From NCBI GenBank assembly GCA_002007465.1, contig LNAC01000745.1, positions 296,921-360,920 of the forward strand: DNA of 64,000 bases, written 5' to 3'. Positions 1-64,000 of the stretch are shown piece by piece. Both the position numbers and the translations under genes were made by a program. The stretch's first letter is position 1. Each line of letters starts with the position of its first letter. This stretch comes from Ailurus styani. Taxonomy: Eukaryota; Chordata; Mammalia; Carnivora; Ailuridae. The notes beneath the pieces were generated by a model. It was not told the DNA's origin and did no database searches. It saw only the letters and a list, made by a program, of their open reading frames with translations.

Positions 1-1750
1 GAAAGAGCATGTACGTACATAGAAGAACTGCTTGTATCTGAAAAAATACCAAATTTCTTGGCCTCTTATGGAACATATACTTTTTTTTTCCTTTCCATTT
101 CTTTGTGTTGGCCTTTCAACTTTTAAAAGCCAATGATAGCCCCTTTCTATTTAAATTCATAACAGGAATGCAACCAGAGATAAATGATTTCCTTAAATAT
201 AAGTCTATAGCTATGCTATGTGACACTAATTTAGATCAGTTTAAGTGATTACTGCGTAGAAGCCATTCTTTTGAGCCCCCATCTTCTATTTACCAACATG
301 AGGCATCCACACAGTACACAGTCTGCCCAAGCTTATTTTGCAATGAGTAGCAGGGATGAAGGGAAAGACTTCAGTCTCCTTACCCTCAACCTATGCTACT
401 ACATAGCCAAACTATTTTTTCTTCATTGCTTTCATTCCCAAATAATGATTTGGTCATATAAGTGTCCTAAATATACATTTACTTGATGTAAAAATTCAGG
501 ATATTTTGAAAGACTGAATCACCTTCATTTATCGTCAATACTTTAAAGCCATTTTTTAATATCTTGCTGCAATGTATCTTTTTATAGTTGATCTCGGCTT
601 CTTTGAAATTTTTTCGCTAAACATTTGTTTATTCACATGCATAGTTTTAAGAGCTGGGGAGATCTCAAAAGCCAAGCATTACTAACTGATATCTGGACAT
701 GTTTAAGAGACCTAGTCACTCACTTAGCAAAACAAATTACAATAGAATTTTTATATATATATATATGAATGAACATATGTTGTATCTTAAAAATGTGGAT
801 TTTTCTCCTTAGAAGGTGGAACTTCTTGGTTTTATTTTTATCCCACACATTTAACTTTGAAATAAGTAGGTTGCCACATACCACAGTAATTGTGGATGGA
901 CAGAGGTCACCAGAAAACAATAAAACTGTCAGCACAAAGTAATGACAACTGAGCACAGGGTAGCAAATAGGACATGAGTGTTTTATGAGGAAAGGTCAGG
1001 AGGTTCGAGTCACAGGGAAGAAAGATGGTTTTTGCCATCCAAACTGAACACACTTTACAAGTTAATTAGGCTTCTAGAACTTGTTCCAGATGGTAGAGAA
1101 ATCGAGTGCAAGACAGATAGATGCCAGCAAGAGGAGTCAGAGATGAAACAAGGCGAGGTCTGGTGTTGGGGAGATCCAGGAGCAAGTAAGAGATTAGGGA
1201 GAGAAGGCAACAGAGATACGGGGCACAGAGGCTTGGGAGATAAGGCCAACACGAAGCCAGAGGTCAGGGCCGAGAGGCTGCACGGAGACCAGGACATGGG
1301 GAGAAGGGCAGTGGTCTCCAGGCACTGATAGCCGGCCAAGGCCACAGCTCATACAATGAACCTTCATCACCAGCTCTTTGTGGCTGGCCAGCACGGACAG
1401 AGATAACAACTAACCCTCGGAACCGGATATGATGCTGTGTGCCAGGAGTTCCCAGGTAAATTAAAAAACGTTAATTCAAAAAATGATGCACCTATATGCT
1501 CTTTATGTCTCAATCTGCTGGCTCTAAGTTACATCTACTTTACATTTTTAAGGATTCCATGAATTCAAATTAATTATAAGTGTATACATCCCCAAAATTG
1601 TGTATATCAAAAATATATATCACATATTGTGCAAAATGTTTAATAATAAGTAAGTGATATTCATTATTAAATAAGTAATTGAATAATTGGCATTAGTTAT
1701 TAAATAATAAAAATTAATCCTATAAAAATTCAATTATAAGAATGATACAT
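1..1750. other. Unique, AT-rich intergenic DNA
   Basis: No repeat or gene is recognised here. Short open frames on both strands near 978-1409 overlap one another and have no recognisable domain, so I treat them as chance. From about 1540 the sequence becomes very AT-rich (runs of TTAAATAATAA type) up to the SINE that follows. Confidence 0.5.
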
Positions 1751-1764
1751 TGCAAACATTTCTT

Positions 1765-1956
1765 TTTTTTTTTTCTTTAAAGATTCTATTTATTTATTTG
1801 ACAGAGAGAGAGAGAGAACACAAGCAGGAAGAGTGGGAGAGGGAGAAGCAGGCTCCTGGCTGAGCAGGGAGCCCGACATGGGCTCAATCCCAGGACCCTG
1901 GGATCATGACCTGAGCCAAAGGCAGACGCTTAATGACTGAGCCACCCAGGCGCCCC
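1765..1956 (-). mobile_element. CAN-type tRNA-derived SINE
   Basis: Read on the minus strand this has the SINE head GGGGCGCCTGGGTGGCTCAG, a middle GGTCATGATCCCAGGGTCC and a tail of AAATAAATA then TCTTTAAAG and an A run. A perfect 14-bp duplication, TGCAAACATTTCTT, lies at 1751-1764 and 1960-1973. The tail has the T+ SINE plan: polyadenylation signal followed by a Pol III terminator. Confidence 0.95.
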
Positions 1957-2144
1957 TTTTGCAAACATTTCTTAACAAAGTGCCATGACTTATCACTATA
2001 TTGTGAGGCTGGGCTAGGACAAAGGTGGGAAAAGTGAGGCCTTGACTTTGGGCATAAAATTTAAGGGAGCACTGAAAATCTTGGCAAGCAAGAAAAATCA
2101 AATTTTAATGCAATATTTTTAAACTGTCAAAATGAAATTATCCA

Positions 2145-2335
2145 GGGCCCCTGGGTGGCTCAGTGGGTTAAATCCTCTGCCTTCAGCTCAGGTCATGACC
2201 CCAGGGTCCTGGGATCGAGGCCCGCATTGGGCTCCCTGCTCAGCGGGGAGCCTGCTTCCTCCTCTCTCTCTGCCTGCCTCTCTGCCTAGTTGTGATCTCT
2301 CTCTGTCATATAAATACATAAAATATTTTTTAAAA
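2145..2335 (+). mobile_element. CAN-type SINE, younger subfamily
   Basis: The head starts CAGGGCCCCTGGGTGGCTCAG. The 3' half has the CCTCTCTCTCTGCCTGCCTC and TTGTGATCTCTCTCTGTCA signature of the younger copies in this window. The duplication AATGAAATTATCCA (2131-2144) and AATGAATTTATCCA (2336-2349) differs by one base. Confidence 0.93.
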
Positions 2336-2346
2336 AATGAATTTAT

Positions 2347-2398
2347 CCATGATGAACAAAATATCAAAATGTCCATGATAAACAAAATATCAAAATTT
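2347..2398 (+). repeat. Two-copy 26-bp tandem duplication
   Basis: Units 2347-2372 and 2373-2398 both begin CCATGAT(G/A)AACAAAATATC and differ at two or three sites. The array begins inside the 3' target-site duplication of the preceding SINE, so it may post-date the SINE or reflect slippage there. Confidence 0.85.
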
Positions 2399-2399
2399 T

Positions 2400-3096
2400 A
2401 AGTAAAGACAGGAACACATCTTGACCTTGCAAGGCTTGATTTACTCCCTCATGGTCCTGTTGGATGCTGATTAAGGTTTTTGGTTTGGTTTTGTTCTTTT
2501 TTTTTTTTTTTTGCAATTTTCATAAATTTTCTACCTGAAAAGCAAGTGTCTCACTCACTCGCCTCATCCTACTTCTGGCCCTAGTGGGAAGTCATTGATA
2601 AAAGGATAGGCCGTCCTTAGTCTGCCTAAGTCTCTTGCCCTGTGATGTCCTCTAGCATTTCTGCAAAGCTGGACCAGTTGAAGGGGCAGCCTTTATATAT
2701 CCTGCGGTACCAGAGTCCCCTCCACACTCCAGTCCCAGCCAGCGCTGGGTCCCCCAGACGTAGTACCCTCACTCCAGAGACAGAACGGCCAACATTAGAT
2801 TCTGCTGATTCAAATCACCTGGTTCCTGTGTTCTCCCAACAACCCATACATTCCAGGGGGATTGGGCCCCTCTGTCTTTATTCTCATCATATCACCGGCA
2901 TCTCCCACAATTTCTGGTACACAGCATGCACCCATAAACACTTGTCAAATAAACAAGGAACTCCTCCTTATATTATAGGCAGAGGTAAATAAAATCAGAG
3001 CCAAAGCAACCTCCAAAATGAAAGAAAAAGTTAACAGCAGTTGAAGAAATGAATTAGCAGTGTTGCTTAAATTGCAATTTAAAGCATCTGGATTCA
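2400..3096 (+). other. Mostly unique; possible L2 3' end
   Basis: A T-run sits near 2498-2512. About 2830-2975 resembles the 3' end of an L2 LINE (wording like CTGGTACACAGCATGCACCC followed by AATAAAC), but the match is weak. The rest is unclassified. Confidence 0.35.
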
Positions 3097-3113
3097 GAAA
3101 ATCTAAAAAGCTT

Positions 3114-3310
3114 TGGGGTGCCTGGGTGGCTCAGTGCATTAAGCTTCTGCCTTGGGCTCAGGTCATGATCTCAGGGTCCTGGGATCCAGGCTCATGTTGG
3201 GCTTCTCCCTCTCCCTCTGCCCCTCCCCCCTGCTCATGCACATGCAGGCTCATTCCCTTTCTCTCTCTCTCTGTCTCAAATAAATAAAAATCTTAAAGAA
3301 AAAGAAAAAG
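3114..3310 (+). mobile_element. CAN-type SINE
   Basis: The head is GGGGTGCCTGGGTGGCTCAG, followed by GGTCATGATCTCAGGGTCC, a C-T-rich 3' half and an AAATAAATAAAAATCTTAAAG tail. The flanks GAAAATCTAAAAAGCTT (3097-3113) and GAAATCTAAAGAGCTT (3311-3326) are a slightly diverged target-site duplication. Confidence 0.93.
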
Positions 3311-3600
3311 GAAATCTAAAGAGCTTAGAAAATAAATCAGCAAACATGCATTTGTCACATCTCCCTAGAGCTCTTGGCCAAGGGCCCAGTAGGGAAGTGG
3401 GCTTTGAAAGAACAGAGCCCTTGAAATTGATGGCAAACTCTATAAGCAGGTTTGGCATTGGGAGGTAGATTTCTCATGCATTTTTAAAGTCTTCTTCAGA
3501 GCTGGTTAATAATCACTGTTCCAAAGATGGTTATAAATGGCAAAGCTCATCCTGGACTTGGCCCAGTAAGATATTTCCTATTTAAAAGACCCACTAATTA

Positions 3601-3770
3601 GGACCCCTGGGTGGCTCAGTCGGTTAAGCAGCTGCCTTCAGCTTGGGTCATGATCCCAGCATCCTGGGATCGAGCCCCGCATTGGGCTCCCTGCTCGGCA
3701 GAGAGACTCCTTCTCCCTCTCCCTCTGCCTGCCACTCTGCCTACTTGTACTCTCTCTCTGTCAAATAAAT
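3601..3770 (+). mobile_element. CAN-type SINE
   Basis: The head is GGACCCCTGGGTGGCTCAGT with an A-box-like TGGCTCAGTCGGTTA and a B-box-like GGGATCGAGCCCC. The tail is TCAAATAAATAAAAG. Flanks AAAAGACCCACTAATTA (3584-3600) and AAAAGAGCCCCACTAATTA (3771-3789) are a diverged duplication. Confidence 0.93.
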
Positions 3771-3789
3771 AAAAGAGCCCCACTAATTA

Positions 3790-4875
3790 TGATGCATTCC
3801 ACTTGAAACCAGTGGGCTTTTCACCACCCTGGGTTTTTGGATTTTTTTTTTTTTTAAGTAGTCAATGGTATTGCTCTTTAAATTCTGTTATTACGATCAG
3901 GCCCAAGTATACTTCTGTCTGTGAGTGTTCTAACATCAGCTACTCAGCTTGTTTGAGTGCTGCCAGAGATGGATAGAAAAATCACATCAAGTATCCCAAC
4001 AATAGCCCTTGTCTCTGGCCATTTGACAACTTCACTGGCCCCAGGAGGAAACATATCTGCGTGTGACCTCTGGTTGTCTTTTCTTTACCTTTCTTTACCT
4101 CTTCCCACACACACACCAGAGAGATATCAGTGTTCGGCATAATGTTTAATTTGGGAGAAAATATAATTACTATTGCAAGAGTGTACTCATTTCACAGAGG
4201 AGGAGACAAAGCATTAAGCCATTATATTACTAAGGACTCAGTAGCAATGATAGAAATACAAGCCAAACTGCCTTAAAGTGGAAGATAGAATGGAGGGATT
4301 TACTAGCTTATTAATCGACAGGGTTCTGGGGATCACTGGCTTCAGTTAAGGCTGGTTCAGGGACTCACACAGGGTCCTCGGTACCAGATCTCTATCTGTG
4401 GTCCTGCTCTCTTTGTGTTGATTTCATGCCCTGTTTGGCCCTTCACTGTGGCCATCAGGCACACTCCTCATACCTCCGTAGCTCCAGCAAATACAGAGTT
4501 TAAACGCTTAGGACTTCAAAATTAAGTCCTGAAATTGAACCACATTGTCTAGGTCACTGTCATATGTCCACATTTATGGATGAACATTGTGGGAAGAAGG
4601 CATAGAACTGACTGGCCAGACCTGAGTAACATGCCCATTAGATGAGCCTCATCCAAACTGTGGGGACTGAAATTGAGGAGTTAGTAGTCTTGCAGAGGAA
4701 ATTCAAAGTGCTGTTCGAAAAGGAAAAGAATATGACTCTGGGCAGTTTAAAATATACAAACATGACAACTATAATTACAAACAGAAAAATTAAGAAATAT
4801 GCCCAAGGTCAAATCTAAGTCAAGAGTGACAGACAGTATAAAAGCCTATATTTCATTACTTACAACCTGGCTAGA
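3790..4875. other. Mostly unique; faint MIR-like traces
   Basis: Short stretches near 4185-4260 (cattTCACAGAGGAGGAGACAAAG) and 4785-4840 (AAATATGCCCAAGGTCAAAT) resemble the minus-strand MIR core, but neither can be aligned over a useful length by eye. No gene is seen. Confidence 0.3.
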
Positions 4876-5274
4876 TATATTTGTTTGCTTGGGCTGCCGT
4901 AACAAAAGTACCACAGACTGGGTGGCTGAAACAACAGAAATTTATTTCCTCATAGTTCTGGAAGCTAAAAGTCCAAGACCTAGGTTGATAAGGCTGGTTT
5001 CTTCTGAGGCCATTCTCCTTGGCTTATAGATGGTGGTCTTCCCCTCTCTGTCCTCACATAGTCTCCTCTCTCTGTCTGTCTGAATCCTAATCTCCTCTTA
5101 CAAGGACACCACTTGAATGAGGGACCACTGTAATGACTTCACTCTAATTGGGTTACCTATTTAAAGCCCCTATCTTTGAATACAGTCACATTCCAGCATA
5201 CTGGGGGTGAGGACTTCAACATATAAATTTAGAGGAGGGAAGGACATGGGGAGTCCATGGTTCAGCCCATAACG
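4876..5274 (-). mobile_element. MLT1-type MaLR solo LTR
   Basis: The segment follows the reverse complement of the MLT1 LTR type from end to end: GGGCTGCCGTAACAAAAGTA, CACAGACTGGGTGGCTGAAA, CAACAGAAATTTATTTCCTC, TCACATTCCAGCATACTGGG, then CAGCCCATAACG. No internal retroviral sequence lies beside it, so it is a solo LTR or a truncated element. The MaLR family is non-autonomous and ERVL-related; the subfamily is not resolved here. Confidence 0.85.
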
Positions 5275-6463
5275 GTAGGTATCATTACACCAAGCATGGT
5301 GGATGTTGTTCATATGAACTAGTGAAGGTAAACACACAGAAAATGACCCCATGCAGAGATATGGCAAGATCTGCACAGGGGAAGATACGCGTGCCTTCCG
5401 GCTACCTTTGTGAGTGTGTAGGCGTCAAGTGTGTAGGCGTCAAGGCAGCAAGTGCCTTGCTCCCCACAAATTTCATCCAGTAAAGATTACATAAACCATA
5501 CCTGAGAGCAAGTCTAACATATTTTTCCCAACCAAACCACTTTAAAAAGTAGTAAGTTCTCATGAAATTTTTTTATCAAATAAGATAAATCTTTTACACC
5601 ATTTATACAAATGTCAGTTTCAACATTATCTTCTTCACACTTCTTATGCATAGGGCAATAAGGAATGGAAAGTACAGAGATTAATTTAGGTAACAATTAC
5701 CATAATTCACAATTGCATTAGCACCTATTAAGGTTCATTGTTCTGTGGAAATTTTAATGATACATTCCTGGGTGAATAAAAGCAGAAGATGATTGGAAAT
5801 AAAATTGTTTCTATGTATGCTGACGGGACTGCTGAGTGTAATTATACATTTCCGAGGCGACCTGTTTTGGAGTTTACTCCATAATTTTATGTAAATGTTA
5901 AATAACTTCATGTGTTCTTCCTCCCGGGTTAAATGCTAATTTGTGTTATTTCAACACAGGAAGTACTGGAGGGTTATTAACAGACTTGCTCTGCCAGCAA
6001 AGCCGATTTTGGAAAAATAGCTCCACGTACTTTAGTTTTCCTTCCTTCTCCATCTCGTAAGTGGGCTGCCAAACCTTTGGTTCTGAAAACAGCCATTCAT
6101 TCTGAAAATGTGTAGCAAAAATGCAAGAAGTGAGACACTTTCTCCCGAAAGGTAATCAAGTTCATTCATAACACTGCTTTGTATCAACTTGTTCAATCCC
6201 TAAAGGAAACAGGTTGATAGCAAATCTTGAGATACTCCCACATACATAATCCTGATATGTAGGTAAAAATGGCTCTCTGTGTCCAGAGTTCTCCCCATTC
6301 CTAGAGACTAAAGCAGAGCCAGTACATAGTAGGTGTTCTTCGGCATGCGCTGACTGGAGGAAAATCCGCAGTCCTTACAAACCCTCATGAAACAATTAAG
6401 ACAAATACCTGCTGCTGGGGCATAGAGGGCCTGTTTTGCTTCTGCTAAAATGCTCACCCTTAT

Positions 6464-6464
<1 letters not shown>
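5275..6464. other. Unique sequence
   Basis: No repeat or gene is recognised. A perfect two-copy tandem of a 15-bp unit, GTGTGTAGGCGTCAA, occupies 5414-5443. Confidence 0.5.
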
Positions 6465-6522
<58 letters not shown>

Positions 6523-6674
6523 GCGCACACATATATTACATATATACATATATTACATATATACACATATGTAATATATATACATATATTACATATATAT
6601 ACATATATACATATATATATACACACACACACATACATACACACACATACATACACACACATACACACAAACAC
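6465..6674. repeat. Compound (TA)n/(CA)n/(CATA)n microsatellite
   Basis: An uninterrupted (AT)n block of about 45 bases is followed by (AC)n, by a stretch alternating TATATTACATATATACA units, then by ACACACATACAT units, ending near 6674. The AT part can form cruciform or slipped structures. Open frames of up to 156 codons that cross it (Thr-Tyr-Ile repeats) are artefacts of the repeat. Confidence 0.97.
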
Positions 6675-9339
6675 GCCCCCAAATCAGGAGAGAGCCAGAA
6701 CAGGCATACGAAGGGAGGGGGACATAAAAAGCCACATGTCCACGTAAGAGGGTTGAAAAACAGTAATACTGTCCCCTACAATTTCATTACCAGATCCCCA
6801 AGTCAAACAATCAAAATGTTCCACTTTACTATTACAAGATACTTTGGAGACGAGGTCGGGAAAGAATCAGATTATTTGCTGTGGCCTCTGAGTGCCACAC
6901 AGAGGAACTGTGGGATATGAGCTTCTGAAGGAGCTTCCAAGGTCATCTGGGGAGAAAAAACACCCAGCGGTGTGGGAACCACAGCCCGCTTCACAAAGTC
7001 AGGGCAAAGCCAGCCCTGGATGCCTGGGCTGCCCGACTCCCAGACCCATGTCCTCCCACTCCCATGCACAGCCCAACACAAAAAGGTAACCAGGCTGGAA
7101 CATCCTTTCTGCTTCCTCTTTGCACCATGGAACAGTGTTGTGGGGTAAAAAGACTACTGGTCCTTGGTTCACCTGAGTTATGATGGGTCTCAGCTCTTCT
7201 GCTCACCTGCCATGTCTTGTGGGCCAATTACTTGTCTTGAACTATATCAGCTCTTTAGCAAGGACGTGTGAATGATCGATAGGCTTTCCTATTCTGAAAT
7301 ATCAGCAGGGATCTGAGGAGCCCAGAATGAACTGGAAATGTGGGGACAGAAGGCTATAAAAAAAAATCCTATCTTTGGCTGCTGAGGATCTCCTGGGACT
7401 GGCTGATCTTTTGGTCACAGAAGAAACTGAGAAATGGAGATGGAGAATTATTAAAAGGCTTAACATTTATTTGAGTTCTTAAAAATAGCGATTAACAAAG
7501 CATTATAGGCATGGCCCTGGGCAGCTGTACAACACTTCACATAAGCATCACCCTCATGACCATCTACACTCTGATTCCCGTTATTCACTGACACAATTTT
7601 TAGTTCTACAAAAACTCTGGAGATGAAGACATTACGCTTTATAATGACTCGGTCATATCAATTATTCCTTGCTTTGATATGTCAATACCTAAAGCGTGGC
7701 TCAGCATGCTGATCTCTCTATTGGCCTAAAAGTTCATCAAGTCAAGTCCCGTTTGGAGAGACATTCCTCAAATAAAATGTCATCATGAATGTCGTCACCA
7801 AAATCACCATCAACAAACCAATCTCCTCTACTAAGGAAAAGCCTTACTCCTGAGAGAGACTTGAATCTATTTGCTGGAGACCAAAAGCCATGATAAAAGT
7901 CTACAGTTGTCTGGACTCCCAAGGTTGTTGCCTGAACAGCATTTAAGATCCCGACTATGCATTTTACTTTCCCTCCTCCGATATCGCTTCGCCTCTCTCT
8001 CCTCTCTGTTCCAAACGTGCTTATGCCTCCTGTTCTCTGAATGCAAAAACATGTTTCAGAGTTTCCTCCATCTCAAGTTTTGCCAACTTCATCCCAGTTT
8101 CACAAACACATATACAGAGATGTCACATGTAGTGATAACATGGCCTAGAGTAAGATAAAACATAAGCCAATAGTGGATAAATTTTAAAACAAGGCACTAT
8201 TTTGGTGATTCAGACAGCAGATGTCAACTCAGAATATATAGTGACACATATCAGGAGGCAACTGCTGTTGAGAATTTAGGAACTACAAATAACTATTGAA
8301 TCATTTCCCAAACAACTCACCATGCTAAGGAAAAAGTCAAAAATAGAAGTACATTCAGTACTTAGGTTTGTCTCCAAAGTTAGGGGCACTGAGTATACTT
8401 ACTTCTATTCTTAAAAGCCCTCTTACCAATAGGAGCTAATGACTTTATTGTCACCAGACCTGAAGGTGTCCTTCCTGTCAATATCTGTCTTCTTCCCAGT
8501 TTTATTTTCCAACAAAGTACTTAAATTCAGAAAAATTTAATAAAAATTTATTTTAAAATAATTTTTTTAAAATAAATAAAATTTATTTTATTTTAATGTC
8601 TTTTTTAACCAAGCTGGATACAGCAGGGCTGACTTGTTCATTGGTCTATCTCTGGGTCTAGAAAAGTCTCTGGAATCCCAAAGATGCTTGATAATATTTT
8701 TCAAAGAATAGCAGACATGTGCATCCTATGTGGTGCCAAGGGTTACTCAGATGATCACCTGCAGGTGTCTGGAATCAACTGCCTAGGACAGGCAGGACAC
8801 TGGGTGACCAAGTAATTGATGCCATAGAACATTTTATTGGAAATAAGGAGTCCAGTGGATTGCTTAGTGGCTTTTAAGTAAACTAGAGAACTTAGGGGGT
8901 AAAAATGATGAACTCAGGGCTTCAAATTTCCAGTTCAAAGTCTGGAGATAGGACAAGAATGCTTCTGTGATCTCCCTACAAATAATCTGCTTTTGTTCTT
9001 GTTTTTGTTTTTGTTTTTGCTATAGACACGGGGCCAAAAGTTCTGAAAAACAAATTCAAGATCAAATCTTTCTGGTAGCTGAATTACAAGTCAGCTTGTA
9101 ATTGTGTTGAATTCACAACGCTGAGAGGGTTCTTACGTTAAAGTTAGAACACTGATTAAGAAAAAGCAGCATCCTAAAAATTGGACAAATCCAGTGAAGC
9201 TACTCGAACCCCTAAGTTCCACTGAGGCTCCTGTGCAGGTGGAAGCTCTTCCTCCCTGACTGATGTTAGTATTCTTTTACCTAAAGATGCTGCAATAGCT
9301 TTCCCTGAGCAGCTTGCTCTGCCAGGGATTACTGATACT
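6675..9339. other. Unique sequence with small AT-rich tracts
   Basis: No gene is recognised over 2.6 kb. A strongly AT-rich tract with partial self-complementarity (AAAATTTATTTTAAAATAA) lies at about 8535-8600, and a short (TTTTTG)n tract at about 8993-9019. A faint MIR-like trace occurs around 7510-7590. Confidence 0.45.
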
Positions 9340-9350
9340 TCTAAACACCC

Positions 9351-9513
9351 GTGGGGCGCCTGGGTGGCTCAGGTCGTGGTCCCTGGGTCCTGGGATCAAG
9401 CCCCACAACAGGCTCTCTGCTCAGCTGAGAGCCTGCTTCTCCCTCTCCCTCTGCCTGATGTTCTGCCTACTTGTGCTCTCTCTCTCTCTGTCAAATAAAT
9501 AAAAATAAAAATC
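9351..9513 (+). mobile_element. CAN-type SINE with internal deletion
   Basis: The head GGGGCGCCTGGGTGGCTCAG runs straight into GTCGTGGTCCCTGGG. The expected stretch between the two GGCTCAG motifs (about 27-28 bp) is missing. The tail is CAAATAAATAAAAATAAAAA. A perfect duplication TCTAAACACCC lies at 9340-9350 and 9514-9524. Confidence 0.94.
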
Positions 9514-9524
9514 TCTAAACACCC

Positions 9525-10204
9525 ATACTACCTGTCCTTGCTTCTACACTTGAAACCAGACTCCAGTCCCTTCAGAGCCCAGAGCATGAGATACAAAAAC
9601 TGAAGCAAGAGAAGATGGGAGTCACACCAAAATAAGACAGGATTGTGACCATTTATATAGACAGAAACTCCAAGGACATGTATGGAAATAGATTATAAGG
9701 GTGTTGGAAGGAATATAATGTTGGACAAAATTGAAATCATGGATAAAGGAGCTCTAAGCCATCTAAGAATTGCTCACCCACCCACTAAGTACACCCAGAG
9801 AGAGTCCAGGCAACCCTTCACCGAAGCAATGAGAAATACTGTTTTAAGGGAGCAATAGCATCCTGGAAAAGCTCCCAAGTGGCTATTCTCTGGGAGCCAG
9901 GACTGACAGGGGGAACTGCAGCTGCTGAACTGGGCTCCCTGAACTCAGTGCTGCTGCTGGAGTCCAGGGAGAGACAGAAGAAGCTGGCTGTAGTCACTGT
10001 GATAGGCAGCGAGCTGATGCAAAGATCTCTGATTTACCATCTACCCTTGGAACTGACTTGATTAAGCAAAAAATCTCTCAGTGTGGTGAATGACCACCAT
10101 AGATATTCAAAGCCCCTTAACCCATTTCTAGACGTGAGCTACTTTCACATTCCTTCTTTCTTATATGGCCTCTTCAAGTCCTGAGTCTGCTGTGGTTCTA
10201 TGGG
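9525..10204. other. Unique sequence
   Basis: No repeat or gene is recognised. The 60-codon plus-strand frame at 9879-10061 has no recognisable domain. Confidence 0.45.
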
Positions 10205-10329
10205 AAATTCTTAAAAATCATTTTATTTGTGAATAATTGCAAACTTATAGCAAAAATCACAAGAGTGATAAAGAAGAGCCCTATACCCTTTATTCAGATT
10301 TTCATATTTTTAAATTGTGTCAGATTTGT

Positions 10330-10449
10330 GTACTCTGTGTATGTATACATATATATTTATATATAGTGCATATATATTTATATATAGTGTATATATATAC
10401 ATATATGTGTGTATATATATGTGTGTGTATGTATATATATGTATATATA

Positions 10450-10521
<72 letters not shown>
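10330..10521. repeat. Compound (TA)n/(TG)n microsatellite
   Basis: Alternating TATATA, GTGTGT and TATATTTATATATAGTG units run for about 190 bases, ending in an (AT)n block of about 60 bases interrupted once by ACAT. It sits inside the L1-like fragment and has probably expanded from a T/A/G-rich part of it. Confidence 0.97.
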
Positions 10522-10734
10522 TCTTTTTCCCTGAAATTTGAGAATGAGCTGCATACAACATCGTCCTTTACTTCTTAGGACTTCAAAGTATATTCCCAAG
10601 ACAAAGATTTCTTTACATAACCACTCTTTTATATACTGAAGTCATCAACTTCAGTAAATGTAACATGAATAGAGAAATTTCATTTATCTGCTCTCCATAT
10701 TTCAATTTTGTCAATTTGCCCAGTGATGATCTTT

Positions 10735-10942
10735 TTTTTTTTTTTTTTAAAGATTTTATTTATTCATTTGACACAGAGAGAGAGATTACAAGTAGGCAGA
10801 GAGGCAGGCAGAGAGAGAGGAGAGAGGAGGAAGCAGGCTCCCTGCTGAGCAGAGAGCCTGATGTGGGCCTCGATCCCAGGACCCTGGGATCATGACCTGA
10901 GCCGAAGGCAGCGGCTTTAACCCACTGAGCCACCCAGGCGCC
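10735..10942 (-). mobile_element. CAN-type SINE, younger subfamily
   Basis: On the minus strand it carries the GGGCGCCTGGGTGGCTCAGT head with the TTAAAGCC variant, GGGATCGAGGCCC and the TGCCTACTTGTAATCTCTC 3' signature. The tail is AAATAAAATCTTTA plus A run. A duplication CCCAGTGATGATCTTT lies at 10719-10734 and 10943-10958. Confidence 0.95.
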
Positions 10943-11162
10943 CCCAGTGATGATCTTTATACACAGTATTGTTCCTTGAGTAGAGGATCTAGCACAAGAT
11001 CACATCTGCACTTAAATATTACGTGTCTGTGCTGTTTTTTAATATTTAAAATTTTCCAGCTCTGAGTATGCTCCAATTTACCACTGCCCATCCTAACAGC
11101 AGCACTAGAAAGGGGTCGTGTATTCTACTTTTGCTGAAGAAGGTTCGTGACAGATGACCAGT

Positions 11163-12504
11163 GTGGCCGGCAGAATTCTAAGATGGCTCCCAAGATTCCC
11201 CGGCCCCTGGTGTTCCTTCTCTCTACAAGCCCTGGGAAGGTGACAGGATGGATTATACTGCCCTAAAGGCTTCTGCAGGGTTCACAGCCTCCTGAGAGGG
11301 AGTGAGCAGGAGTCAGAGAGGGCACAGCAGCAGAGGCAATGATGGAAGATTACTTACAGGGGGACTGGCCAAATAACCAATTTATTAAGAATAATGGGAG
11401 TCAGTTTCTCACTGTTGGAAAAGAGAGTTATAAAAAGGGAACATAGAATGAACTCCATAGTGTTGAAATTGGAAATATCTGTGTGCCTTCCATAGTTTTC
11501 TACATAGGTAGATAGTTCTAGAAATAAAGACAGACTTCATGTGGGTGTATGTGCATGTGTATGTTCTCCAGCTCTGTCTCTAGGATGTTGTGGGAGCGGT
11601 GACACCCCAGTTAGCAATAAGTACACCTAGTACTTGGATCTTAGTTTCCAAGGAACATTCTCTGCCCACTCTGTTGGCATCAGGTGGGAGCAGGGCCTGC
11701 AGCTAATCTAGTTTCGGATGGATCCCCTCCGGCTTCTCTAACGTTTAGGTCAGACACACTTACAAGTCTTTGGTAGAGATCACCAGCATTTTCCTATAGG
11801 ACACCTGCATCATTGAAATTGGAGGTGGTGAGAGAGAGAGAAAGATTCCAGTTCCTGTTTGTGGATTCCAGCTTTTGTCACGGTTCTCTCCTTCAGGAAG
11901 CTGTTGTTCCTGCCTGCCAAAAATGCTGACCCACAGTAACCTCAGGACCACCACCAAAGTCTGAGTGACAGAAGACTTCCAAAGCCTTTGTCCCTGGCTC
12001 CTATAATTGGCTTAATGCCTAATGAAGATAATAAATCCTTGATTCCTAAATAAATAAGTAAATAAATAATTTAAAAAATCTTTGATTCCATATCCTTCAT
12101 CGTAGTTCTTTGCTGATTCATATCATAAAACACATGGTTACCTTCTAAAAGACAACTTAGATCCACACTTTCACTGCTTCTAGACAGTTCCAGAACTTGA
12201 GAGCACATTTACTACCTTCCTATTTTCTGTGTTATTATAATAATCAGCATTACAAGTCAATATGTATTTTAAGTTCCAAGATGTCATTTTCATGGTTTTT
12301 CCCACAATATTTATTTGGATTTATCCACAGATTTACCTACTCCGTTGCTCTTCATTCCTTCATATGTTTCTGTGTTTCTACCTGGGATCATTTTTCTTCT
12401 TTCCAGAAAAAAATCCTTTCAAATTTCCTTTAGTGCACATGAACTGAAGGCAAATGTTCTGGTTTTGTTCATTTGAAAATTTCCTTATTTCATTTTTGCT
12501 TTAT
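11163..12504. other. Mostly unclassified; possible LTR trace
   Basis: The first 100 bases (TGTGGCCGGCAGAATTCTAA, then GATGGCTCCCAAGATTCC) resemble the opening of an MLT1-type LTR, at low confidence. The rest, including AAATAAATAAGTAAATAAAT at about 12047-12068, is unclassified. Confidence 0.3.
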
Positions 12505-12727
12505 TTTCTTTTGAGGTATAAATCACATGCGGAGAATGTTTAGGTCTTCAGAATACCATTCGATCAGTTCTGATAAATTCATAGCATGACAAAAAACTTT
12601 TCCATGACCCCCCCTGCAACATTTCCTTTTGCCTCTTCCTAGTCAGTCCTTACCCCCTTAAAAGCAACCACTGGTATGATTTCTATCACCATAGATTTGG
12701 TTTTCCTGCTACTAAGTAGTGTAAACC
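12505..12727 (-). mobile_element. L1M-type 3' region fragment
   Basis: TTGAGGTATAAATCACATGC, CCATTCGATCAGTTCTGATA, AAAGCAACCACTGGTATGAT and CTATCACCATAGATTTGG match the well-known antisense wording of old L1 3' ends (TTGAGGTATAATTGACATAC, GCAACCACTGATCTG). It lies just upstream of antisense ORF2 sequence, so both may derive from one minus-strand L1. Confidence 0.6.
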
Positions 12728-12864
12728 TAACTTTCACACACACTGGGAAACCAATAATATTCATGGCGCTCAATTTATTGCAATATTAGCTTTACTGCGG
12801 TGGTCTGGAACTAAACCCGTAACATCTCCGGGGGATGCCTGGAGATACAAACTCAATCTAAGAA

Positions 12865-14160
12865 ATTTGGGGCTATTAAGGTTTTCTACTTGTTTGTTAG
12901 TCAGTTTTAGTAATTTGAAGAATTTCAACTGAAGAAGAATTTGCCCATTTTACTTACATTGTGGAACTTATTGGCAGAAAAGTCATTCGTAGTCTCTCCA
13001 AATATTCTTCTTAATGTCTGTGTGATAAATCGTGATGTCCCCTCTTCTATCTGTGATGTTACCAACATGTTTCCTTTCATTTTTCTTATCAACTAGGCTT
13101 TTATCAATTTTATTCTTTTCCAAGAACTAACTTTTGGTTTCACTGATTTTCTCCATTCTTTTTCTCTTTTCTATTTCATTGATTTCTACTCATTTCTATT
13201 CTATCCTTTCTTCTGGTTGTGATTGTATTTGCATGTTTTTGCTCGCTTCTTAAGGTAGAAACAGTGCCACTTATTTATCCTCTTCTTCCTTTCTGACATA
13301 TGAATTTAAAATTATAAATTACCACTAGAGATATACACAAAACTGAAGAGGAAAGGGAGAACACAGTTCTAAGTGCCCATGGCAGTAGCGATTATTTTCA
13401 GATGGCAATGGAAAATATGTCATCTCAAAACTACTTCTATTGGGTCAAAGGCTTGGATTTTGGCCATGATGAAGAGAGGTTTCCAAGCTATAATATATTC
13501 CATGTGACAACTTAGTTCTCCTTGAAATGATCCAAAATAAAAATTTCAAAATAAAAACAAATTTTTTAAATAAAAGTATAAATTACCTTTTAAAGATAGC
13601 GTTAGCAGCATCTTGTGAATTTTGATAAATTGTGTTTTCACTATCATTCAGTCTTAAATGTTTTCTAATTTCCTTTGTTACTTCTTCCTTCTCTCAGGAA
13701 TTTTAAGTTACTGCATTACTTCATTTCCAAATAGTTGGCAATTTCCGAGGTATCTTGTTTTTACTGGTCCTAATTTAACACCATTGGAGTCAGAAAACAT
13801 ACTCAGTAGAATTTCAATCATTTGAAACTCACTGAATCTTGGTTTATGACACAGCTTTTTGTCTGTCTCATTGAATGTTTCATGTGTGTCAGAGAAGAAT
13901 ATATTTTCTCCTTTCAATGGCTATGTTATTCTATACATTGACATTAAACCAAACTGGCTGAAAACATTTTTCAAATGTTTGTATCCTTACAGTTTTTTGT
14001 CTATGAGTTCAGCTACTGAATCTCTAATTAAGCTTGTGGATTTCTTCGTAATTTTCTTAACTTCTACCAATTTTTGCCTTCTGTATTTGGGAGCTTTGCT
14101 TTCAGTGCATGGAACGACTTTCTAGTCATGTCCCTATGGATTCTTTTTTACTGATTGCTT
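12865..14160 (-). mobile_element. Decayed L1 ORF2 segment
   Basis: The plus strand reads as antisense L1 reverse-transcriptase ORF: AACTAACTTTTGGTTTCACT, GATTTTCTCCATTCTTTTTC, TGTGTTTTCACTATCATTCA, GAGAAGAATATATTTTCTCC and CTACCAATTTTTGCCTTCTG follow the L1 order. The frame is broken many times, so the copy is dead. A 248-bp foreign insertion splits it at 13324-13571. The L1-like text fades after about 14160. Confidence 0.8.
13324..13571 (+). pseudogene. 5'-truncated retrocopy of an unidentified mRNA 3' end
   Basis: The insertion is bounded by AAAATTATAAATTACC (13308-13323) and AAAAGTATAAATTACC (13572-13587), a 16-bp duplication with one mismatch. The 5' flank reads TTT/AAAA, the site cut by L1 endonuclease. 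From the first inserted base (13324) one plus-strand frame is open for 63 codons to a TAG at 13513-13515; it encodes a polar segment rich in Glu, Ser, Tyr and Phe ending FPSYNIFHVTT. About 55 bases of AT-rich 3' UTR follow, with two AAATAAAA motifs and an A-rich end. This fits an L1-mobilised, 5'-truncated mRNA copy ending in the last 63 residues of a protein. I do not recognise the parent gene. The alternative is a chance open frame in an unknown short repeat. Confidence 0.6.
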
Positions 14161-15745
14161 TACAGATTAAAATATGATTTTTAATTTATCAACATTTACA
14201 TTCCAGCTCACTACTTTCTCTATTTGTGCTAATCTATTGTTTAAACAAGTTCTTGAGAATGCTTTTTGACAAATACATTTTTCATTTCTAAAAATACTAC
14301 ATACTTTCTTTTCACATCTGCTTACCTGTGTTCATAATCTCTTACTGCTTGTTTAAATTTGTACTTCTTTTATTTTTTAAATCGGAGTTACTTTAACACT
14401 CTATATCTGGAATATTTTATATCAGAAGTCCTGGATGGGAGGAAGGGCTCTGTTTCTGCAAATTTTCACTTTTGTGGCTTACATTGGTGTATACTGGATG
14501 ACCGTTAGTTGTGAGTTTATATTTGCTTGTTTGATGCTTATCTGTGGTTTTACCTGTGTTTCTACTAAGAAGCAGGCGGCACCTCCTACCTTGGACCTCT
14601 TCACGCTTTCACAGATTCTGGTTTTAGGAACTATGTGTTGCCTGGGTTAGCCTGAGGCTTCATTTACCTCATCTGATGTTAATATTAGTATTTGCCCTTC
14701 GGAAGATCTACCTTTCATTTGTTTTCCCCCCTCTCCCGGAGTTTTCAGCACATGGATTTTGTCCTCCATTTATTTAGAGTTGCTTAAAGATGTCTTTTCT
14801 TTCTTGGAAGTCGAGCACTGAATCCAAATACTGTATGCAGAATCCGGTTGACAACTAGAAGAAAGGCTTTGAGGGTATATGCATCACCATACTCAAATTT
14901 GAAGTTCTTGAATCTCATTACTAAATGTGCTGCTTGGACCACATCTCTAGAGGTTCAGATGCCAAAGCTCCTGGAGTGCACCTCATTTCAGTGTTTTGAC
15001 ACCCAAAATTCCTTACCATCTGTCTCATCATTGCCAGTATTTAGTTCTCTTTCATTTTCTGGTCAAGTAGGATGTCCTCCATTAGAATGGTTAAGGTCCC
15101 TATTGGACCAGTCCAGTTTGTTCAATCCAGAACCTCCTGGAAAGAAAACCGACCCCAGTAGAAATGTTTGGTCCTCCAGTGCCACAGTTCTTTAATTCCT
15201 ACCTACCAAGCCCTCTTTTTAGCAAAGTGTTTAAACAGTCTGGGAGGAAATAGTACAGAGTATACTCAGTCACAGCCTGATGCTACATCTAATGTCATTG
15301 CTCTCTTCTCAAAATTAGTTTTTATTTCTGAGTCAGCTCCAGTACACCCATTTTCGTGTATGTTTAGAGAATTTCTGCCACTGTCATTCTCTGAAATGTG
15401 ACTTCCTTCGCCATCTTTCCAATCCACTAGCTTATCTAAATCCCAATAATGATATTGCCCAATTTCTTCCTTGAGTGTTCTGGATCCTAGTAAAATCAGT
15501 GAGTGTGGCTTTTTATTTGTCCAATCATATGGAAGAAATTTAGAGGGGGTGATAGTGATCCATAAATAAGTAAATCTAAGCCTCAGTTCCAAATTCAGCT
15601 AAAACTCTCTCATGCACATAATTTTTACCCAGGACCAAAAATTCCTTCCTGGTAGTGATTAAGTTCATGGGAGCACAAGAGAATGTTTCAGAGTGCTGAG
15701 ATGCTAGAAATTTTGTGAATTGAGTCAAGTATTTAAAAAATATTT
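14161..15745. other. Unclassified, with a coding-like stretch
   Basis: No known repeat is recognised. Fairly long open frames overlap on both strands: plus 14848-15195 (115 codons) and minus 15266-15592 (108 codons). On the minus strand, 14780-15190 can also be read as protein-like text broken by three in-frame stops. That suggests a decayed retrocopy, but neither strand nor parent gene can be assigned. Confidence 0.3.
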
Positions 15746-15748
15746 TGT

Positions 15749-15962
15749 TGGGGTGCTTAGGTGGCTCAGTTGGTTAAGGATCCAACTCTTGATTTCAGCT
15801 CAGGTAGGGACATCAGGGACCTGGGATGGAGGCCCGTGTCAGGCTCCACGCCCAGTGGGGAGTCTGCTTGAGATTCTCACTCTCCCTCTCCCTCTGCCCC
15901 TCCCACCCCACAGGCTCTCTCTCTCACTCTCAAATAATTTATCAATAAATCTTTTTTTAAAA
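15749..15962 (+). mobile_element. CAN-type SINE, older subfamily
   Basis: The head is GGGGTGCTTAGGTGGCTCAG, followed by CCAACTCTTGATTTCAGCTC, which marks the older branch in this window. It then carries GCTTGAGATTCTCACTCTCC and the tail AATAAATCTTTTTTTAAAA. No clear duplication remains, consistent with age. Confidence 0.9.
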
Positions 15963-17085
15963 TGTCTTATACTTATTAATCAGAATGAAGTTGAAACTGG
16001 GCAACACAAGTGCCATATTAAGTATTTAAAAGCTACATTGATAATTGGAGGGTATAGCAACATAGGGGTAATGATGAGATGGTATAGGTTATTCATTATT
16101 TGATCACATATTCATTTCTTCCTCTTAAGACATCTTTAAATATCACACTAAAACAAAGTTCATATGAAAATGAAATACTTCAAAATCAAAGTAATTTTCT
16201 AAAATGAATAATTAACCCTTACAATTTCACTTACAAATGATTTTTATAGCAAGCAAAAATCTAACATATTAATGTTCCCCTTTTCAATAGAAAAATTGGA
16301 TACACAAAAATTCAATTTATTATATTTTTAAAAATTCATAAGCATTATTTAAATCTTCACAAGTTTCTTGCATTTTGCAAAACCAGCATTTTTGTTAAAA
16401 AGGCATTATATATTAACTTGAGACTTTTACTGTAGCTTCTTACTGGTTAAAAGCTTTTTAGAAGGGAACAGAACCTACAAATTTGGTAATTTTATAAGCA
16501 GGGATTAAAAAGATTTCAGTGTGATTATATTTCAATCCAAACATCTCTGTCATCAGCAATGAAAACACGAAACACAACTCAAAACCTATAAAATCTATGA
16601 TAAAAACTTTTTCCCTATACACTAAATTGACTTAGTAATATTCTTTTAGGAGGATTTCTCTTCCTTTTCTTTGCTGTGCTAAAACTCTTAGTGCTAAATT
16701 TAAAAAATTCAAATGAATTTTCAAATGTTCTTATTTCCCCATCAGTTAATAGGGGGAACACAGGACAATTCTAGAGCCCAGTTGTTTTTTATTAAAGGGT
16801 CCTAAACTCATGTAATTTTAATTTTTTTTAATAAAGAAAATTTATCAGGTGTGATTTGTGTTATATCTTTATAAGATTTCTTACATAAATATATTCACAA
16901 TGCAGAAAATGATCCTTTGACAGACTATGTTCATTGGCTTACAAATTATGACCACCTTCCAAACAGATTCAATTAGAGTCCCTAGTTATCACTCAGCAAA
17001 TAATTATCCATCCATATTTCCCATAAAATGTCTCTACTATATTCATATACAGCTTGACTTCTTTTTCCCCAGGTTAAATTCTTTT
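15963..17085. other. Unique AT-rich sequence
   Basis: No gene or repeat is recognised in 1.1 kb. Base composition is strongly AT-rich throughout. Confidence 0.45.
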
Positions 17086-17178
17086 TTTAGTAATCTCTAC
17101 TCCCAATCTGGGGCTCAAACTCACAACCCTGAGGTAAAAAAATCCCATGCTCTTCCAACTGAGCCAGCCAGCCTCCCT
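17086..17178 (-). mobile_element. Short tRNA-like CAN SINE relative
   Basis: On the minus strand: GGCTGGCTGGCTCAGTTGGA, GAGCATGGGA, GGGTTGTGAGTTTGAGCCCC, GTAGAGATTACT. This is the compact tRNA-derived form, consisting of the tRNA-like part with a short A-rich end. The B-box-like GGTTGTGAGTTTGAGCC is clear. Confidence 0.85.
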
Positions 17179-17190
17179 TAAATCTTGACT

Positions 17191-17387
17191 TTTTTTTTTT
17201 AATTTTTATTTATTCATTTGACAGAGAGACAAAGCGGGAGAGGGAACAAAAGCAGGGGGAGTGGGTGAGGGAGAAGCAGGCTTCCCGCTGAGCAGGGAGC
17301 CCAATGCAAGGCTCTATCCCAGGACCCCGGGATCATGACCCGAGCCTAAGGCAGCTACCCAACCAACTGAGCCACCCAGGTGCTCCC
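17191..17387 (-). mobile_element. CAN-type SINE
   Basis: The minus strand carries GGGAGCACCTGGGTGGCTCA, GGTCATGATCCCGGGGTCC, TCTCCCTCACCCACTCCC and an AAATAAATAAAAATT plus A-run tail. It lies directly beside the short SINE at 17086-17178. Flanks AAATCTTGACTTTT and AAAGTTTGATTTTT form a diverged duplication. Confidence 0.9.
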
Positions 17388-18246
17388 TAAAGTTTGATTT
17401 TTAATAAAAATTCAAGGATGTTTCTGAATTGAGCTGGGAAATCTTAGTTTAAACCATATTTTTGGTCCTTCCTCAAACTACATGGAGTTCAGATACACAG
17501 CCCCTAGGAGTTCCAATACTCTCTTCTATTGCCTTAGCTATTTGCTTTGTATCAGCTCTAAATCTTGTTTCACTGAATATCAAAACATCAGTTGCCATTC
17601 CCATCTTTCCCAATTCCAACATGAATCTTAAAGGTTAGTACACTGCACATGGTATTATATTTTGTTCACTTTACAGTCACTTATTTGATAACATACTGAC
17701 CTTGGGAACAATTAGTCAAGAATTATGTAAATCACAGGGTAAACTTTCACAAGTATCTCTTTATCATATATGAAAACATGAAACCACAAGCATGCACACA
17801 CATCCACCCAAATCATCTTCTATAAAATCAAATAATTGTTTAATTACTTTTTCTTAAACTAACTCCATAAGACACAAGCATGTTCATGTAGTCAGTTAGC
17901 AAAAATTCAAAAAGACCATTTCTGGTTTCCTGCAGAAACTAACAATGGGACAGCCTATAACACTAAGTCAATGTCCCCCAAAGTGTGTTCCACACAATTT
18001 GCTGTTAATAAGTATTTCGTGGTCAAATGATGAGAAACACTGGATTATTGAAGTTAAACTATTATCACTGCAGGATTTCTCAGATCCTTGAACAGGCTAG
18101 TGAGTATTGTGTCTGCCGAAACACTTCGGAGATGTAATGTTTCCCTGTTTGTTTAACTTTAACCCAAAAATTGAGCAAAGCCCCCGCCCACTTTGGGAAA
18201 GAATGAATTGGATGGACTTTCTAGAGTTACTATAAGAGATCAATGA
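17388..18246. other. Unique sequence
   Basis: No gene or repeat is recognised. Confidence 0.45.
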
Positions 18247-18494
18247 GGGGCACCTGGGTAGCTCAGTCCGTTAAGCGTCAGACTCTTGATTTCTGCTCAG
18301 GTCATGATCTCAGGGTCCCAGGATTGAGCCCCATGGTGGGCTCCACACTCAGTGGGGAGTCTTCTTGGGGATTCTCTTGTTCTCCCTTTGCCCCCACCCC
18401 ACTCATGCTCTTGCTTTCCCTTTGCCTGCGCCCCCACTCAAGCTGTCTCTCTCAAACAAATAAATAAAAATCTTTAAATAAATAAATAGATAGA
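18247..18494 (+). mobile_element. CAN-type SINE, older subfamily
   Basis: The head is GGGGCACCTGGGTAGCTCAG. The element continues with CAGACTCTTGATTTCTGCTC (older branch), GGTCATGATCTCAGGGTCCC and an extended C-rich 3' half. Its tail, AAATAAATAAAAATCTTTAA, has grown into AAATAAATAGATAGATAAAA. Confidence 0.93.
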
Positions 18495-18496
18495 TA

Positions 18497-18567
18497 AAAT
18501 TAGATGAGATAACGCATGTGTTTGTCACTGAGCCTGGCACCGAGTGAGTGCTCAACAGATGGCTTTA
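18497..18567 (+). mobile_element. MIR 3' fragment
   Basis: TTAGATGAGATAACGCATGT followed by GAGCCTGGCACCGAGTGAGT and GCTCAACAGATGG corresponds to the last third of MIR (ATTAAATGAGTTAATACATG, TGCCTGGCACATAGTAAGCG, CTCAATAAAT). Confidence 0.65.
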
Positions 18568-18594
18568 TGATCAGAACTTTAGATAGTATTATGA

Positions 18595-19056
18595 AAAGCT
18601 ACACCATTTCACATTCATATTAGCAATGGGTGAGGATTCCAATTGCCCCACATTTTCATCAACACTCTATTTTATTTTATTTTTATAACAATCTTAGTGG
18701 GTGTGTAGTGATATCTCATTGTGGCTTTAATTTACATTTCACTAAGGACTAGTGATGTTGAGTATCTTTTCATGTGCTTATTGACCATTTGTATATTTTC
18801 TTTAGAGAAATATCTATTCAAATCCTTTGCCCATTTCTAAATTGAACTGTGTCCTTTTCCTGTGAAGTTATAGGAATTCCTTAAATGTTCTGACTACTAG
18901 TCCCTTATCAGATATATGATCTGCAAATATTTTCTCCTATTTTATGGGTCGTCTTTGCCACTTTCTTAATAGCGTCTTTTGATATACAAAGACTTGAATT
19001 ATGTCGAAGTCCAACTGATCTATTTTTTTTTCCTTTGGTTTCTTGTGCTCTTTAGA
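18595..19056 (-). mobile_element. L1M-type ORF2 3' fragment
   Basis: Plus-strand wording is antisense to L1 ORF2: AGTGGGTGTGTAGTGATATC, TCATTGTGGCTTTAATTTAC, GATGTTGAGTATCTTTTCAT, CCTTTGCCCATTTCTAAATT, TATCAGATATATGATCTGCA, AATATTTTCTCC. Frame-breaking changes are frequent, so it is an old inactive piece. Confidence 0.85.
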
Positions 19057-19970
19057 ATCATCAGATATTACAGTTCTCCCTCTCACACTGTGCTGCTGTT
19101 TCTAAATGAGATCAGCTATGCAAAGTCCCTGCCACAGCATCTGACACATCATAGAATTTCAATAAATTTTAGTTCCCCTCTCTCTGCACTCAAGAAGCCA
19201 GGAAGAAAAGGAGCTTGGATGGGACAAATGGCTTGAGTCACATAAATTGGGAGCAATGTCCAAAACATAAAGTGAGAACCAAGGAAACAGGATGGTAGGA
19301 TCAGCCAAATGTGACAGTACACAGAGTAAAGGGACATTGAAAGTTGTTGCCAAGTTTTCTTGACCAGACACCTGGCAGAATGGAGTGCATTTTAAGTCAG
19401 GACTTGAGTTAGAGGTTGTAAAGTTCAGGTGAAGGTATATAGAAGTTGGTTAGAAAAAGAAGGCTCATACAAAGAAATAGATTTATTTGAATTTTGAAAT
19501 TGAACTTTAATTTCAAAGTCTAGAAGCTAGAAAGTGATGTTTTAAAATCATGAAAGAACATCTCATTTCTTTGCTTCAAAACCATCACTGTTTTCCCACT
19601 TCATTTAGAACACAACCAGGCATATAGCCTTGGTTTTGCCAATCAGATATAATGAGGGAAATTTGGAAGTAAGCAGGCGTCAAAAGAGACAATCATCCAG
19701 CACTCGTGGGGGGCAGGAGTAGGGGCAGGTCATCCTGGGACAACTGTCAGGGGCTTCTGGAATCCTGCTTCTAGCGATGTTTCTAGCCATGTTGTTCCTG
19801 GCAGTCTCCCAGATTCCTGAGGCTACCCAATATCCTAAATAATCTATTATTCCTTTCTGTTGAAACAGCTCTTTGCAATTTAACTATCTTGACCAATATT
19901 AAACATCTTATAATACATATCGTGATGTAATTTTATTTTGTTTATGTATCTGTCAGCTTTTAGACTTGAG
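19057..19970. other. Unclassified; small L2-like trace
   Basis: About 19115-19170 (CTGACACATCATAGAATTTC then AATAAATTTTAG) resembles an L2 or MIR 3' end. The remainder is unclassified. Confidence 0.35.
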
Positions 19971-20166
19971 AGTACCAATCCTCAACTGGGGGTAGCTTTG
20001 CTCCATCCTCAAGGGGACCTATGATACTTTGGATTGTTACCACTGGGGTGGGAGAATTGCTACTGACATCCACAGGATGGGGGTCAGGGATGCTGCTAAA
20101 CATCCTACAATGTACAGGACAGCCCCTCAGTCACAACATATCAATAGTGCCAACCCTGATCCAGGG
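19971..20166 (+). mobile_element. MER20-like hAT-Charlie element
   Basis: CTCAACTGGGGGTAGCTTTG, TTGTTACCACTGGGGTGGG, GATGCTGCTAAACATCCTAC and AATGTACAGGACAGCCCCTC follow the MER20 consensus over almost its full ~220-bp length. These are non-autonomous cut-and-paste relics shared across placental mammals. MER20 copies have been reported as hormone-responsive enhancers in uterine stromal cells; nothing here shows activity. Confidence 0.8.
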
Positions 20167-20279
20167 TACTTGAAAGGGGAAATCATGACTTGTTCCTAAT
20201 TGTGTCTCCAGATGTGATGTCTCCACAATGTTTCTGTCTGGCACTAAAGAGCATTTGATAAATTCTTGGTGAAAGAATG

Positions 20280-21185
20280 GAAGAGGACCAATAGCAGTTC
20301 TTCAATGGGGGAAACAGCATACACTTCCTCTCCATCTGATTTTTCTGTTTTTCACAAGTTTATTCTTCTATTCAACCCACTAAATGTTAGTGTCCCTGAG
20401 GATTCTCTCCTTTGCCCCTTTCTCTCCTCCTGTTCTCTTTGGAGTCTTCTCCTGCTCATAGATTTCCTAGATAATGTCTTCTATGAGCATAACTCTCTAC
20501 TAATCATATATTAAAAGATCACCATGTTCTATTTCCAGCTCAGACATCTCTCCAGGCCTCCAGAATTGCCTGTCAACATGTGGATGTTCACAGACACCGT
20601 CCCCATACCAAATCTATGACACACATACCCTATGTGAGCAGAGAACACATAAATTCTGTCTCCTTCCCAATCTGTAATTTCGACAAATGAATGACTGAAA
20701 ATCCTGTTGCTCAGATCAGGCACCTGGACCTTCTCCCTGGCTCTCAAACTTGTGTTGTGAATTGTACTTCTTGAGCATTCTAAATAGATGGTGAATTTAC
20801 ACACTGTTGTCCAAATTTACCCCTAGAAACACATTTCTAACCCGGATGTTTCTACTATCTCTTGTCTGGGCTTCTGGGCTCCAGGTTTCCCTCTTCTGGT
20901 CCTTTTATATAGTCACCTGCTGGATCTTTCTGTAACATATCTTGCCATATCCTTCTCTACGCTAAAATCCCAAAACTTCTCTATCTGTATAAAATTCAAA
21001 CTTTCTCGCTCTACAATGCAAGGGAACTTATGATTTTGCCTCTGCCTATTTTTCAGTCCACCTTGGTAACCTTTTCCTTCTTCACTCTAAAAGTCTTCCA
21101 GTTTCTCTTTGCATACGCTATTCCTACTATCTGAAATGTTGTTCCCTTCACATTCTCCTGGTTGTTGGAGAAAGACAGACATTCC
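20280..21185 (+). mobile_element. L2 LINE fragment, diverged
   Basis: C-T-rich text with L2-type phrases appears in L2 order: CATCTCTCCAGGCCTCCAGA, GCTCAGATCAGGCACCTGGA, TTTGCATACGCTATTCCTAC, TATCTGAAATGTTG. Divergence is high, so the limits are approximate. The small open frame at 20529-20804 on the other strand is within this repeat. Confidence 0.45.
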
Positions 21186-21288
21186 TCCTCACTGTTTGTG
21201 ATGATCACTTTTATGTGTTAATTGGTTAGACTATAGTACCTAGTTAGTCAAACACTAATCTAAGCATTGCTATGAAAATATTTTGTAG

Positions 21289-21478
21289 AGGGACTGGGTG
21301 GCTCAGTCAGTTAAGCATCTGCCTTTGGCTCAGGTCATAATCTCAGAGTGCTGGGATCAAGCCCTTCATTGGGCTCCCTGTTCAGTGGGGAGTCTGCTTC
21401 TCCCTCTGCCCCTCACCGCACTCATTTTTTCTCTTTCTCTCTCCAGTAAATAAAAATAAAATCTTTTTTAAAAAATGC
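21289..21478 (+). mobile_element. CAN-type SINE
   Basis: The head is decayed (GGGACTGGGTGGCTCAGTCA), followed by AGCATCTGCCTTTGGCTCAG and GTAAATAAAAATAAAATCTT at the tail. The duplication AAAATATTTTGTAG (21275-21288) and AAAATACTTTATAG (about 21480-21493) has two mismatches. Confidence 0.9.
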
Positions 21479-21749
21479 AAAAATACTTTATAGACAGGAT
21501 TAGCAAGATTAAAATGAATCAGTTAACTTTAAGATTATAATTGGGGTGCACCTGATCCAAGCAATTGGAGGGTCTTAAGAGCAGGACTGAAGTTTCCCTG
21601 AGGAAGAAAAATACTCACCCTGCAACTACAACATCATTCCTGCCCAGAGTTTCCAGCTGGTCCTTCCTGATGGCCCACACTGTGGATTTCAGATTTGCCT
21701 GGTCAGTCCCCACAATCACACAAGCCAGCTCTTAGTAATGAATACCAAC

Positions 21750-21751
<2 letters not shown>

Positions 21752-21803
<52 letters not shown>
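21752..21803. repeat. (CA)26 microsatellite
   Basis: An uninterrupted AC dinucleotide run of about 52 bases. It lies where the host repeat normally has a short TATA/CACA tract, so it has grown from the element's own 3' end. Pure and long, it is likely to be length-polymorphic. Confidence 0.98.
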
Positions 21804-21805
<2 letters not shown>

Positions 21806-22218
21806 CTTACCGGTTCTGGTTCTCTGTTGGAACTCTGACTGACACACTAACCATGCCTCTCCATCTGGCATTCTGCACAGAGGAGGAAGTATTCTAGGAA
21901 ACTCTTAGCGCTCCCCTTCTGTCTTTCCTCTGTCATTTCTCTTTCTCTAACTTTCTCTTCCCCACAGGAGAAGTAGTGTCCAATCCAAATAGAGCCTAGT
22001 TTTCAATGGCTCATGTTTTACCAATGGTGGAATTACTCTGTCTTGTTATTTGAAAAAATACCAACACCCTCTTTCAAATCCCGTGCCCTGGCATGTACAT
22101 CCTGGTGGCCCCCACAACCTGATTTTTACAACAAGCTTCTAGTCCTTGCCTATGGAGCTGTTTGGGTCAGAGGGTCAAATATTCATTTCACCACATTCAG
22201 TAGTAGCAAGAATTGCCA

Positions 22219-22578
22219 TGTTCTATAGTCTGAATGTACGTTCCCCCAAAATTCATATGTTGAAATTCCAACACCCAAAGAGATGGTCTCAGGAGGTGGG
22301 GCCTCTGGGAGGTGATTAGGTCGTAAGGGTGGAGCCCTTATGATTATGATTAGGGCCCTTATAAAAGAGACCCAAGAGAACTAGTTCATCTCTTCTGGCA
22401 TATGAAGGGACAGTGAGGGGACAACTGTCGGTGAGCAAGCAGGCTCTCCCCAGACACTAAATCTACTGGCACCTTCATCTTAAGACTTCCCAGCCTCCAG
22501 AACTGTGAGAAATACATGTTTGTTGTTTATATGCTTGTCTACGGTAATTCACTGCTATAGACCCAACTAACCAAAACA
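22219..22578 (+). mobile_element. MaLR (MLT1/MST-type) LTR
   Basis: TTCCCCCAAAATTCATATGT, TTGAAATTCCAACACCCAAA, AGGAGGTGGGGCCTCTGGGA, GGTGATTAGGTCGTAAGGGT, CTTATAAAAGAGACCCAAGA and CCAGCCTCCAGAACTGTGAG follow the MaLR LTR from start to end, closing with ACCCAACTAACCAAAACA. It is followed by internal sequence and a second LTR end, so it is the 5' LTR of a partly retained element. Confidence 0.85.
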
Positions 22579-22718
22579 GGTTGGTACCGAGTGAAATACT
22601 GCCCTAACAAACACCTAAAAATTTGGACGTGACTTTGGAGCTAGGCAATGGGTGGAGCCTGGAAGATTCTGAGGTACATGCTAGAGAAGGCCTACACTAC
22701 TGCTAAGGAGTGATTCTG
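22579..22718 (+). mobile_element. MaLR internal remnant
   Basis: GGTTGGTACCGAGTGAAATA, CTGCCCTAACAAACACCTAA, GGCAATGGGTGGAGCCTGGA and GAGGTACATGCTAGAGAAGG match the sequence that follows the 5' LTR in MaLR elements. Only about 140 bases are kept, with no coding capacity. Confidence 0.65.
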
Positions 22719-22799
22719 TGAATTATGAAAAATGAATATTTACTGTTTATAAGCCACTCAGTCTATCATAAGTTGTTAGAGCCCCAATGAACTAAGATG
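22719..22799 (+). mobile_element. MaLR 3' LTR, terminal fragment
   Basis: GAATATTTACTGTTTATAAG, CCACTCAGTCTATCATAAGT and GAACTAAGATGCC repeat the last ~80 bases of the LTR seen at 22219-22578. Most of the internal region and the first part of the 3' LTR have been lost by deletion. Confidence 0.7.
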
Positions 22800-25204
22800 C
22801 CATGCCTCTGAAGCAGAAAGTAGACATCAACCTCCTTTTTTCACTTCTCAGAGGCTCAGGAAATGCACTTTCTTCTTTCTTGTTCCAATCCTGGTGAATG
22901 AGATGCAGACCACGCCCTTCTCCCTGCATTCCAATTCCTCTGCTTCCTTACAGGTTGGAGAGCTAAGGCGGGTCTGGGATGGCAAGGCCAAGGAGTCTGG
23001 ATTACAGGCCTGAGCAACCGAAGATCATCTGCATCTATGCTGAGTATCCTTAGGTGGGCAGCCACAGGAGGAATTAGCAGTAAAGAAGACTCACTGTTGA
23101 TCTGGAAACTCAAAATGAAAGACAAGCGATCTGATCAAGAGCAGAGATGGAGCTTTCTAATCTGACATCAGTAAGATCTTTTTACTTCTCTAGAAGTTCA
23201 GGGTCTCATAGAGCCCTTGACAGAACGAAGGCCCTACAAAGAACAAGGCTCTTCACAGGTCTAAGGAGGATGTCCTCAAAAACGTCTGGGGATATGTGCA
23301 GAGATTTGAATGCATGACAGATTTGGAAGGCTGGACCTATGAGACATAGAAGATATTTACTTTGCTTTTCCCATTGGTCTACAGCTGTTGTCCTTACATA
23401 CCAGGAAATGGGTGCTTAGTGAGGGATTTTGTGCTGCCTCTTAAGCAGTTAAATTTATTCAGCGCTTGGGAATTAAGGGACAAAAAGGAGAACAGGAAAA
23501 GATTTGGGGTCATTCCACCTCAGGGACCACTAAGGCACAGGTTCAGGGGATTCTGACAGCCACAAAGAGCTGAAGGAACCTATAGCTACTAAAAGTTTTG
23601 GGGCACAAGCATGCAGCAGACAGAGGTCTTTGCTTCTTCTCAGGATTTTGAGGAAGAAAGTTCCAACAGTAGCGGCTCAGATGAGAAGCTTTGGCCTTCT
23701 GTAAGGCTCTGGGAGGAGCATATGGCAGTATGCTGAAGCTCATGATGGAACATTTTCCCAACTGAGTTTAAGTGAACATGTTGTATACTCCAGACAGCTG
23801 GCATAGAGTAACTGGCATCCTGGCAAATCTAAAGGCAAGACGAATTTTTTCCTTCATACTTTTTCTCCGTGCTACTTCCTCCACCAACTAACTCTCAGCT
23901 TTGATCCATTGCTGGCTCAAGAAAGAGGAGAACATTGCTTCTCTTTGTGAAACGCCCTGGGGATCAGAGATCATTCATTTCTGTATGGGCCTAGTGCTCT
24001 GGTCGATCATCTTGTGAGTCGGGTTGACTTTTGACTCCTTGGGAACATGGGACAAGTAAGAGTTCTGAGGTTGGATGAATCCACTCTTAGGACTGTGTAG
24101 CCACTGCCACATGCCCAGGAAGATGGCACGGTCTGTACCACTGGCTGATATTCTCCAACTCTGAGCAGAATGGGAAATGCAAGAAGAAGGTATTTTGTAA
24201 TTAAGTGTCTTTGGTTTACAGGGTGGGGAAAGGGATTTGCATTATTATTTTACTTTTGAACTCTAATTTCTTCTAGGACTTGAGTAGTGAAAAAAGTCAC
24301 CCATTGTTCATATTTGGGGAGTCAGTACTGTGTTCATTTGAATCCATTCTATAATCCCCAGTGAGCTATTTTGGTTAATGTGCTTGGTATAGTTTGAGAT
24401 AAGAACTGAGCCTAAAATTCAACTTGGCCTTTGAAATAACTTCATGTTCTAATATGACCATCCTATATCCTCCTGGGGTAAAAGCCAAACTACCCAGCTC
24501 CCTTGTGGCAAGAAACGATACTCCGAGGTTTGTTGGGTCTTAGGAATGGCGCCAAGGGGGAGCAGAGCTGTTACAACACTCTTCTGGCCCCTTCTCTCAA
24601 GGGACAGCCTCATCCATCCTTGGTCCAAAGATTAAAGAGGGAATAGAAAGCGGAGGATAATTCAATAATACCTTGCCAACTCTCCCTATATTTGTACCTC
24701 AAAGAGGAGGGATGTGCTCTGTCTCGTCATGTGGGAAAGTGCTGGCAAAGGAGATTCTGTTGCCTTCTCCACTCCTGCCTTTATCCACTCATCCTTCAGG
24801 GAGGGAAGGGAAGTTGCCAGTCTTACGGAGCAGAACTTGAGAGCCTCAGCTTGACTGCTCTAGTGAGTTCAGTTACGGGACTCACACTACCTCCCCCAGG
24901 GTCGGCTCCAGCAGTGTGGCATCGTGGTGGGTGGCAGGAGAGGGTAGGAGACTCCCATGCTTCCATGAGGAATGTTGTCCCACTGACACTGTCTATGGTT
25001 GTCAGCAAGTGTTAATAAAAAGGCAAGGGCTTTTGGTCAGTGTTGCTATTATCTTGTCATTTCCTCCAGAGAATGCATCACTAATTGAATGGATCACCAA
25101 CATGGATCACTCCCAGCCCCCTGCCTTCATCTACATTTGGGGCGGGGTCCCCCAGGCTTCCCTCACTTACAGCAAACCATAGTATCCCAAGGCTGCTCAC
25201 CTCG
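22800..25204. other. Unique sequence, no gene recognised
   Basis: 2.4 kb without a recognised repeat or gene. Open frames up to 107 codons (24692-25015 plus; 22856-23125 minus) have no motifs and overlap other frames. Confidence 0.4.
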
Positions 25205-25497
25205 CTCAGCCACCATCTCTACTCTTTAGCTGACACTGTCATCTGTTCTCCCTTCTGGACATCTTGGAAGGCCTCCTTATGTCCTTCCTGCTTTCTCTCT
25301 GCCCATTCCATTCCATTCTCCTCAAAGCATTTGGAGCAAGATTTTAAAGCATCACCTCCCCCCTAACTTCCCATCACTGTTAAAATTGAAACCCAGCCTC
25401 TTAACCCCAGCCCTCAAACCCCTGCCCTCCTGGCCTGGATCTGAAACTCTATGTCCTCTTTATTGCCTCCTGGTCCCTAAGCTTCAGCCACACTGAT
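25205..25497 (+). mobile_element. L2 LINE, 5' part of split copy
   Basis: CATTTGGAGCAAGATTTTAA, AATTGAAACCCAGCCTCTTA, CCTGGCCTGGATCTGAAACT and AAGCTTCAGCCACACTGA follow the L2 3' region. The L2 text resumes at 26297 after an inserted LTR. Confidence 0.6.
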
Positions 25498-25740
25498 TGT
25501 CTTAGCGCTCAGGCAGCCATCACGAAATACCACAGACTGGGTGGCCTAAACCACAGACATTCATTTTCTCACAGCTCTGGGGGCTGGAAGCCCAAGCTCA
25601 CAGTGATAGCAGATTTCTCCTAGGGCCTCTCTCTTTGGTTTGCAGAGGGCTTCCTTCTTGCTGTGTCCTCACATCCCCAGAGGGCCTTCCCTCTGTGCAT
25701 GCATATGCCTGGTATCTCTTCCTCTTCTTTCTTTCTTTCT

Positions 25741-25926
25741 TTTTTTTTTTTTAAGAGAGAATGAGAGAGTGTGTGAGTGGGGAAGGGCAAAGGAGGAGGG
25801 AGAAGAGAGAATCTGAAGAAGACTCCACACTGAGTGAAGAGCCTGATGTAGGGCTCGATTTCATGACTGGGAGATCACCACCTGAACCAAAACCAAGAGT
25901 CAACCAACTGAGCCACCCAGGTTCCC
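25741..25926 (-). mobile_element. CAN-type SINE, older subfamily
   Basis: The minus strand carries GGGAACCTGGGTGGCTCAGT, TTGGTTTTGGTTCAGGTGGT, GAGTGTGGAGTCTTCTTCAG and a T-C-rich 3' half. It is diverged and inserted in the MLT1 LTR. The tail adjoins a TTTCTTTCTTTC tract. Confidence 0.85.
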
Positions 25927-25931
25927 TCTTC

Positions 25932-26133
25932 CTTTTTTTTTTTTTAAGATTTTATTTATTTATTTGACAGAGAGAGACACAGCAAGAGAGGGAACACAAG
26001 CAGGCGGAGTGGGAGAGGGAGAAGCAGGCCTCCCTCCAAGCAGGGAGCCCGATGCAGGGCTCAATCCCAGGACCCCGGGAGCATGACCCTAGCCAAAGGT
26101 AGACACCCAACAACTGAGCCACCTAGGTGCCCC
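25932..26133 (-). mobile_element. CAN-type SINE
   Basis: The minus strand carries GGGGCACCTAGGTGGCTCAG, GGTCATGCTCCCGGGGTCC, GGATTGAGCCCTGCATCGGG, TCTCCCTCTCCCACTCCG and a tail AAATAAATAAATAAAATCTT plus A run. It abuts the older SINE and lies in the same LTR. CTCTTCCT and CTCCTCTT at its edges suggest insertion at a duplicated CTCTTC site. Confidence 0.93.
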
Positions 26134-26296
26134 TCCTCTTCTTATAAGTACACAGGTCACATTGGATCGGGTCCCTGCCCTGAGGACCTCACTAATACTA
26201 ATTACCTCTTCAAAGGCCCAATCTCCAAACACAGTCACATTGGAGGTTAGGGCTTCAATGTATAAATTTTGAGAGGACACAGTTCACTTTGTAACA

Positions 26297-26690
26297 CTGG
26301 TCCTTCTGCCTGCCCCAGGACCTTTGCCAATGCTGTGCTCTCTACATGGAAGGCCCTTGCCTGTTCTTCAGGTAGCCGCCTCTTTTTTGTCCTTCAGCAT
26401 GCAGCTTAAATGTCTTCTCTTCAGAGAGACTCTCTGGCATCCTATCTAAATAGCCCAGCAGTCTCGTGCTATTACTTTACCTATTTTGGTTTTCTGACAG
26501 AACTTATCACTCCTGCTAAACACCTTACATCAGACTGTGCATTTGCTTGTTGCCACCTTTGCCCATCAGAATAAAAATTCTGTAAAAGTAGAGGTCTTGC
26601 CTATCACGTCTACCACTGGTCACCACTGTGTCCCCCACTGTGTTCCCTGTGGCACATAGGAGATGCCTAATAAACATTTATTGAATGAAA
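26297..26690 (+). mobile_element. L2 LINE 3' end, second part of split copy
   Basis: CCAGGACCTTTGCCAATGCT, CTTAAATGTCTTCTCTTCAG, AGAGACTCTCTGGCATCC, GAACTTATCACTCC, GCATTTGCTTGTTGCC and GGCACATAGGAGATGCCTAA then TAAACATTTATTGAATGAA trace the L2 3' end to its terminal repeat. Confidence 0.8.
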
Positions 26691-27261
26691 CAAAATGCCT
26701 GCAGTGTTTAACCAGTAAATCAGTCCATAGTAAGGTAAGTCAGACAGCTTTCCAAACTGAAAAATGAATAATAATTAGTGCCTAAAGATCTTCCTCTAAT
26801 CAAGTGAGCAGAGCAGAGCTCAAGGCCAAGTGGCAGGGCACTGAGTTAAAACACTGGAAAAGCTATTGCTAAAGTTCCTTCCAAAACAAGTGGTCACACT
26901 GTCATCAAAAGTGCATAGTCTGTACTGGTCTCCCCACCCTCTCACCAATGACATGTGGAATCAAATGGAGAAGTATTTATCAATTTTACAGGTAAAATGC
27001 TATCTTGTTTTAAGTTTCATTTCTTAATGAGTGAGATTAAGGATTAATCTCTTTTCATTTTTTTTTAATTAACATCTGATGTATCATTTGTTTCAGGGGT
27101 ACAGGTCTGCTTATTAGCCAACTGTATTTTTTTCCTGTCCTATACATTTTCCTTTACTCAGTTTTAGATTTTTTAGTACATCTTTTACTTATTGATTCAT
27201 AAGAATACACTGAACCTAAAATAAAATATGCCATTTATCAAGCTAAAAAAAAAAAAGGCAT
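26691..27261. other. Mostly unique; small carnivore L1 trace
   Basis: About 27058-27105 (AATTAACATCTGATGTATCA then TTTGTTTCAGGGGTACAGGT) matches wording common in carnivore L1 3' ends. The rest is unclassified. Confidence 0.4.
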
Positions 27262-27500
27262 GTATCCTCTAACCTAGGAACTCTAGTTCTAGGAATTTCA
27301 CCCATAAACAGACTTGCCTTAGTGCATGAAAATAATGCTCAAGGGTAGTAGCTGCACTTTTACTATAATAGACTCAGCTAAAAGCCATTTAAATGTTAAT
27401 AGGGACAGGTTATATAAATTATTCCTTAATGATACATAGAACACTAAATAGCTGAACAAAAGAGTACAGTAAATTTTCAGGTCCAAAATACATTCAATTT
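27262..27500 (+). mobile_element. L1M-type ORF2 3' fragment, diverged
   Basis: TAGTTCTAGGAATTTCACCC, TAAAAGCCATTTAAATGTTA and AATAGGGACAGGTTATATAA follow the L1 order of 'CACTCCTAGGTATATACCC', 'GCAGCATTATTCATAATAGC' and 'GGAAACAACCCAAATGTCC'. Divergence is high. Confidence 0.5.
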
Positions 27501-28650
27501 GTAGCAAAACTGCAAAACTTTATTTATAGTTTGATTTCATTTGTGTCTTTTGAAAAGACATTTTCTAAACATTGAAAATATTTGGAAAAGCCAGCATTCA
27601 CAGCAGTGAGGAGTTGTAGTAATAAGAAGGGAAGTGGGTTAGAACGGGATTGACATTCCACTCTAAAGGTGAGTCCTCCTTACAGGTTGAAGGGTTTCCC
27701 ATTGTCCTTCCATGTTTGCTTTTTTTGGTTTTATTTCTTAGCACTGGCCTTGGAGAAGCAAATCTTTCCCCTGTCCCTGAAGCTCTCCACAGGTCGTCAA
27801 AATTGCCAGCAGCTGTCGAGAGATTCCTCCATTCCCCACTTCCTTGAAAAGTCCTCATTCTTCTTTAGATTCTTCTAGAACCAGTCTTGACTCATCAAGA
27901 GGAATTATTCTTACATAGGTCCCCTCCCTTGTTGCACCGTAAGCTGAGCTGGAGGGGAGGCTGCATTTGTTAATGGGGCTTGTCACTCTACCGAAGCTTC
28001 TTACGCCACTGAAAAGGCAGAGGACCAGAATTCTAACTGCACCAGAGCTTTTCTACACAGAGCCATGGCTTACAGTATGAAAACCGAGCATGTACAGCCC
28101 ACAGACCCTGGAATTTTTGCCAGACTTGAAGAGGTTTCCACTGGAGCTAGCTGTTTGGAAAGTATTTGGCATCTAAAACATCTGCTTTCTCGGTGGTGTC
28201 CATGTCTGTCTTCCAGGTGAGCACCCCCAGAAACGTAGACATTATTGCATCCCAGACACACTGCTCACACCCAGGACCTGCGCTCAAACCACCAAGCCAT
28301 GCTGGGTGTTAAGAGCCTCTCTTTACTAACAGAAATGTTACTTTACTAACAAAAATGCCTCCTCATATGTGAGCATGCCTAGAGGAAGGAATGGGGGCAC
28401 CAACATGAAATGAAGAAGTCTCTCTTATAGGAAATTATAGCCATGAATACACCTGAGGTACAACCACTGGAGATCTCACAAAACTGGAGGGATGAAACTA
28501 TAAAGATTCAGATTTTTTTTACATCTCCTTTTTTTTCCTTGTTCACTTCCAAGGCTTAAAGAAGACCGTAGATAAGTAGAAGTTGTACTCACCCATAACT
28601 TGAAATGGCCTGGTTTAGGGCACTGAAATGACAGTAGTCTTGGCTCATCT
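27501..28650. other. Unique sequence
   Basis: No gene or repeat is recognised. Confidence 0.4.
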
Positions 28651-29975
28651 ATGCTTCACTATTTTCTGATAGCCACTTGCAAATCTACTCTGACTGGAGA
28701 GCCATCCACACAGCCAGCCAAAGATCACACTTCCCTCAATCTCCAAATACCGAGGGTGATACCCACCTCTGGCCTCACATCACCATTGGCAAGAGTAGAG
28801 CGAGGCCTCAGAACACTCCTGGAAAGACCCCCACAACTCACAGCCCTGCAATGCTCCCAACCTTGTCTTCAGTATCTACTTTGAGGACATGCAGGCAAAC
28901 CACACTTGGCCCTGTCCTCTTAGGGGTGTCAGGCCCCATGAGATGCCTAGGACTTTTGATCATCCTTCATCTCTGTGTACTCTGGTGCTCAACCATCTCT
29001 GTATTTTCCTAACTGCTCTTTCACTCTACAACCCACCTCCAATTCCTGAAACCCTCCACACTGCCTTCTGGAATTGGAGCTCAACCACAGACTTCTCCTC
29101 AGTTCTTCTCAGAAATGTCCTTTCCCTTCCTGCTCTAAATGAACAGACACTCTCCTCTCAGGAAACGACTTGCTTTTCACTCAGCCTTCAGAAGTAGTGG
29201 CTGTTGTGTCCTGAAAGACTTTTGCAACACCAGGCCTGGAGGTCAGGGTAGGTGTCCTTCCTGTTCCATACTGCCTCCCTTCCAACAGCAAATCCTCATT
29301 TTTGAATGTCATGTCATTAGTCTTTAGCAACTGAGATTCCAATGTTACAATCACCTAAAGATCTCCCTCCTAATTCCTTGAAGATTTTAGCTCTTGGCTC
29401 ACTGCCACTTCTCCAACATATATGGTGATTTTAGTACCTGTAGAGATGACCTTTCTACTGTCCTAGACTCTCAGTTTCCTGATGCCCTTTATTCCAACTC
29501 TCACACCCTCCACTCTGCCTCAACTGCTCGCTCCAAAGGTCATATCCAGACTTCCTGCCAGCAAATATAACCCCACCATAATTGCAATTTCAAGCATTCT
29601 CTCTTTCCAGCTTACTCTCATACCCCAGCTCTAAGAAACTTTGGCTTCACTGGGGGCTATTAGCCACTGATCATTTATTTCGTGGTCTCTTGGTTTCCCA
29701 CTAACCTAGCTTGTGATGCTCCATCACTATATAACACCTTTGCAAATTTGCTTAACAATCTTGTTCTGCTGTTCTTATCTGGAAAATCCCCACACCAGGT
29801 TAAATCTAAGCAGCTTGCTCTGTGCACCCACGGAGAGGGTCAGGGCTGGAGAGAGCCATATGAGCTTGCTGACTGATCTCATTTCCCATTCCTTAACACT
29901 ATCTTCAAGGGGGTCCTTTTGTTCTCCCCAGCAAACATACATTTCTATAATTTATCATTCTCCTGTTACCTTGAA

Positions 29976-30149
29976 CCAGTGTTTCTCGAATCTGAGATTA
30001 ACAAAGAATCACCTAGAGGATACATAAACACATGCTGGCCCCCATTCCTCAAATTTCTGAATTAGTCAGTTTGGGGTGGGGCTTGAGTTAACTGCATCTC
30101 TCAGGCAACGCTGATGTTACTGGTCTGGACCACACTTAAGGAATGACTG
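29976..30149 (+). mobile_element. MER5A-like hAT-Charlie element
   Basis: CCAGTGTTTCTCGAATCTGA, AAGAATCACCTAGAGGATAC, TTGGGGTGGGGCTTGAGTTA, GCAACGCTGATGTTACTGGT and CTGGACCACACTTAAGGAAT follow MER5A over its whole ~180-bp length, including the near-inverted ends CAGTG...CACTG in decayed form. Confidence 0.85.
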
Positions 30150-30228
30150 CCCTAGACGACTTTTTCATTACTTTTTCTTTCTCCTCAAACCTCCAATACA
30201 TATTGCCCATCCTTACTCTTAGTTGATG

Positions 30229-30236
30229 ACTCACTC

Positions 30237-30280
<44 letters not shown>

Positions 30281-30284
30281 TCTG
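30229..30284. repeat. (TC)n microsatellite
   Basis: About 55 bases of CT dinucleotide with three CCC interruptions. Confidence 0.97.
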
Positions 30285-30870
30285 AAGAGAACTTCTGAGT
30301 TTCCCAACACCAAATCCCCCTTGTGACCTGGAGCATTGCCCATGTCCCCTTACTTCCCTTCTGCTATGATGGGGGACCTGTTAAGACTGCTCTCTCTAGC
30401 CAGCCCTCCACATGAATAATGGACTCCATTTCCCCTCTTACTCCATCCTAACTTGTGAAACTACCCCTCTCCCAACCTTCTCCCGACATCTTGAACATCT
30501 TCTCCCTTGCCTCCCATTCTCATCAGTGTCAAGCATCCTGAGAAGAACCCCCTCATGACCCCACATTTCCTTCTATCACCCTTTACAACAATATTCCATG
30601 AAAATCTGGTGTCCTCAGTTTTCTTCAGACACACCAGGCACATTATCCACCTACCCCAAAGACTTTGACATGCTGTTATCGCTACCTGGAAGATTCTGCA
30701 AGGCTAACTTGATTATCTCCTTCAAGGTCTAGATCAAATGTCATCCTCCCAAGGATGTTCCCTTACCCCCAAACCCCACCCCTCTGTCCCTCACCAACCA
30801 GCTGGTGACCTCACTAGCCTTCTTCTCTCCTATATTGCTTGGGATCTGAAATTCCATCTTGGTTGGATTC

Positions 30871-31736
30871 AGGTAATAATGGACATTAGGCAAAACTAAT
30901 GTCTTTCACACAGGGACACTGAGAGCTCTCTTTGACCACATCTAAATTGTCAATGCGTTCCTAAACAAAATATATTTCTGCTATTCCTTCGTCCTCTCTT
31001 TCTACTCATGGGATCAGTTTTAAGCACCAATTGCACAACTTTGTCCTAACTATTTAAGTGCCATTGGATTATGGGGACTGGAGGTTTCTCCCAAGGTCAC
31101 TTCAAATTAGTTCAATTCTCACTGTTCCATATGACCTGATTAATCTAAAACCCAAATATGTGAGACCTGCCTCATCTCTCTTTCTGTTCCCTCACTCATT
31201 GGTATATTAAATCCTACTCGGATAAGCCAGACAAGGGAAAAAAAAAAAAAGACCATGGCCCATCCTCCCCTAAAGGAATCACCATGTCAGTGGTGTTAGA
31301 GGCATTCCCACATCATTCAAGAGGTACTCCAGCGCTGGCTGCAAGCAAGCTCCCTGGCACATCGCGTCACCTGCAACCCAGCGAATCAGACGGGAACGAA
31401 TCTAGCCAAATCCAGCAGAAAGCCTATGCCGTGTGGTCCCTGGGAAAGAAACTAATCGGTCAAACTGACATGACTGATGGATTAACTTTGGGATTGAAGG
31501 ACATGCAATTTCTCCTCTGCCCAGGGCCCAAATAGAGGAGAGGTCACACAAAACCCCCAGTAATGAAAGAATGACAGAACTGCAATTTAAATATCTGTGC
31601 AATTACTCTATAACTAAAACCTGACTACTTTAGTTTGTGGGGATAGTTTCTCCATAACAAGAGAAACGAACTCTCTGTGTAAAGGCTTAAAAAGCAGGTG
31701 GATTTTAAATACCCTGGTTTCTCTACTTCAGAGATC
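30871..31736. other. Unique sequence
   Basis: No repeat or gene is recognised. A 12-base A run lies at about 31239-31250. The 83-codon plus frame at 31284-31535 has no recognisable domain. Confidence 0.4.
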
Positions 31737-31739
31737 AAA

Positions 31740-31778
<39 letters not shown>
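31737..31778. repeat. (AAAT)n microsatellite
   Basis: Ten or more perfect AAAT units. It has no visible SINE body upstream, so it is not a SINE tail. Confidence 0.97.
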
Positions 31779-32730
31779 GGACTCGCTGAGGCTTTAAGTG
31801 CTGTGTGTGCCCCGAGGTGAAAAGATCAGGCTTGGTTAAATCATTATATACTCCATCATTCATGTGTCATGTCGTTGCAGGCGTCATGGAAAGAAAAAGA
31901 AACATGTCTCTTCCCTCGTGCTGGCCAAGGCAATGTAAGTCGGTGTTCAGCACGGAAATGATGCGCCCTTCAGGTTAGAAGCCTGCAGGTCCAGAGCCTT
32001 TAGCCCCTTCAGTTCTCTTATGTGAGAGTAGAATAAATAAAACAAAAGCATACATTTTAAAGGAGAAGAAGGACACGGGAAGGCAATTCGATGGGGAAGA
32101 CAAAAATCGCACCCCTTGCCCTGCTTGGGAATATTCTGCAATAGAAGCTCTGCACATATTGTCAGAGGGCTCTAGTTTCCCAGCCCCTTCTCTTGGGGAG
32201 CATGATGCTCCAGCAGACATGAGAATGACCTGACTGTCCCGAGGCAGCAAACATTCACTTGAGGTTCTGTCACCGTTGCCGCTGGGAAATTTCCTGTTCC
32301 ATTATTGTACCAAATGAGCACTGGGCTAATCAGAGCCTCTTGGGAAAGAATGAAAAATAAAGAGTACCCATCCCCCCGAGTGAGGCTCTGAGCTACTTTC
32401 AACTGCATTTATAGTCTTAATATAACCCAGGAGATTTCACAACCCACGTGGGAAACCCAATCCTTCTTCTAATGGAATATTTGCTGAGTTTATCATGGTG
32501 AAAAGAAGGACCATTTCTGATAAGCATATTCTTCTATCTATTGTGTTCATTAGAGGTACCAAGGAGAGGTTTCAAAGTAATTTTTTTATTGTTGCTCAGG
32601 ACAAAACATAAAATTTTCATCATCAACAAGGTGACTGTCAGTAAGATACAGTTCCTGCCTCGTGCTGCCCAGGTGTTTGATGAAGAGAAAGAGAAACATG
32701 GGGCAAACACCTCCTCCTGCATCTTAAAAA
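31779..32730. other. Unique sequence
   Basis: No gene or repeat is recognised. Confidence 0.4.
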
Positions 32731-32744
32731 AAATGATGTACCCT

Positions 32745-32964
32745 GGGATGCCTGGGTGGTTCAATGGGCTAAGCGTCTACCTTTGGTTCAGGTCATGACC
32801 CCAGGGTCTTAGGATGGAGACTCAGGGCCGGCTCCCTGCTCAGCAGGGAGTCTGCTTCTCCCTTGCGCTCTGCCCTACTCCGCCCCCCATTCATGCTTGC
32901 ACGCTCTCTCTCATGTTCTCTCTCTCTCTCTCTCTCAAACAAATAAAGTCTTTAAAAAAAAAAA
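32745..32964 (+). mobile_element. CAN-type SINE
   Basis: The head is GGGATGCCTGGGTGGTTCAA, then GGTCATGACCCCAGGGTCTT, CTGCTCAGCAGGGAGTCTGC, a (CT)n stretch and a tail AAACAAATAAAGTCTTTAAA. The duplication is AAATGATGTACCC upstream and TTTGATGCCCCC downstream, diverged. Confidence 0.92.
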
Positions 32965-35900
32965 TTTGATGCCCCCTTACTTTGCCACCAACACTTGGCC
33001 AGGTTCTTCCCCATTGCCATGGGAAGGATTTTGTTCAGCCAAAGTAAAATGATCCAAGCAAAGAAACTGAGTTCCCAAAGCCAGTGACTTGGGAAAACGT
33101 CAGTGGCCCGAGGAGCCCTAAGAAGGCAGAGAGCAGCCACCACGCAGAGCACGGCCTCCAAAAACCAGAATCTGGCTCACCCAGTAGGCAGAAGGAGGCT
33201 TTAAAACTCCACCCATTTCGTGGCCCTCACTTTTACCTCTTTGTGTGTCTTCAATGTGCACCTTGCCCTGAGAAAAAGTAACCGACTCATCATTTTCTCA
33301 CAGGCAGATATTCTTACTCCTTCTTTTGTTTTGGTGAGAAGCTTGCCCATACTGCACTGAGAATTCGTCAGCCTCAACTGCCGCCTCTTCTCCCAAGGGA
33401 TAGGAAAGCTGTTATCACTTCTATGCTAATAATAGCAAATTTAGCACAACTGCCTTCTGATCTTTCAAACCACTTCAATATTTTGAAAAAAAAACAAAAC
33501 AAAACAAAACACAAAATCCCCTTGGCTCCTGAGAAAAAGTAAAAGAAAGTTTTCAGTTGATCAGACCTGGAAGCAATTATCTAACATTTCTATGTAGCAA
33601 GTAATCAAGCTTTTTTTTTTCCTTCTGTAATGAAAAGAAAAAAACTTTTGCCCTCTCACTACTGTCCTCTGAATTAGGGAGAAACTGAGGCATCAACCTT
33701 CTACCCCATACACCTTCCTGCATTTCCTGCCTATCCCACTGGGCTGCTACGTAACATATTCCTTCCTTGGACATCAACTCTCACCTAGGAAATACTGTTA
33801 TAAATAAGAAGTGAGATTTAGAGAAACATCATGAAATGCCTAAGGAATGTGCTGAAAAAGAAGATCTAAATTTTAAGTGTGGCTATGGCTCACATTCCAA
33901 GTAAGCGCAGCTCACTGGGTCACACAAGTTCTTTGTCCCCCCGCAAGAAAAATTAATATCAGATGAAAATATAATCATGACACCATTTGGGAGCTAGATA
34001 AGGCTTTTCATCTTAAGAACTCAACATACCTGTAAATAGGTGACTTTATCTCATCTTCATTATATCATAGGCTTGTGAGCTAGAAGAGGTAGAAGATGTT
34101 AATATGATCCCCGTTTTATGAAGGGAAAAAGAGGAATCTAAAAACTCAAGCAGCCTACATATATAGAATGGAATTGGAGCTCAACGTTAAAATGTCGCAT
34201 GGGAAATTCACTGAACTAAAACAATTCCATCATTTATTAAATTTGAGAGTTTGCCCAGGACCCTCGAGTGGTGCTGGAAGCTTCTACCTGCAAAATGTTC
34301 TCAGTCCTCTGGCGCTTTTGCAACTGTGGTTTTCCCGACCCAAAGAAGGGGCAGCTGAACCAACAGAATGAGTCTCCATGTTCAGATAATTTGAATACGG
34401 CGCCCCCAGCACTGCTGAGCAGGCACATCCTGGGATGTCCCACTGTCTGATGAACCTCCACCCCTCCCTGGCAGGGAAGCGGGGACAGGGAGAGGTGGAA
34501 AGAACCATTAAGCTCCAAAGGTAAAACCAAAGTGCTCTGAATATTCATTTTCCTTTCTTTTGCTTTTCAAATGTTACTGTAAATGAAACTAAACCAGAAT
34601 GCAGTACTCATGAACCAAAATCCTTTTTTTTTTCCCTCCCTCTCTCCACAGTTTGGAGGAGCCAGACAGCTTTAACCAGGCTTGCTATGGTTTTCCAACC
34701 CAGGTTTTAAGAAGCAAAGGAGGTATGCAGTCATTTACGTTCAGGCTGCAAGTCCTTTTGGGGGAGGGGAGGGAGCCCTTTGCAAGAAGCATTTCTCTCC
34801 TGTTCTTATAAATCAAATAAATAAAAATAAAAATTTCTGCCAGGCCATATGCTTCTGTTCCTATCCTTCAACTGGCCTAAAATAAAAAAGATTACCCTCC
34901 CTGTTCTTTTTCTTATCCCCTTACTAGGGGGGGAAAAGAGCTAGAGAAAGAGAGAGAAATCAAACAACTGTCTAAACAAATCAATCCAACATTTCCAAAG
35001 GCTTTTGACCTGTGGCAATGTCAATCCCGTCTTTTTCCCCCCACCTTTTCTTTCTTTGAATCAATATAACCTATGATTCTGATCACTCCAATATGTCAGT
35101 GCCTGCTGAGGGCACATTTTATTGTTCATAAAGCCCCAGACGATAATGAAAAATAAGCAAGAAAACAATAAATTCATCAAAGTTGTGAGAATATTCGAGG
35201 AAAAAAGGAATTTCCTGAGGTAACTGTCCTTGACCTGGCTCTTTAATCGAGTGAGATTTCATCACTTTATCTAATATCATGCTTCATGCTTCAGGCACCC
35301 AGCAATTCTATTTTAGTGTGGTCTAATGGGCAGCTGACACATCCACTCAGCCCCAGACTGCATAATATGTGCTGACATACTGTGTGGGGGAGCGGCCTTG
35401 CAGGGCCTGTGCATGTGGGCCTCCTAAGGAGAAATGTCACCAAGAAAAGGTTCTTCCTAACCACTTCAGGCTTGCCCTTCCAGGTCTCGATGGACCTCAC
35501 ATTTCAAGCAGTCTGGGAGCCCTTGCCAGAAGGTAGTCTCTGATTTGGGTTGTGTGTATCTGACTATAGGTGAGAGGTTGGAAAAGCCTGGTTATGGTTG
35601 TCTGAAGCCTGAAAATAGCGTAATGAAGAGTGTCATTCTAACTGCTTCGCAGGCGGCTCTTCTCAGAACTCCGGATTCAATTTGATATTCTGAGGTTAAC
35701 ATACAGTATTGGGCCCGAGAATAGGAATGCACACGAAAAGCTTTTATACTTATTCAGTTCAGTAAGCATGGGAAAGTCATCAACAGCTATGTGTACACTG
35801 TTGGCATGGTGGGGCTTACTCTGATGTTCTGATTTATGCTCGCTCTTTCCCCCGAGCCGTACTTTGGAGTAGAAACTCATTTCTTTCTTTCTTTTTTTTT

Positions 35901-36617
35901 TTTTAAGTCAGCTTTTGATGTAATAGCCCAGGATATTTTCATAAGTGAAGTGAACAAAGACACACACACACATATGCCACAACCTTTGACTCTCAATTTC
36001 CAACGTAGATAAACTACAAACTTTTCTAAAAAATATAAAGGACACTACAGAGCCCTGGTAACTATATGAAATATATAACCCTGGACTGAATTCAATGCCA
36101 GAGAATGAAAAATGCCATCGAGGATATTATTAGACTGACTGACAAAACATGCGGTGTAGATTATTGTGTCAATGTTGAATTTTCTGAATTTAATAACTTG
36201 GTTATGGAAGAGAATGTGTTTTCGCCCACAATTCACAGTGAATTAAAGGTATTAATGGGTGTGATGGCATGATACATGCAAATGATTCTCAAAGGGCTTT
36301 AGAAAAATTTAATTAGAGAAAGAGGGAATTGATAAAGGATATGTGGCAAAATGTTTAAAATTGGAGAATAATCATGGCTAGGCAAAATAATTCTTATCGA
36401 AAGGCATGGAAAAAAATTCTGTCAACCAGAGGTTCAGTTGGCTCCCTCCCCCACTGAGTAAGAAGCTGGTTTTGCAACCATTCGCAAATGCACTTCCATA
36501 TTCCCAGTCCATAAATGAACCTTTGAACCAGTCATAATATTTGCCTGTTTCCTTCAACAGTAATAAGATCTTTAACACGTGTTCATTCAAAACAAAATGT
36601 GTGCATCTGGGGAAAAT
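32965..36617. other. Repeat-poor unique block
   Basis: 3.6 kb with no recognisable interspersed repeat apart from a (CAAAA)n tract at 33486-33516 and a faint MIR-like trace at about 34060-34180. About 35040-35340 and 35990-36330 read as non-repetitive AT-rich DNA with intact-looking motifs, for example the octamer ATGCAAAT at about 36277-36284. These could be conserved noncoding elements, but conservation cannot be judged here. Confidence 0.4.
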
Positions 36618-36629
36618 TTATACAATTTT

Positions 36630-36735
36630 TTAAAGATTTTTTTTAAGTAATCTCTACACCTAACATGAGGCTCAAACCGACAACCCTGAGATCAAGAGTC
36701 GCACGCTCCACTGACTGAGCCAGCCAGGCGCCCCT
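36630..36735 (-). mobile_element. Short tRNA-like CAN SINE relative
   Basis: The minus strand reads GGGGCGCCTGGCTGGCTCAG, GAGCGTGCGACTCTTGATCT, CAGGGTTGTCGGTTTGAGCC and TGTAGAGATTACTT then A run. Flanks TTATACAATTTT (36618-36629) and GCTATACAATTTT (from 36740) are the duplication. It is the same compact type as 17086-17178. Confidence 0.93.
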
Positions 36736-36903
36736 AATTGCTATACAATTTTCTTAAGCAATCTTGTAACATTTCTCTAAGTTTGAAATTTTTGCAAAAT
36801 AAAGTTTCTAAAATTACCATAAACAGCAAGTGACAGTAGGCGGGGACTATGTAAGAATGAATACCTTCTGTATACACATATTAAACAGAAATGTTCTTTG
36901 CAG

Positions 36904-37104
36904 GGGCACCTGGGTGGCTTAGTGGGTTAAAGCCTCTGCCTTCAGCTCAGGTCATGATATCAGAGTCCTGGGATCGAGCCCCGCATCAGGCTCTCTGTTC
37001 GGCAGGGAGCCTGCTTTCGCCTCTCTCTCTCTGCCTCTCTGCCTACTTGTGATCTCTCTCTCTGTGTCATATAAATAAAACCTTTAAAAAAAAAAAAAAA
37101 AAAG
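36904..37104 (+). mobile_element. CAN-type SINE, left unit of a pair
   Basis: Young-type head GGGCACCTGGGTGGCTTAGT with TTAAAGCCTCTGCCTTCAGC and the 3' signature TCTGCCTACTTGTGATCTCT. The tail is ATAAATAAAACCTTT plus about 19 A. Its 5' duplication AGAAATGTTCTTTGCAG is at 36887-36903. The matching 3' copy lies beyond the next SINE, at 37340-37356. Confidence 0.95.
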
Positions 37105-37105
37105 A

Positions 37106-37339
37106 GGGCACCTGGGTGGCTCAGTGGGTTAAAGCCTCTGCTTTCGGCTCAGGTCATGATCTCAGCGTCCTGGGATCGAGGCCTGCATTGGGCTCTCTGC
37201 TCAGCAGGGAGCCTGCTTTCTCCTCTCCCTGTCTCTCTGCCTGCCTCTCTGCCTACTTGTAATCTCTCTCTCTGTGCCAAATAAATAAATAAATAAAAGC
37301 TTTAAAAAAAGAAAAAAAAGAAAGAAAAAAGAAAGAAGA
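37106..37339 (+). mobile_element. CAN-type SINE, right unit of a pair
   Basis: Same young subfamily and orientation as its neighbour: GGGCACCTGGGTGGCTCAGT, TTAAAGCCTCTGC, TCTGCCTACTTGTAATCTCT. The tail is AAATAAATAAATAAATAAAA, GCTTT, then an A/GAAA-rich run. No private duplication is visible, so it either entered the A tail of the first SINE or moved with it as a dimer. Confidence 0.95.
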
Positions 37340-37356
37340 AGAAATGTTCTTTGCAG

Positions 37357-37962
37357 GAGACAGTGTGCTCAATCCAGAATCATGGCAACTGTAAGGTTAG
37401 GCAAACCATCATCAGTCTAATACCACCATGACTAATCATAGCAAAGTTCCGTGATTTATGGTCTTATTCCAGCCCTGGGCTATCCACTTAGATCTCTCTG
37501 TATGCTATGCCTTGTTTCATATCACATCTTTGATATTTAAGAAACTAGAAAATAACCGCTTTACATTTTCCAACAAGATTGGATGTAGCCCCAAATGGAG
37601 TAAGATATTTCTATCTTGTGGGAGGTGAAAAGTCATGATGGGACTGACCTTGTGGTTCTCATGGTCCATCTAGGGAGGGGTCTTTTACCCAAAACACTGG
37701 GAGTTGCAGTTAGAGAGGGCGTGCAAGAATATAGCAGCAGAGCCAGAAGTCCCTCAAGGGTTGAAAGAAGGACATCCTACCAAAGATGAAATAAGGACAT
37801 TGTTCTTTTAAACGCCCCATTTTCCATTCTAAGCAGGAGTACTTTTTGTACAACTGTGCAAAGATTCCTTTCCCAGTGATTTCCAGCTTTGCTTCCCGTC
37901 TAAAGCAATAGGTACCTGTAGAAGTACACTAACAGCTATTGTCATAATATCCCTTATATTGA
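37357..37962. other. Unique sequence
   Basis: No gene or repeat is recognised. Confidence 0.4.
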
Positions 37963-38190
37963 GCCTTTAACAATGTTCCATATATTCCATATACAATATC
38001 ACATTATCCCCTTTAATCTTCCTAATTCTCTGAGCCAGATAGTATTGGCCCCATTTCACAGATGAGTAAACTGAAATTCAGAAGCCAAGGATATCCAGAA
38101 CAAATGAGTGGCAGAGTCAGATTTCATATCAGGTTAAGTCTGATTCCAAGTCCAGAAGGCTTAACCTCTACACTAAACAACCTCTAGAAC
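37963..38190 (-). mobile_element. MIR element
   Basis: TCACATTATCCCCTTTAATC, TTCACAGATGAGTAAACTGA, GAACAAATGAGTGGCAGAGT and GATTCCAAGTCCAGAAGGCT follow the reverse complement of MIR nearly end to end. Confidence 0.8.
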
Positions 38191-38800
38191 ACAGATTTGA
38201 TGAAAATAAGCTGAGAAATTGCTTTATTAAAAGCTCACTGAAGTAAACAATACAAATAGAGTATTCACAATGTGGTACTGTCCATGTCATGGCCAAGACT
38301 GTTCAACTGCCTCACATAGCATCATGTTTGTGAAATAACTAGTTTAAATAAAGCACTTAAGAGAATTTAGAGTGAAAAATGCAAAACAGGATCATTTTCT
38401 TAGATTTATTTAAAGTTACTAAGAAAAGGAAAGAAATGAGGAACTACTCTTTAATTTTCCATTCTGAAAACTTTCTAGTTGTCAAGACCTCATACTTTCT
38501 AAGAGTATAAAACAAATCTGACTGCCAAACAGCGAGAAATTAAAAATGTAGATTTTAAGTATCATTGTTTTAGTGATGGTAATAAACTCTATCAATATCT
38601 TCTCTACTAAAAACATTTTCTAAGTAAAAAAAAAAATGTTAAATATAATTGGTTTCTGCTAGCCAAAGCATAGATAGAAGTGTTCAGAGTTTAATATTGT
38701 AAATAAATTGTTATCCTAAGTAGTAATCCCTCCCCCATTTTCTGCGAACACTAATCTTCCTTAATCATTGGAAAATATCAAGTGTCACTAATGAGGCTTT
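38191..38800. other. Unique sequence
   Basis: No gene or repeat is recognised. Confidence 0.4.
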
Positions 38801-38816
38801 GAAAAGGTCAAAAAGA

Positions 38817-39005
38817 GGGGCACCTGGGTGGCCCATTCTGTTAAGCAACCAACTCTCAATTTCAGCTCAGGTCGTGATCTCAGGGTCGTAAGATGGGATG
38901 CCTGATAGCCTCAGCACTCAGTGCAGAATCTGCCTGAGATTTCCTCTCCCTCTGCTCTGCTCTGCCCCTTCCTCTTGTGCTCTCTCTCTAAAATAAATAA
39001 ACCTT
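38817..39005 (+). mobile_element. CAN-type SINE, older subfamily
   Basis: GGGGCACCTGGGTGGCCCAT, CAACCAACTCTCAATTTCAG, GGTCGTGATCTCAGGGTCGT and the tail AAATAAATAAACCTT. Its 5' duplication is GAAAAGGTCAAAAAGAG (38800-38816). The 3' match AAAAGGTCAAAAAGAT lies after the younger SINE that sits in its tail. Confidence 0.94.
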
Positions 39006-39023
39006 AAAAAAAAAAAAAGGTCA

Positions 39024-39208
39024 GGGCGCCTGGGTGGCTCAGTGGGTTAAAGCCTCTGCCTTCGGCTCAGGTCGTGATCTCAGGGTCCTGGGATCAAGGC
39101 CCACATCGGGCTCTCTGATCAGCGGGGAGCCTGCTTCCTCCTCTCTCTCTGCCTGCCTCTCTGCCTACTTGTAATCTCTCTCTGTCAAAATAAATAAATA
39201 AAATCTTT
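39024..39208 (+). mobile_element. CAN-type SINE, younger, inserted in older SINE tail
   Basis: Near-consensus young copy: GGGCGCCTGGGTGGCTCAGT, TTAAAGCCTCTGCC, GGTCGTGATCTCAGGGTCC, TCTGCCTACTTGTAATCTCT, AAATAAATAAAATCTTT. It is bounded by exact 18-base copies of A13 GGTCA (39006-39023 and 39209-39226). Confidence 0.96.
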
Positions 39209-39226
39209 AAAAAAAAAAAAAGGTCA

Positions 39227-39970
39227 AAAAGATCCTTTGTCTATTAAAATGATAACTTGGGCTGCCATTTCATTTGTCGTCTGCCTGTAAGTTCTTTACT
39301 CAACTAACATTTATTGAATTCTGCTAACATTTATTAAATATATATAGATACATGCTTAGAATTAAAAGGGTAAGATACACATCAACAGTGAGCTGTAATG
39401 AAGAGCAAAACAACAGAACCCAACAGAAGATATAAAGAATAAAAATCACCTTCCTCTTGGAGAAGATTCCTTCCTCACTCTAGAGTATTCTAGGGTGCTG
39501 TTCATCACACGCCCCACCTCCTTCACCACAAGAATCAGCATATGACCTATGCTGGTCAATCAGAGTACTCCAAAGTTCCCAGAAATGGTGATAGATCCAG
39601 GGTGGACACATGATCCAAACAGGGATAGTCAGTGTCCTATGGTGACTGGAGGGTGCAGTGGGGGTGCTGGGTGTTGATATAAGTATTGTGGAAGAGGATT
39701 TCCCTCCTTCTGAGATTAAGAACTAAAAACATCGTGTAAATCTGGGGCTTGCAAGAACTACTTTCCTATCATGCATGAGTGAAGGGTCTGCTGAAGACTG
39801 AAATCAACATGAAGGAAATCGGAGCCAAGAAATACAATGAAGGACAGATCCCTGAAAACATTAGCTGGGCACCACATCTGGCCAGCTCGACTACTAGATT
39901 TGCATTGACATGAGCCAATAAACACGTCTTTTATTTACCCCAATTTGTTTGCTATTTCTTTCTTTGAAAA
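39227..39970. other. Probable unclassified old repeat
   Basis: About 39510-39950 has the feel of an old LTR: CCTATGCTGGTCAATCAGAG, GATCCAGGGTGGACACATGA, and an end AGCCAATAAACACGTCTTTT with a polyadenylation signal. I cannot name a family. Confidence 0.3.
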
Positions 39971-40038
39971 CTAAATCATCTAAGATGATTTAAGATGATC
40001 TAAGGTTTAAGATGATCTATGATGATCACCAAGATGAT
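39971..40038. repeat. Imperfect GATGAT-rich tandem repeat
   Basis: Repeats of TAAGATGATCTAAGG type occur five or six times. The first part, AATCATCTAAGATGATT, is an inverted repeat able to form a small hairpin. Confidence 0.75.
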
Positions 40039-42303
40039 TCCTGAATGCAGTTTGATAGTTAAAGTTTTTCCATCTTCAATACATTAATTTACTTCAGGTG
40101 CTATGGGAGGAAAGAGGAAAGAACAGTTACCTTCAGCTGGGGAATGTACCCAGGGCCTTGTGAATGGGTGATAGTTCAGTTGAGCTAGGGTTTCCATAAC
40201 TATAAAACCAGAGTAAGGACATTTGGGATGAGGAATTGGAGTGAACAAAGACAAAGAAATGTGAGAGCATCTGGTTCATTTGTAGAATTCACTGGTTCAA
40301 CACTGAATAGATGTAGAGGGATGAAAGAGAAGTTGAGGCTGGGAGCTAGATGATAAAAGATTGTGAAACAGTTCAGACTGTATTATATAAGCAAATAAAA
40401 GCCATTGGAGGCTTTGGAGAGAAAAAAACAAACAAACAAAAAACCTTCACAACTTAATCTATTTCTTGGTAAACAATCCTGATAAACAGCCTGAAGAAAT
40501 AATTAAATTAGGAAAGATTGGAACAGAAGTCAACCCAGGATCCAGGACCAGACCTGGTAGAGAGGTGTTTGTGACATAGGACAGTGCCAGGACTATGGAT
40601 AAAAAGGGCTACATTCAGGAGACATTTGAGAAATAAAATTAACAGGGCAAGGTGACTAACGTTAAACTATTTGAATAGTGCTCTCTGCCAATAGGGAGTT
40701 TTAAAAAAGAAATTGCGATCTGATAAAGTTTTGATGAAACAGTTTTCGATGGTTCAAACACCATCTTTCAGGCAAAGTGGAACTAACCTTTGAGAAATGC
40801 TTCGAAATGATCCAAAACAGGCAGATGTACTACGCTCACTCTAGTATCAGGAAGTGAAAGAATTTTACTTCTAAGTTTGACTTTATAACACATTTTAAAC
40901 TGCAGACAAATGAGCTGGCATAATGATAGAGTCACAAAATGAATTGCAAGTTGAATGTTAAATGATGCTTGCTTCCTTTGGGTTTTTGTGTGGTCGGGCT
41001 TAATCTCAGGACAGCAACCAAATGTGAATGCAGTTTCCATTTCCTTCCATCCTTCGCTTTCCTTCCTCTTTCTCTTCTTTTTTTAATTTTTTTCAGTCTT
41101 TCCTTTTCTCTTACTCTCTCATTATATCAATTTTTAGTGAGGCTTAGAAGGAAAATTTTCTTTACATCATGGAAATAAATCAATGTGGTATTCAAAAATG
41201 GCTAAAGAATAATTAGAAACACTTTCTATGGTTTTAAGAGGGGGGGCAACTTCTAAATTTGAAGCAACAAGTATTTATTGACCATTTGCCACGTGGTAAG
41301 TACGGTACCTAGTGTACTTTTGCACCCAAAATAGACCTTTTCTCCAGAGATGCAGTGCTCTGAATCTTCGCTTGGAGAGATGTGACTCTTCTTATCTAAT
41401 AATTAGAAATTTTCTTCTTCAGCAAGGTTACACTTGTAATTGTAATATTAAATTTTAGGGTGATTTCCTTCTCTGGGTTGATTATATTATCATTAGAATT
41501 CAAATAGGGAGTGTGGAGATATTCTAGAAATGTCCATAATAATTTTTCCTAAGGGGACACAAATGTTGATTTCAAGTTGTAACCCCTGAGGTGGGGGGAG
41601 GGAGAGTCCTCGCTGCATGTTTTAACTTCCAGATGGATAGTAATCATTCATATTTAGTGAGATGTTGAACTAATAGCAGACTGCAATATTCAGTAATGAG
41701 AGTGAAATAATGTGTGCTCATGTCTGGGGAGGAGAAGCAGAGAGCAACTATAGCATGGTGGTCTTTGACAATGAAAGGAAGGCAAAAGGGCGGAAAAAAG
41801 AGAGAAAGAAAATTGAGTTGTCAATGCCAGAAATCAGCCAGCAATGACAGCATGAAGCCCACCATCCACAGAGGACCCTAACAAACATTTTTCTGAACTC
41901 CAAATCAACACATTAAAAAAGGAATCAGCATTATGTTTTTCTTAATTTAAAGCACCTTTTCAGATAAACAGCACATGCTGTTCTTATTACCCTAAGTAAT
42001 AATCTAGGAGTTTACACTGTGCACAGATCATTTCCTTTTCATCTTCAAAATCCAAAGAGGGGGAAAATGAATTCATGCAACCATCTCCAAATCCTCCCTC
42101 ACACAAAGAAGTTATAATATGACATTATAAAAGAAAAATCTTATTTTATAAATTAAAGATCAAAAATAAAGGCCAAGAGTGAATAAGGATCCCTAAGGAG
42201 ACATCAGTCTTAAAATAAGTTCTGAGGAACTTAAACAGTTTTTTTTACATATAAAGTTGAGCTCATTAAGCTGTCTGAGCTTACCAAACAAGTTAAAACT
42301 ATT
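40039..42303. other. Repeat-poor unique block
   Basis: No gene is recognised. A CAAACAAACAAA tract lies at about 40428-40442. A short MIR- or L2-like phrase (AAGTATTTATTGACCATTTG) occurs near 41268. Confidence 0.4.
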
Positions 42304-42316
42304 AAAAATGATTTCC

Positions 42317-42515
42317 GGGGCACCTAGGTGACTTAGTCGGTTGAGCATCCGAATCTTAGGTCATGATTTTGGCTCAGATTATGATCTCAGGGTCCTGAGA
42401 TCAAGCCCTGGGGTGAGCTCCACCCTAAGGGTAGAGTCTGCTTAAGATTCTCTTTCTCTCTCCCTCTGCCCCCCTGCTACTTGCATATGCTTGCTCTCTC
42501 AAAAAAAATAAAAAT
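42317..42515 (+). mobile_element. CAN-type SINE, older subfamily
   Basis: GGGGCACCTAGGTGACTTAG, ATGATCTCAGGGTCCTGAGA, CTGCTTAAGATTCTCTTTCT and the tail AAAAAAAATAAAAATAAAAA. The duplication AAAAATGATTTCC (42304-42316) and AAAAACGATTTCC (42516-42528) differs at one base. Confidence 0.93.
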
Positions 42516-42528
42516 AAAAACGATTTCC

Positions 42529-44927
42529 AATAAAACATAACTTCTAAATTCCAATACCACATAGGCAAATGTGTAATTAAAAGAATAAAAGATACATTTC
42601 ACCAAATCAAGGCTAGCTGCTAAAGAAGACTATGTTCTCATAATTTCCTTTTTAAACATGATCACCGGCTAACAATTTAACAAAAGGAAGAGGGAAAGAG
42701 AAATCTGTAACTGATACTAAGCTTGACTTTTGTTAGCCAAAAAAAAAAAAACCACAAACAAACAAAAAAAACCCCACACACAAAATGAATGCGTTTCACC
42801 ACATCTGCTTAACCGTGGAGCCTCACTGTGTGTTCACTCTGGCTCTGGAAGTTCTAAATGGCAAAAACATTCCTGGTTTCTTTTGCAGTCTGAATGAGTA
42901 ATTCCGTGATAACAGAGGCATTTGAAATATTTGTGGTTTTGTGCAACATTTCCTCAGAATTATAAATAAGTCAAAAACATTGAATAATGCAAAGAGGACC
43001 CTCCTTAAGAAGCGTAGAAGAAGACAAGAACCAGTGAAAAAAAAGTCATTTGTTGCACAGTGTAGCCCCATTTAGAGCAAGACTTAGATGGTCCACACTT
43101 TTCTTTGGCCAATTAATTCATTAATAATAAATTTTATTAACCATCAATGAATTGACACCTAGGTTTCCACTTCCGAGCTAATAACACTTGTTTAGTAATG
43201 GTAAAGTTCAGGGTTGTTGGGCTGTTTTCCTTAGTTTAGACTTGCATTGGTTCTACAGTATGTTAATAGAATACAAAATGGTTATCAAATAGATCTTTAC
43301 ATATACATTTTTTATTGCTGTGTTAACCAACATTTAAGCATAAGAGCATAAAATTTAGGCATAATCTTATGTAAAAACCATAAGATATGGAAGGTTGATG
43401 TTCTAGTAAAAAGGATATTTCAGTAAACTGAGTCTAAATCTACTCGTGCTATATGTAGGCATATGTTTAAGATATGTACACAGTATTAGATGATCTCCCA
43501 AATTATGTTTTTAGACAGTAAGCATTTATAGTAACTACAAAGCTGAACTAGCCAGACCATCGGCCACGTCAACACTTTAAAAGAAATTTCACGAAAATGA
43601 GTTATCTCCTTTACTTCTGGCTAAAGGAAATAAACAAAGAAAAAGGAAAGTAAGTCCTCCAAGCCAACACATAGGCAGAAAGCAAAAGACTTCAGAAATC
43701 CAAGAGGAATGACACACATTTTAAAAATAATACTGGATTTTAAATTAAAGTCTTAACTAAAGTGGTTCTAAAAATCAATGTGCTCTGCTTCAGGGCAACA
43801 GGAAAGAATTCCAACACATTCTAAGTACACAGTAGGCACCCAATAAATCATTGCTGATTGATGGGAAAGCAATGACAAAAATCTCATGTTTTTCTAGAAA
43901 TAGAGAAAGAACCAAGGTTTTCTCTTTGTCTGGAAGTCCACTTTTATTCTGCATAATGCGGGTTATCCCGAGACTGTCATTAAAAGGGCAAGGAAGTCAG
44001 CAGGAGACGTTTGTGAAAGAGAGTTTAAATTGGCAAAACCAAGAAGACTCACTTCTCACTTCCATACCGTCTCAAAAAAAAGAAAAAATTTTCCTAAAGC
44101 GAAGGTACGTTCTGTCTTTACTCCATGACATTGGGAATAAATCCAGGAATGGCCTATGCCATGAGCACTCTTGGCCTAGCCTTGAGGACTCTGACCTCAC
44201 TGTTCTAGGAAGTAGGTGGGGAAGAAAGGTTGGCTTCCACGTTTGAGTAATTATTAATTCCTTTACCTCTCTGGATCCTCCTTAATATCTAAAAAGTAAA
44301 CAAAACGAGGTGACAGTGGGACCATCTGGAAACACTATTCCTCTAATCTTCACTCCAATGGCACCTCACGGTGCCCAGATAAATACTCTTGCTCCATGTG
44401 TGTGCTTTGGCTCTATGAACAGAAGATGTAACCCTGAGGAGACCGAAGTACACAACAGCTAAATGATTACTGTTCTAGACAACACAGAAGACTATAGGTG
44501 GTGCTTCCATAAAAATTAAGCATTTTTTTTCTCCAAGGGCACTCTTTTAGCAGGTGGACATTACACGAATATCCACTGGATCCTCTACAAAATCACCAGT
44601 GCTTGCCTATCTGGAAGCGTTACCATTCAAAGGGAATTATCCTACTTAGGAGAGAGGGCTGTGTGTATTTAACTTGAAAACAAGATTTGACAAGGTGACC
44701 ATCTGTTTTCCCTTTCCCACTTAATTACAAAAGGAACGGTACTTGAAGCCAACCAAAATACCCGGAGAGGAATTGAGATTAGGACGTATTCATTTTCTCT
44801 GCGAAGTGCAAATCTAGCACTTGCTCATATGGCCTCTTTGAAGACCAGCAGAATTAGTGCCCTCGCATTGGCTCCTGCATCCCAGCCACTTGGCTGGAAG
44901 CCAGTCAACTTGAAAACAATGACATCA
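42529..44927. other. Repeat-poor unique block
   Basis: No gene is recognised in 2.4 kb. A short L2 or MIR 3' end lies at about 43812-43862 (CACAGTAGGCACCCAATAAA). A 131-codon plus-strand frame at 43851-44246 starts within that fragment and has no recognisable domain. Confidence 0.4.
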
Positions 44928-44938
44928 CTCAAACCATT

Positions 44939-45147
44939 TTTTTAAAAATAAACACTATTAGCCTTTTTTTTTTTTTTTTGACAGAGAGAGATACAGTGAG
45001 AGAGGGAACACAAGCAGGGGGGAGTGAGAGAGGGAGAAACAGGTTTCCCGCTGAGCTGGGAGCCCGACATGGGGCTCGATCCCAGCACCCTGGGATCATG
45101 ACCCGAGCCGAAGGCAGGCACTTAACGACTGAGCCAGCCAGGTGCCC
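44939..45147 (-). mobile_element. CAN-type SINE with atypical tail
   Basis: The minus strand has GGGGCACCTGGCTGGCTCAG, GGGATCGAGCCCCATGTCGG and CTCTCTCTGTC, then 16 A. Instead of ending there it continues GGCTAATAGTGTTTATTTTT and A7 before the target site. CTCAAACCATT occurs at 44928-44938 and 45148-45158. The usual AATAAA/TCTTT tail is missing. Confidence 0.9.
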
Positions 45148-45324
45148 CTCAAACCATTGTTAACGGCTTCTCTTAGGAGGGGCAGGGTGTCCATTGGGTG
45201 ACACCTTGTTCCATCAGCTTGCATGGAATCATCTCCACCCACGGCCAGAGTTTCTAACCAGCAGAGTTTGTTCGGTGTATATTTTTGAATAAAATATGCT
45301 TGAATACAAAAGTGGAAAAATAGT

Positions 45325-45535
45325 TCAGAGGAAAGCACAACTGACCCGAAGTCCAAACATCTAGATACCAGCCCCGGGGTAAGTCACTCACCTGTGTGAC
45401 CCTAGGCAAGTCACCTAACCTCTCTGAGTCTCAATGTCCTTATCTGTAAAATGGGGCTAATAATACCAATTCTCCTTACCTTATAGATTGTTTGGGAAAG
45501 TTTCATTAAGATAATTGGAAACTGATAGGTAAGAT
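45325..45535 (+). mobile_element. MIR element
   Basis: CACCTGTGTGACCCTAGGCA, AGTCACCTAACCTCTCTGAG, TCTCAATGTCCTTATCTGTA and AAATGGGGCTAATAATACCA are near-consensus MIR. It runs from the tRNA-like head region to about three quarters of the element. Confidence 0.92.
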
Positions 45536-45866
45536 GTAAAGTAGTTAACAAAGGTAAAGTATTAATAACAACATCAAGGAAAACCTGTCACAGTGAGCCT
45601 ATAAAGAATGCCATCAGAGACCTTTCTATATCATGAGAAAATTCCCAACAGTGGTTAAGATAGTTTTCCAGTTGCCCTTTTTTGTTTAAGCAGGAATTTG
45701 CTGACCAGCTTCCAAATGATCATGAGAATAGTCAGATTGTCTAGGAGAAGTAATTACTTCAGAATACTTGGACTTGTGTAGACATGATTCTTGCAAGAGT
45801 ATAAGTGAATTCTGTGTCCCTTAACTCTGGTATTTTCCTGCGAATACAGTGACCTTCATTCTAGTG

Positions 45867-46070
45867 TAGCATTCTCCAGTATGGGAGCCACCAGCCACAT
45901 GTGCCTATTTAAATTGAAAATAATTAAAATTAAATAACATTACATCTTTAATTGCTCCACCATACTAACCACATTTTAAATTCTCAGTAGCCCCAGGTGG
46001 CTAGTGGCTAAGAATTGGTTAGCACAGATAGAGAACATTTGCATCACAGAAAGTTCTACTGGACAGTCCC
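45867..46070 (-). mobile_element. MER3-like hAT-Charlie element
   Basis: ATTCTCCAGTATGGGAGCCA, CCAGCCACATGTGCCTATTT, CAGGTGGCTAGTGGCTAAGA and AGAAAGTTCTACTGGACAG match a common ~210-bp non-autonomous hAT element with near-palindromic GTCCAATA/ GTGGCTAGTGGCTA ends. I believe this is MER3; the family name is from memory. Confidence 0.65.
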
Positions 46071-46144
46071 ATTAGAGCATTAAAAAAGTAAGGCTTTACT
46101 CGAAGGAAAGTAGAGAAGTACAGATAGCATGTGCTTACAAGTTC

Positions 46145-46325
46145 AAGCTTTGACTCAGTTCTACCTTTTCTTGGGCAAAAAAATGACTTGGACTCTCCAT
46201 GACCCAGTTTTCTTCATCTGTAAAATGGGGACAATAATAGTATGGTTTGATAGAGGGACTATAAAAATTAAGTGAAATAATATAGGTAAAGTATCTAGCA
46301 TATTACACACACTCTACAAATGTTA
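46145..46325 (+). mobile_element. MIR element
   Basis: TTTGACTCAGTTCTACCTTT, TCTTGGGCAAAAAAATGACT, TTCATCTGTAAAATGGGGAC and AATAATAGTATGGTTTGATA follow MIR from head to its 3' third. Confidence 0.88.
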
Positions 46326-47925
46326 TTTATTACTGTATTTCATCAAGTCTAAGATGCAAAACTTTTCACATTTTAACATAACTCAAATTCATATGTAATT
46401 TATAGTCGGTGCCAAAAGAAACTTGGCAGAGAAGTAAGTTGTGACATAGATGTCAATGCCTGCACATGTGCAAATTAGCATGTGTATAGGAGGTTAGAGA
46501 TTCATCTGAGTCTCACCTAAGCTGAGAGCTGAGCCTTGTTAGCATGGCAAGTAGTTGAACCTCATTTTAAATTTGGATCCTTATTGAAGTTTAAAATGCC
46601 TTTTAAAAGAATTGATTAAAATTTAACAGAAACAAATAACTACCTTCGCAGAATACTGTCATGCTCCACACAATTAAAGACAATAAAAATTGCCAAATCT
46701 CTTGGAATAAGGCATGGCTTTCTCAAAACTGTAAACATTTAACGGTGTCCAGTCTTAAAGCCCAACAGCTACCACTCCTGTACCAGCACCCATTCATCAG
46801 AAATCTCCTATTGATTCTTAAGAACTGTTTAAGGACCAATATACCTTTCGGTGAAGGAGGAAAATATAGTGATGACTTTAACCACACTGGAACAGTTCCT
46901 CAAGCCCCGAATACTGTGATACGCCTTGAAATTAGTCTTTTGTTCTGACATGTGCCGAAGAGAGACAGATTAGAAAAGACAGGTCATGAAGAGCCGTGGA
47001 GGAGGTCAGCATGACACTATGGGCAGTGTCCAAAATAGACTCAGGAGAATATTTGGATTTTGCATGTGAGAAGGCTCGGGTTCGAATCAAACTTTCAAAC
47101 TGAAGAATTTATGTCTATCGGAAAAATAGAACAAAATTTTAAAAAGCTGTGTAAACAACTATAAATATAGGTGCTTTTTTTTTCCCCCTGAAAAGCTCTT
47201 ATAAAATTCCTGGAGTATCTAACAACCTATGGTGTCTGGTATCCCAGTATCAAGGAAAGGCGGGATTCCACATTTCCCCAACCACCCAAAACTAAAAGCA
47301 TTTCTGTGAAACCTCTGGTAGCTGAAATGGCATAAAGCAAGAGCCTCCCTCCCCTTTCCACGTTTTGCCGCTTTGCTTGTCCAAAAAACTTGTTAGTACA
47401 GTAATGGCTTTTCTCCTTAAAGCAAAAATCCTCCTCAAATTTCTTTCACTTAGTGAAAAATAGATACTAATGTAGATCTTTCATGAAAATGAAGTGGCAT
47501 ATTGCAAACTGTTCAGGACGAGGGCATACCTCTATCAAAAGAAAAGCCATGTGAGGAGAGAAGGAAGAAAAGAAAATCCCTGTATTTCCTGAACTTAGCT
47601 CTAGAGGACAGTTTTTTTGGTATAGTTTTTTTTTTAAGTTTCATTGCTAATAATATATTTCATCAAATCTGACCCTCTCACTGAGAAACACAATTATTTT
47701 AAAATCCCCAAGGTGGGGGGGGGGACCTTGCCAATAAAACTGATAAAAGTACCTCCTTATCATTTAGAATTTTAGGCATAATATAGGTACCATGGTGACA
47801 TGTTTTTTTAAAGAGCCCTTATCTTTTAGGGATACATGCTGAAATATTTACAGAAATGATAATATGAAATCTGGGATTTGCTTCAAAATAATGTAGGAGG
47901 GTAGAGGTGAAGGGTTGGTACGTAT
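46326..47925. other. Mostly unique
   Basis: No gene is recognised. The 95-codon plus frame at 46661-46948 lacks any recognisable domain. A G10 run lies at about 47715-47724. Confidence 0.4.
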
Positions 47926-48392
47926 GTGTGATAGGCAGACTTCTAAAATAGTTCCCGATGATCCTCACCTTGGTAGATATGCCCTTATGTAATCCCCCCT
48001 CCTTGGGTGTGGGCTAGATCTAGTGACTTATTCCTACAGAACAGAATTTGTTAAGGATGGTGGGATGCCTCTTTCATGATTAGGTTAAAAAACGCTGTGA
48101 CTTCCCTTCTTGCTCACAATCTTGGGCCATGTTGTCAGGTGCTTTATAGGGAGAGCCACGTGGAAAGGAACAGAGAGAGGCCTTCCCCCAACAGCTCATA
48201 AGTCAATGACTCCTGTCAACAACCACTTGAGTAAGCTAGGAAGTGGATCCTTCCCAGGTGGGATGAGGTGACTACAGCCTTGTGAGATTAGCCAGAGGAT
48301 CCAAATAAGCCCTATCCGGAGACTGAATCCACAGAAACTATGAGATAACAAATACACAGTGTTTTAGGATGCTAAAGCTGGGGTAATTCATT
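47926..48392 (+). mobile_element. MLT1-type MaLR LTR, older subfamily
   Basis: TAGGCAGACTTCTAAAATAG, GTAATCCCCCCTCCTTGGGT, GTGGGCTAGATCTAGTGACT, GATTAGGTTAAAAAACGCTG, CACGTGGAAAGGAACAGAGA, ACCACTTGAGTAAGCTAGGA and ACAGAAACTATGAGATAACA follow an older MLT1 LTR (H to K type) over most of its length. Confidence 0.8.
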
Positions 48393-48734
48393 TTACCCCA
48401 ATGGATAACCAAGACGGTATGTTACAAGACTGGTCACAGTTTGACAAATTTTGAGGCGAGTGAGAAGTGTATTGGGGTTCATTTACTCTTCTTTCTACTC
48501 TTGTATATGTTTGAAATTCTCCATGACAATGAGTACTTCAAAAGTAATCAGTGAAATATGGTAATGACGATTCACATCCTTTCCTGTCATCCATCAGCAG
48601 TACTGATATTTTCCATAGGGCCGGGCATTGTCTATATCTTCCATTTTGATATGTTTCATACTCTGACTTGTCTACTTGGCTCCATGAGACAGTAAATATT
48701 TCGTGTCTGTAAGCATTAATGAAGAAATGACCTA

Positions 48735-48916
48735 GGGGTGCTGGGTGGCTCAGTCGTTAAGCATCTGCCTTCAGCTCAGGTCATGATCCCAGGGTCCTGG
48801 GATTGAGCCCTGCATCAGCGGGGAGCCTGCTTCTCTCTCTCCTACTCCCCCTGCTTGTGTTCCCTCTCTCACTGTGCCTCTCTCTGTCAAATAAATAAAT
48901 AAAATCTTAAAAAAAA
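48735..48916 (+). mobile_element. CAN-type SINE
   Basis: GGGGTGCTGGGTGGCTCAGT, GGTCATGATCCCAGGGTCC, TCCTACTCCCCCTGCTTGTG and the tail AAATAAATAAATAAAATCTT. About 13 bases that normally precede CAGCGGGGAGCC are deleted. The duplication AAATGACCTA is at 48724-48733 and 48917-48926. Confidence 0.93.
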
Positions 48917-48926
48917 AAATGACCTA

Positions 48927-49729
48927 ATTTGCCCACTTAAGAAACCAAATAAAAACTAAGAGAAAAGACTCTTCTTACGTTTGTGAGCAATTTGGAAAAT
49001 GGCAACAGCATGAACGAAGGTAAGTAATGATTTAAAATATATATAAATAAAGAAGGGGGGAAAGGAGCTCTGACATCGGACTAAGAAATCATAGATGATG
49101 GCAGATTTGTTAGCTCATTTCCCAGGCTGTGCACCAATTGGTGTCTCAGCTTTTGTTTTGTTCACTCTGCCTGACTTTTGACTATTACATTAGTTCTTAC
49201 ATCTCTACCAGCAGGGCAAAAGGGAAAAGAAAAAAAGAAAGAAAGAAATGCACTATTCAGATATTTCCCCCTGTCAACACATGTAGAAGATGTTAGAGGT
49301 GATGGAAACAAATAGCAAAACTTAAACATTAAGTTAATTAAGGCAAATTAGCTATGGAGTAGGGATCTGAATTCCTACTGAGCATGCAACTTGCCAATGC
49401 ATTGGTCTTAAGTTTATAAGGTCACATCTCGATAAAATTTAACAAGTATTTTAGAAGAGATATAAAATGTTTTTTATCAAACCCACGCGTAATTTTCTTA
49501 TCTTCTTTTGACAGGGATAATTTTAAATTAGCTATTTGCCACTTTGTTCTCCTAAAATGATTATAGGATGTGACTCATTGAGGCCTAAATTATGTGAATG
49601 TGCTGGAAAGAAATCTGCTGAGCATCAGCGGTTGGGGACGAGTGACTATTCAGTCCTTGGGAGCAGACCCTCTTCTATTGTGATCCAGTCCACATAGGGA
49701 GAAACTCTATGTAAGTAGTTAAACATCCA
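48927..49729. other. Unique sequence
   Basis: No gene or repeat is recognised except short A/GAAA tracts near 49223-49248. Confidence 0.4.
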
Positions 49730-49985
49730 AATTCTTGGTGGGATCATCTGGCTTCAAAGTACAAGCTCTGTTATTTACTAAGGGTATAAGCTTGGGCAAG
49801 TTCTTTAAAAGCTCTGAGCTTTTACTCATCTGATAAGTGTACTAATCTGATAAGAGACTAGGATAATGTAGTTCACTTCTGTATTTGTTAGAAGGAGCAA
49901 ATGAACTAGCACATGTGACTGAGCACAGGGTGGGGCACCATAATTGCCCCTCGATAAATAAGAGCTATTATTGCTATTATTACCA
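49730..49985 (+). mobile_element. MIR element, near full length
   Basis: TCATCTGGCTTCAAAGTACA, AAGCTTGGGCAAGTTCTTTA, TTTTACTCATCTGATAAGTG, ACTGAGCACAGGGTGGGGCA and CTCGATAAATAAGAGCTATT trace MIR from head to 3' end, including the final ATTATTGC. Confidence 0.82.
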
Positions 49986-50224
49986 AAACCAACAGAAGAC
50001 AATCTTAGACCCTCAGCTGCCCAAACCATACTCTAAGGATGTATGAGTGTGAATTATGGTAGAAAGTGCAATAAACCTCCCACTCCTTTTCAGTTGACAT
50101 TTTCATATTAAAACAGGGTGGGGGAGAGTTAGGAGGATGTATTTATGCCTATGATTTGCATCCTTATGTTATTACAATGTAACATACTACACATATGTTC
50201 ATATGATCATAGTATATCTCTAAT

Positions 50225-50470
50225 TCAGTGTTTTTCAGCTGGGGGTAATTGTGCCCATTCGTGGGTATCACAGGACAACTGGCTATTTGGGATCTCTGGA
50301 GACCTTTTTTATTGTCATCCCTGGGAAAGTGCTACTGGTATCCAGTGGATGAAGACCTGAGATGCTCTTAAACATCCTACAATGCAAAGGACAGCACCCC
50401 CCTCCGCCGCTACCACGAAGAATTACCCAATCCAAAATGTCAACAGTGCTAAGGTTGAGAAACTCTACCC
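50225..50470 (+). mobile_element. MER20-like hAT-Charlie element
   Basis: CAGTGTTTTTCAGCTGGGGG at the 5' end, AAAGTGCTACTGGTATCCAG, CTTAAACATCCTACAATGCA, AAGGACAGCACCCC, AAAATGTCAACAGTGCTAAG and GTTGAGAAACTCTA at the 3' end. This is a full-length copy, more complete than the one at 19971. Cellular hormone-responsive activity is known for some copies only. Confidence 0.88.
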
Positions 50471-52734
50471 TAGCTAAAGCCAAGAACAGAATTGTCCTTT
50501 TAGTTGGCCTTTAGAGGTCTGGAGCAAGTATTTAACAATAGCTAAGATGGCCTTTAATCTCTCTTATTTTCAACCAATGGAAATACTTATCATTCTTTAA
50601 TCATACTGACCAAGATTTCAGAAGGCCTCTTCCTGATGCTATTAGCTAAAACAGATTTTACTTTTTGAGAAGAAAGAAGAACAGATATGCCACAAATAAG
50701 CAGAAAAATCTCCTATTGTTCCTTTTGTGACCTGGAAAAACTGATACATACTATATTACATATGTTATAAATATATGACCTATAAATAATAGGATGTACC
50801 ATTCTATACTTCCTTATGCCAAGAGTTTGTGGCCCAACCTACCCAACACCATTGTATGCTAAGGGGGGGGGTAGAAGAAGGTATAAATAGAGCACCTGTA
50901 TGATTTCTTCAGTAGTTTTCACCTTCCAACCAACCCTCCTCTCCAGTCTAATCAAAACACTTCTAACAGTCTCTGTGGATATTTCTCCATCAACAACCAA
51001 CGACAAACCCCCACCACCATCAGCTACCACGGCATTTCACACCACCTATTATTGTTTGAAGAGACTGAAACCAGAAGCCCTATTTTTCCACACTGCAAAT
51101 ATTTGAATGGGCTGTCAAAAAGACAGAAATACGCCCCATCCAACAGCAACAAACCCTGTGCAAACAAATCAAGTGGTGCAGAAATCCTTTGCACAAGATG
51201 ATAGGGAAGGCCTCCATGCTGACACTGTAGGCGAGCCAAGTTTTCATGTACTTGGATGGCTGACCTCCAACTTCTGACATATTCATTATATTCCAGCATG
51301 TCGGCTGCAGATTGCATTGAAGTGATGACAGCTACAAGACAGCCAACGAGGAATATGGCCATTCTGGCAACAGGTGGCCTTTCACTTGTACTGGGAAAGT
51401 TAATCTAGTTTATCATCAAAGTATATTATGTTCAAGGAGTGTCATGTTTTGAGAGCTCTAGTGACAGATCAAATAGAGAAAGCATTCTTCCGTAGAATGT
51501 GACATTTTGGGGAGACCAACCCTTTCAAACCACTTCATTGTTTATGCTTGATTCAGGTCTGTTCAGTTACTCCATTGTCTCAAGGCTTACGTTACAGTTT
51601 CCAGCTCATGGTTTGTGTCCTCTGTCAAGGGCTAATGGAGGTGTCCACAATCTCACTTTAAATAATCAAATGCCTGTGCTGCAAGGAATTTTTAATGGCC
51701 CTAATTTGTCAGTAGAAAAAAAAATACTGAAGAAAGGGCCAGCAGGAAAGGTATGTATGCATATCCATGCAAAGTGACCATCATATTTCCTGATGAATTT
51801 TCGAGTTATAGATGTTCAAAATCAGCTCTGCATACCCCCTTCAGAATACAATTTTTAAGAGTAATCATTGAAATGAAATCATATCCAAGGCTCATAATGG
51901 GGAAACAATGGCCCCTGGAGGGTACTAACTTCTCTTTGGGTTTAACCTTGGATTTTGGCAGGAAATTCCTCCCCAACCTCTCTCCCATTCCCACTAGAGC
52001 CTGAGATAAATGATGTTAGATGGTAATATTTATTCAGTCATCCCATTCCATGGCTGCCTTCCAAGTTGGATGATTATGTTTTGCTGCACTTTGGACCTCA
52101 TTTGAAAAACTCTTAGTACTTCTAAAACATAGGGAGGCAATCAAAATTCTCATTTGCCTTGTGGAAAATAATTCTGATTTGCGTGGAAGTCTTCTAGCCT
52201 ATCGGGCCATTCTTTATGAAGAGTCTTATGGAAGGAGGAACAGAGTAATGCTGCTTATATTTTTTTTCACTCTATGTGAACTCCTTTTTGCCCAGGGACA
52301 GTCAAGACATTTAATCTCTAAAAGCAAATTAGTCTCTTCAGTCCACAACTACTTTTCTGTATTTGAAGGGATGGCAGTGGTCCCATAAACATAAATAGAG
52401 AAGGCTATGTCTATTTAGAACACTTCTCTCGTGTTCTTGGACCCTACTAAAGAATCAGGGACTAAGCATCAGCTGACTCATCTCTAATATTGATGATTCT
52501 GAAGTATTAACCTGCCATCCTAACAATCTGGTAAGTACCTCTTTGGGAATTAGTCAAATTGAACACACTTTGGACCAACAGTCTCAGAACACACAATTCT
52601 TCTGGATACTGAACACTTCAGAGGAAAAAAAAATATTGAGGAAACAAAAGTAACATGATCTAATTTGGTTCTATAATCATTCCATCCATCTATGACTTAA
52701 AATATGGTGCAAATATTTTATTTAATTCAGATAA
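50471..52734. other. Mostly unique; one notable minus-strand frame
   Basis: No repeat is recognised. A 112-codon minus-strand frame (51024-51362) begins with a hydrophobic stretch, MAIFLVGCLVAVITSMQSAA, that would suit a signal peptide, but I recognise no family. It has no visible splice or promoter context and could be chance. Confidence 0.35.
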
Positions 52735-52960
52735 TCACTATATAGCACTTAAAACGTGCTAGGCATTGTTCTTAGTACTTCCATATGCATTAAAGTATTT
52801 CATCCTCATAAAAATCCCCTCAGGTAGATACTATTATTATTACATTTTTACAGGTAAGGAAACTGAGACACAAGAGTACAAGTGTATTCTCAAGGCCACA
52901 AAATTAGTGACGGAACCTGGTCAGCCTTACACCAGAGTCCATTATATTAGCTAGCCGCCA
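52735..52960 (-). mobile_element. MIR element
   Basis: ACGTGCTAGGCATTGTTCTT, AGGTAGATACTATTATTATT, TACAGGTAAGGAAACTGAGA, AAGGCCACAAAATTAGTGAC and ACACCAGAGTCCATTATATT give an almost full reverse-complement MIR. Confidence 0.88.
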
Positions 52961-53027
52961 TGTTATGTTATCTCCACCAGCAACTTAATAAAAGCATGAA
53001 TAACACCCAAAATACAATGAGGCAGAC

Positions 53028-53190
53028 TAGATACTGTGCATGTTATCTGTAATCCTTACCACAATCCAGTGAGAAATTATCATCCCCATTTTACACACAA
53101 GAAAACTGACAATTAGGGAGGTTCAATCATTTGTCTGAAAACTCACAGCCAGCTGGTGGTAGAGCTTGGACCAGATAATGTGGAGGTAAA
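53028..53190 (-). mobile_element. MIR element
   Basis: ATCATCCCCATTTTACACAC, AAGAAAACTGACAATTAGGG and CTCACAGCCAGCTGGTGGTA then GAGCTTGGACC match the MIR core on the minus strand. Confidence 0.8.
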
Positions 53191-53237
53191 GAGATGAAAC
53201 AGAAAATAATTGGACAAATGATCAAACCTCCCTAAGG

Positions 53238-53270
53238 CTGACATTTAACCAACTGAGCCACCAGGCAACT
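53238..53270 (-). mobile_element. CAN-type SINE head remnant
   Basis: TTTAACCAACTGAGCCACCA then GGCAACT is the reverse complement of the SINE head (GCCTGGTGGCTCAGTTGGTTA). The rest of the element is missing, so it is a deletion remnant or partial insertion. Confidence 0.55.
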
Positions 53271-54824
53271 CTAGAATCATGTTTACTTATGTCAATGAAT
53301 AAAGTAGCATAAAGTTGGAATGTAAAGTATAATCCAATTCTTTTTTAAAAATTTATTAATTTATATGCATATAAATTTCAGGTAGTAAATGCACCAAAAC
53401 ATTAACAAAGAATACTCCTAAATGGTAGGAATATGAGTGGTTTTTTTTCTCTTCTTTATACTCTTTCTATTTTTTAAACTTTCTACAAATTCAATATGTA
53501 GTATGTTCATAATCAGGAAAAAATAACAGTCATTAGAAAACTATGGGATAACTCACTGTCCCGTCTGCACAGATCTCCATTTCCAGCCTCTATCATGAGC
53601 GTGAAACTTCTCTAGCCCAGGTCCCAGCAGGACTGGAGACAGGGTTCTCGAACTGGATTAAAGTATAGCCTGAACTCCACATAACCAAGGAAACACACGA
53701 TCTAAAGCAACGGTGGAAATCATTGCCAAAGAGCAAGAAAAACAAATGAAGCCAATTGATGGATGTGGCGATACATGGGAACACAATAGGATCCACCCAT
53801 GAGATACAAGGAGCAAAGCCTGTAGCCTGGAAGGGCAGCAGCAGAAGAGGAGAGCTCAAGTAGAGTGAAAATAAGCTCAGGAAGAGGATAATCGTTGGAG
53901 ATACCTACAGGGCTTCCTCTTTAGTGACTTGGGGCTTAGTCCTGAGGTGGTCCAGTAGCTTAAGGAAGGCAATCAAGGTTGGATCAGCTCAATTCTGGTT
54001 CCCTAACAGAGCCATGTGAGCCACACACATGGTAGGAAGTACTAGTCATGGAACCCTAGGCCAGGATAATCAGGGCAGCTCTAGCCTCCCATGGACAGCA
54101 CCCCCTACCCCCAGTTCGATTCAGGCATGACCAGAACAAGCGTCATGGGCCCAACAATCATAGCTACTTTCAGGATGCCAAAACGATGCAGACTGTAGGA
54201 CAACTTGTAAAAGAAAAGAGTATCTTGAGATTTAGACATTCCAAGGAAAAGAGTCACCTTTAAGAAATTTGTCCAGGTTATAGGGAATCCTGGGAAGTTG
54301 CTGGAGAGGGCCAAAATTAGCCTAGTTCTGGGGAACCCTGACTGAGAACCAGGAAAGATGTAAAGGCTGTCCCACAAGTGTAACCAAAGGCACTGAGCTG
54401 GTCTAGATGTAGAAGCTCAGCTTCTCAGAAATACTGTTGCTTGATATTGTGTTTCTCCTAAATTCTTTTTCTTTCTAGCCTGTTACTTTCTTTTAGTTAT
54501 TCTTCAGCTGTCCTTAGTCATGGATATATTCCATAATTTTGCTGTGCTTAAACTATGTTGTCTGCAGATGATCAATTCTTAAAATACATTGAGACTCATT
54601 TTATAGTCCAGTAAATGGGCAGTTTTTGTGAAGGTCACATGACATCCAGGAGTATATTTCCACAAAACAAAACTTTTTAACTGCATTGTTTAAATCTTCT
54701 ATACCCCATTTTTTCTCTTCTCGACCCATTGATTGATTGGGGGAAGCATATTACCACCCACACAATAACTAGTAAATTATTATCTCCCACTCCCTGAAAT
54801 TCTTTCATTTCTTCTCTATTAGGT
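53271..54824. other. Unclassified; hydrophobic minus-strand frames
   Basis: Near 53340-53520 the text (TAAATGCACCAAAACATTAA, TTCTACAAATTCAATATG) resembles a common but unnamed old repeat. Minus-strand frames at 54105-54377 (90 codons) and 53593-53859 (88 codons) have Phe/Leu-rich segments like membrane spans. They are separated by stops, so they could be a decayed gene or chance. Confidence 0.3.
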
Positions 54825-55742
54825 ATTCATGTCCAACTTCCAATCTCCCATACCTGTTCCTACTCTGCTCTTCTCCGTCTCAACAATGAACAACACTTAT
54901 TTTTCCACTGCACACACTGGAAAACATGGGGTCATTCTTGACTCCTCTTTGTCTCCTGCATCAAATCCCATGGGCTCTGTTATTGAAATCACACCAGAAT
55001 CTGACTCATTCTCATGTTCTCTAGTGGTCCAAACCACAATCACCTCCCATGTGGATTATTGCAACAGCATACAAACTGGTCTTCCTGTTTGCTTGTCCTC
55101 CTACAGTCTAAACTCTGCACCACAGCTCGAGTGATCCTTTTAAAACAAAAGTGTAACATGTCACACCACTGCTCAAAGGTGAGCATCTCACCCTGAAAAA
55201 AAAAAAAATCCAAAATCACCGCAATGGCCATCAAGGTCTGCATGATCTGACTCATTACTATCTTGCTGACACCATCTCCTGCCACTTTCTCCTTTGCTCA
55301 CTCCACTACAATCACAACAGCCTCCTTGCTGTCCCTTAAACACATTAAGCAGAGTCTTGCTCAAGGTTTTTATATTTGTTAATTCCTCTGCTGTGAAAGC
55401 TCTTCTCCCATAGCTACATATTGATTATTCCTTCACTTCCTTTGGGTCTCAGCTCCAATGACACTTTATTTTTAAAAGCATCCCCTTACTCTCTATCAAA
55501 AATAGTTCCTCCATATGGTTTCTCTTGCTCCCCTTACACTATGTTTCATACACATTACCTCCCCAAATTTGTTTCTTTGCTTAGCACTTAATCACCAATC
55601 CTCTACTCCCAAAGATTAGACTAGATTATAAATTTCGAGAGTGCAGAAATTGTCTGTTTTGCTCACCAGTGTGTCCTCAAGCACCTAGAACAGAGTCTGG
55701 CATAGCCTGGCTTTCAATTAATATTCAATAAATGAATGAGTG
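54825..55742 (+). mobile_element. L2 LINE 3' end, about 0.9 kb
   Basis: The order of phrases is that of L2: CATTCTTGACTCCTCTTTGT, GTGGATTATTGCAACAGCAT, CTGGTCTTCCTGTTTGCTTG, CATGTCACACCACTGCTCAA, AATGGCCATCAAGGTCTGCA, CACCATCTCCTGCCACTTTC, CTCAGCTCCAATGACACTTT, AACAGAGTCTGGCATAGCCT and ATTCAATAAATGAATGAGTG. This is the best-preserved L2 in the window. The small frame at 54829-55134 is remnant L2 coding or chance. Confidence 0.9.
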
Positions 55743-57230
55743 CAATTTTAGGAACTCTATTTATAAGAGAATACAAAATTCCTGGTGAGTTAGCATGGTA
55801 ATGATTACATAGAAATCCCTTTATCCCTAAAGATGTTTTGGCCTTAAATTTATTTTTTTCTGAATTAAATATAGGTATGCTGATGTTTGGTTAATATTTC
55901 TGTGACATAACTTTTCCCATTGCTTCCATTCATCTAATGGGTTTTTTTAAGTTTTTATTGAAATTTCAGTGTCATGTTAGTTTAAGGTGTACAAAAGAGT
56001 GATTCAACACTTCCTTATATCAACCAGTGCTCCTCATGACAGGTGTGTGCCTTAATCCCTATCACCTATTTCACCTGTTCCCCCCTCCTGTCCTTTGACC
56101 TTATGTTTTAAAGATCATTTATAAACAGCTCGTACCTAATTTGATATTTTTAGTGCAATCAGAAAAGTTGTTGACTTTTAATCAAATTCAGACCACTTAT
56201 ATTTATTTATCATCATATTTGTATTTATTTATTATTTTGTGCTTTCTATTTGCAACGTTTTCCCTGAATGTCTTCTACTGGTGTTTCAAGAAGTTTGCTG
56301 ACCTCCTGTCATTACGTTTTAAGTAATGTGTCTTTTCTTCCTGTCTGCTTTCAAGATCTTTCCTTTGAAGTGAATGTTTTCTGTGTTTTACAATGCTTCC
56401 CTGTGAAGTATCCTGGCTGTGGATCAGATTTTAGTCATTCTAAAATTACTTATTTTAAAGCCTCCCTTTGCTGATTCTATTCCCTCAAATTCTTCAGAGT
56501 TTAAATCAGCTGTTTGTTGAATCAGCTGATTTTTATTTTGGGGGTGCTTTTTTCCTTTTATATTTCATAATTTTGGATCATCCATGCATGTTCACTTAGA
56601 CTTTACAGGTGGGACTGCTAAGGAGATGGGTTGATACTCTATCTCCCTAGAAGGAGTCTGTTTTGCTTCTGTCACCCAGAGAAATTACCAGAAACAAACC
56701 AAATTTTGGAGGGGATCCCACCTTATCATAAATTCTTGACTTACAGATTACCAAATCATACAAGTAGTGTACTAAACCTGTGTACACATAGACTTTTAAT
56801 GATGGTGTCATGAAGGAGACTTTTTCTCCCACCCAGAACCCAAGTCAAAAAGACCAGTAAGCCTTTTTTTCCTCCCCTCTCCCTGTGCTAGTAAGTGGCT
56901 TTGTGGTACAGTGTTCATTTGTTTGTATCCCACGCCCCCGGTGCTACTGTCGCTTAGGGTAATTCCTTTTAGGATTCTATATATGGGGGCCTGGGGTAGA
57001 GTCTTTTCTAAGTCCCCTCATTACAAAGACCAGAGATTCCATTCTTATTTTCTGCCTTTTGACTATTAACATGTATGCCCATGGTCTTCAGAACCAGCAC
57101 CCACCTCCATCACAAGGCAGACACAAGTTAACTCCCATATTCAGCTTAGCTTCTCCATTTCCTTGCCATCTTTGGTGCCTAGGATTTCTTTAACTATCCT
57201 GAATGTTCTGCTTTGTTATTTTTTACCAAT
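55743..57230. other. Carnivore L1 fragment and unique sequence
   Basis: About 55940-56100 carries carnivore L1 3' wording: TTTTTATTGAAATTTCAGTG, AGTGATTCAACACTTCCTTA, TAATCCCTATCACCTATTTC. The rest, to 57230, is unclassified with no gene recognised. Confidence 0.5.
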
Positions 57231-57362
57231 CCAATTCAGCTGTTTTGTTTCAGCCAAGATTGTATTGTTTTATGCCATCTAGTCTGCTATATATTGCCAG
57301 AAATTGAAATCCCAAGTCACCTCCCTTTAAAATAGAATCTTCCCTGGGGACGCCCGGGTGGC
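57231..57362 (+). repeat. 132-bp duplicated segment, source copy
   Basis: From CCAATTCAGCTGTTTTGTTT to CGCCCGGGTGGC, this segment recurs at 58455-58586 with one mismatch (G at 57306, A at 58530), a constant offset of 1224. It contains unique DNA plus the first 17 bases of the SINE that continues here. Because the SINE is complete only here, this copy is the source. Confidence 0.97.
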
Positions 57363-57535
57363 ACAGTCACTTAAGCATCTAATTCTTTGCTTTTGGCTCA
57401 GGTCATGATCTCAGGGTCGTGGAATTGAGCCCTGCATTGGGGCATCTGCTTTCTCTTTCTCTTTCTCCCTTTCCCTCTGCCCCTCCCCCTGCTTACACAG
57501 TCTCTAAATAAATAAGTAATAAAATCTTTTTTAAA
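57346..57535 (+). mobile_element. CAN-type SINE, older subfamily
   Basis: GGGGACGCCCGGGTGGCACA, CTAATTCTTTGCTTTTGGCT, GGTCATGATCTCAGGGTCGT and the tail AAATAAATAAGTAATAAAAT then CTTTTTT and A run. Its first bases are part of the 132-bp duplication. Confidence 0.93.
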
Positions 57536-57547
57536 AAATAAAATGTA

Positions 57548-57757
57548 GGGCGCCTGGGTGGCTCAGTGGGTTAAAGCCCCTGCCTTCGGCTCAGGTCATG
57601 ATCTCAGGGTCCTGGGATCGAGGCCCATATCGGGCTCTCTGCTCGGCAGGGAGCCTGCTTCCTCCTCTCTCTCTGCCTGCCTCTCTGTCTACTTGTGATC
57701 TCTGTTTCTCTGTCAAATAAATAAAATCTTTAAAAATAAATAAATAAAATAAAATAA
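57548..57757 (+). mobile_element. CAN-type SINE, younger subfamily
   Basis: Near-consensus young copy: GGGCGCCTGGGTGGCTCAGT, TTAAAGCCCCTGCC, GGGATCGAGGCCC, CTGTCTACTTGTGATCTCTG, with a tail grown into (AAATA)n. It sits directly after the A tail of the older SINE. ATAAAATGTA flanks it on both sides. Confidence 0.95.
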
Positions 57758-57769
57758 AATAAAATGTAA

Positions 57770-58299
57770 TACAACATTCCCCTCCCTTTATAATCCTTTG
57801 CTACTAAAAATCCAAGCATCCTTTCACATATAATTTACCATCAGTCTTACTGTGGCTGGAGTTGGTACAGTCTACCTCGACCTTGATTTGGTTCTGTGCC
57901 TGCCTGAGAGTTTCTCAGAAGTTCACTGCAGTCTGAGTCTCTTCCAAACCAATCTTCCTTCCCTCCCTTTCTCTTTTCATGAGTGTCAAACTTTTATTAC
58001 AGTCTGAAGGCTCTCTCCACTTAATCTGCTTCTTATGCCTTCACCATTCGCAGACATTCCCCCCAACAGGTCTCCTGGAGGTCCGATTCTGCCTTGACAT
58101 CTGCTTCTGAGAGGACCCAAACCAGCACATTCAGTGAAGATGAAGTCTGCCTTTTACGATTGTGTATCTTTCTATCATAAATTTCACGGGACTTTTGCCC
58201 AAATTGCAACAAGCTCTTTGAGATTTCTATATTTCTGTGAAGGTAGCCTAGCACTGTTACTACTCTAACTAGGACTCCTTTGCTCCAGACTGATATGAA
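57770..58299. other. Unique sequence
   Basis: No gene or repeat is recognised. The minus-strand 73-codon frame at 58033-58254 has no recognisable domain. Confidence 0.4.
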
Positions 58300-58675
58300 G
58301 AAACCACTGCTTTTAAAATACTTGTGACTAGTGTGATATTTGTGAGATAATCTTCCTGAATACTTGTCAACCTCATTTCAGAATTTCCAGACTACGGCAA
58401 CATTCTAGAACCGTCTATGACTTGGAAAAATGAAAAGTGATTTGGGTAGAATACCCAATTCAGCTGTTTTGTTTCAGCCAAGATTGTATTGTTTTATGCC
58501 ATCTAGTCTGCTATATATTGCCAGAAATTAAAATCCCAAGTCACCTCCCTTTAAAATAGAATCTTCCCTGGGGACGCCCGGGTGGCGCCATGGTGTCATG
58601 GTCTGTCCATATATAAGAGCTTTGTCATATACATTCCTTCCACAAATTCTCCCCATAGCCACAGAGTAGGGAAAT
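58300..58675. repeat. Unnamed repeat, copy A, carrying the 132-bp insertion
   Basis: 58300-58454 plus 58587-58675 aligns with 60063-60275. Shared phrases include AATCTTCCTGAA/GATCTTCCTGAA, CATTCTAGAACC(G/T)TCTATGACTTGG and TGGT(C/T)TGTCCAT. The alignment breaks exactly at the duplicated 132-bp block, which is therefore an insertion into this copy. I cannot name the family. Confidence 0.7.
58455..58586 (+). repeat. 132-bp duplicated segment, inserted copy
   Basis: 131 of 132 bases match 57231-57362. The copy stops abruptly 17 bases into a SINE head (GGGGACGCCCGGGTGGC) and is followed by GCCATGGT then host repeat sequence. No A tail or clear duplication flanks it. That suggests templated insertion or a copy made during DNA repair rather than retrotransposition. 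Confidence 0.95.
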
Positions 58676-59103
58676 TTTGATAGGATACAAATCTCTTTCT
58701 TTCAGGAATTTTCTCTGACACACTCAGCCCACTCTCAAAGCAGTTAGGGTATTTCTTTCACAAATAATCCCTGAAATAATTTCTCTGCATGTATTATTTC
58801 TTTATCAGATTACAACTTATCACAGACATTTGATTACAAATTTGGAACTTACATTGTATTACTTATGATACTCAAATGGTCCAACTCCGCAGTTAAATTG
58901 AGGTTCAGGTAAAAGATTCAACTTTTTATGTTTATGCCTTACGCTTTTCATTTAAATTGTTCTTTGAATGCAGCAAACTCATTTTGCATTTCTTTGTATC
59001 CCAAACAACACAGATGGATCATTAAATATTATGAGATGTCAAAATAAAACCTAAGAAGGATTTACTTTCTCAGTGAATTCCCACACCCTAGACTTATTCA
59101 CAA
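58676..59103. other. Unique sequence
   Basis: No gene or repeat is recognised. Confidence 0.4.
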
Positions 59104-59120
59104 GATTTCTCAAAAATTTT

Positions 59121-59286
59121 GGGCACCTGGGTGGCTCAGGTCATGATCCTAGGGTTCTAGGATTGAGGCCCCACATCGGGCTCCCTGTTCGGCGGGAAGC
59201 CTGCTTCTCCCTCTCTCACTCCCCCTGCTTGTGTTCCCTCTCAATCTCTCTGTCTCTGTCAAATAAATAAATAAATAATCTTCAAA
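59121..59286 (+). mobile_element. CAN-type SINE with internal deletion
   Basis: The head GGGCACCTGGGTGGCTCAG runs directly into GTCATGATCCTAGGG, with the stretch between the two GGCTCAG motifs missing, as in the copy at 9351. The tail is AAATAAATAAATAAATAATC then TTCAAAAAAA. The duplication GATTTCTCAAAAATTTT is at 59104-59120 and AATTTCTCAAAAATTTA follows the tail. Confidence 0.94.
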
Positions 59287-59304
59287 AAAATTTCTCAAAA
59301 ATTT

Positions 59305-59880
59305 AATTTTTAAAAGAAATATATGGAGATTAAAGCATTTTTTACTCAAAATATTTATAGAGATCAAAAAATTCTGAAGTACTTTTATTTTTATTTTATA
59401 GATGATTCAAAATAGAATATTTTTATGCAAATTGGTTTATATTTGAAATTACTTATAGATGCAAAGATCTTTTGAAAAAATTTAATCCAATATCTATTAG
59501 TTTGTTAGCAGTTCAGAAATTATATTTAATAAAGTGATCGTGTAATTCAGTTTATTTCTTCAGTTTAAGGCATTTCGATGTTAAAGTGCCAGGTTACCTA
59601 CCTGACTAATCTCCAGTTAAAAGAATGCATTTTTAATTGAATAAATAAAAAATTCGGTTTCACCAACAGCTCTATTAAATAGTAACACAATACACAAACA
59701 GGAAAATAAGATGAAAGGAATAAGTATTCATTAACCTTTGGAGTTATAATGAAGCAAATATTAGTTAGACTAATTTTAATAGCGTAGCACCAAAAAAGGA
59801 TTTATGTAGGCTTTTTTTAATCAACAAAAAAGAAATGATAAAAGGACTACGTATTGATAGAGACTCTTTTTGTAGAAAAC
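59305..59880. other. AT-rich unique sequence
   Basis: No gene or repeat is recognised. Confidence 0.4.
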
Positions 59881-60052
59881 TCTTCTTCTGGGATACTACC
59901 TTAATCTTAAATTCAGAAAACTATGTACCAAGATGTTCACAGCAGTCTATTTATAATAATTTAATTGACTACAACCTAAATATTAGGTATGGCTTGAAAT
60001 GTTTAAGAAATTATTTAACATGGATGGAATGGAATTTAAACAGAAAAATATG
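59881..60052 (+). mobile_element. L1M-type ORF2 3' fragment
   Basis: CCAAGATGTTCACAGCAGTC, TATTTATAATAATTTAATTG, CTACAACCTAAATATTAGGT and ATGGATGGAATGGAATTTAA follow the L1 order of 'ATGTTCATAGCAGCATTATT', 'ACAACCCAAATGTCC' and 'CCATACAATGGAATA'. Confidence 0.6.
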
Positions 60053-60062
60053 TTAGTTACAT

Positions 60063-60275
60063 TCTAACCTATAAAATACAATCAGTGCTACATTTGTAGA
60101 ATGATCTTCCTGAAAAATCGCGGAACCTCTTTTCAGAATTACCATGCTAAAGCGGCATTCTAGAACCTTCTATGACTTGGTAAAATGGGAAACTGATTTA
60201 GACCGGGCACCCTTCATGGTTTGTCCATGTAGAAAAGTTTTGTTCTATTAAATTCTCAGAGCAGGGAGAATGCAA
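60063..60275. repeat. Unnamed repeat, copy B, uninterrupted
   Basis: Homologous to copy A at 58300-58675: GATCTTCCTGAAAAATCGCG, CTCTTTTCAGAATTACCATG, GCATTCTAGAACCTTCTATG, ACTTGGTAAAATGGGAAACT, GATTTAGACCGGGCACCCTT then CATGGTTTGTCCATG. It lacks the 132-bp block, so it shows the pre-insertion state. Confidence 0.65.
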
Positions 60276-61046
60276 ATGCTGTCTTATCACAGTAAGATCA
60301 AGGTCAGGATTATTAGTTCACATGGAATAAAGTAAAAATAATGAAAAAGTGGGAAGAAAATTTGTCAAGTAGACCCTAGGGAAGTTTTGAGAATTAAATA
60401 AATAACTGTAGTCTAGAGTCAAAAGCAGAGGTGGGGATTTTTGACATTCATTGTGCAGGTACAGGCTGTAAAGTAGGCAAAGCATGAGAGAGTTCTCTGA
60501 ACATCACTCTCAAGGGGTAGCCTGTGCTGGGAAACACAGGAGATGGGGAGAGAGGAGCATTGAGAAGAACATTAAGGAACAGCTCTGAGTTGGGGAAAAC
60601 AAAGGAGAGAATGGGCAAACTCAGAGAAGAAAAGCAGAGGGCACTGTGGAATTTTTATTAGGTGCTGTCTTGCATTGACACTTGCCTTTTGGTATTAAGA
60701 CTGATGACCCAGACTGAATAGAGACCAGCTGTTTATTGATCACTGGGTGACAAACATAAGTCAGAAGGTCCTTTTGGATCTGTGCATAACGAAAGATCAC
60801 ATTTTTTTGTGCAATTCACTTCTGGAATTTTCAGACTCTCCCCCTGCCATCTGGTCTCCCCACCTAGTGGTTAGCATCAACTAAAGTTCTTGTGTTGTAC
60901 AGGCTAACAAGGTTAGGGTATAATACTTGATCTACCTACCACCCACCTTCATCTTGTCCCACTCTATCTCTACAAGGCTTCAGTAATTACTACCTAAATC
61001 ACTGCTTTTGGGAAATGCTGATGAAGAAATATCTGGCCTATGGAGA
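60276..61046. other. Unique sequence
   Basis: No gene or repeat is recognised. Confidence 0.4.
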
Positions 61047-61063
61047 AGAATGGTCCCCTTTCT

Positions 61064-61265
61064 CAGGCGCCGGGGTGGCTCAGTCAGTTAAGTGTCTGCC
61101 TTCAGCTTGAGTCAGGGGTCCTGGGATGATCCCGGGGTCCTGGGATGGAGCCCCACATTGGGCTCCCTGCTCCTCAGGGAGCCTGCTTCTCCACCTCCCT
61201 CCACCCCTCTGCTGGTGGTTGCATGCTCTCTCTAATAAATAAATAAAATCTTGAAAAAAAAAAAA
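61064..61265 (+). mobile_element. CAN-type SINE with small internal duplication
   Basis: CAGGCGCCGGGGTGGCTCAG, GTGTCTGCCTTCAGCTTGAG, then GGGGTCCTGGGATG occurs twice in tandem-like order. The tail is AATAAATAAATAAAATCTTG plus A run. The duplication AGAATGGTCCCCTTTCT (61047-61063) and AGAATGGTCTCCTTTCT (61266-61282) has one mismatch. Confidence 0.94.
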
Positions 61266-61282
61266 AGAATGGTCTCCTTTCT

Positions 61283-62320
61283 ACATGGCAATGGGTAGAT
61301 TGTTGACTACACCCTTGAAGAGAGTTAAGGTGTTCATTTCTGTGAAGACCTGTGGTCCTCTGGGTATTGAGAGTCTCTATCCATGGTCAAAAGACAAACC
61401 CACAGCAAATACAGTAAATTCAACATTTCTGAACTTCTCCTTACCATGTGTTCATAACTCACTAGCTAGAAATAACCCTGAGGGACAAAAGGGGCAGGGG
61501 AGTAAATGAATTACAAATACCAACAAAATTCCTACTATTCAAAGACATCATGTTCAGTCAAATAGCATAATATGTTTATTTATAAGCATGGTATGTCTTC
61601 CCACATAACAGAAGTATTTTCAGACACACCCTTCTGTGTCAGTTCACAGCTCACTCTCTTTTCTTTTGTTAATGTCAGGCTACTCAGCCTCACGGTTAGT
61701 GCCACTGAGGACACATGGGGGGAGAAGTGAGAAGAAGGGAAGCCTTCACAGAATGTGTATATATCTTTGTTGGTCTATCTAACTTAATAGTTGTTTGTGC
61801 CATTTCCCCTTAATTTCTTCGGGGTCTAAACCTCGGGGAATAGAACAGCAACAGATTTGAATGTGGTTTCCAGTAGGCGAAGCCACCTTCTCCTGTTTCC
61901 CACTTGAGACAAATGAGGAGCATAAGATAAATACAGCAGAATCGCAGGGAGCTCCTTGATTTATTTTTTAAACTTTTTAAACAAATGACTCTGTTTAAGT
62001 GTGAATAAGAAATAAGCAAGAAGACAGAAAACAAATCTTGGAAAAACAGTATGGCTCTATGTACATGTTATTTTGAAATTCCTTACCTAGGGGGAAAAAA
62101 AAGACAAGAAGGAAATACATCCAGATAACATTGGTTTTCTTTGGGGTTTTCTTTGTGTTTTCAGACCCTCAATGGCCTTTATATCTTCTTTTCATTGCTC
62201 TGTTTCTTCTAAATTCCCTCTGATGAGCAAGTATTACTCAGAGCATGTAATATATTTAATGAAATGTAATAAACACTTGTTTCAAAACTAGCCTATGTCG
62301 TGATTTCCACAGTCTTTTAA
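61283..62320. other. Unique sequence
   Basis: No gene or repeat is recognised. The two 74-codon frames here lack recognisable domains. Confidence 0.4.
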
Positions 62321-62333
62321 AATTGGTATTTTT

Positions 62334-62520
62334 TAAAGATTTTGTTTATTTATTTGTCAGAGAAAGAAAGCACAAGCTGGGGGAACAACAGACAGAGGGA
62401 GAGGGAGAAGCAGACTCCCTGCTAAGCAGGGAGCCTACTCGGGACTCGATCCCAAGACCCCAGGATCATGACCTGAGCTGAAGGCAGAAGCTTAACCGAC
62501 TGAGCCACCCAGATGCCCCT
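62334..62520 (-). mobile_element. CAN-type SINE
   Basis: The minus strand reads GGGGCATCTGGGTGGCTCAG, GGTCATGATCCTGGGGTCTT, GGGATCGAGTCCC and the tail AAATAAATAAACAAAATCTT. The duplication AATTGGTATTTTT (62321-62333) and AACTGGTATTTTT (62522-62534) has one mismatch. Confidence 0.94.
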
Positions 62521-62534
62521 CAACTGGTATTTTT

Positions 62535-62917
62535 AAAAGATGTTTTTTCTTTCTTAATAAGCAATGTAATTTTCATCACAATTTCATACACTTAGAAGAA
62601 TCCTGCCTCTTGAAATGAACATCTTTGCAATTTAAACTGGGCACTTCTGAGTGGACTATACTGAAATTTTTTTAGCACACTTGTTCTGCCTCACATATAT
62701 GTGTACAATACAGTGAAACAGGAGTTGCTAGAATTACATGAGAAGGAGTACTTTCTGGGAATAAAAGTGTAGGCGGGATTTTAATGGCCTTGAAGACAAA
62801 TGGTGGTGGTGATCCTACCCATGGGATGCCACAGCTTTCCCATAAACTGTTCCCAAGACTGCCACCACTAGAAGGTCCTGACCTATGTGCTGTTCAGGTG
62901 TCACTGTTCATGCAGAC
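62535..62917. other. Unique sequence
   Basis: No gene or repeat is recognised. Confidence 0.4.
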
Positions 62918-62935
62918 AAAGGAGCTCTTACCTCC

Positions 62936-63128
62936 TGGGGCACCTGGGTGGCTCAGTGGGTTAAGCCTCTCCCTTCGGCTCAGGTCATGATCTCAGAGTC
63001 CTGGGATTGAGCCCCGAATTGGGCTTTCTGTTCAGTGGGGAGCCTGCTTTCCCTTCTCCCTCTGCCTGCCTCTCTGCCTACTTGTGATCTCTGTCAAACA
63101 AATAAATAAAATCTTTAAAAAAAAAAAA
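62936..63128 (+). mobile_element. CAN-type SINE
   Basis: GGGGCACCTGGGTGGCTCAG, TTAAGCCTCTCCCTTCGGCT, GGTCATGATCTCAGAGTCCT, CTGCCTACTTGTGATCTCTG and the tail AAACAAATAAATAAAATCTT plus A run. The duplication AAAGGAGCTCTTACCTCC (62918-62935) and AAAGGAGCTGTTACCTCC (63129-63146) has one mismatch. Confidence 0.96.
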
Positions 63129-63146
63129 AAAGGAGCTGTTACCTCC

Positions 63147-63564
63147 AGAATGGTTTTTCACAGTTTTTTATAGGCAGCATATGAAACACCCAATCTCTAG
63201 CATCCAAATTTAATACTGTATTTGGTCCCAAGATGGTACCTTGGTTTTGCCTTAAGTTTCTTTTTCTTCTTCTTGGAGAGGTTAAGAGGATTCAAGAAAA
63301 CAAAGGATATTTTTTAAAAACAGAAAGTTTTTTTAGAAGGATCCCAGAGACACCCTGGAGCATAGCCTCTCCCTTTTTAGACGTTGTAGATCCACTTTCC
63401 TGAAGGCTAGAAATAGCGTACGCCCAGAAGTATCCAAAGATTTCAGCACTATTGTTTTTATTTGCAACATTCAGGAGGCAGAATGGAAGGAGTCTTTAAT
63501 TCTTTTACATCATTTTGTAGGATTTTCAGTAAGTTATCAAAATAGCAATATTAGTGCAATATCC
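63147..63564. other. Unique sequence
   Basis: No gene or repeat is recognised. Confidence 0.4.
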
Positions 63565-63579
63565 CAGAGTGGACTTTTT

Positions 63580-63760
63580 AAAGATTTTATTTATTTATAT
63601 GAAAGAGAGCATAAGCAGGGGGAGGGGCAGAGCGAGAGGGACAAGCAGATTGCTCACTGAGTGCAGAGCCTGACAATAGCAAGACTCCATCCCGGGACTC
63701 TGAGATCATGACCTGAGCGGAAGTCAGACCCTTAACCCACTGAGCCACCCAGGTGCCCCA
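63580..63760 (-). mobile_element. CAN-type SINE, older subfamily
   Basis: The minus strand reads TGGGGCACCTGGGTGGCTCA, GGTCATGATCTCAGAGTCCC, CTCTGCACTCAGTGAGCAAT, CCCTCTCGCTCTGCCCCTCC and the tail ATAAATAAATAAAATCTTTA. The duplication CAGAGTGGACTTTT (63565-63578) and CAGAGTGCGTTTTT (from 63761) is diverged. Confidence 0.92.
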
Positions 63761-63776
63761 CAGAGTGCGTTTTTAA

Positions 63777-64000
63777 GAGGAGTGGTAAAAGAAGAATTCT
63801 TAATAGTCATTATAAGACTAAATATACAAATGAACAATGGCCAGACCATATGTAAAAACAGAACTCTGACCCACAACCTTCAGAAACCTGCCCAGGAAAG
63901 CAAGCTCTGATCTCCAAAACATGGCTGGGGGAACCCACCTGCTTCATAGCAGGAGCCTGCAAGAAGTCAAATTGCTACCTCCATAACAATCTAGGAAGCT
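63777..64000. other. Unique sequence at window end
   Basis: No gene or repeat is recognised in the last 220 bases. Confidence 0.4.

Follow-up and report, generated by a model that had tools for sequence, protein, structure and literature searches.

A 132-bp block of DNA in Ailurus styani occurs twice within a short distance, as a donor copy at 57231..57362 and as an acceptor copy at 58455..58586, and a germline repair-mediated local duplication is the best explanation of the pair and very probably the correct one. Positions are those of the window, that is, the whole stretch of 64,000 nucleotides that was analysed (C745:296921-360920, in an assembly of 2.318 Gb and 2389 contigs), and all features lie on the + strand. 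The acceptor coordinates include the two bases, CC, that the inserted block has in common with the edge of its target.

Results

The block and its copy

When the two copies were aligned together with their flanks, 131/132 positions were identical in direct orientation at a fixed offset of 1224, which bears out the identity and offset claimed in the initial annotation. The sole difference is at 57306, where the first copy has G and the second has A at the corresponding position. The copies are separated by 1092 bp and are not tandem, and their ends are abrupt, with only 15/60 bases matching in the flank on each side. Under a simple composition model the chance expectation for such a match in 64 kb is about 1e-65, and chance is excluded as the source of the pair. 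Self-comparison of the window gave 240 pairs at E <=1e-6, and the block pair was the only one with both >99% identity and a length >100 bp; besides it, only two pairs exceeded 99% identity, of 28 and 30 bp. With the block as query, a permissive BLAST search of the window gave three further weak matches of 22-31 bp (74-85% identity, E 0.02-1.0). The self-comparison also contained short mutual matches between 6467-6674 and 10402-10519, in both orientations and in several registers, and these regions are apparently simple-repeat-like.

When the whole assembly was searched with the block, two candidates were scored, and both were the known copies (2/2, counts being lower bounds). This search skips common words and may miss diverged relatives, and a similar search missed a partner of 78% identity, so diverged copies of the block might escape too; near-identical copies with the same ends should not. 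Because the genome search returned only these two places, the block is not a dispersed family of near-identical copies, and a mobile element of that kind is likewise ruled out. The many genomic copies with the same boundaries that would have spoken against a local event were looked for in the genome, and two copies were found. Apart from the SINE start described below, the donor block consists of DNA found nowhere else in the 2.318 Gb at the level of near-identical copies.

Direction of copying

The window is rich in what we take to be carnivore-type tRNA-derived SINEs, and the element at the donor site is presumably Can-SINE-like. This older SINE runs past the block and occupies 57346..57545 (end approximate), as judged by reading the sequence and by comparing its 5' end with other SINE starts of the window and of sampled loci. 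Its first 17 bases (57346-57362) lie inside the block. The SINE continues at the first site only, and at the second site it stops after those 17 bases. Within 57346-57760 a younger-looking SINE in the same orientation lies directly after the A-rich tail of the older one.

The reverse direction would require a lone 17-base SINE start at the second site, and an insertion at the first site that happened to meet the remaining SINE exactly. The arrangement supports the first copy as the donor, with copying from the first to the second site. The initial annotation had described the block as unique DNA plus 17 SINE bases, with the SINE complete only at the first site, and had proposed the same direction; both points agree with the sequence, as the SINE is cut short, and a resident element interrupted, only at the second site.

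Both copies read CCCGGG in the SINE start. Across the window and 15 stretches sampled from its scaffold, a SINE-start motif had 65 matches, with T at the base concerned in 61 and C in 3, although the motif itself holds the T form and so favours T, and the matches include both block copies and some that are not SINEs. The three matches with C are the two block copies and one other SINE, in sampled stretch L011. The C common to both copies agrees with copying after the donor SINE had changed and is modest evidence for it. Because the L011 element also has CCCGGG, the motif may reflect a subfamily or a recurrent state rather than a change private to the donor. An extension of the block by two bases rightward through a decayed CpG was considered and dropped, as T follows GGTGGC in 58/65 motif matches; G follows in 2/65, which are the acceptor itself and one match that is not a SINE-like start. 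A SINE divergence table, in which 12/60 matches with near-complete probe coverage were kept, supports no claim here.

The interrupted element

The second copy splits an element of about 184 bp. The left half lies at 58314..58454 and aligns to 60072 onward, and the right half lies at 58596..58636, with 78.6% identity over 42 columns to 60214-60255 and weaker similarity that may extend further. The uninterrupted partner at 60072..60255, aligned with the insert left out, serves as a stand-in for the empty site. Without the insert, the split element is identical to 60072-60255 at 137/181 ungapped columns, and this alignment scored 74, compared with 14-17.5 in 20 shuffles and 15.5 for the reversed sequence.

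A core pattern of the split element (31 letters, 29 of them specified, <=3 mismatches) had 2 matches in 2.3 Gb, both in the window, and the reversed-pattern control had 0 genome matches. Because the core has no third genomic copy at <=3 mismatches, the split element and its partner probably go back to an older local duplication (about 184 bp, offset about 1.76 kb) rather than to a dispersed repeat; the alternative is a very old family, the rest of which has diverged too far for the core-pattern search. Permissive BLAST of 214,000 letters (the window plus the 15 sampled stretches, including 12,568 N) found no further copies of the element, only matches of 26-27 bp to its right part (E 0.09-0.23). 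Genome searches with the partner and with the left half were insensitive, as each found its query alone and missed the query's counterpart. Rebuilding the ancestral target from a repeat family was therefore impossible, since the core pattern occurs in two places and the longer searches returned only the query. Of the initial annotation's split repeat with an intact sister at 60063-60275, the split and the partner stand, but the partner is shorter (60072-60255) and a genome-wide family did not appear at the stringency tested.

Junctions

The ends of the insert read CCAATTC and GGTGGC. The partner reads ...CACCC|TTCATGG.... In the acceptor, ...TACCC is followed by the block (third base through GGTGGC), by GCCATGGTG and finally by TCATGG.... 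At the left junction the alignment to the partner suggests a 2-bp CC overlap (58455..58456), which would suit the start of the donor as well as the target ACCC. At the right junction about 9 nt (GCCATGGTG, 58587..58595) are absent from the partner copy and are read as filler. At most one or two target bases were lost at the junction relative to the partner. The readings of the filler and of the CC overlap are provisional because only one partner, about 76% identical, stands in for the ancestral target, and a 2-bp overlap by itself would be weak evidence for microhomology.

The insert ends carry neither an A tail nor a poly-A/T tract of >=5 bp, and a clear target-site duplication of >=5 bp is missing from the flanks of the insert. 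The filler and the bases next to it form an imperfect 8-bp echo (CATGGTGT / CATGGTCT) on the right side only. The lack of an A tail or an obvious target-site duplication had been noted in the initial annotation and was borne out at both ends. A LINE-1-mediated (class 1) insertion is ruled out, as the insert has neither an A tail nor a flanking target-site duplication. An 11-bp match of the filler edge at 56802 was considered as a second template for the filler and was not above chance; no second template is claimed because, within 3 kb, matches of at least that length turned up for 38/300 random positions.

Discussion

Comparison with repair-mediated duplications

Local repair duplications are well documented in vertebrates. 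The passages drawn on here from Pace, Sen, Batzer and Feschotte 2009 (PMC2671141) define repair-mediated duplications (RDs) as insertions that are >=50 bp long and have one donor, no more than 5 kb away, and report 824 in human and 192 in dog, a carnivore. Proximal RDs have a median length of 147 bp and a maximum of 619 bp. Their donor-acceptor distances show an apparent peak near 1,200 bp, which the authors warn is possibly a method artefact. Among the 39 proximal RDs that were inspected, a poly-A/T tail was present in 0/39 and a target-site duplication in 6/39. Breakpoints had microhomology of 2-9 nt, filler of 1-68 nt and deletions of 1-15 nt. All 39 were judged consistent with imperfect break repair, and the paper attributes the class as a whole to synthesis-dependent strand annealing at a double-strand break.

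The pair at 57231 and 58455 appears to fit this class in length, spacing, copy number and junctions. The insert is 132 bp long, against the minimum of 50 bp, and has only one other genomic place found (counts again being lower bounds). Its offset of 1224, with 1092 bp between the copies, falls inside the 5-kb and >50-bp limits of PMC2671141. As in the inspected RDs, there is no poly-A/T tract of >=5 bp at the insert ends. The 2-bp CC overlap and the filler of about 9 nt also resemble RD junctions, provisionally, as they are read relative to one diverged partner. One difference concerns the acceptor. The RD acceptors described in PMC2671141 are interrupted annotated transposable elements; at 58455 the interrupted element, which may or may not be a transposable element, resumes after the insert and is one of a local pair with no third copy at <=3 mismatches. 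For that reason the RD pipeline might miss the 58455 acceptor. The insertion is not unusual, because the RD class has already been described in PMC2671141, and the 58455 copy is an ordinary though very clean example of it.

Several other systems share some of these features, as far as the portions of the sources used here describe them. Templated insertions attributed to MMBIR (PMC8421209) use a nearby DNA template and short microhomology, and germline cases are reported in humans; the search in that study targets inverted copies with templates within 100 bp, whereas the Ailurus copy is direct and comes from 1.2 kb away. Short-range template switching in great apes (PMC7954356) also copies sequence through local polymerase switching, but concerns small mutation clusters. 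In the call set of one individual (PMC7640490), 773/13,850 annotated insertions (5%) were dispersed duplications, and 519 of the 773 (printed as 63%) were in simple repeat regions.

Alternative explanations

An assembly artefact, in which the block was wrongly placed twice during scaffolding or gap closing, is the alternative that survives best and is nevertheless unlikely. The scaffold is gapped, and near-identity of the copies is what such an error would give. A background survey covered 15 10-kb stretches of the same scaffold (150,000 letters, 12,568 N). Ns were present in 9/15 stretches, the first of which was almost wholly N and two of which had a single N; some of these Ns may not be true assembly gaps. 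Six pairs of >=40 bp and >=93% identity were found in the 15 stretches; five were 93-95% identical, and the only one above 96% was a pair of 110 bp about 4.3 kb past the end of the window. Its two members are exact copies of a SINE piece that flank a single N (L010:4331-4440 and 4462-4571; C745:365251-365491) and is most likely an unmerged gap edge. The assembly thus seems to contain false local duplications, although this one sits at a marked gap, and the L010 pair can serve as a control for them. The window, however, contains no N. Additionally, the second copy abuts unrelated DNA at either end, with an overlap of <=2 bp, which would be unusual for overlap-based gap closing, the copies differ at one base, and the insertion sits inside an element that can be aligned on both sides.

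A patch templated by RNA, in which a reverse-transcribed transcript fragment sealed the break, is very improbable. In the portion of Onozawa and Aplan 2016 (PMC5110952) considered here, class 2 templated sequence insertion polymorphisms are described as having no A tail or target-site duplication and NHEJ-like junctions with microhomology or added nucleotides, and the experimental inserts were 73-414 bp long. The 58455 insert resembles them in having no A tail or clear target-site duplication, and its possible microhomology and filler would suit such a patch. However, the experimental class 2 inserts came from distant regions and were argued to derive from RNA, whereas the donor at this locus is local, at 1.2 kb. 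The agreement of 39/39 inspected proximal RDs with imperfect break repair (PMC2671141) also weighs against an RNA template. Least probable of all is an old duplication kept alike by gene conversion, in which case the near-identity would not date the event: the locus does hold an older diverged pair (58314 onward versus 60072-60255), and duplication is not new there, but conversion would have to span the full 132 bp to both ends, and no diverged margin is seen at the ends.

Proposed mechanism

The sequence and the genome search show that the block was copied, in which direction, that it has no further near-identical copies in the genome, and how the junctions are built relative to a diverged partner. 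The repair-mediated duplication that would account for them can be set out in a few steps. A break or stalled end would have arisen inside the old element near 58454. The left 3' end would then have annealed to the donor 1.2 kb upstream, by a match as short as CC, and about 130 nt would have been copied rightward, into the start of the SINE. After detaching, the copied end would have been joined to the right end, with a gain of about 9 nucleotides, and the second copy would subsequently have become fixed in the germline. The initial annotation had argued for repair-templated insertion and against retrotransposition, and this is supported by the missing A tail, the lack of a clear target-site duplication and the presence of two copies only. 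Synthesis-dependent strand annealing finished by end joining is the somewhat favoured pathway, and replication template switching of the MMBIR/FoSTeS type is possible, at a distinctly lower probability. The scar left by replicative template switching would look much the same, and the two pathways cannot be told apart from sequence alone.

Age and implications

The copies differ at 1/132 positions, a divergence of 0.76% (95% interval 0.02-4.2%). At 2.2e-9 per site and year, which is the primate rate used in PMC2671141, this corresponds to a rough age of about 1.7 million years (interval 0.04-9.6). The second copy is apparently recent and, given the near-identity, might even be polymorphic. For human-specific RDs the mean divergence given in PMC2671141 is 0.89%.

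A tentative reading, which we consider doubtful, is that the locus is a recurrent repair hot spot, at which an older local duplication of about 184 bp was broken and then patched by a second, recent local duplication. If this is true, two generations of repair-mediated duplication would be nested at one place. Acceptors inside low-copy elements might escape counts built on interrupted annotated repeats, such as those in the portions of PMC2671141 used here. The 58455 copy provides a clean carnivore case of a process studied mainly in primates, and it indicates that such events are recognisable from one genome if the donor contains a landmark such as a SINE start and the acceptor can be compared with an uninterrupted partner nearby.
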